DNA of 34,706 nt from assembly GCA_015066955.1 (NCBI GenBank), contig SVNJ01000004.1, forward strand, positions 1 to 34,706. Reading direction: 5' to 3'. The notes under the pieces were generated by a model. That model ran no database searches and had not been told where the DNA came from. It saw only the letters and a program-made list of their open reading frames with translations. This document shows, piece after piece, positions 1 to 34,706 of this stretch. The stretch comes from Ruminococcus sp. Lineage in GTDB: Bacteria > Bacillota > Clostridia > Oscillospirales > Ruminococcaceae. The first letter of the stretch is position 1, and each line of letters opens with the position of its first letter. Position numbers and translations under genes: made by a program.

Positions 1-240
1 ATTCACCCACTGTGCAACATCTTCGTCTTCATAAGTACCAGCCATTTCCCTCCACTCTTCTACCTCTTCAGCAGAGACGGCGGCGAGCTGTGTTTCACTC
101 TTGTACTGGCCATTAGATGCGAAAAACGTCAGGCTCATAGCATAATCTGTTTCCGCAGCAGCTGCCTGGAAAGGCACAGCGGAAACCAGTAGCATTGCTA
201 CCAGAGCCAGGCTCAGCAGCTTCTTCATTACTGTTTTCAT
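1..240 (-). CDS. Secreted protein, N-terminal part only (runs off the left window edge)
   Basis: Reverse complement of 1-240 is an uninterrupted frame: MKTVMKKLLSLALVAMLLVSAVPFQAAAAETDYAMSLTFFASNGQYKSETQLAAVSAEEVEEWREMAGTYEDEDVAQWVN; typical Sec signal peptide; strong RBS (aggaggtaagaacaATG). Not in the supplied ORF track, which lists an overlapping shadow frame at 113..307. Confidence 0.85.
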   Translation of the reverse strand, partial: MKTVMKKLLSLALVAMLLVSAVPFQAAAAETDYAMSLTFFASNGQYKSETQLAAVSAEEVEEWREMAGTYEDEDVAQWVN

Positions 241-331
241 TGTTCTTACCTCCTAATGAAATATTAGAAATAGTTTTCCGAAATGAAACCGCCTTGGCGT
301 AATCCATCCCGGCAGCTCTTTTCTTACAAGC

Positions 332-360
332 ATAATACCACAGACCTAACCGGAAGTCAA
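332..360 (-). promoter_or_regulatory. Predicted sigma-A-type promoter for the minus-strand secreted protein (TTGACT-N17-TATTAT)
   Basis: Reverse strand reads TTGACT tccggttaggtctgtgg TATTAT, about 90 nt upstream of the start at 240. Confidence 0.6.
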
Positions 361-396
361 TAGAAAAATTACAAAAGATACATCTACCCGCTTATA

Positions 397-1878
397 TTGT
401 TTGTATTACAGTTCGGATTCCTGATTATCCCCTCAAATCCGTACTACAAGGCATATAACGTACTTTACTTCTTATTCATCATACTCAATTTTGTGTTTAT
501 AATTATCAACAAGCCCGGTAAGAAGTTCAAGAAGCCCCTTGTTTACACAGCAAGAGTAAAGCGGATGCTTGCGACTTTTTTCATACTCATTGCAGCAATG
601 TTTGTCATCGCTTACTTCTCAACTGAGCAGAAAACAGAATATATAGTTGGTGGCATGCATCTTGATAACGGTATACCATATTTTAAATCGCATCTTCCCC
701 TTATCATAATCGGCTCTGCACTTTACCTCACTCCTATCCTTGTACCGCTGTCAAACCTCATCAACAAGCCAATTGAAAAGGCTGTGCAGAACTGGTATAT
801 CAATGACGCAAAGAAGCTTCTTGCTTCAATGCCGAATCTTCACAAGGTGGGAATTACAGGAAGCTACGGCAAAACCTCAATGAAATTCTACCTCAGCGAG
901 CTTCTGAATTCTCAGTACAATACACTGAAAACTCCCGAGAGCTACAATACACCTATGGGTGTTACTATTACGGTAAGACGTGACCTCAAGCCTACCCATG
1001 AATATTTTGTATGTGAAATGGGTGCAAGACGTGTGGGCGAAATCAAGGAGCTTTGCGGAATTGCAAATCCTCATGACGGTATTATTACCTCTGTAGGACC
1101 TCAGCACCTTGAAACCTTCAAATCAATCGAAAATGTTGTCGGCACCAAATTTGAGCTTGCGGACAGTATTTCCGCTCTCGGAAAAATTTATCTCAACGTC
1201 GATAATGAGCTTATCCGTGCAAAGGCTGACGAATACAAAAATGCCGTAACCTATGGTACGTGCGAGGGCAGTGACTACCGTGCTTCGGATATTACCGTTT
1301 CCGATAAGGGTACTGAGTTTACTATGACGGCTCCCGACGGAAGCTCCTGCCGATATACAACAAGGCTTCTCGGTGAGCATAACGTTCAGAATCTTGCAGG
1401 TGCAATTGCCTACAGTCACGGAAGTGCAGGAATTCCCCTTGAAAAGCTCATACTTCCCGTAAAGAGAATAGCGGCTGTACCTCACAGACTTGAGCTTGTT
1501 GACAAGGGCGGCGGACTTTGCTATATTGATGACGCTTACAATTCAAATCCAAGCGGATGTCGTGCGGCACTTAACGTTCTTGGACTTTTCGATGCGTGCA
1601 AAATTCTTGTAACTCCGGGCATGGTTGAGCTTGGTGAAAAGCAGGAGGAGCTTAACTGCGAGTTCGGAAGAGAAGCCGCAAAGGTCTGCGATTACGTGGT
1701 GCTTGTGGGTAAAATTCAGGCTGAGCCTATATACAAGGGTCTTATGGAGGCAGGCTATCCTGAGGAAAGGGTATTTATTGCTTCAAATCTGAACGAGGCA
1801 ATTTCTCACGTTCAGGCTTATCAGACAGATAAAAAGAAGATTGTTCTTCTTGAAAATGATTTGCCTGATAATTATTGA
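397..1878 (+). CDS. Mur ligase family protein (MurF-like) with N-terminal transmembrane segments; 5' end possibly truncated
   Basis: P-loop GITGSYGKTS, central Mur ligase sequence (YNTPMGVT, EMGARRVGEIKEL, ITSVGPQHLETF, DDAYNSNPSG). Listed start is TTG at 397 with no visible RBS; frame is open back to a TAG at 361-363. Confidence 0.85.
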   Translation: MFVLQFGFLIIPSNPYYKAYNVLYFLFIILNFVFIIINKPGKKFKKPLVYTARVKRMLATFFILIAAMFVIAYFSTEQKTEYIVGGMHLDNGIPYFKSHLPLIIIGSALYLTPILVPLSNLINKPIEKAVQNWYINDAKKLLASMPNLHKVGITGSYGKTSMKFYLSELLNSQYNTLKTPESYNTPMGVTITVRRDLKPTHEYFVCEMGARRVGEIKELCGIANPHDGIITSVGPQHLETFKSIENVVGTKFELADSISALGKIYLNVDNELIRAKADEYKNAVTYGTCEGSDYRASDITVSDKGTEFTMTAPDGSSCRYTTRLLGEHNVQNLAGAIAYSHGSAGIPLEKLILPVKRIAAVPHRLELVDKGGGLCYIDDAYNSNPSGCRAALNVLGLFDACKILVTPGMVELGEKQEELNCEFGREAAKVCDYVVLVGKIQAEPIYKGLMEAGYPEERVFIASNLNEAISHVQAYQTDKKKIVLLENDLPDNY

Positions 1879-1901
1879 GTGAAGAAAGTTTTGGTAAAAA
1901 T

Positions 1902-2006
1902 GTAGGGGTCGATGCCCACATCGACCCGTTCCCAAAACATTTCGATAAACCATCGAGCGGATGTGGGTGCCCAACGGAATGCCTTTGAGGTACATCCACC
2001 CCCTGC
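1902..2006. repeat. Intergenic composite repeat with three consecutive stem-loops
   Basis: GTAGGGGTCGATGcccaCATCGACCCG (1902-1928); TCGATaaaccATCGA (1942-1956); gcGGATGTgggtgcc...ggtACATCCacccccTGC (1957-2006). Confidence 0.6.
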
Positions 2007-2048
2007 ACAGAACATATTTCATACAAATATTAAAAGGAGAGATACATT

Positions 2049-3236
2049 ATGAAGATTAATCTTGCAGTTCTTTTCGGCGGAAAAAGTGTTGAACATGAGG
2101 TTTCCGTTATTTCTGCGGTTCAGGCTATGGCAAGCATGAACAAGGAAAAGTATAATATTATACCAATCTACATGACAAAGGGAAATGAGTTCTACACAGG
2201 CGAAAAGCTCTTCGACATCAACTCATACAAGGATATTCCCGCAATGCTCAAGGAGTGTACCGAGTGTATAATGCTCCGCAGTGAGGGCAAGGTTCAGCTT
2301 ATCCGTCAGAAGATGAAGAAATTCGGAAGCAACCTTATTTCCGAAATTGATATTGCATTCCCTATCGTTCACGGTACAAACGTTGAGGACGGTGCACTTC
2401 AGGGCTTTCTTCAGACTCTCGACATACCCTATGTAGGCTGTGACGTTCTTGCTTCGGCTGTCGGTATGGATAAATTCGTAATGAAGATTCTCCTTAAGGA
2501 CGCAGGCTTCCCTGTACTTGACTGCTGCCGCTTCTCCTCATTTGAGGCTGACAATATCGGTGCATGCATTGACAAGGTTGAGGCTAAGTTCAGCTATCCT
2601 GTAATTGTAAAGCCCATCAATCTCGGTTCAAGCGTAGGTATCTCTAAGGCTTCTGACCGTGACGGACTTGAAAAGGCTATGGACGAAGCTTTCCAGTTTG
2701 CTGACAGAATCCTTGTTGAGCCTGCTGTTGTAAAGCTCAAGGAAATAAACTGCTCTGTAGTCGGTGACAGTGAGAGCGCGGAAGCTTCCGTGCTTGAAGA
2801 GCCTGTACAGGCAAGCGAGGATGAAATCCTCAGCTATGAGCAGAAGTATGTAGGCGGAGGAAAATCAGGCGGAAGCAAGGGTATGGCCACCCTTAAGAGA
2901 AAGATTCCCGCTGAGATTACTCCTGAGCAGGACGAATATATCAGAAAAACTGCCGTTGACGCATTCCGTTATCTCGGCTGCAACGGTGTTACACGCATCG
3001 ATTTCATGATTGATATGGAGACCGATAAGGTTTATCTCAACGAAATCAACACCATTCCCGGCTCACTTGCTTTCTATCTCTGGGAGCCTAAGGGTGTCAG
3101 GTATACAGAGCTTCTTGAACGTATGATTAATCTTGCACAGAAGCGTTACAGACAGAATGAGAAGATAAGCTACTCCTTTGATACGAATATTCTTGCTATG
3201 GGCGGAAGCTTCGGTTCAAAGGGAAGCAAAAGATAG
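2049..3236 (+). CDS. ddl: D-alanine--D-alanine ligase
   Basis: MKINLAVLFGGKSVEHEVSVISA, HGTNVEDGALQGFLQTLDIPYVGCDVLASAVGMDK, YEQKY omega-loop, NEINTIPGSLAFYLWE; RBS aaaggagag. Confidence 0.95.
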   Translation: MKINLAVLFGGKSVEHEVSVISAVQAMASMNKEKYNIIPIYMTKGNEFYTGEKLFDINSYKDIPAMLKECTECIMLRSEGKVQLIRQKMKKFGSNLISEIDIAFPIVHGTNVEDGALQGFLQTLDIPYVGCDVLASAVGMDKFVMKILLKDAGFPVLDCCRFSSFEADNIGACIDKVEAKFSYPVIVKPINLGSSVGISKASDRDGLEKAMDEAFQFADRILVEPAVVKLKEINCSVVGDSESAEASVLEEPVQASEDEILSYEQKYVGGGKSGGSKGMATLKRKIPAEITPEQDEYIRKTAVDAFRYLGCNGVTRIDFMIDMETDKVYLNEINTIPGSLAFYLWEPKGVRYTELLERMINLAQKRYRQNEKISYSFDTNILAMGGSFGSKGSKR

Positions 3237-4180
3237 TGAAAACAGGCAGGGATTATCAGGAAGAGCTTGAAATTCTGCGTACACAGCTGCTGCGTCAGCA
3301 GCAGGAAGAGACAGAAGTGAAGGCTGAGGAGACGGAAGAGCTTTCACCTGAGGAGATTAAAAAGAAAAAACGAAAACGTTTAGCAAGCAATATAGTGTTT
3401 ATCCTTTTTGCGGCTATGATTCTTCTTGCTTTTGGTGGAAAAATTCTTGAAAAGCCCTTTCTAATAGGAGCTGCTATAGTTCTTATGGGTATTATCACAA
3501 TGATTGCAGCTCTTACGGGAAATACTCAGAAAAAGCGTTCTTTTACCATAAGATACATTAAAATAAAAGCAAAAGAAATTATGACACGAATTTGCTTTTG
3601 GGTTATGGGACTTTGCATTATTGCAGGCGTAGTAATGGTTATAATGGGTTTGCAGGACTATTTAATCTATCTTATTTTAGGAATGTTCGGCATTTTCTTT
3701 TTAATGATGGCTGTAAGCGTCACGACTCCGTATTTTTACGTAAAAAAGAAGGTAAAGCATCTGAAAGAAGTCTGCACCGTACCTGTTACGGCGGTTTGCA
3801 CCGACAAAAACGAAAAAGACCGCATTACAATCGTCATAGAGAAAATTGAGCTTATGCCCTCTTATGTCAATGTGAAAACATCCACATGTACCTCTGCAAG
3901 AAGATATGTAAGAAGCTTCTGCAGTCCTGTCTATGAGATTTACTACGGCGGACAGACATATACCCTGTGCGATAACAATTACAATAATTTCAATATTCCC
4001 GAAGCAGGAGATGAACGTGAAATCTTAATAAATCCTGATAATCCTCAGGAATTCTACGATTTTATGCGTTATAAAAAGGAGCTTTCCGCTGCTCTCGGGC
4101 ACGCAGTTTTCAGTATATTTGCGATACTGCCGTTTATTTTGTTTTTCGGATTTATCGCAGTGTTGTTTATTATGCAGTAA
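3236..4180 (+). CDS. Membrane protein of unknown function (possibly DUF3592-like)
   Basis: GTG start overlapping the ddl stop (TAGTG); acidic/basic N-terminus, several hydrophobic segments, soluble part with INPDNPQEF. Confidence 0.7.
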   Translation: MKTGRDYQEELEILRTQLLRQQQEETEVKAEETEELSPEEIKKKKRKRLASNIVFILFAAMILLAFGGKILEKPFLIGAAIVLMGIITMIAALTGNTQKKRSFTIRYIKIKAKEIMTRICFWVMGLCIIAGVVMVIMGLQDYLIYLILGMFGIFFLMMAVSVTTPYFYVKKKVKHLKEVCTVPVTAVCTDKNEKDRITIVIEKIELMPSYVNVKTSTCTSARRYVRSFCSPVYEIYYGGQTYTLCDNNYNNFNIPEAGDEREILINPDNPQEFYDFMRYKKELSAALGHAVFSIFAILPFILFFGFIAVLFIMQ

Positions 4181-4211
4181 TCAATAAAACTAATATAAAG
4201 AGGTGTGAAAA

Positions 4212-4787
4212 ATGACCGAAAAGGAAAAAATGATTGCCGGCGAGCTTTATAACAGCGGCGAAAGAGAGCTTGTAAACGAGCGTATAGCTGCAAAAAAATT
4301 ATGTATCGAGTACAACAATCTGCCATATAACGATTTTGAGAAAAAGAGCAGGCTTCTTAAAAGGCTTCTCGGAATTAAGGGCGAAAATACGTGGATTGAC
4401 CCCGAATTCTATTGTGATTACGGCTATAATATCGTTATCGGCGACAATTTCTACGCAAATCATAACTGCGTAATTCTTGACTGTGCCGATGTTGTATTCG
4501 GTGACAATGTTTTCATCGGACCTAACTGCGGCTTCTATACGGCAGGGCATCCTATTGACGCCGAAACACGCAACAGCGGTCTTGAATTTGCTCATCCCAT
4601 AAAGGTAGGCAGCAATGTATGGATTGGCGGAAGCGTGTGTGTAATGCCGGGTGTTACTATCGGTGACAATGTTGTTATCGGTGCCGGAAGCGTTGTAACG
4701 AAGGATATTCCTTCAAACGTGGTTGCTGTGGGAAATCCCTGCAAGGTACTGCGTGAAATAACCGATAAGGACGTACCGGAAAAATAG
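4212..4787 (+). CDS. Sugar O-acetyltransferase, left-handed beta-helix (maltose/galactoside acetyltransferase family)
   Basis: MTEKEKMIAGELYNSG N-terminus; hexapeptide repeats GDNVFIGPNCGFYTAGHP, VWIGGSVCVMPGVTIGDNVVIGAGSVVTKDIP. Confidence 0.93.
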   Translation: MTEKEKMIAGELYNSGERELVNERIAAKKLCIEYNNLPYNDFEKKSRLLKRLLGIKGENTWIDPEFYCDYGYNIVIGDNFYANHNCVILDCADVVFGDNVFIGPNCGFYTAGHPIDAETRNSGLEFAHPIKVGSNVWIGGSVCVMPGVTIGDNVVIGAGSVVTKDIPSNVVAVGNPCKVLREITDKDVPEK

Positions 4788-4805
4788 TGTAAAGGAGGCT
4801 ATGCC

Positions 4806-5756
4806 GTGAATACACTGCACTTCAAATATGCGGTTGAAATTGAAAAAACAAGGTCGATTACTCAGGCTGCGGAAAATCTTTTCATGGCTCAGCCTAACCT
4901 GAGCAAGGCTATCAAGGAGCTTGAAAATACGCTGGGTATAACTATTTTCAGACGTACATCAAAGGGTGTTATTCCCACAGAGCAGGGTCTGAAATTTCTC
5001 AGCTATGCAAAGCAGGTGCTTATTCAGATTGACAATATGAAGGCGATACATTCCCCCGATAAGCCTCAGCATCAGAAAATAAAGATATCCGTGCCGAGAG
5101 CAGGCTATATTTCAAAGGCACTTTCGGACTATATAACAGGCTTCAACAGCCTTGACAATATCGAAGTCTATATGCGTGAGACAAACTCCATACAGACTAT
5201 TGCGGATGTGCGTGAACAGAATTACGATTTCGGCATAATCCGTTTCAACATGAAGCATGAAAAATATTTTAACGACTATCTGCGTGAAAAAAGCCTTGAA
5301 TCACAGATTCTGTGGGATTTTGAGATGAATGTGCTCTTTTCACCCGAGCATCCTCTTGCACAGGAGGATGCGGTTGACTATCAGGAGCTGATAAAGACCT
5401 CAATTGAAGTTGCACAGGGTGATAACTTTGTGCCCTATTATTCTCAGTCAGGCACGGTTATAGGCTATCTGAGCAGTGAGGACGACATCACAAGCAGAAA
5501 GCTTTATATGTTTGACAGGGGAAGTATGCTCGATGCCCTTAAAACTGTGAAGAACTCTTTTATGCTTGTTTCACCTATGACTAATGAGGATACCGCACGC
5601 TACGGACTTGTGCAGAAAAAGTGTGCCGCAAAGGACAACAGCTTCCGTGACATTATAATATATTCATCGGGACATAATCTTTCAGAGGCTGAAATGAAGC
5701 TTGTGAACAGGATTTGTGCCGCAAGAAATGAGTCTGCGTTTGGCGGAGCAATATAA
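4806..5756 (+). CDS. LysR family transcriptional regulator
   Basis: N-terminal HTH FKYAVEIEKTRSITQAAENLFMAQPNLSKAIKELENTLGITIFRRTSKGVIPTEQG; GTG start with aaaggagg RBS. Confidence 0.93.
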   Translation: MNTLHFKYAVEIEKTRSITQAAENLFMAQPNLSKAIKELENTLGITIFRRTSKGVIPTEQGLKFLSYAKQVLIQIDNMKAIHSPDKPQHQKIKISVPRAGYISKALSDYITGFNSLDNIEVYMRETNSIQTIADVREQNYDFGIIRFNMKHEKYFNDYLREKSLESQILWDFEMNVLFSPEHPLAQEDAVDYQELIKTSIEVAQGDNFVPYYSQSGTVIGYLSSEDDITSRKLYMFDRGSMLDALKTVKNSFMLVSPMTNEDTARYGLVQKKCAAKDNSFRDIIIYSSGHNLSEAEMKLVNRICAARNESAFGGAI

Positions 5757-5801
5757 TTAACGGAATATTAACATGCGTTTTTGGAATAGCTAAAATTGAC
5801 A

Positions 5802-5826
5802 GGACGGAAATTTTCCGTCCTTTTTT
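5802..5826 (+). terminator. Rho-independent terminator after the LysR gene
   Basis: GGACGGAAATTTTCCGTCC followed by TTTTTT. Confidence 0.85.
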
Positions 5827-6040
5827 ATGTTGAAAATAGGTGCTGATTTATGAAAAATGGCGTAATACCACAGATTTATTTGAGGTTTTGAATATCGATA
5901 AAAGAATATCGATATGCAGTGTATATATTTGCGGATATGGGAATTTTGTGGTAGAATGTATCTTAGAATATATAAGGCTTACTGTATATTCCGACAATGG
6001 CGTCGGAGTGTGCAAATAAAACAGAAGGAAGGTATTTGAC

Positions 6041-6883
6041 ATGTTTGAAATACTCGAAAAAAGATGCCTTAACCCTACGGTTACACTCATGAGAATAAAC
6101 GCTCCCCTCGTTGCAAAGAAGGCTCAGCCGGGACAGTTTATTATCCTCAGAACAGATGAAAACGGCGAGCGTATTCCCCTTACAATTGCCGATTATGACC
6201 GTGAAAACGGCTCAGTTACTATTATATTCCAGATTGTGGGAGCTTCAACAGAAAAGCTCAATCACCTTAACGAGGGCGACTGCCTCAGAGATTTTGCGGG
6301 ACCTCTCGGACGTGCAACACATACCGACGGACTCAAAAAGGTTGCTGTAGTAGGCGGCGGCGTAGGCTGTGCTATCGCTTATCCCGTTGCAAAGAAGCTT
6401 CATGAGCTTGGCTGTGAGGTTCACGCTATTGCAGGCTTCCGCTCAAAGGACCTTGTTATCCTTGAAGATGAGTTCAAAGCGGCAAGCTCAGAATTCATAC
6501 TTATGTCCGATGACGGCAGCTGCGGTGAAAAGGGACTTGTTACCGACGCACTCAGAAAGCTTATCGAAAGCGGCGAGGAGTACGACGAGGTTATTACAAT
6601 CGGTCCGCTTATCATGATGAAGTTTGTATGTGCACTTACAAAGGAATTCGGCGTAAAGACCATTGCTTCCATGAATCCTGTCATGATTGACGGCACGGGA
6701 ATGTGCGGAGGCTGTCGTCTTACCGTTGGCGGAAAGACTAAGTTTGCATGCGTTGACGGACCCGAATTCGACGGACACGAAATTGATTTTGATGAGATAA
6801 TGTCAAGAAACTCAATGTACAGGGACTTTGAGCGTAAGGCTCATGAGGATACCTGCAATCTCTTTAAAATGGAGGTAAAGTGA
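6041..6883 (+). CDS. nfnA: Sulfide/dihydroorotate dehydrogenase-like FAD/NAD-binding protein (NfnA-type ferredoxin-NADP+ reductase subunit)
   Basis: PGQFIILRTDENGERIPLTIAD, VVGGGVGCAIAYPVAKKL, GTGMCGGCRLTVGGKTKFACVDGPEFDGHEIDFDEIMSRNSMY cluster-binding motif; directly upstream of the GltA/NfnB-like gene. Confidence 0.85.
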   Translation: MFEILEKRCLNPTVTLMRINAPLVAKKAQPGQFIILRTDENGERIPLTIADYDRENGSVTIIFQIVGASTEKLNHLNEGDCLRDFAGPLGRATHTDGLKKVAVVGGGVGCAIAYPVAKKLHELGCEVHAIAGFRSKDLVILEDEFKAASSEFILMSDDGSCGEKGLVTDALRKLIESGEEYDEVITIGPLIMMKFVCALTKEFGVKTIASMNPVMIDGTGMCGGCRLTVGGKTKFACVDGPEFDGHEIDFDEIMSRNSMYRDFERKAHEDTCNLFKMEVK

Positions 6884-6884
6884 T

Positions 6885-8273
6885 ATGGCAAATATGTCCC
6901 TTAAGAAAAACGAAATGCCCGTTCAGGAGCCTGATGTAAGAAACGGCAATTTCAGCGAGGTTGCTCTCGGTTATGAGGAGCTTACCGCTATAGATGAGGC
7001 AAAGAGATGCCTTAACTGCAAGAACAAGTCCTGTACTCAGGGCTGTCCCGTACAGATTGATATTCCCGCATTTATTTCCGAAGTTGCGGAGGGCCGCTTC
7101 GAGGAGGCTTATAAAATCATTACAAAGTCAAGCTCACTTCCTGCTGTATGCGGACGAGTTTGTCCTCAGGAAAGCCAGTGCGAAAGCAAGTGCGTAAGAG
7201 GCATAAAGGGTGAGCCTGTTGCTATAGGACGTCTTGAAAGATTTGTTGCTGACTGGCACAATGCAAACGTAAAGGAAGCACCTGAAGTTCCTGCTTCAAA
7301 CGGACATAAGGTAGCTGTAATCGGCTCAGGTCCTTCGGGACTTGCCTGTGCAGGCGACCTTGCAAAGAAGGGTTACGAGGTAACAGTATACGAGGCTCTT
7401 CACGTTGCAGGCGGCGTACTTTCCTATGGTATTCCCGAATTCCGTCTGCCGAAGTCAATTGTTCAGAAGGAAATTGACGGTCTCAAGGCACTCGGTGTTG
7501 CAGTTGAAACTAATATTATCATCGGAAAGACTCTTTCAATAGACGAGCTTATGGGTGAATACGGCTTTGAGGCAGTATTTATCGGCTCAGGTGCAGGTCT
7601 GCCGAGATTTATGAATATCAAGGGTGAAAACCTCAGCGGTGTATATTCCGCAAATGAATTCCTCACAAGAATTAACCTCATGAAGGCTTATGCTCCCGAT
7701 GCAACTACTCCCATTGCTCCCGGAAAGAAGGCAGTAATCGTAGGCGGCGGAAATGTTGCTATGGACGCTGCAAGATGTGCAAAGAGACTCGGTGCTGACG
7801 TAACAATCGTTTACAGACGTACCGAAAAGGAGCTTCCCGCAAGAGCAGAGGAAGTCGAGCACGCAATGGAGGAAGGTATCAACTTTAAATTCCTCACAAA
7901 TCCCATTGAAATCACTTCCGACGAAAGAAAGTGGGTTAAGGGCGTAATCTGCGAGCAGATGGAGCTTTCTGCACCCGATGAGTCGGGCAGAGCACGTCCC
8001 GTTGCAATTGAGGGCAGCGAGTTTGAAATTGAGGCTGACTGCGTAATCATGTCAATCGGTACATCTCCGAATCCCCTTATCAAGTCCACAACAGAAGGCC
8101 TTGATACTCAGAAATGGGGCGGAATTATCGCCGACGAGGAAACCGGTCTTACTTCGAGAGAGGGCGTGTACGCAGGCGGTGACGCTGTTACAGGTGCCGC
8201 AACGGTAATCCTTGCAATGGGCGCAGGCAAAAAAGCTGCCACTGCAATCGACGAGTATATCAGCAATAAGTGA
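6885..8273 (+). CDS. nfnB: GltA-type / NfnB-like NADPH oxidoreductase subunit (glutamate synthase small-subunit family)
   Basis: CLNCKNKSCTQGCPVQIDIPAFI, CGRVCPQESQCESKCVRG cysteine motifs; IGSGPSGLACAGDLAKKGYEVTVYEA and VGGGNVAMDAARCAKRLGADVTIVYRR dinucleotide-binding folds. Confidence 0.9.
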   Translation: MANMSLKKNEMPVQEPDVRNGNFSEVALGYEELTAIDEAKRCLNCKNKSCTQGCPVQIDIPAFISEVAEGRFEEAYKIITKSSSLPAVCGRVCPQESQCESKCVRGIKGEPVAIGRLERFVADWHNANVKEAPEVPASNGHKVAVIGSGPSGLACAGDLAKKGYEVTVYEALHVAGGVLSYGIPEFRLPKSIVQKEIDGLKALGVAVETNIIIGKTLSIDELMGEYGFEAVFIGSGAGLPRFMNIKGENLSGVYSANEFLTRINLMKAYAPDATTPIAPGKKAVIVGGGNVAMDAARCAKRLGADVTIVYRRTEKELPARAEEVEHAMEEGINFKFLTNPIEITSDERKWVKGVICEQMELSAPDESGRARPVAIEGSEFEIEADCVIMSIGTSPNPLIKSTTEGLDTQKWGGIIADEETGLTSREGVYAGGDAVTGAATVILAMGAGKKAATAIDEYISNK

Positions 8274-8274
8274 T

Positions 8275-8898
8275 ATGAACAGAAATATTAATCAACAGAC
8301 GGTAAGACGTCTGCCGATGTACCTTGAATATCTTGAAGCTCTCCCTGAGGATGACTGCCATAAGCAGAATATTTCCGCAACGGCAATTGCTGAGGCTTTG
8401 TCGCTGAATGATGTGCAGGTAAGAAAGGACCTTGCATCTGTAAGCAGCGGCGGCAGACCTAAGGTAGGCTATGTAACGGACGAGCTTATTACCGACATAA
8501 AGCGTTTTCTCGGCTATTACAACAATGACGGTGTAATCATTGCAGGTGCGGGAAATTTCGGACGAGGACTTCTCTCCTTTGAGGGTTTTGAGAAGTACGG
8601 GCTTAAGGTACTTGCAGGCTTTGACAGAAACAGTGAAATAATAGGCACTGAGATTCACGGTCTTACAATTTATCCCGTAGACCGCATGAAGGAATTCTGT
8701 GCCGAGAAAAATGTACATATAGGAATTATTACCGTGCCTGAGCATGAAGCTCAGGAGGTATGCGATATAATGGTAAAATCGGGAATAACGGCTATTCTCA
8801 ACTTTGCGTGTGTGCAGCTGAATGCGCCTGAAAATGTTTCCGTGCAGAATCAGAATATTGCATTCAGCCTTGCGATGCTTTCAAGGGATTTTCTGTAA
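8275..8898 (+). CDS. rex: Redox-sensing transcriptional repressor Rex
   Basis: MNRNINQQTVRRLPMYLEYLEAL, VRKDLASVSSGGRPKVGYVT, IIAGAGNFGRGLLSFEGFEKYGLKVLAGFD. ATG at 8275 chosen over the track's 8212 start because 8275 is the Rex N-terminus and avoids a 60-bp overlap. Confidence 0.93.
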   Translation: MNRNINQQTVRRLPMYLEYLEALPEDDCHKQNISATAIAEALSLNDVQVRKDLASVSSGGRPKVGYVTDELITDIKRFLGYYNNDGVIIAGAGNFGRGLLSFEGFEKYGLKVLAGFDRNSEIIGTEIHGLTIYPVDRMKEFCAEKNVHIGIITVPEHEAQEVCDIMVKSGITAILNFACVQLNAPENVSVQNQNIAFSLAMLSRDFL

Positions 8899-8956
8899 GG
8901 AATAATTAATCAGTAAAATGAATATAATGAAGAGAAATGATTCTTCATCTTCTCTG

Positions 8957-9006
8957 AAAACACAACGGCTTCGGAAATTGCTCTCCGAAGCCGTTGTGTT
9001 TTTATT
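8957..9006. terminator. Bidirectional terminator between convergent rex and the VanY-type gene
   Basis: AAAACACAACGGCTTCGG aaattgctct CCGAAGCCGTTGTGTTTT. Confidence 0.9.
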
Positions 9007-9015
9007 ATATTCGCA

Positions 9016-10203
9016 TTATTCTGCAGATTCTTCGCTGTATTCCGGCTCAGATGTCTCGCCTTCCTCAGCAGACTCGTCACTGCTTTCCTCGTCTGAGGAT
9101 TCCTCATCTTCAGCGGCTTCCTCTTCGGTAACCTCTTCCGTAGCTTCCTCTGTAGGAGCTTCTGTTGCGTCCTGAAGAAGTGTGGATGAGTTATCAGCCT
9201 TTTCGTCAAGGTATACCGTAACTATAAATCCGTCAATGTTATTTCCCGATATATCGTACTTTAATGAAGAAGGAACGGGAACGAAAGTTGTATCTGAGCT
9301 GTCATCTGAGGGGAAGAAATAAATCTCATACTTCTTGTTTTCGCCGTCCTTGAATTTAAGGTGCTCTCCGTCATAAGCGTGCTCTCTTACAAGGTCGATA
9401 TATTCTTCGAGGCAGATTCCGTTTTCATGCATATAGTATGCATGAGGTATTCCAACGTAGCGGTAGTGCCAGGGCTCATACTGAATCTGTGTAATATCGG
9501 TTTTATCCTCTGCGTAACGGAGGATAAAGCCATACTTCCAGCAGTTTTTGTTAATCCAGTCGTATTCGCCTGTACCGTCATAATCCCATGTAGTGCTTGT
9601 GGTGAAATCGAGGGCATATCCTGATTCGTGCTCACTGTGACCGGGAAGAGCCACTCTCTCTGAGGTATCATTTCCCGTAGAGGCAAGGTCCTCATCGTAA
9701 AGCTCCTGCTGACGCTCTTTTGTACGATAACCGCCTATTATAACGATATCGTCGTAGTTTGTAGCTTCGTTGAAGTCGTCAAGCATTGTAGCAAGAGGCT
9801 CGTAGACTGTTCTGAGAATCTGCATATTGTAGTCGTTGCCGACAAAGCTTGTTCTGCCGTCCTCGTCGAGCATTTCGTTGATTGTAACAAGCTCCTCGTT
9901 GCCGCCGATGTATTCAACATCATTATTTACGAGGATAAGATCGCCCTTGAATTTATCCGTAGTTTTTACGGCATTTGTGATAAAAGTAATCTGATCGGGG
10001 TCGGGTGCTTCCGTAGTCGGCTCGGTAAGCTCAATTTCAATGTCTGAAGCTTCAGATGTTGATACTGTACCGATAGGCTCAGCCTTGTCCACTGCCTTGT
10101 ATATTGCATATCCGCCAAGCGAGAGTATAACGGCTGAGATGCACACCTCTGTAACTATTTTGGCATTTCTGATACTTTTTCTTTTGTTTTCGTCCCTGCC
10201 CAT
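9016..10203 (-). CDS. M15 family D-alanyl-D-alanine carboxypeptidase (VanY-like), membrane anchored, acidic C-terminal tail
   Basis: GGYRTKERQQELYDE, RVALPGHSEHESGYALDF, EPWHYRYVGIPHAYYM; N-terminal TM segment; tail EAPTEEATEEVTEEEAAEDEESSDEESSDE. Confidence 0.92.
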   Translation of the reverse strand: MGRDENKRKSIRNAKIVTEVCISAVILSLGGYAIYKAVDKAEPIGTVSTSEASDIEIELTEPTTEAPDPDQITFITNAVKTTDKFKGDLILVNNDVEYIGGNEELVTINEMLDEDGRTSFVGNDYNMQILRTVYEPLATMLDDFNEATNYDDIVIIGGYRTKERQQELYDEDLASTGNDTSERVALPGHSEHESGYALDFTTSTTWDYDGTGEYDWINKNCWKYGFILRYAEDKTDITQIQYEPWHYRYVGIPHAYYMHENGICLEEYIDLVREHAYDGEHLKFKDGENKKYEIYFFPSDDSSDTTFVPVPSSLKYDISGNNIDGFIVTVYLDEKADNSSTLLQDATEAPTEEATEEVTEEEAAEDEESSDEESSDESAEEGETSEPEYSEESAE

Positions 10204-10304
10204 AATTAATCTCCTTTTTAGGGTGCGTTGATGCTAAACCGTACACCCTGATTCTGAACGTTTTTACCGTTTCTTTATTCTTGTACACATATTCATTCAG
10301 TATG

Positions 10305-10310
10305 ATTATA
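10305..10310 (-). promoter_or_regulatory. Putative extended -10 element (TGTGGTATAAT) for the VanY-like gene
   Basis: Reverse strand aaattgTGgTATAATcat, about 100 nt upstream of the start at 10203. Confidence 0.45.
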
Positions 10311-10583
10311 CCACAATTTGAAGAAGAAATATATAGTTTTCGTCTCATGTTTGTAGAAACGCCCAAAATCAAGGGTGTCAATCACAGAATATATGGTATA
10401 ATCGCACAGAAAAGAGTGGGTTATCCGGTGCAGGCAGGCGGCAAACGGGAAAACTATCGTCTGGTTTCGTATTATGTTAAAGCGGTGAAACTAAATACAT
10501 GTAAAAACAGTTGAATTTTAGTGCATGTTGCATAAGTCGTTCCCCCTGTTTAGCACTGAAATGCACAATCTTTCGAAAATCAC

Positions 10584-10612
10584 TTGAAAAATAACGTTTA
10601 CAGTGCTATAAT
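10584..10612 (+). promoter_or_regulatory. Predicted sigma-A promoter TTGAAA-N17-TATAAT
   Basis: TTGAAA aataacgtttacagtgc TATAAT, upstream of the zinc-ribbon repeat protein. Confidence 0.7.
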
Positions 10613-10742
10613 AGTTAGGGTAGAATAAATAGTATTTGATGGCTTTTAAAACAATAAAGACAAAAGCCTATTTTTTGCCTTTCAGCAATTCAGCCGTCTC
10701 CCTCTCGGCAGCGTTGTGATTGTGCGTAAGGAGTGATTTTTT

Positions 10743-12353
10743 GTGATTTGTCCAAAATGCGGAACCGAAAACAAAACAAAATTCAAGTTCTGCGTAAAAT
10801 GCGGAAGTAATCTTGAAGACCCGAGTGAGGTTAATATAGAACAGGTTGACATGGGCGGCTATCGTTCGGAAGAGGACTATACCTCAGAAAAGAACAGCTT
10901 CAAAATCGGAAGCGGTACCTTTACCATAAGCGACAGAGCCCCCGAAACCTCAAACGGCATGTTTACTGCCGATGAACTTAACGATACCGACGAGGAATTC
11001 GATTTCAGCAATATCGATGAACCGTTTATTCCCAAGCTTGATGCGGACCGTGTGAAGATTCCTACAGGTGCACCACAGCAGCCGATGCAGAATCCTGCTA
11101 TGCAGGGTATGGGTATGAATCCACAGCAGCCGATGCAGAATCCCGCTATGCAGGGTATGGGCATGCCTCCTCAGCAGCCGATGCAGAATCCTGCTATGCA
11201 GGGCATGGGTATGAATCCACAGCAGCCGATGCAGAATCCTGCTATGCAGGGTATGGGTATGAACCCCCAGCAGCCGATGCAGAATCCCGCTATGCCGGGC
11301 ATGGGTATGAATCAGATGTACGGCGGTCAGCCTATGTATGGTCAGCCCATGATGGCTCAGCCTCAGATTATCGGCTACGACCAGAACGGTATGCCTATTT
11401 ACGGTCAGCCTATGATGGCTCAGCCTGTTGTAATCGGCTATGACCAGAATGGTATGCCTATCTACGGTCAGTCTCAGCCTATGATGTACGGTCAGCCCGT
11501 AGTTGTCGGCTATGATCAGAACGGTATGCCTGTCTACGGTCAGTCTCAGCCTATGATGTACGGCATGCAGCCGCAGATGAACGAACAGGGCGAGCATGCT
11601 GCACCTATGGGTATGCCTGCACAAGGAATGGCTCCCATGCAGGGTATGCAGGGAGTGCAAGGTATGCAGGGTATGCCCGGAATGTACGGTATGCCTCAGG
11701 CACAGCCTCAGCAGCCTCAGCCCCAGCAGCAGAACGCCAATCAGGTGAAGGTTCCGAATAAATTCTGGAACGAATTCTTCTCAGAGGACGGCGATGAAGG
11801 CGACGGTCAGGACGATTTTTTCGGTAAGCCCCGTCAGGGCGCAGGAAATATGGGCGGAGTTTCCGCTGACGGTCTTGATATGAGCAGGCTAAAAAAAAAC
11901 GAGCGTAAAAAACGTACATATATGAACGATACGCCCGACGTTGATGCAAGTGCCCTTAAGCCGAACGAAAGTGACAAGTTCAACAAGATGTTCATGAGAG
12001 GTACAGCACAGGTCAATGCGGACGATTTACAGGAGAATCAGCCTAAATATAAGAGAAACTATATGAATGCAGCTGGTGAGGTTGACGCTGATACTCTCGA
12101 AGTTCACGAGCACAAGAAAACAAAGATTACCATGAAGTTTGCAGGTGAGGCAAATGCTGATGAGCTTCAGGCTTATGAAGCAGAGCATAAGGAGGCTTTA
12201 ATGGCACAGGCAGACCACGCTGTTGAGGCACTTCCCAAAAAGAAGGCTGCCGTTGTTGATGAAATCGACGCTATTGAGCTTCCCGCACACATGCAGGCAC
12301 GTAAAACCGTGCATAATGAAAATCCGGAAATTCCCGGCTTGCCGGAGATTTAA
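10743..12353 (+). CDS. Zinc-ribbon protein with Met/Gln/Pro-rich tandem repeats and a degenerate C-terminal repeat domain
   Basis: N-terminal CPKCGTENKTKFKFCVKCGS; GTG start with aaggag RBS; internal repeats described separately. Confidence 0.85.
   Translation: MICPKCGTENKTKFKFCVKCGSNLEDPSEVNIEQVDMGGYRSEEDYTSEKNSFKIGSGTFTISDRAPETSNGMFTADELNDTDEEFDFSNIDEPFIPKLDADRVKIPTGAPQQPMQNPAMQGMGMNPQQPMQNPAMQGMGMPPQQPMQNPAMQGMGMNPQQPMQNPAMQGMGMNPQQPMQNPAMPGMGMNQMYGGQPMYGQPMMAQPQIIGYDQNGMPIYGQPMMAQPVVIGYDQNGMPIYGQSQPMMYGQPVVVGYDQNGMPVYGQSQPMMYGMQPQMNEQGEHAAPMGMPAQGMAPMQGMQGVQGMQGMPGMYGMPQAQPQQPQPQQQNANQVKVPNKFWNEFFSEDGDEGDGQDDFFGKPRQGAGNMGGVSADGLDMSRLKKNERKKRTYMNDTPDVDASALKPNESDKFNKMFMRGTAQVNADDLQENQPKYKRNYMNAAGEVDADTLEVHEHKKTKITMKFAGEANADELQAYEAEHKEALMAQADHAVEALPKKKAAVVDEIDAIELPAHMQARKTVHNENPEIPGLPEI
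11073..11312 (+). repeat. Five in-frame tandem 48-bp units encoding PQQPMQNPAMQGMGMN
   Basis: Units are nearly identical in nucleotide sequence and span exactly 240 bp. Confidence 0.9.
11340..11562 (+). repeat. About three in-frame units of GQPMMAQPVVIGYDQNGMPIY type
   Basis: GQPMMAQPQIIGYDQNGMPIY / GQPMMAQPVVIGYDQNGMPIY / GQSQPMMYGQPVVVGYDQNGMPVY / GQSQPMMYG. Confidence 0.85.
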
Positions 12354-12375
12354 AAAATACATAGGAGAGTAAGAT

Positions 12376-12798
12376 ATGAAAAAGTTTTTTGAAGAATTCA
12401 AAACATTTATTGCAAGAGGAAATGTAATAGACCTCGCTATCGGTATGATTATAGGTTCGGCATTTACAGCTATCGTAACATCACTTGTCAACGATATGCT
12501 CATGCCGCTGATCGGTACCATCATGGGCGGTATTGACCTTAGCAATCTTAGTATCGAGATTCCTTGGAATCTTGCAGGCGACCCTGTTTACATCTGCTAC
12601 GGTAATTTCCTTCAGGCAATCCTTAACTTTGTTATCATTGCATTCTGCATCTTCATGCTTGTAAAGGTTATCAATAAGTTTGTCAAGAAGAAGGAAGCAC
12701 CTCCTGCAGGTCCTACAAAGGATCAGGAGCTTCTTACAGAAATCAGAGACCTTCTCAAGGCACAGGCTGCTTCAAAGGCAGACGAGAAGAAGGAATAA
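12376..12798 (+). CDS. mscL: Large-conductance mechanosensitive channel
   Basis: MKKFFEEFKTFIARGNVIDLAIGMIIGSAFTAIVTSLVNDMLMPLIG; C-terminal TKDQELLTEIRDLLK. Confidence 0.96.
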   Translation: MKKFFEEFKTFIARGNVIDLAIGMIIGSAFTAIVTSLVNDMLMPLIGTIMGGIDLSNLSIEIPWNLAGDPVYICYGNFLQAILNFVIIAFCIFMLVKVINKFVKKKEAPPAGPTKDQELLTEIRDLLKAQAASKADEKKE

Positions 12799-12823
12799 TT
12801 TATTCCGAAGAATAATGGCATTC

Positions 12824-12853
12824 AGGATGTCACGCTGAAGTGACATCCTTTGC
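12824..12853 (+). terminator. Hairpin terminator after mscL
   Basis: AGGATGTCAC gctgaa GTGACATCCT followed by ttgcttgttt. Confidence 0.6.
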
Positions 12854-12887
12854 TTGTTTATATTTTCAATTTTTTAGGGAGATTTTT

Positions 12888-13682
12888 ATGGCAGAAAACA
12901 ATAAAAAAATATCAGCAATAATAGGAGGAGTAGTACTTGCGGCAGCAGCTGCAGGAATCATTTTCCTCACAACAACCGATGAACCCCCTACAGAAAGAGC
13001 TTCAAGCTCTCAGAGTGCAGGCATAAACAGAGATAACGGTCCAAAGGTTCAGTCAAAGGGCAGTGCAAGCGTAGTATTCGCCGCACCTCAGGACAGCAAC
13101 GCTACGGAAGAACAGCTTAAAGAGGCTGCTGCCGTTATCGAAGAACGTATTCTGGACTATTACATACTTGATTTCGTAACGTCGGTCAATGCGCAGGATA
13201 AAACGGTAAGCCTTGATTTTTCGTGGGATTTGCCTATTGAATTTGACGCAGAGGCTATGGTCAAGGAAGTCAGCAGGGAGTACCATATCACTGTTAAAGA
13301 AGGCAATGGTGAATATCTTGACGGAGCAGATGACGGTGATATTATTGCTGAAAACGCTGATATAGCAGATGCGGTTGCCATAATCGAAACAAACGATAAA
13401 GGAAAAGAAGAGTACTTTATAGAAATAAGCTTCACTGAGGACGCAAAGCAGAAATATATTGATGCAACGGAAAGGCTTGCGGGTACGGACAAGCAGATTG
13501 CATTCTGGATTGACAATTCCATGATGTATGCGGCTGATGTTGAGAAAAAGTCTGAGGACGGCGTGCTGAAAATCGGCACAAGATGCTTCACTCTCGACGA
13601 CGCACATCAGTATGCGTGCGCAATTGAGAACGGTTCACTTCCTTTTGCAATGAATGTAAAGAGCTTTGAGGAAAGTAAATAA
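12888..13682 (+). CDS. Membrane-anchored protein with a SecD periplasmic P1-like domain (stand-alone)
   Basis: N-terminal TM IIGGVVLAAAAAGIIFLTT; C-terminal IAFWIDNSMMYAADVEKKSEDGVLKIGTRCFTLDDAHQYACAIENGSLPFAMNV follows the SecD P1-head pattern. ATG 12888 preferred over 12840 (RBS aggga; the 12840 start lies inside the upstream hairpin). Confidence 0.65.
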   Translation: MAENNKKISAIIGGVVLAAAAAGIIFLTTTDEPPTERASSSQSAGINRDNGPKVQSKGSASVVFAAPQDSNATEEQLKEAAAVIEERILDYYILDFVTSVNAQDKTVSLDFSWDLPIEFDAEAMVKEVSREYHITVKEGNGEYLDGADDGDIIAENADIADAVAIIETNDKGKEEYFIEISFTEDAKQKYIDATERLAGTDKQIAFWIDNSMMYAADVEKKSEDGVLKIGTRCFTLDDAHQYACAIENGSLPFAMNVKSFEESK

Positions 13683-13687
13683 AATTA

Positions 13688-13713
13688 AAGGGGCGGATTT
13701 TCCGTCCCTTATT
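13688..13713. terminator. Hairpin between convergent genes, likely bidirectional terminator
   Basis: aaGGGGCGGAttttCCGTCCCtt between the SecD-P1-like gene and gpr. Confidence 0.6.
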
Positions 13714-13719
13714 CTTTGC

Positions 13720-14571
13720 TCAGAAAAGCCCTCTCACGTCCTCAAAGGTAAGGCTTGGCTGGAGTGCAAGGTTGATTCCGAAAGCTATAAGCTGTGATGC
13801 TCTTTCGGTAAGACGGTCAACGTCACGGGGAGTTACCATCATATTCGGCAGCTTATTGTCGGGATTTTCACCCGTAAGACTTCTCACTATAGTGTGCATA
13901 TCCACAACCGTAGGCACACCTACTGCAATAACAGGCACACCGAAAAGCTTTTCCGAAAGCTCCTTGCGTGCGTTTGAAACACCGCTTCCGGGCGAAATTC
14001 CGCTGTCGGAAAGCTGGATTGTAGTTCCGAGACGGCTGATGTCGGAACATGCAAATGCGTCAACAGCGATTATCCCTGCAGGCTTAAGCTCACGGCAGAT
14101 TGCACGGACGATTTCCGCCGTTTCAATACCTGTCTGACCGAGAACGCCTCCCGAAAATACACTTACACGTCTCAAGGACGTGAGAAAGGCTTCCTCCTCG
14201 CTGTCAAGCTCATCACGGAGATGACGTGTTGCAAGAACCTTTGCGGCGGTCTGCGGACCCAGTGCATCGGGAGTTATATCATTGTTTCCGAGACCTACCA
14301 CAAGAATTTCGCCTTCGGGGATAAGAAGCTTCAGCTCTGCCGCAAGCTCCTGTGCCATATCCTCATATACGTCGGAAAATTTACTGAGACTGTTTCCTTC
14401 GAGCGTTATATATCGACCCTTTCCCTTTCCGAGAGTATGGCGGTGACGGTCATCGTCGATGATTATTTCCGTTATGCGGAATGCTTCTCCTCTTTTTTGC
14501 TGATGTATACCTTCGGTCTGCGGCGATACCGCCTCAACCTGTTCAACTGCCAGATCAGTTCTTATATTCAT
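13720..14571 (-). CDS. gpr: GPR endopeptidase (germination protease)
   Basis: MNIRTDLAVEQVEAVSPQ, ILVVGLGNNDITPDALGPQTAAKVLATRHL, IIAVDAFACSDISRLGTTIQLSDSGISPGSGVSNARKEL. Start at 14571 preferred over the track's 14616. Confidence 0.95.
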   Translation of the reverse strand: MNIRTDLAVEQVEAVSPQTEGIHQQKRGEAFRITEIIIDDDRHRHTLGKGKGRYITLEGNSLSKFSDVYEDMAQELAAELKLLIPEGEILVVGLGNNDITPDALGPQTAAKVLATRHLRDELDSEEEAFLTSLRRVSVFSGGVLGQTGIETAEIVRAICRELKPAGIIAVDAFACSDISRLGTTIQLSDSGISPGSGVSNARKELSEKLFGVPVIAVGVPTVVDMHTIVRSLTGENPDNKLPNMMVTPRDVDRLTERASQLIAFGINLALQPSLTFEDVRGLF

Positions 14572-14648
14572 AAAAATCTCCTTATTGTTTTGTGCATAAT
14601 GCTTTAAATGCAACATAAAATTTTATTGTAAAATTGCTGTTTTGCCTA

Positions 14649-14677
14649 TTGAAAAATTTTTCGGAAAATGTTACAAT
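14649..14677 (+). promoter_or_regulatory. Predicted promoter TTGAAA-N17-TACAAT upstream of rpsT
   Basis: TTGAAA aatttttcggaaaatgt TACAAT; followed by a ~150-nt leader before the rpsT start. Confidence 0.65.
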
Positions 14678-14832
14678 TAATATTGTCTCAGTGCGGAGTT
14701 ATACTCTGCGTTTTGCAGGTGTGCGTTGCATCTGCCCAAGCGTGCGACCCAAGTACGCTTATTATATGTAAAATGCGGTCAATCTGTCATGGCAGATAAT
14801 GGCTGCGCAAATTTTCAAGGAGGTGTAACAAA

Positions 14833-15093
14833 ATGCCAAACATTAAATCTGCAAAGAAGAGAGTTAAGGTTAACAAGACAAAGGCTGCTGCTAACAAGGC
14901 AAGAAAGTCAAATCTTAAGACTGTAATCAAGAAGGCTGATATCGCTTGCACAACAAATGCTGCTGATAAGGCAGAGGCTATCAAGGTTGCTATCAAGAAG
15001 GTAGACCAGGCTTGTGCTAAGGGTCTTATGCACAAGAATGCTGCTGCAAGAAAGAAGTCTCAGCTCGCTAAGAAGCTTAACGCTGCAGGCTAA
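14833..15093 (+). CDS. rpsT: 30S ribosomal protein S20
   Basis: MPNIKSAKKRVKVNKTKAAANKARKSNLKTVIKKAD...HKNAAARKKSQLAKKLNAAG; RBS aaggagg. Confidence 0.97.
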   Translation: MPNIKSAKKRVKVNKTKAAANKARKSNLKTVIKKADIACTTNAADKAEAIKVAIKKVDQACAKGLMHKNAAARKKSQLAKKLNAAG

Positions 15094-15118
15094 TTATTGA
15101 AAGTCTTTTAAACATATT

Positions 15119-15149
15119 CACCTCCGAAGGTTTTCGGAGGTGTTTTTTT
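15119..15149 (+). terminator. Rho-independent terminator after rpsT
   Basis: CACCTCCGAAggttTTCGGAGGTG followed by TTTTTTT. Confidence 0.9.
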
Positions 15150-15206
15150 GTGTGGATACAGGGTAAATTAATTTTCAACAAATCCCCTTATATTTGCAAA
15201 ATTCCC

Positions 15207-15235
15207 TTGCAATACCCGAAAATTTATAGTATAAT
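15207..15235 (+). promoter_or_regulatory. Predicted promoter TTGCAA-N17-TATAAT upstream of the YfhO-family gene
   Basis: TTGCAA tacccgaaaatttatag TATAAT. Confidence 0.65.
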
Positions 15236-15301
15236 AGAATTTATGATTATATGTAGCGGACAGACGAGCTGTGCTGTCCCGAAAACAAAGGAGGAAACAA
15301 A

Positions 15302-18300
15302 TTGGCTAAAAAAGCTGTGAAAGCCAGACAGGCACTTGCAGCAGCAAACGTCCTTGAAGCCGCTAACGCAAAAACGCCTGTATGGGTATTCTTTGCATCA
15401 TTTTTTATACCGGTTGTCCTGACGTTTATCGCTTATGCTGCCTTCGGCATCTATCCATTCGGCGACCGCTCCGTTCTCGCCCTCGACCTTAACGGTCAGT
15501 ACGTTTACTATTTCGAGGCTCTCCGTGACGCCTTCTGGGGTGACGGCAGTATCTTCTATAACTGGAGCCGTAACCTTTCGGGTGAGTTTATGGGTATTAT
15601 CGGCTACTACCTTGCAAGTCCGTTTACCCTTATAGTAATGCTCCTTCCACGTACAATGCTGCTGGAAAGTCTCCTTATCATGCAGCTTGCAAAGCTGGGA
15701 AGTGCAGGACTCACCTTCCTTATCTATGCAAGAAAATCAAAGAAGGTAAAGCCCTTACAGGCACTTCTGTTCTCAACAATGTATTCCATGATGGGATATG
15801 CTGTTATTCAGCTTATCGACCCGATGTGGATTGACGGTATTGTGTTCCTGCCGCTGATTGTACTCGGTATTGAGTATCTTATCGACGACGGCAGAAAAAT
15901 CAACTATATCATTCCGCTTGCAGTCATGTTCGTTGCTAACTTCTATATCGGCTTCATGGTTGCTATCTTCGTTGCAATTTATTTCTTCTTCTATCTCTTC
16001 TTCGGTACGGAGAGAAAGTTCAAGACCTCATACGACTGCCTTAAGGTTGTCGGCAGAATGGGACTTGCAACGGCTATCGTACTTATGTGCAGTGCGATTA
16101 TGATTCTGCCTGTATACAATGCACTTTCACTCGGTAAGTTTGAATTCTCGGGCACTCCCGACTACAGCTATAAGGCACAGTTCAGCCCTATTGAGCTTGT
16201 TCCCGCACTTCTTCCGAATCAGTACTACTCGGTTAATATGCAGGGACTTCCCGAAATCTACTGCGGTGTGCTTTCCGCTGTACTTCTTCCTCTGTTCTAC
16301 CTCAATAAAAAGATTAAGAAGAACACAAAAATCGGCTATTCTCTTGTAATATTCCTTATGGTTATGAGTATGTACGTAAAGCCTGTCGATATGATGTGGC
16401 ACGGCGGACAGACTCCTAACTGGCTGCCCTACAGATATTCCTTCATACTCGCATTTGTTCTTGTATCGATAGCGGCAGAGGTATTCTCAAAGCTTGACGG
16501 CTATAAGCTGACCTTCAAGACGACAGCCCTTACCTTTGCAGGAATAACAGGTCTTATACTCATATTCAAGGGTATGATGTCAACCTTTGGGTATTCACAG
16601 GCAAAGTACAAATATGTTGCCGTATGGCCCTACACAACAACAGAAACACAGGACGGTATGCAGTATACCGAAATGTGGCTTGGTACTATCGCATTCGGTA
16701 TCATGCTTGCGGCATTCTACCTTGTAATGCTCTGGCTTTACAGCAATGCCTCCAAGCAGAAAGCACGCACGCTCTTTACATGCGGTATGGCGGCAGTCGT
16801 ACTTTTCGAGGCAGGCTATAACTGCTATGACTCCTTCAAGAAGGTTCATAAGGAGGTTTACTTCTCTGCCCGTGACACTTATTACGATAAAATGCAGGGC
16901 GGACGTGACATAGTTGATATGCTTGAAGAATACGATGACGGCTTCTACCGTTCGGAAAAGACAACCTTCCGAAGTGCAAACGATAACCTTTGCTACGGTC
17001 TCAGAGGCGTTTCCCATTCAAGCTCGGTTATGAACACTAAAATCATCAACTTCCTTGAAACTATGGGTTACTCAATGAGAAGCTACGTTACAAGCTATGA
17101 GGGCAACAACTCACTCTCAGATTCACTTCTCGGTATAAAGTACGTGCTTCATGAGCCTACAAATATAGGCCGTGACCACCTTCTCAACCCCGATTACACA
17201 AAGGTTCTTTCACACGATTTCTACGATGCTGACAACGATAAGCAGACATACCTTGAAATCTATCAGAATCCCGATGCACTTTCAATCGGATATATGGTAA
17301 GCAAGGATATAACAAGGCTTTCACATCTCGGAAACGATAATCCCTTCAACAGCCAGAATATGTTCCTCGGAACAATGACAGGCAATACAAAGTTCACTAC
17401 TACAGACGCAGGTACTACAATTGACGGTACAAACGAGTACTTCTACCGTATTCCCGAAGAAATAGTGCTTTCACAGTGCTATGAATCGCCCTACGGCGAC
17501 CAGAGACTCTTTACCGCAAATGCAGACGCTACCGACCCTGTAATCAATATCCATATCACTTCACAGTCTGATGATGAAATCTATATGTATCTCAAATCCC
17601 TCAATGAAAAGGGTGTAAATACATGGATTTCTTCAGAGAAGGATGAAAACGGAAACTTTATCAACCATGAATCACTCGGTACGGGAAGCTACTACGAAAA
17701 CCACGATTACTCAATGCTGAGAGTCGGTTCTTTCCCGGCAGGTACTGATATTGAAATCCGTCTTACAATCAGACTCAATTCAGCTAACCCCGATACGGAA
17801 GAGTATACAATCATCAAGAATTTCTTCATCTACCACTTCAATGAGGAGCTTTTCCATCAGGATTTGGCAACCCTTGCAGACAATCAGTGGAATATCACAG
17901 AGTATAACGAACGCTACCTCAAGGGTACAATCAATGCGGAAGAGGGACAGATGATGTTCACCTCAATTCCGAGCGAGCCGGGCTGGTCCGTAAAGGTTGA
18001 CGGCAAGAAGGTTGAAACTGTTGAAATTCTCAAGTCATTCATCGGTATCGAGCTTGAACCCGGTGAGCATACAGTTGAAATGAAGTACACACCGCCGGGA
18101 TTCGTATTCGGTGTAATTACACTTATTCTCGGTATCGGTGCAATTGTTGTGCTTTATATGTATGACAGAAAGAATAATGCCGTTCTTATTGCAAGAATCA
18201 GAGCAAAGAAGCGTGCCGCAGAGGGACTTCCCGCTGAAGCAGGCGAAAAGAAGAACGTAGCTATTATCAAGTCAAAGGGTGCTGTTGCGGATATACCCGT

Positions 18301-18409
18301 AACGGAGGCTGAGGAAAAAATCGAGCAGGCAGCCGAAAACAAGCCGCCGCAGCCTCAGCAGCAGAATAAAAACAAGAATAAAGGCAAAAAGAAGAAAAAG
18401 AAAAGATAA
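15302..18409 (+). CDS. YfhO family multi-pass membrane protein
   Basis: 1035 aa, many TM helices, GDRSVLALDLNGQYVYYFEALRDAFWG N-terminal signature, C-terminal PSEPGWSVKVDGKKVETVEILKSFIGIELEPGEHTVEMKYTPPGF; TTG start with aaaggagg RBS; Lys-rich tail. Confidence 0.92.
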   Translation: MAKKAVKARQALAAANVLEAANAKTPVWVFFASFFIPVVLTFIAYAAFGIYPFGDRSVLALDLNGQYVYYFEALRDAFWGDGSIFYNWSRNLSGEFMGIIGYYLASPFTLIVMLLPRTMLLESLLIMQLAKLGSAGLTFLIYARKSKKVKPLQALLFSTMYSMMGYAVIQLIDPMWIDGIVFLPLIVLGIEYLIDDGRKINYIIPLAVMFVANFYIGFMVAIFVAIYFFFYLFFGTERKFKTSYDCLKVVGRMGLATAIVLMCSAIMILPVYNALSLGKFEFSGTPDYSYKAQFSPIELVPALLPNQYYSVNMQGLPEIYCGVLSAVLLPLFYLNKKIKKNTKIGYSLVIFLMVMSMYVKPVDMMWHGGQTPNWLPYRYSFILAFVLVSIAAEVFSKLDGYKLTFKTTALTFAGITGLILIFKGMMSTFGYSQAKYKYVAVWPYTTTETQDGMQYTEMWLGTIAFGIMLAAFYLVMLWLYSNASKQKARTLFTCGMAAVVLFEAGYNCYDSFKKVHKEVYFSARDTYYDKMQGGRDIVDMLEEYDDGFYRSEKTTFRSANDNLCYGLRGVSHSSSVMNTKIINFLETMGYSMRSYVTSYEGNNSLSDSLLGIKYVLHEPTNIGRDHLLNPDYTKVLSHDFYDADNDKQTYLEIYQNPDALSIGYMVSKDITRLSHLGNDNPFNSQNMFLGTMTGNTKFTTTDAGTTIDGTNEYFYRIPEEIVLSQCYESPYGDQRLFTANADATDPVINIHITSQSDDEIYMYLKSLNEKGVNTWISSEKDENGNFINHESLGTGSYYENHDYSMLRVGSFPAGTDIEIRLTIRLNSANPDTEEYTIIKNFFIYHFNEELFHQDLATLADNQWNITEYNERYLKGTINAEEGQMMFTSIPSEPGWSVKVDGKKVETVEILKSFIGIELEPGEHTVEMKYTPPGFVFGVITLILGIGAIVVLYMYDRKNNAVLIARIRAKKRAAEGLPAEAGEKKNVAIIKSKGAVADIPVTEAEEKIEQAAENKPPQPQQQNKNKNKGKKKKKKR

Positions 18410-18417
18410 TCCTAAAA

Positions 18418-18456
18418 ACGGACGGTTCCGCTGAGTGAACCGTCCGTTAATTTTTT
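18418..18456 (+). terminator. Rho-independent terminator after the YfhO-family gene
   Basis: AACGGACGGTTC cgctgagt GAACCGTCCGTT then aatttttt. Confidence 0.9.
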
Positions 18457-18487
18457 GCAAAGAAGCAGAATAAAAGAAAATTTTCCC

Positions 18488-18516
18488 TTGAAATCTCAAT
18501 TTATGCGTGATATAAT
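18488..18516 (+). promoter_or_regulatory. Predicted promoter TTGAAA-N17-TATAAT upstream of the PlsC-like gene
   Basis: TTGAAA tctcaatttatgcgtga TATAAT. Confidence 0.6.
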
Positions 18517-18614
18517 ATACTTACAGTAAAAAATACAGAATCTGATAATTTTCGATTTTCTGATTATAATAAGCGTATATTGATGCACATACAATAAAAA
18601 AGGGGGAGTGTTTT

Positions 18615-19484
18615 GTGTATTACGTTTATATTATTCTCAGTCTTGTGGGGGACCTTGTTATTACAATGGAGCACAGGCTCCTTGAAACCTTTGAGGATTT
18701 GTGGGTGCCTATGTTTATTTATCCGCTGATTTTTGCGGGCTTTGTGCTTCTGCACGTTATAGTGGTAGCCTTCATATCGCTGTTTGCTGATAAAAACAAG
18801 AGGTGGATAAAGCTTGACAATATCTATCGCAGGCTTACGCTTGAAACCATTGACCTTTATCTGCACATAATGAGAAGCAAGATACACATAAAGGGTGAAG
18901 AAAAGCTTCCGGAGGGTAAACGCTTCTTTTTCGTGGGAAATCATCGCTCAATTTTTGACCCCATGATTGCAATGCTGTCATTTAAGGAGCTTGACCTTGC
19001 GTTTGTTTCGAAAAAGGAAAATATAGAAATACCCTTCGGCGGACGTCTTATGCTTGCAAGCGGATGTATTCCCCTTGACCGTGACAATAACCGCTCGGCG
19101 GTGAAATCAATCAAGGAGGCTTCTTCGAGAATTTCAGAGGATATTTCATCAATCGGAATCTACCCTGAGGGTGGCATAAACAAGACTGAAGAGCTTCTTC
19201 TGCCTTTCCACAGCGGTTCGTTCAAGATTGCAACGAAAACGGGTGCACCTATAGTCATCGCCGCTGTAAGAAATTCCGATACACTTTGCAGACGCTTTCT
19301 CTTTACTTCAACCGATGTATACCTTGACATTATCCGTGTTATTCAGCCTGAGGAATACAGAGGCATGACTACTCAGGAGCTCAGCAATACCGTGTGGAAT
19401 GAGATGTACGTCTTTCTTTCGGGCAAAAACTATATTTCACCTGTTACTGAGGGTGATACTGAGGACAGAAAAGCGGCATGCTGA
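18615..19484 (+). CDS. Lysophospholipid acyltransferase (1-acyl-sn-glycerol-3-phosphate acyltransferase, PlsC family)
   Basis: FFVGNHRSIFDPMI (NHxxxxD) and GIYPEGGINKTEELLLPFHSGSFKIATKTGAPIV motifs; GTG start with aggggga RBS. Confidence 0.92.
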   Translation: MYYVYIILSLVGDLVITMEHRLLETFEDLWVPMFIYPLIFAGFVLLHVIVVAFISLFADKNKRWIKLDNIYRRLTLETIDLYLHIMRSKIHIKGEEKLPEGKRFFFVGNHRSIFDPMIAMLSFKELDLAFVSKKENIEIPFGGRLMLASGCIPLDRDNNRSAVKSIKEASSRISEDISSIGIYPEGGINKTEELLLPFHSGSFKIATKTGAPIVIAAVRNSDTLCRRFLFTSTDVYLDIIRVIQPEEYRGMTTQELSNTVWNEMYVFLSGKNYISPVTEGDTEDRKAAC

Positions 19485-19499
19485 TTATATCAGAAAAAT

Positions 19500-19528
19500 A
19501 AGGGTGGACAACTGAGTCCACCCTTTTA
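19500..19528. terminator. Terminator between convergent PlsC-like and uridine-kinase-type genes
   Basis: AAGGGTGGAC aactga GTCCACCCTTTTA. Confidence 0.8.
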
Positions 19529-19533
19529 TGTTT

Positions 19534-20439
19534 TCAGTTTCCGATAAATTCACGTATAAGAGAATCGGAGGGTATAATATCGGCAGGTACAGCCTGCACA
19601 TCACTGAGAAAATCGCATATATCCTCTACAAGAGGTTCGTTGCAAAGCTTTGAAAGCTCGTCAAACAGACGGTTTCTGTAGGCACAGATTTCGTATGACA
19701 TAAATGTATCAACATCATAGTTTGAGCGGTACTTATATGGCATGATGTATTTGTTTTCGCCTTCTTCCACGCTGTTGAACATGCCCATAGTCTCATCAAA
19801 GCTTCTCTTGCGGAAAATGCTGTCACGTATCATACGGCGCATAAGCCTTATTTTTGAAGGGTGAAGCAGCTTATCCTCATCGGCAATTCTTGTTCGGACG
19901 CTTACATAAATTTTTGCGGTTTTATCATCGGGTATGGTAATAACATCGGGATTCAGACTGTGAATACCTTCAAGAATTACAAGCTCACCCGGATTTCTGC
20001 GGAATCTGCCGCCGCTCAGACGCAGGGAATCCTTGAAATCGTACACGGGAAGCTCGATTTCTTCACAGTTATCTATTGCTTCAAGCTGTTTTCCGAGAAA
20101 ATCAACATCAACACGTCCGGGATTTTCAAGGTCAAGCTTACCCTCGCTCAGAAGCTGTTTTTCTTTGTCGGTAAGGGGCTTGAAATAGTTGTCCATAGAC
20201 AGGGTATGTGTTTCACAGCCCTTTTCGTCGAGTATTTTTTCAATCATATGAGCGGTAGTGGTTTTTCCTGAGCCTGATGGCCCCGAAAGCAGTATAATCG
20301 GACGTTCATTCTTATGCTTTTCAATATCGTCGGCTATTTCAAGCAGACGGAGGTAATAAGCCTCGTTTGTCCCCTTTATGAACGAAGGGGCGTCCTCTGA
20401 GATTTTTTTATTAAGAAAGCTGAGTTCAATGCTGTTCAT
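19534..20439 (-). CDS. Uridine kinase / phosphoribulokinase-type nucleoside kinase
   Basis: IILLSGPSGSGKTTTAHMIEKIL, LSMDNYFKPL, DLENPGRVDVDFL, ILEGIHSLNP, RLMRRMIRDSIFRKRSF. Start at 20439 (MNSIELSF) preferred over 20544. Confidence 0.88.
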   Translation of the reverse strand: MNSIELSFLNKKISEDAPSFIKGTNEAYYLRLLEIADDIEKHKNERPIILLSGPSGSGKTTTAHMIEKILDEKGCETHTLSMDNYFKPLTDKEKQLLSEGKLDLENPGRVDVDFLGKQLEAIDNCEEIELPVYDFKDSLRLSGGRFRRNPGELVILEGIHSLNPDVITIPDDKTAKIYVSVRTRIADEDKLLHPSKIRLMRRMIRDSIFRKRSFDETMGMFNSVEEGENKYIMPYKYRSNYDVDTFMSYEICAYRNRLFDELSKLCNEPLVEDICDFLSDVQAVPADIIPSDSLIREFIGN

Positions 20440-20625
20440 TACTGTTGTTTCCTTTCTGTATCTTTCAATGTTATTCAATGTTAATAATATGCGGTATAGC
20501 GGCAACGTTTTTACTATTATATCATAATTTGATTTATTTTGCAATAATTTTATTGTTTGTTGAGAATTATTGTGTTAACTGTCTGCTGCATAGCAATGAA
20601 TATTTTTTACAAAATCCCCGTTCTA

Positions 20626-20653
20626 TTGACTTTTCGGGGAAATATGGTATAAT
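20626..20653 (+). promoter_or_regulatory. Predicted promoter TTGACT-N16-TATAAT
   Basis: TTGACT tttcggggaaatatgg TATAAT. Confidence 0.65.
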
Positions 20654-20693
20654 TATTGTGTAGGGTTTCCACATCAGCAGGGAGGTATTGATT

Positions 20694-21479
20694 TTGATTG
20701 CAGGTGTTTCAACAGCTTGTCTTTATCCAAGACCGCTTGAGGAAAGTCTTTATGATTTGGCAGTGAATGGTGTTTCGGCAGTTGAAATTTTCGTCAATAC
20801 CCATTCAGAGCTGAAAAAAAGCTTTGCCTGCGGCATTGCGGATACACTTAAAAGATTTGATGTGAACTGTCTCTCTGTGCACCCCTTTACTTGTGAAATG
20901 GAACCCATGATGTTCTTTTCAGATTATGAACGCCGCCTTGATGATGTTCTTGAGTATTATAAGCTGTATTTTCAGTTTATGAATACGGTAGGTGCGGAAA
21001 TCTTCGTGTTTCACGGCGGAAAAGGTTCACCCACAGCTCCGAAAGAGTCATTTTGCGAAAGATATCTGAAGCTTTACAATCTCGGAAAGGAATTCGGTGT
21101 TACCGTAGCCCTTGAGAACGTTGCACGCTGTCAGAGCGGTTCGTCTGCTTTCATCAGGGAGATTTCAAAGCTTCTCGGAAACGATTTTGCATTCGTCCTC
21201 GACACTAAACAGGCAATTCGTGCAAAGGAAAATCCGTTCAGCTTTCTTGATGCGGCAGGAAGCAGTATTGCCCACGTCCATATAAGCGATTCGGGCGAGC
21301 TGGGAGATTGTCTGCCTATAGGTAAGGGCCGCTTTATGTTCAAGCCTTTCCTTTCAAGGCTTAAGACGCTGAGTCCTGACTGCGGTGTAATTCTTGAGCT
21401 GTACAGAAGCGGCTTCAGAGGTATAAGCGATCTCGTTTCAAGCTGCAATATACTTAATAATATGATAGATTCTATATGA
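20694..21479 (+). CDS. Sugar phosphate isomerase/epimerase-like TIM-barrel protein
   Basis: EIFVNTHSEL, EIFVFHGGKG, VALENVARCQSG, HVHISDSGELGDCLPIGKGRF. TTG at 20694 gives 8-nt spacing from ggagg; the track's TTG at 20688 is only 2 nt away. Confidence 0.85.
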   Translation: MIAGVSTACLYPRPLEESLYDLAVNGVSAVEIFVNTHSELKKSFACGIADTLKRFDVNCLSVHPFTCEMEPMMFFSDYERRLDDVLEYYKLYFQFMNTVGAEIFVFHGGKGSPTAPKESFCERYLKLYNLGKEFGVTVALENVARCQSGSSAFIREISKLLGNDFAFVLDTKQAIRAKENPFSFLDAAGSSIAHVHISDSGELGDCLPIGKGRFMFKPFLSRLKTLSPDCGVILELYRSGFRGISDLVSSCNILNNMIDSI

Positions 21480-21495
21480 TATAAGCGAGGTTACT

Positions 21496-21966
21496 ATGAA
21501 ATGTCCATTTTGCGGATTTGACGATTCAAAGGTTGTGGATTCACGTCCGTCCGATGAAAAAATAAGACGAAGAAGAGAGTGCATAAAATGCCATGCACGC
21601 TTCACCACCTATGAGGTTGTGGAAATTCCCCTTCTTATGGTCGAAAAGCGTGACGGAACCTTTGAGAACTTCAATCGCACCAAGCTCATAAAGGGTATAT
21701 TCTCAGCCATTAAAAAGAGACCCGTTACAATGGATCAGGTCTCGGAAATTGCGGATTATGTCGAGAATTACTACGCTAACGAGCTTAAAACAATAGCAAA
21801 ATCAACTGAAATAGGTGAGCTTGTTCTTAATAAGCTCAGGGCAATCGACTCCATATCCTACATACGCTTTGCTTCGGTATACAAGGATTTTACCGACGTT
21901 GCAAGCTTTGTTGCGGTGATGAGAGAGCTTGAGGATAAGGATATGCCCGAAGAAAATACGCTTTAA
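21496..21966 (+). CDS. nrdR: Transcriptional repressor NrdR
   Basis: MKCPFCGFDDSKVVDSRPSDEKIRRRRECIKCHARFTTYEVVE plus ATP-cone KRDGTFENFNRTKLIKGIFSAIKKRPV. Confidence 0.97.
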   Translation: MKCPFCGFDDSKVVDSRPSDEKIRRRRECIKCHARFTTYEVVEIPLLMVEKRDGTFENFNRTKLIKGIFSAIKKRPVTMDQVSEIADYVENYYANELKTIAKSTEIGELVLNKLRAIDSISYIRFASVYKDFTDVASFVAVMRELEDKDMPEENTL

Positions 21967-22020
21967 ATGAAGAATGCCGAAACGCTTCTTCTGAATATAT
22001 AATTTACGGAGGTACAAACC

Positions 22021-22389
22021 ATGAACATTTTAGACGCATTCAACGACCAGCAGGCACAGAACTCATTTTCAGGCGGAGACGTACAGACCTATAAGGTACA
22101 GGCTGTTCTTCCCTATATTCTCCCGATTCTTTTCTTTCTTCCGATAATAAGCGAAAAGAATTCTGCATTCTGTAAGTTCCACGCTAACCAGCAGCTTGCA
22201 TGGCTTATCGTGTCCGCAGTACTCGGTCTTGTAGGAAAGATTATCGGCTTTATTCCGATTCTCGGTGCTATCGTAGGTGCTGTAATCGGTCTTGCATGGC
22301 TTCTTCTTTCAATTCTCCTTATGATTTCCGCAAATCAGGGCAAGGCTATCAGAATCCCCGTAATCGGTTCAATGTTTGAGATTTTCTGA
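22021..22389 (+). CDS. Small membrane protein, DUF4870-like
   Basis: FFLPIISEKNSAFCKFHANQQLAWLIVSAVLGLVGKIIGFIPILGAIVGAVIGLAWLLLSILLMISANQGKAIRIPVIG. Confidence 0.75.
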   Translation: MNILDAFNDQQAQNSFSGGDVQTYKVQAVLPYILPILFFLPIISEKNSAFCKFHANQQLAWLIVSAVLGLVGKIIGFIPILGAIVGAVIGLAWLLLSILLMISANQGKAIRIPVIGSMFEIF

Positions 22390-22412
22390 TAAGCATAAGT
22401 GCGGACAGCTTC

Positions 22413-22841
22413 TCAGCTTACAGCAAGCCTGAGACTTCCGCCGTCCTCACTGTATACCATTGAGGCAACTGCCGTATCATCACAGACAAGCAGCTCTGCA
22501 AGCATTTTCTTGCTGTCAGGGCTGTAATTTTTTACCTCGTAAACATACAGCAGTGCGTTTTGTCCTGCGTACTCACGAAGCGGCATCCCCTGCTTATCCT
22601 GCAGAAGAGCATATTCTTCATAAGCCTGAGTGAAATCAGTCGGAATAGTGATGTTTTTACTGCATATTTCCTCGACCTCCCACCCGTGCGAGGCGAAGTA
22701 GTCTATACGCTCGGAAACGCTCGAAGCGGCGGTATATGTACTTTCCGGGATGTCTGACGTGCTTCCCTTCTTAGGAAGAAATGCTATTGCAGCCATAGCT
22801 GCGGCGGCGAGAGTAATAAGGAGAAGTGTCTTTTTGTTCAT
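22413..22841 (-). CDS. Membrane-anchored protein resembling DUF4830
   Basis: MNKKTLLLITLAAAAMAAIAFLPKK anchor, then FASHGWEVEEICSKNITIPTDFTQAYEEYALLQDKQGMPLREYAGQNALLYVYEVKNY. Start at 22841 preferred over 22868 (RBS ggaggtt). Confidence 0.7.
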   Translation of the reverse strand: MNKKTLLLITLAAAAMAAIAFLPKKGSTSDIPESTYTAASSVSERIDYFASHGWEVEEICSKNITIPTDFTQAYEEYALLQDKQGMPLREYAGQNALLYVYEVKNYSPDSKKMLAELLVCDDTAVASMVYSEDGGSLRLAVS

Positions 22842-22962
22842 GATAACCTCCGTAATATTGCACCCCAAGCTTCATAAAATCCTTCAAGAGTTAATCGGTG
22901 GAGCAATGATGATGTTACAGCTTATGCTGACGGTAATTTTAATATGCCCGAAAGGATTGAAT

Positions 22963-23748
22963 ATGAATCAGATAAGACTTGATAAATTTATATCGGAACG
23001 TACCGAATATTCAAGAAGCGTCATAAAACAGCTTGTTAAGTCAGGAAAGGTGCTTGTTGACGGTAAAGCTGCAAAAGCTGCGGATATGAAAATTATTCCG
23101 GGTGAAAATATGGTTTGCGTTGACGGAAACGAGATAAGGGAAAGCCGTTTCAGATACATTCTTCTGAATAAGCCTGCGGGGTATGTATGCTCTACCGACG
23201 ACAAGGATGGCGAAACCGTCATGAAGCTTCTGCCGCCCGAAATGCGTACAAAAAACATGTTTCCTGCAGGACGTCTTGACAAGGATTCTCTCGGAGCACT
23301 GCTCATAACAGACGACGGAGAGCTTGCTCATAGAATCCTCGCTCCGAAAAGCCATATACCGAAAATTTATATTGTGAAACTTGACAGACCGTTTGAAAGT
23401 GAATATATTAACAAATTCAAAAACGGTATTACGTTAAAGGACGGCGAGCAATGTCTGCCTGCAAAGGTAAGACGGGCGGAAAACTGCGAAAAACTGGCGT
23501 TTGTGGAGCTTTGTGAGGGAAAATATCATCAGGTAAAACGAATGTTTGCGGCTGTTGAAAACCATGTTGAAACTTTGATGAGAATTTCTCTCGGAGGACT
23601 GGTTTTGCCCGAAAAACTGGCGGTTGGAGAGTGTATGGAATTATTGCACAAAGATGTTGAAAACTTGCTTAAACCCACAGATTTCGATGATTTTTGTGCC
23701 CGATTCGACCCCGTTTTTTCGGCATTTCTAATAAACAATCAAATGTAA
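22963..23748 (+). CDS. rsuA: 16S rRNA pseudouridine synthase (RsuA family)
   Basis: S4 domain IRLDKFISERTEYSRSVIKQLVKSGKVLVDGK; ILLNKPAGYVCSTDD; FPAGRLDKDSLGALLITDDGELAHRILAPK. Start at 22963 preferred over 22750, which would overlap the antisense DUF4830-like gene. Confidence 0.92.
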   Translation: MNQIRLDKFISERTEYSRSVIKQLVKSGKVLVDGKAAKAADMKIIPGENMVCVDGNEIRESRFRYILLNKPAGYVCSTDDKDGETVMKLLPPEMRTKNMFPAGRLDKDSLGALLITDDGELAHRILAPKSHIPKIYIVKLDRPFESEYINKFKNGITLKDGEQCLPAKVRRAENCEKLAFVELCEGKYHQVKRMFAAVENHVETLMRISLGGLVLPEKLAVGECMELLHKDVENLLKPTDFDDFCARFDPVFSAFLINNQM

Positions 23749-23766
23749 CTTTGGCAATTTAGCATC

Positions 23767-23795
23767 TTGCAAAATTTCTAAAAGTTTGGTATTAT
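23767..23795 (+). promoter_or_regulatory. Predicted promoter TTGCAA-N17-TATTAT upstream of the ABC ATPase
   Basis: TTGCAA aatttctaaaagtttgg TATTAT. Confidence 0.6.
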
Positions 23796-23855
23796 ATTAT
23801 TATAGCTGATACTGGAATTATATCGGCAAGAATATTTGAACTGGAGGACTATTTA

Positions 23856-24995
23856 ATGGCAGGTTTAACACTTAAAGGTATTTATAAAAAGTATCCGGGC
23901 GGCGTTGTAGCTGTATCGGATGTTAATTTAGAAATCAGAGACAAGGAATTCATCGTTCTCGTAGGACCTTCCGGATGCGGAAAGTCTACAACTCTTCGTA
24001 TGATTGCAGGTCTTGAGGAGATTTCAGAGGGTGAGCTCTACATCGGCGACCGTCTCGTTAACGATATCGCTCCTAAGGACAGAGATATTGCGATGGTTTT
24101 CCAGAACTACGCTCTTTATCCTCACATGACAGTATTCGAGAACATGGCTTTCGGTCTTAAGCTCCGTAAGGTTCCTAAGGACGAAATCGAGAGAAAGGTT
24201 AACGAGGCTGCTAAGATTCTCGACCTTACTCACCTCCTCGACAGAAAGCCTAAGGCTATGTCAGGTGGTCAGCGTCAGAGAGTTGCTCTCGGACGTGCTA
24301 TCGTTCGTTCACCTCAGGTATTCCTTCTCGACGAGCCTCTCTCAAACCTCGATGCTAAGCTCCGTGCTCAGATGAGAACAGAGATTTCAAAGATTCACAA
24401 GAAGCTCGGTACAACATTCATCTACGTAACTCATGACCAGACAGAGGCTATGACAATGGGTGACAGAATCGTATGTATGAAGGACGGTTTCGTTCAGCAG
24501 ATTGATACACCTCAGAACCTCTATGAGAACCCTGTTAACAAGTTCGTTGCAGGCTTCCTCGGTTCACCTCAGATGAACTTCATCGACGCTGTACTTAAGG
24601 AAGAATTCGGTCAGTATATCGTTGAGTTCGGTTCAGAAGACTCCAAGACACAGAGAGGCGTTAAGTACCAGATTATCGTTCCTGAGTCAAAGGTTAACGA
24701 CGAGCTTGCTCACTACGTAAACAAGGAAATCATTCTCGGCGTTCGTCCTGAGAGCATTCACGATGAGGAAATGTACCTCTCAAATGCTACAACAGGTATC
24801 ATCGACGCTCAGGTTGAAATCACTGAAATGATGGGTGCTGAGACATACCTCTACCTCCTCTGCGAGGGTACACCTCTTACAGCAAGAGTAAGCCCCAGAT
24901 CTACAGCAAGACCCGGAGATGAGATCAAGGTTGCTATCGATCCTAACAGAATCCACATCTTCGATAAGGAAACAGAGAAGACAATTGTAAACTGA
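23856..24995 (+). CDS. msmX: ABC transporter ATP-binding protein, MsmX/UgpC family (sugar import)
   Basis: [90 protein letters not shown]-terminal TOBE-like [11 protein letters not shown]. Confidence 0.93.
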
Positions 24996-25063
24996 TAAAT
25001 CTTTTGATTTTCATATTTATCCTTTCTTTCCTATTTTGATGCCGGAGAAATCCGCATCGCAGA

Positions 25064-25093
25064 AAACCGCAGTTCCTCACTGCGGTTTTTTTG
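25064..25093 (+). terminator. Rho-independent terminator after the MsmX-like gene
   Basis: AAACCGCAGT tcctc ACTGCGGTTTTTTT. Confidence 0.9.
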
Positions 25094-25122
25094 TTTGTCT
25101 GCACAGCTCTTCACAGGGTTAC

Positions 25123-25316
25123 TTTTCCACATCTGTCTGATTAGTTTTCAACATTGTGTTGAAAACGGTGTTGATTAAAAAGAGGACAACTGTTGAAAGT
25201 TTTGTGGAAAGAGTGGAAAACAACGTAATATACAGTTTTTTACAGTTTGAAAAAGTTGAAAGCTTGTGTGGATAAAAGGGGAAAACCTGAGAATAATAAA
25301 AATACATTGTGGAAAA
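25123..25316. promoter_or_regulatory. Cluster of DnaA-box-like motifs with a 10-bp inverted repeat
   Basis: TTTTCCACA at 25123-25131 (+), GTTTTCAACAttgTGTTGAAAAC at 25144-25166, TGTGGAAAG at 25203-25211, perfect reverse DnaA box TGTGGATAA at 25267-25275, TGTGGAAAA at 25308-25316. Confidence 0.5.
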
Positions 25317-25348
25317 CCTGTCCGCAATAATCTGAAATACAGAAAAGG

Positions 25349-25744
25349 ATGATAAATATTAAAAAGCTTATTGCTACAGGAGCTGCACTTGTATTTATGT
25401 GCTGTGCATTTACAGGCTGTGGTTCCGATAATAATTCCGGGTCAGGCTCGGAATCTGAATCCGCAACAGAAGTTGTTACAGAGAATGTAAATGATACAAC
25501 TGATGACATTGTTGATGATACTACTGTGGTAACTACTACAACTACTACTGCTCATGAGGACCGAATCGACGAAACAGGGAGTACTGATGCCGCTGATAAT
25601 TACGTAGGCGGTGTTATTGATGGTGTTGAAAATGCCGGAGAGGACATAGTGGACGGTGCAGGAGATGCTATTGGCGATGTTGCCGACGGCCTTATGGGAA
25701 ACAACGACAGTACAGAGGGTGAGACTACCTCCGAAAGCAGATAA
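25349..25744 (+). CDS. Putative lipoprotein, acidic Thr-rich, no recognised domain
   Basis: KKLIATGAALVFMCCAFTGCGSDNNSGS (lipobox FTGC), then low-complexity TTVVTTTTTTAHEDR and Gly/Asp-rich tail. Confidence 0.7.
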   Translation: MINIKKLIATGAALVFMCCAFTGCGSDNNSGSGSESESATEVVTENVNDTTDDIVDDTTVVTTTTTTAHEDRIDETGSTDAADNYVGGVIDGVENAGEDIVDGAGDAIGDVADGLMGNNDSTEGETTSESR

Positions 25745-25758
25745 GTGACTATATTCTC

Positions 25759-25785
25759 AGGGCGGACATTGTTCGCCCTTTTTCG
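25759..25785 (+). terminator. Rho-independent terminator after the lipoprotein gene
   Basis: AGGGCG gacattgtt CGCCCTTTTT. Confidence 0.75.
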
Positions 25786-25816
25786 ATGTTATGCCTTTTT
25801 GTTAACACGCAGTTTG

Positions 25817-25845
25817 TTGACATAGGGCGATTTTTGTAATATAAT
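25817..25845 (+). promoter_or_regulatory. Predicted promoter TTGACA-N17-TATAAT
   Basis: TTGACA tagggcgatttttgtaa TATAAT upstream of the zinc-ribbon membrane gene; matches the consensus hexamers. Confidence 0.75.
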
Positions 25846-25878
25846 ATAATCGTAAATTTATGCTTGGAGGTTTTTGAC

Positions 25879-27255
25879 ATGATTTGTAAAATCTGCGGTA
25901 ATAACATGGCTGACGACGCTAAATTCTGCACAGGCTGCGGTGCAAAAATAGAGGAGGAGCAGACAGCTCCCGTAATTGAGGAAAATGCGGCTTCGGACGA
26001 GGTTTCCGAGCCTGTTTCTGAGGAGTACACTGCCCCTTCGGAGGAAACAGTGACTTATGAGGAAACCCCCACTGAGGAATATTCTCCCGTGCAGGAAGAA
26101 TTTACACCTTATGAAGAAACGGAGCCTGAGGAAAGTGCTCCCGTAAGCCTTGAAAAAACTGTTTCAGAGGACGTATCAGCTTTGATTGAGGCTGAAAAGT
26201 CTGCCGTTTCAACGGCTGAGGAGGAAATTCCCGAACCCGAAAATATTACACCTGTAGTTGAAAATACAGCTACAGAGTCAGATAATCAGGCAGAGGAAAT
26301 GAAGGCTTCGGAGATATTTGCTCAGGAGGAGCGTATGTCTGTTGAAAGTACACCTAAAAAGCTTTCCGCAGGACGTGCAGCAGGTGCTTCTTTCGTTGCT
26401 TTGTTTGCGGTAATCTTCCTTATCGTTTTCAACCTTGTGTTTACTGCAAGAATAGGGCTGAGCGGTGATATTCTCGGCAAGTCGGCTTCATCTCTTAAGG
26501 CTGAGCAGATTCTTGACGGTGAACTCGATGGTGATGAAACTGTTGCTGAATACATATATGACAAGCTTGACGAAAAGCTTATTTCAAAGAGCGGTGCAGA
26601 GGTAAAGGACATGAGAAGCTTCCTTATTGAGGCTGATGTTGTCGGCTTCTTCTCCGAAACTCTTGAAGGCTACGCTTCCTACCTTATCAACGGCAAGGGC
26701 GATGACCCGTCAATCAGCTCTGAGGATATAGCTGAATTTATCGAGGATAACAATACCCTTTTCTATTATGAAATGGGCTGTGCTATGTCCGACAAGGACT
26801 ATGAAAAGCTTGAAAAATCTCTTGCTGACGAAGGTGTTGACGAGGCACTTTCTATAGATGAGTGGGGCAAGGAAATCGGTTTCAGCCTCAGCAATGCACA
26901 TTTTATCTTCTCCTTTATTACTATCGGAGTTTTATTTGCAATTGTTCTTGTGTTCTATATCTGGACTGCTATTATTCTTGACAGACACACAAAAAATATC
27001 ATGGGATTTTTCAGAACAATTACACTTATCGGCGGACTTGTACTGTTTATCCCGACTGTTTTATTCCTTGTTGCGGTACCGTTTGCGGCACTCAACAGCG
27101 GCAATGCAATTGTTTACATGGCATCAAAGCTTCTTCTTCCCTTTGCGGCTGTAGGTGCTTGTACAGGACTTTTTGAAATTATCGTTGCTGTAATTTTCGG
27201 AAAAATCAGAAAGCTCATTAAAAAGAGAGAGCGTAAAATGAACGGAGGCTGCTGA
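25879..27255 (+). CDS. Zinc-ribbon membrane protein with long acidic linker
   Basis: MICKICGNNMADDAKFCTGCGAKI; Glu/Pro/Thr-rich linker; TM SFVALFAVIFLIVFNLVF; extracytoplasmic region; three further TM segments. ATG 25879 preferred over 25864. Confidence 0.8.
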   Translation: MICKICGNNMADDAKFCTGCGAKIEEEQTAPVIEENAASDEVSEPVSEEYTAPSEETVTYEETPTEEYSPVQEEFTPYEETEPEESAPVSLEKTVSEDVSALIEAEKSAVSTAEEEIPEPENITPVVENTATESDNQAEEMKASEIFAQEERMSVESTPKKLSAGRAAGASFVALFAVIFLIVFNLVFTARIGLSGDILGKSASSLKAEQILDGELDGDETVAEYIYDKLDEKLISKSGAEVKDMRSFLIEADVVGFFSETLEGYASYLINGKGDDPSISSEDIAEFIEDNNTLFYYEMGCAMSDKDYEKLEKSLADEGVDEALSIDEWGKEIGFSLSNAHFIFSFITIGVLFAIVLVFYIWTAIILDRHTKNIMGFFRTITLIGGLVLFIPTVLFLVAVPFAALNSGNAIVYMASKLLLPFAAVGACTGLFEIIVAVIFGKIRKLIKKRERKMNGGC

Positions 27256-27256
27256 T

Positions 27257-29098
27257 TTGAAAAAATGTGTAAGCTGCGGCTGTGAAAATGAAGATTCAGC
27301 TGCATTCTGCAAGGAGTGCGGTGCGGAGAGCCCGAAAGAAAAGGTAAATGTCTTTCCGCAGGCAAAAGTAGTTGCAGAGGACGGCTCAATGGAGGTAGGC
27401 GGCTTCCGCTTCCGACCTGTCCCCGATGAAGAAATACGTGCTCTTGTAAATCAGAAAACACCGCTTTCGACAAAGATTATTGCAGGTGCGGTTACTGCGG
27501 CACTTGTGATAGGATTTACTGCAATGGCTGCAGCTGTAAGAGGCTCGCAGCGCCCGAATCAGCTGGACATGATTATCAGAGAGGACAAAACCGTATTCCT
27601 TTTTAACGGTGAGCGGGTGGACGGCTCTGTTGATACTGTAAGCGAATATGATTACTGCGAGGCACACGATGAAAGTGCGGCAATTTTCCATAACCTCAAA
27701 AGCGGAAAGCTTTATGCGGTAACAAAGGACGGCGTTGAGCGTATTGCAAAGGACGCCGAAGAAGCGTATATCTCCGTTTACGGCGACTATATCCTCTATA
27801 CCGACGAGGACGGCTACGGATATTCATACAACGTGAAAAAAGGCAAAAATGAGAAAATCAGCGGTGGTTTTCAGCTTGAATCAGCTGTTGTTTCTCCTGA
27901 CGGCGAAACGGTTGTTTTCAACAAATACGGTGGCGACAGTCTTTATATGTACGAGGGCGGCTACTGCGAAAAAATCGGAAGCGGTATGAAAGCTATTGCT
28001 GTTTCTGACAACGCAAAGCACCTTTATGCCGTAGAATATCTTGCTGAGCCTACCCTTCCCGAAGGCGTTGAAAAGCCCGATTCCTCTGATTATGATGAGT
28101 ATGATGACTACAAAAAGGCTTATGACGAGTACAAGGAGTATGCGGAAAAGCTTGAAGAGCAGATGGACGAGTACAGGGAGTTTGATTCTGAGGATGTCGC
28201 TCTTTACTATATCCCTGAGGCAAAAGAGGACAAGGCTGTAAAGCTTGAAAAGCACTTCAATACTATTTCAAGCGTATACCTTAACGGCGATTTCTCTGAG
28301 ATTCTGTACAGTAATACAGACGGTGAGACCTATTACAGCAAAAAGGGTAAAGACACTGAGCGTATCTCAAAAAATTCACTTACTCCTGCCTGCTGGTACA
28401 GCTCTGATATGATTGTACTGAGCAGCAAGGCGAATATGCTTGATGAAAATGGGTCGCTTCTCGGAAGGGCTTATATAGATGCCGGAGTTGAATTCGTTAT
28501 GTTTTCCTTTGGCGATGAAGAGGACAGAGAGACATACAATGAGGGCAGTGCAATATACTACGTGGACAAAAATGGTGATGTTGACAGCATTGATGATGAT
28601 ATAGACGTAACAAGCATTGAGCTTTCCGAAAACGGAAAGAAGATATACTATCTTGACAATGACAGCAAGCTTTATGTCTCCGATACCGAAACAGGCGACG
28701 ACAAAGAGCGTATAGGAAAGGATATTTTATCCTATGTTGTTGAGGACGATTTCAGCGGAGTCTATGCGGTTGACGTTGACGGAAATTTCTATTATATATC
28801 CGATGACGGCGAAAAGGAGCGTATTGACAAGCAAATAAAATATTGCTGCAATGCTCTGGGTGGAGGAGTATACTACATGGATAACGATAACAAGCTCTAT
28901 AAAGCCGAAAAAGGCGAAAAGGGTGACAGAATCGCAAAGGATGTTGAGTATATCAAAAGCGGAAATTGCTGTACGTACTATCTGAAATATGAGGACGAGG
29001 ATTCCGAATTGTTTGAGGTATATGTCTCTTATGACGGCAAGGAATTTGAGAAAGTATGCAGTGACTGTACCAAAGACGGATATATAGAGCTTTTTTAA
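27257..29098 (+). CDS. Zinc-ribbon, single-TM protein with large propeller-like extracytoplasmic domain
   Basis: KKCVSCGCENEDSAAFCKECGAES; TM IIAGAVTAALVIGFTAMAAAV; repeated blade-like segments (YGDYILYTDEDGYGYSYNVKKG, SENGKKIYYLDNDSKLYVSDTETGDDKERIGKD, GGVYYMDNDNKLYKAEKGEKGDRIAKD). TTG start. Confidence 0.75.
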   Translation: MKKCVSCGCENEDSAAFCKECGAESPKEKVNVFPQAKVVAEDGSMEVGGFRFRPVPDEEIRALVNQKTPLSTKIIAGAVTAALVIGFTAMAAAVRGSQRPNQLDMIIREDKTVFLFNGERVDGSVDTVSEYDYCEAHDESAAIFHNLKSGKLYAVTKDGVERIAKDAEEAYISVYGDYILYTDEDGYGYSYNVKKGKNEKISGGFQLESAVVSPDGETVVFNKYGGDSLYMYEGGYCEKIGSGMKAIAVSDNAKHLYAVEYLAEPTLPEGVEKPDSSDYDEYDDYKKAYDEYKEYAEKLEEQMDEYREFDSEDVALYYIPEAKEDKAVKLEKHFNTISSVYLNGDFSEILYSNTDGETYYSKKGKDTERISKNSLTPACWYSSDMIVLSSKANMLDENGSLLGRAYIDAGVEFVMFSFGDEEDRETYNEGSAIYYVDKNGDVDSIDDDIDVTSIELSENGKKIYYLDNDSKLYVSDTETGDDKERIGKDILSYVVEDDFSGVYAVDVDGNFYYISDDGEKERIDKQIKYCCNALGGGVYYMDNDNKLYKAEKGEKGDRIAKDVEYIKSGNCCTYYLKYEDEDSELFEVYVSYDGKEFEKVCSDCTKDGYIELF

Positions 29099-29116
29099 TG
29101 AAACGGGAGGTAGTGT

Positions 29117-30418
29117 ATGAGTAATGATACAAGGTATAACCGTCCCCTTAATGCCGAGCAGAAGCACCTTATGAAGAATATGACGGCTTCCGTAAAGGCA
29201 GAGGAAATCGGTGCGGTAAGCTTTGAAATGACCGATATGCTTGTGCTGACGCCGTTTTTCGACAGTCACGACATAGCCTTTTTCATGGAGGATATGTTTT
29301 CGGAACTTTATGTCGGAAGCAGCACCTTTTATGAACTGAGATGCAAGGCTGAGGACGAGGTATGTGAAAAGAAAAAGGGCAAGCCGTATACTCTTGATGA
29401 GATATACGACCGCCTTGTGAAAATCAGCAAAATAAGTCCGTCAAGCCGTGAGAAGCTGATAAAGCGTGAATGTGAGCTTTGGCAGTACTTCTGCTTTGCA
29501 AGAAAATGCGGAAGCGAGCTTTACAGTGAGGCAAGGGCGGCAGGAAAAAAGATTATTATTACAGCAGATACACCCCTTCCGAAAAATACTGTTGAAGGAA
29601 TTCTCAGAAACTGCGGCTTCGTGGGCTATGACAAGCTTTATATAACTTCAGAATGCGGACTCAGCAAAACAGGTGAGGGCAGTCTTTTTGAAAAAATTGT
29701 CAGCGAAACGGGAATACCCGCAGGAAAAATTCTTCATCTCGGCTGTTCCTTTGAATCGGACGCAGAGGCGGCTATAAACAAAGGCTTCAGGTCACTGTTT
29801 GTAACGTCATGCCGTGACAGGCTCATAAAATCGGGCAGGCTTTGCGGTTATATCCAGAAGCAGAGAATTTACGATTTCTGTACGATAAAATATCTCTCAC
29901 TGAGATGTGTTATAGGACTTTACGCTGCGTATGCCTTTGATTATCCTCACGGAAAGGTTCCCCACAGTGATTTCTGCAATGACGAATATATGCTCGGCTT
30001 TATAGCTCTCGGTCCGCTCAGTCTTTATAAGGACTATGCACCCGAAACAGGACTTAAAATGAAGCTTCTTGCCGCAATGAGCAAATCAGAAAAGCTTATG
30101 GACGGCGAAAAGGGCTTCATGATGATGCAAGACGAAATATTCGGCTCAAATCTTGAAAAATACGGCTTTGAGGGTTGTGAGCTGCCCTTTGATTATTACG
30201 CTGCACACGGTGCGGTAGGCGACAGAATGATGCTTCAGAAGCTTCTTTCTCCCGAAGATTCCGAAAAATGGTCAAATGACGTCACAGAGCCCGAAATTGC
30301 GCCCGTAGCAACAAAAGCCGTAAAAAAGGGCGGTCTTTCAAGGTTAGCCGACAGACTATTCCCTCCCGGCTCGCAGGTCAGGACAATGGTCGACGGAATC
30401 CTTCATAAATCACGATAG
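29117..30418 (+). CDS. HAD-superfamily-like protein with degenerate catalytic motifs
   Basis: VSFEMTDMLVLTPFFDSHDIAFFMEDMF, KKIIITADTPLPKNTVEGILRNCGF, GKILHLGCSFESDAEAAINKGFRSLFV follow the layout of HAD domains of the FDxFDTLLLRP / SDMYLP / HIGDN type. Confidence 0.65.
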   Translation: MSNDTRYNRPLNAEQKHLMKNMTASVKAEEIGAVSFEMTDMLVLTPFFDSHDIAFFMEDMFSELYVGSSTFYELRCKAEDEVCEKKKGKPYTLDEIYDRLVKISKISPSSREKLIKRECELWQYFCFARKCGSELYSEARAAGKKIIITADTPLPKNTVEGILRNCGFVGYDKLYITSECGLSKTGEGSLFEKIVSETGIPAGKILHLGCSFESDAEAAINKGFRSLFVTSCRDRLIKSGRLCGYIQKQRIYDFCTIKYLSLRCVIGLYAAYAFDYPHGKVPHSDFCNDEYMLGFIALGPLSLYKDYAPETGLKMKLLAAMSKSEKLMDGEKGFMMMQDEIFGSNLEKYGFEGCELPFDYYAAHGAVGDRMMLQKLLSPEDSEKWSNDVTEPEIAPVATKAVKKGGLSRLADRLFPPGSQVRTMVDGILHKSR

Positions 30419-30422
30419 ATAA

Positions 30423-30429
30423 TTCGACA
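30423..30429 (-). promoter_or_regulatory. Candidate 0A box (TGTCGAA) upstream of spo0A
   Basis: TTCGACA on + strand equals TGTCGAA on - strand, the 0A box core; about 130 nt upstream of the spo0A ATG. Confidence 0.4.
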
Positions 30430-30498
30430 ATTAAAGCGGTCGATGTCAATTTCTTCCTTTTTTCATTTCATTTTTATGTTAAAACAAAAAAACAGCTA

Positions 30499-30526
30499 TT
30501 GATAGCTGCCATTTATTTGTGATAAT
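30499..30526 (+). promoter_or_regulatory. Predicted promoter TTGATA-N16-GATAAT upstream of spo0A
   Basis: TTGATA gctgccatttatttgt GATAAT; overlaps the perfect inverted repeat CAGCTATtgATAGCTG. Confidence 0.5.
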
Positions 30527-30556
30527 ATAGAAACGTAGAAAAGAGGAGGTCTAAAA

Positions 30557-31312
30557 ATGAACAACAAAGTAAAAGTACTTATCGGTGATGATTCTGCGGA
30601 AAACGGCGTAAGCATAGCAAACAAGCTTCGTGAAAGAGGAATGTATGCTTACACAAGAAGAAAGGACTGCAATGTTATTCTTGATTCAATCAGGAACGAT
30701 CCTCCGGACGTTGCGGTGCTTGACATTTCAGCTCAGAACGGCGATGTGGTTTCAATTATGAGACGTGTACGTGAGAGCAGTGTGAGATGTCCCGTGTTTA
30801 TCGTTACTTCAGCCTACGACAATGAGTTCATTGAGCGTCAGGTTATGGAAAACGGTGCTTCACGCTTCATGTTAAAGCCTTATGACGCAGATGACCTCTG
30901 CAGTGCCATTCAGGCAACGCTCGGAGGAAAAGCCGACAGCTGCAGCGATGATATGGAAATTGTCGTTACCGACATTATCCACCAGCTTGGAGTACCGGCT
31001 CATATCAAGGGATATTATTATCTTCGAACAGCAATTATGTACTCAATCGAGGACAAGAATCTTCTTGAAAGCGTTACAAAGCTGCTTTATCCCACCGTTG
31101 CGGGAATTTACGAGACAACCTCATCGAGGGTTGAAAGAGCAATCCGCCATGCTATTGAAATTGCATGGGACAGGGGCAACGTTGATACTCTCAACTCCTT
31201 TTTCGGCTACACCGTAGATACCGGAAAGGGCAAGCCTACAAATTCGGAATTTATCGCACTGATAACCGACAAGCTCCGTCTCCGCTACAAAACAGCACTG
31301 AGAAGGGCATAA
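30557..31312 (+). CDS. spo0A: Sporulation transcription factor Spo0A
   Basis: Receiver domain ([34 protein letters not shown]) and characteristic DNA-binding domain [90 protein letters not shown]. Confidence 0.95.
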
Positions 31313-31486
31313 GGCAATACAGCACAAAGCCCGTCTGACGACTTTGTACGAAATCTGCTTGCATATTTTCCGCCACCTTGCACAAAAATCCCTTGACATA
31401 CGAAAGTATGCCTACGGAATTTTTATACAATCTGACGAAAAATCTGACTTCGCATCTTTCGCACAAGCTCTGTGCGGTATTGCCTT
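31311..31486. mobile_element. MITE-like imperfect palindrome (~176 bp)
   Basis: Ends AAGGCAATACAGCACAAAGC ... GCTCTGTGCGGTATTGCCTT; the arms remain alignable inward (left ttttccgccaccttgcacaaaaatccc vs reverse-complemented right tttttcgtcagattgtataaaaattcc). Confidence 0.7.
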
Positions 31487-31567
31487 AAGGCAAACACCTG
31501 TGATATTTTCCGTATTCATTCAGTATACTTATATATAATCAGACCTGTATTTATGTCGGATTTGGAT

Positions 31568-31597
31568 GCAGGGGCAGACGCTCTCGTCCGCCCGCAG
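31568..31597. repeat. Short palindromic repeat, same pattern as 1902-1928
   Basis: GCAGGGGCAGACGctctCGTCCGCCCGCAG. Confidence 0.6.
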
Positions 31598-31656
31598 TTT
31601 TTGTATGAAGCTGTCTGACGGAATATCAAAGGTCTGTTAATGAAAGGAAGATTATC

Positions 31657-32166
31657 ATGGGTTTCAAAAAGGTACAGCTTTCAGAGCTGAATTTCAATCC
31701 GTTCACGCTTATTGGTAAGCAGTGGATGCTTCTGACGGGAGGTAATAAGGAAAAGTTCAATACTATGACAGCATCGTGGGGACAGCTCGGAGTTCTCTGG
31801 AACAAGGACATTCTCACCTGCTACATCAGACCAAACAGGTACACATACGAATTCGTTGAAAACGGCGAGTACTTTACCGCATCGTTTCTCGGTGAGCAGT
31901 ACAGAGACGCACTTAAGCTTTGCGGTGCAAAGTCGGGAAGAGACTGCGACAAGGCTAAGGAAGCAGGCATTACACCTGTTGAGCTTGACGGCTGTGTCGG
32001 CTTTGATGAGGCTGATATGGTGTTTGTCTGCAGAAAGCTTTACGCAGGCGGAATCAAGGCTGATTCATTCCTTACGGATGAAGGTCTTGCAGAAAAATTC
32101 TATGGCTCAGACCCGCTTCACAAGGCTTATATTGCGGAAATTACCGCTGTTTATGTAAAGGAATAA
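31657..32166 (+). CDS. Flavin reductase family protein
   Basis: WMLLTGGNKEKFNTMTASWGQLGVLWNKDILTCYIRPNRYTYEFVENGEYFTASFL. Confidence 0.9.
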   Translation: MGFKKVQLSELNFNPFTLIGKQWMLLTGGNKEKFNTMTASWGQLGVLWNKDILTCYIRPNRYTYEFVENGEYFTASFLGEQYRDALKLCGAKSGRDCDKAKEAGITPVELDGCVGFDEADMVFVCRKLYAGGIKADSFLTDEGLAEKFYGSDPLHKAYIAEITAVYVKE

Positions 32167-32169
32167 TAT

Positions 32170-32199
32170 AAAGGGCGGACACGTACGTGTTCGCCCTTT
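32170..32199. terminator. Bidirectional terminator hairpin
   Basis: AAAGGGCGGACACGTACGTGTTCGCCCTTT, between convergent genes. Confidence 0.85.
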
Positions 32200-32204
32200 A
32201 AATA

Positions 32205-32423
32205 TTACTTCTTTCCGAAAAGTCCGCCGATTTTATCCTTGATATCGTCGAGTGAAACCTTAGCCTTAACGCCGTCAACGATTGATTCAAGCTTGTCATC
32301 GGGAAGGTCAACACCGATTACGCCCTCAACGGCCTTTACGGGATTATCCTTGAAATCCTTTGCAAAATCCTTGTCATTCTTTACCTTATCAACGAGTTCT
32401 TCAATTTTTTCTTTGATATCCAT
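32205..32423 (-). CDS. Small helical charged protein (72 aa), NHLP/Nif11-leader-like pattern
   Basis: MDIKEKIEELVDKVKNDKDFAKDFKDNPVKAVEGVIGVDLPDDKLESIVDGVKAKVSLDDIKDKIGGLFGKK; RBS ggagtaattatcATG on the minus strand; own terminator. Confidence 0.75.
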   Translation of the reverse strand: MDIKEKIEELVDKVKNDKDFAKDFKDNPVKAVEGVIGVDLPDDKLESIVDGVKAKVSLDDIKDKIGGLFGKK

Positions 32424-32542
32424 GATAATTACTCCTTATGTAAAAATATCAGTATCCATGATACTACACTGATTGTACCATAAAATCAACGAAAAATCAA
32501 TACCATTCTTGAAAATTATGACAAAAATTCCAAATATATAAT

Positions 32543-32586
32543 AAAAGCCGTACATACACCTTTAAGGTTATATGTACGGCTTTTTT
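32543..32586. terminator. Hairpin terminator downstream of the minus-strand membrane gene
   Basis: AAAAGCCGTACATA cacctttaaggtta TATGTACGGCTTTTTT. Confidence 0.8.
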
Positions 32587-32642
32587 CGACCTTATATAAA
32601 ATTTCCCGTCAGCGGAAAGGGACGCTTTTTACGCATTGATAC

Positions 32643-33170
32643 CTATATAATAGGAGGTGCGGGTTCGTTTTCCTTTTCCTTTTTAAGGCGACGCTTTTCA
32701 CGTCTTGCTTCGGCAGCCTCATAGGAGAAAAACTGCACAAGGGCAATGAAAACCGCAAGTACAACGGGTATAATTACAGGGATAACTCTTGATATGTACA
32801 TATCGCTTATGGGTGACATTGTGTATTTATCGCTCCAGCCGCTGCGGTCTGCGTGGTCTGCAAGGAGATACAGCATATACATACAAAGTGCAAATCCCGA
32901 TACTGTAAAGGACAAAGACGCTATATTCTTTTTAATGCAGGCGAGTACTCCGCCCGTTACCATAAATATTCCCGAAAGTATGAACAGAATACCGACCACT
33001 GTAAGCTTTGTGCCGTAGCTTTTGTGGTTGTAGATAAGTCCTGCACCTACCATGCATACGATAAATACCGATAAAACAACGGTAAGTATCATCATAATCC
33101 ATTTCAGCACATATATTACTGGGTGACGTTTTAACGTGCGTGAAGGGATGCTGTGTGTATTTTTTTTCAT
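32643..33170 (-). CDS. Membrane protein of unknown function with several TM segments
   Basis: 175 aa; hydrophobic segments VLKWIMMILTVVLSVFIVCMVGAGLIY, LTVVGILFILSGIFMVTGGVLACI, VIPVIIPVVLAVFIALVQFF; charged C-terminus. Confidence 0.7.
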   Translation of the reverse strand: MKKNTHSIPSRTLKRHPVIYVLKWIMMILTVVLSVFIVCMVGAGLIYNHKSYGTKLTVVGILFILSGIFMVTGGVLACIKKNIASLSFTVSGFALCMYMLYLLADHADRSGWSDKYTMSPISDMYISRVIPVIIPVVLAVFIALVQFFSYEAAEARREKRRLKKEKENEPAPPII

Positions 33171-33328
33171 ATTCTGACTCCTGAAAAATTAATGGTATGA
33201 AATAAGCCAGAGACTATAAAAAATTCTGTGACTTATTCTCTTTTATAAAAAACATCTTTCCGATAATACTATTGATGTGTCATTCATCAAACAAAATGCA
33301 GAAAACTCTTATCGAAAGGAAGGATAAA

Positions 33329-34558
33329 ATGCAAATTAAAAGAAAAATTTTAAAATCGACCGCAATGCTATTATCTGCGTCGCTCATTGGTTTATTCGCA
33401 GCAGCGGAGTATTATTCCGCAAAGCTTCCCGACACAATCACAACCGATACAGGTACAGCGGTGCATATTGCCGAATTCCCTGAAATAACCTGTGGAAGTC
33501 TTTCGGACGGTGCAGTTGCCGTTTCCGATACATTCCCTGCTTCTTCAAGGGTTACGCTCAGCCTTTTCGGTGCAATTCCCGTAAAAAATGTTGAGGTGCG
33601 TGAGGAAGAAGCCCCGACGCTTATTGCAGGCGGCACACCCTTTGGCATAAAGCTTCTTATGGAAGGCGTTATGGTGACAAAGCTTGGAGATATTGAGGAT
33701 GTAAGCGGTGATATGCGATGTCCTGCGGAAGAGGCAGGTATTGAAGTAGGCGATGTGATTCGCTTTATAGATAATGTGCCCGTTACATCAAACAGTCAGA
33801 TTCAGGAAATAATCAGCGGAAGCAGCGGACGCACTCTTAAGGTCACGATAAACCGCAGCGGAAAAGAATTCACCGCACTTCTTGACCCTGTTTTCACTAA
33901 AAGCGAGCGTTGCTGGCGAGGGGGAATGTGGGTGCGAGACAGCATTGCAGGCATCGGCACTATGACCTTTGTAAACAAGGAAACGGGTGAATTTGCGGGT
34001 CTCGGTCACCCTATATGCGATTCCGATACAGGCGAAACCGTAACCATATCAAGCGGCGAGGCTGTACCTGTTGAAATAACGGAAGCGGTAAAGGGCGAGA
34101 CTGGTATTCCCGGCGAGCTTAAAGGCAGGTTCACCTCGTCTGATACGCTCGGTATACTTGAACGCAACAACGACTGCGGAATATTCGGTACGCTTACCGA
34201 AGACGTTTACAGCAGCTGCTGTACAGACGGCGAGGAATACAAAATGGGATACTGTCAGGAAATTGAAACGGGCGAGGCATATATTCTTACAACTGTTTCG
34301 GGCAGTGTTCCCGAAAGGTATACCATAGAAATTGAAAGCATTGACTATACGGGCAAGGACTCCACGAAAAATATGATAATCCGCATAACCGACCCTGAGC
34401 TTCTTGAAAAGACAGGCGGTATAGTGCAGGGCATGAGCGGAAGCCCTATAATACAGAACAACAAGCTTATAGGTGCGGTGACACACGTATTTATAGCCGA
34501 CCCCACAAAGGGTTACGGAATATTTGCGGAGAACATGGCAGACTATCTCTGCGGATAA
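33329..34558 (+). CDS. spoIVB: SpoIVB peptidase (S55 family, PDZ domain)
   Basis: PDZ segment SPAEEAGIEVGDVIRFIDNVPVTSN-like (CPAEEAGIEVGDVIRFIDNVPVTSNSQI), GTMTFVNKETGEFAGLGHPICDSDTG (His motif), GIVQGMSGSPIIQNNKLIGAVTHVFIADPTKGYGIF (Ser motif). ATG 33329 with aaaggaagg RBS preferred over 33272. Confidence 0.94.
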   Translation: MQIKRKILKSTAMLLSASLIGLFAAAEYYSAKLPDTITTDTGTAVHIAEFPEITCGSLSDGAVAVSDTFPASSRVTLSLFGAIPVKNVEVREEEAPTLIAGGTPFGIKLLMEGVMVTKLGDIEDVSGDMRCPAEEAGIEVGDVIRFIDNVPVTSNSQIQEIISGSSGRTLKVTINRSGKEFTALLDPVFTKSERCWRGGMWVRDSIAGIGTMTFVNKETGEFAGLGHPICDSDTGETVTISSGEAVPVEITEAVKGETGIPGELKGRFTSSDTLGILERNNDCGIFGTLTEDVYSSCCTDGEEYKMGYCQEIETGEAYILTTVSGSVPERYTIEIESIDYTGKDSTKNMIIRITDPELLEKTGGIVQGMSGSPIIQNNKLIGAVTHVFIADPTKGYGIFAENMADYLCG

Positions 34559-34565
34559 TATCCTT

Positions 34566-34600
34566 AAGGCAACGCCGCACAATCTTTGTGCGGTACTGCC
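34566..34600. repeat. 35-bp palindrome related to the ends of the 31311-31486 element
   Basis: AAGGCAACGCCGCACAAtcTTTGTGCGGTACTGCC shares AAGGCAA..CCGCACA / TGTGCGGTA.TGCC with the MITE-like ends. Confidence 0.6.
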
Positions 34601-34613
34601 ATATAAAACAAAA

Positions 34614-34640
34614 GCGGGCGTTACAATGTAACGCCCCGAC
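34614..34640. repeat. Short palindromic repeat, reverse-orientation relative of 1902-1928
   Basis: GCGGGCGTTACAATGTAACGCCCCGAC; reverse complement GTCGGGGCGTTACATTGTAACGCCCGC. Confidence 0.55.
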
Positions 34641-34654
34641 AGGTTCAGAACCTA

Positions 34655-34705
34655 TTATCTGTTTTCTTCGCTGAAACCGTTGTCAACGAGCTCTACGAGA
34701 GCATC
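34655..34705 (-). CDS. C-terminal end of an unidentified minus-strand protein (runs off the right window edge)
   Basis: Reverse strand reads ...DALVELVDNGFSEENR-stop up to the edge; plausible protein terminus but too short to identify. Confidence 0.4.
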   Translation of the reverse strand, partial: DALVELVDNGFSEENR

Positions 34706-34706
34706 A

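Follow-up and report, generated by a model that had tools for sequence, protein, structure and literature searches.

Organization of the locus

The window, a stretch of 34,706 nucleotides from Ruminococcus sp. (contig SVNJ01000004.1 of assembly GCA_015066955.1), contained three genes, named here A, B and C, which were located 5' of a spo0A gene. The features were as follows:

25349..25744, + strand: gene of a small Ser/Thr/acid-rich lipoprotein, 5' of A and outside the A-B unit
25817..25845, + strand: sigma-A-type promoter TTGACA-N17-TATAAT, 5' of A (12/12 match)
25879..27255, + strand: A, zinc ribbon, acidic linker and four transmembrane (TM) segments, with an extracytoplasmic loop of ~150 aa
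27257..29098, + strand: B, zinc ribbon, one TM segment and a beta-blade (propeller-like) ectodomain with a helical insert
29117..30418, + strand: C, pseudo-HAD protein (CrpP-type core and cap, nucleophile lost) with a helical C-terminal domain and a 'LADKLFPPGTKVR' tail
30499..30526, + strand: own promoter of spo0A, TTGATA-N16-GATAAT with TG element
30557..31312, + strand: spo0A-1, the C-linked Spo0A paralogue (Spo0A equivalog cut-off passed)
31657..32166, + strand: flavin reductase-like gene (flavR), end member of a conserved block

The start codons were ATG with GGAGG for A, TTG with GGAGG for B and ATG with GGGAGG for C, and the intergenic gaps were 1 nt (A-B), 18 nt (B-C) and 138 nt (C-spo0A), so the promoter in the original prediction, and its coordinates and gaps for the three genes, were confirmed. 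In a scan of 6.7 kb, the promoter 5' of A was the sole 12/12 match, and a terminator-like hairpin (25759-25779) followed the small lipoprotein gene. A 12/12 promoter with N17 was also found 5' of A in the sister genome (G034), and identical hexamers and spacing were seen by inspection 5' of A in a third genome (G030, at L033 7334-7362). The DNA around the A promoter had diverged between the genomes while the hexamers and their spacing were kept, and such conservation of a putative promoter across diverged flanks is stronger evidence than the consensus match alone.

In protein A, the zinc ribbon CxxC...CxxC was invariant in 29/29 family members, residues 31-170 formed an acidic linker with 39 acidic and 7 basic residues, and four hydrophobic segments were revealed by hydropathy, with the membrane segments conserved in the family, in agreement with the layout that had been predicted for A. 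Zn_Ribbon_1 matched both A and B under the Pfam cut-off (E 1e-4 and 7e-5), and all zinc-ribbon Cys were conserved in the A family and in three B sequences.

Protein B had one TM segment at about residues 70-88 (hydropathy), followed by an ectodomain which was predicted to be all-beta, with repeated blades and a helical insert at residues 282-311. The predicted model, built on three sequences, was weak (pLDDT 65, pTM 0.56), and its Foldseek matches were beta-propellers with E down to 3e-13 but TM scores of only about 0.25. Thus the zinc ribbon and single TM segment first described for B stood, while "propeller-like" could be retained at the level of the blades only. Pfam GFA and teneurin-NHL matches to C and B were weak, stayed under the cut-off and were discounted.

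Protein C and its conserved neighbours

Protein C was a free-standing protein of 433 aa, for which AlphaFold2 with 37 orthologues gave a confident model (pLDDT 89.6, pTM 0.86) with a Rossmann-like HAD core and a cap, matching HAD structures in Foldseek. The best PDB match was Bcs3 (8a0c, E 4e-9, TM-query 0.50 over 313 columns), and 7shg was matched both by structure (E 9e-9) and by sequence profile (6e-7); the Pfam matches were HAD only, plus one stray asparaginase match. The nucleophile position 37 was occupied in 98 non-redundant orthologues, and in none of them by Asp; Arg was found in 47, Lys in 45, Glu in three (the window included), and Gln, Asn and Ser in one each. The Lys of motif III was kept in few members, and in motif IV the first Asp was lost in all while the second, D215, was kept in 98/98. 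With the nucleophile Asp and the first motif IV Asp missing from a confident HAD fold, the proposal of a HAD-like protein without intact catalytic residues proved correct. C is specific to Ruminococcus and combines a HAD fold with the loss of the catalytic nucleophile. Purifying selection persists on C, as estimated from dN/dS values of about 0.03-0.22 in close pairs, and many near-invariant residues were located in the C-terminal domain and the tail. C as a whole had diverged to a mean identity of about 45%.

The nearest homologues outside the genus were HAD-containing glycosyltransferase-type proteins of 650-1050 aa from the same order, which aligned over C residues about 20-300 at best, and six relatives outside the genus kept the nucleophile Asp. 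Since the profile found, outside the genus, mainly the HAD part of these larger proteins, an origin of C in a polysaccharide-polymerase HAD is suggested. The CrpP module of Bcs3 removes the 5-phosphate from newly added ribofuranose (PMC10299916). C may derive from a CrpP-type module of this kind, which would have removed the 5-phosphate from growing surface polymers of the ribofuranose type, and would then have lost catalysis by the change of the nucleophile Asp to Arg/Lys. The Arg/Lys at the nucleophile site, near the retained D215 and E217, could seal or re-purpose the pocket, and C would become a non-catalytic cytoplasmic adaptor docking a partner through the remnant of the HAD pocket and the conserved C-terminal domain. 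The adaptor would be part of a surface-glycan or Spo0A-controlled programme, its target being Spo0A-1 or else the expression or substrates of glycan enzymes. As a whole this scheme is the preferred one for C, yet tentative; if true, C would illustrate clearly how a phosphatase of polysaccharide polymerases turned into a non-enzyme, with a near-fixed change of Asp to Arg/Lys.

The C gene was identified in 55/60 genus genomes, and 80 C loci were recovered from named genomes. Almost all of these carried the name Ruminococcus or R. flavefaciens, and strains FD-1, 007c, MC2020 and ATCC 19208 were among them. Most genomes were drafts or MAGs. Clustering of the neighbours of 78 C loci revealed a five-gene block in the order GH95, GH26/CBM35 lipoprotein, C, spo0A and flavin reductase, with GH95 at position -2 in 66/72 loci, GH26 at -1 in 71/76, spo0A at +1 in 74/78 and flavR at +2 in 68/76, while beyond the block the commonest family reached only 10/63 at -3 and 10/72 at +3. 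The Pfam matches of block representatives were GH95 (8e-149), GH26 (1.5e-39) and CBM35 (3.6e-5, under the cut-off).

In 79/80 named loci spo0A was located 3' of C on the same strand, usually 130-200 nt away, and same-strand adjacency was counted by eye from the search tables in 50 of the 55 C genomes. The link to spo0A, originally a speculation from proximity, proved to be a conserved positional property of C. The linkage was broken in five genomes, one of which (G018) kept GH95, GH26 and C together with spo0A-flavR elsewhere; in the window genome (G000) and in G034, C-spo0A-flavR was kept and the GH95-GH26 pair lay elsewhere without C (on another contig in the window genome), and in G032 the block members were dispersed over a region of about 55 kb. 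The site 5' of C that the two glycosidases usually fill is occupied by A-B in the window lineage. As side observations, C and spo0A were separated by an additional gene of about 270-370 codons in three species (L129, L190 and L197, gaps of 1.1-1.5 kb), and two C-spo0A loci (L147 and L156) occurred in one uncultured Ruminococcus bin.

C could also belong functionally with the GH26/GH95 glycan enzymes. It might, for instance, regulate or scaffold the turnover of surface or storage polysaccharides, and spo0A would then be a passive downstream neighbour using its own promoter. The gap between GH26 and C was about 15 nt in most species, against about 130-200 nt to spo0A, and the best distance correlation was that of C with GH26 (r=0.76); both the spacing and the correlation favour the glycan side, and the retention of C beside GH95-GH26 in G018 and the ancestry of C in polysaccharide polymerases point the same way. 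However, C travelled with spo0A in G000 and G034, leaving GH95-GH26 behind, and the linkage to spo0A was at least as constant as that to GH26 (74/78 vs 71/76), so linkage constancy and the history of these two genomes favour the spo0A side. A glycan-enzyme role of this kind is possible, with the odds against it.

The block might also be conserved synteny without functional meaning, kept by slow local rearrangement, since operon-like spacing of neighbours can persist passively and some lineages no longer have the block intact. Against this, the gene order fell to near background just beyond the block in the same 78 loci, and C, in spite of its low mean identity, was still in place and under purifying selection, so purely passive linkage is unlikely.

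Another role proposed for C is that of a dedicated Spo0A-1 regulator, a putative pseudophosphatase which would bind the receiver domain or the phosphodonor and tune the entry into sporulation. The window Spo0A (receiver and Spo0A_C) scored 226.6 bits with TIGR02875 against a cut-off of 200, and the phospho-acceptor Asp56 was invariant in the C-linked Spo0A (79/79). Two Spo0A paralogues, both passing the equivalog cut-off, were common in the genus; those of the window genome (window 30557-31312 and L244, G000:C55, 561-1328) were 61% identical by search, and the C-linked one had an unusual loop after the phospho-Asp (DISAQNGD in the window), the other a PELD-type loop. Between C and spo0A, most loci of the genus carried a promoter-like site for spo0A itself, and the linkage therefore does not imply that the two genes are co-transcribed. 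Autoregulation of this gap by Spo0A through 0A boxes was rejected, because exact TGTCGAA/TTCGACA occurred in 9/80 loci only; the window had one exact box, at 30423. The gene spoIVB (SpoIVB peptidase S55) was identified at 33272-34558, shortly 3' of spo0A, an arrangement reminiscent of the spoIVB-spo0A neighbourhood of Bacillus but with the order reversed.

In favour of such a regulator, besides the same-strand adjacency, every C genome had Spo0A-1, and three of the five genomes without C (G060, G080 and G023) were also without Spo0A-1. However, the genomes lacking both genes are incomplete drafts (66-88%), so the co-absence may reflect missing contigs, and the other two (G030 and G016) kept Spo0A-1 without C. 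In addition, no Spo0E or TPR/Rap domain was detected in C (Pfam and NCBIfam, E<=1). Although R. albus 7 has been listed as asporogenous (PMC3533761), spoIIR was present in 53/60 and spoIVA in 58/60 genomes, which argues that the sporulation core is kept and against Spo0A-1 as a relic of an asporogenous genus. A dedicated Spo0A-1 regulator is nevertheless decidedly unlikely.

It is more doubtful, and quite improbable, that C couples the state of surface or substrate glycans, by way of GH95/GH26 or of A-B in the window lineage, to Spo0A. If true, a fibre-sensing Spo0A input would have been made from a dead polysaccharide-polymerase phosphatase. Ruminococcus flavefaciens and its relatives are among the principal rumen cellulose degraders. 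Their use of Spo0A, if any, was little described in the literature searched, and no published account of the C/spo0A/A-B neighbourhood was found in full-text literature searches. The pseudo-HAD gene, which is kept across the genus between the gene of a glycosidase lipoprotein and spo0A, offers a defined starting point for asking if plant-glycan status feeds into Spo0A.

The zinc-ribbon pair A-B

The A family was genus-wide, being present in most of the 35 other genus genomes searched, where A was mostly alone with neighbours that differed from genome to genome (20 kb loci); only in G000, G034 and G030 was it directly 5' of B-C or of spo0A. B was found in 3/125 genus genomes, and A was immediately 5' of B in all three; the A-B gaps of the window, G034 and G071 were 1, about 20 and 48 nt, respectively. 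The A of G071 was a full-length distant homologue (24% identity, E 6e-41), and its A-B locus was unrelated to spo0A, with a pspA gene coming next and no C nearby. A and B recur as a gene pair, in an arrangement suited to the transcription of both from a conserved promoter. The sample of 3/3 genomes is small, but it is consistent and includes one independent position.

The complete A-B-C trio occurred in only two of the 125 genus genomes, G000 and G034. No terminator was found between B and C in the window, and read-through from A-B into C may be possible there, yet it would be unconserved: in G034 a strong intrinsic terminator, made up of a hairpin (-29.7 kcal/mol, z -7.5) and a U-run behind it, was located in the B-C gap. 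Therefore, that A, B and C make up one three-component membrane signalling system, as the shared promoter, the gaps of 1 and 18 nt and the open B-C junction of the window would suggest, is very improbable, because the three genes were not conserved together in relatives (trio 2/125, B 3/125, C 55/60), C being abundant without B, A-B occurring without a nearby C in G071, and the B-C terminator standing between the genes in G034. The zinc-ribbon half of the proposed unit held (A before B in 3/3), and C was removed from it. The stretch is instead read, with a probability of roughly 60%, as a composite of two evolutionary units, A-B and C, with the roles that best explain each.

The genes of another contig in the G034 bin (L032, G034:C86, 5486 bases) were 99-100% identical to those of the window at protein level, while G034's own A, B and C were about 30-50% identical to them; hence a contig of a strain closely related to that of the window was probably binned with G034.

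For the A-B unit, the ectodomain of B would contact an envelope ligand, A would be the partner of B with four TM segments, and the cytoplasmic zinc ribbons of the two, as a pair, would relay or assemble. This scheme is modelled by analogy on the PspA-linked zinc-ribbon TM proteins of Firmicutes and can only be put forward with hesitation as a whole, while an envelope-surveillance pair is plausible. In L243 (6021-10591, G071:C1), a zinc-ribbon pair A'-B' was located directly before pspA, the sole pspA link seen. PspA as a general partner of A-B was not supported: pspA was present in 46/60 genomes, and among the 30 pspA loci inspected only that of G071 adjoined A-B; in the window genome pspA lay elsewhere, unlinked to A-B. 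No similarity was found between the ectodomain of B and the GH26/CBM35 lipoprotein that B replaces, and homology of the two was rejected.

Comparison with known systems

GH95 and GH26 (with CBM35) glycosidases are the usual upstream neighbours of C in the genus, and are absent beside C in the window. The matches of C to CrpP of the Hib capsule polymerase Bcs3 (PDB 8a0c/8a0m) and to the HAD of a Thermobacillus ribofuranosyl transferase (7shg) extended over the HAD core, the helical cap and some of the helices that follow. CrpP keeps only the first Asp of DxD, as nucleophile (PMC10299916), whereas C is without exactly this Asp. Unlike the CrpP/CriT-type transferases, C is neither fused to nor encoded with a PRPP-dependent transferase, no such (CriT) part being found in its Pfam matches or among the conserved block neighbours. 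The glycosyltransferase-type relatives differ from C in being larger, one of them fused to a GT2 domain, and in keeping DxDxT.

Proteins with a zinc ribbon, a TM segment and a beta-rich part were also observed in other families of the order, where four of six weak matches to the B ectodomain shared the N-terminal zinc ribbon and one TM segment. They differ from B in having ~30% identity over part of the ectodomain, and neither an A homologue nor C adjoined them in the short loci that were read.

B. subtilis YdjG, which is PspA-linked (PMC9239133, PMC11237479), and S. aureus TcaA (PMC10611510) have N-terminal zinc ribbon(s) and TM segments, like A and B. No NTF2/YpeB-like domain was detected in A or B by Pfam, and in contrast to YdjG and TcaA, A has four TM segments and B a beta-blade ectodomain. 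The Bacillus zinc-ribbon TM proteins around PspA are the nearest concept for A-B (PMC9239133, PMC11237479), itself an uncharacterised zinc-ribbon membrane pair.
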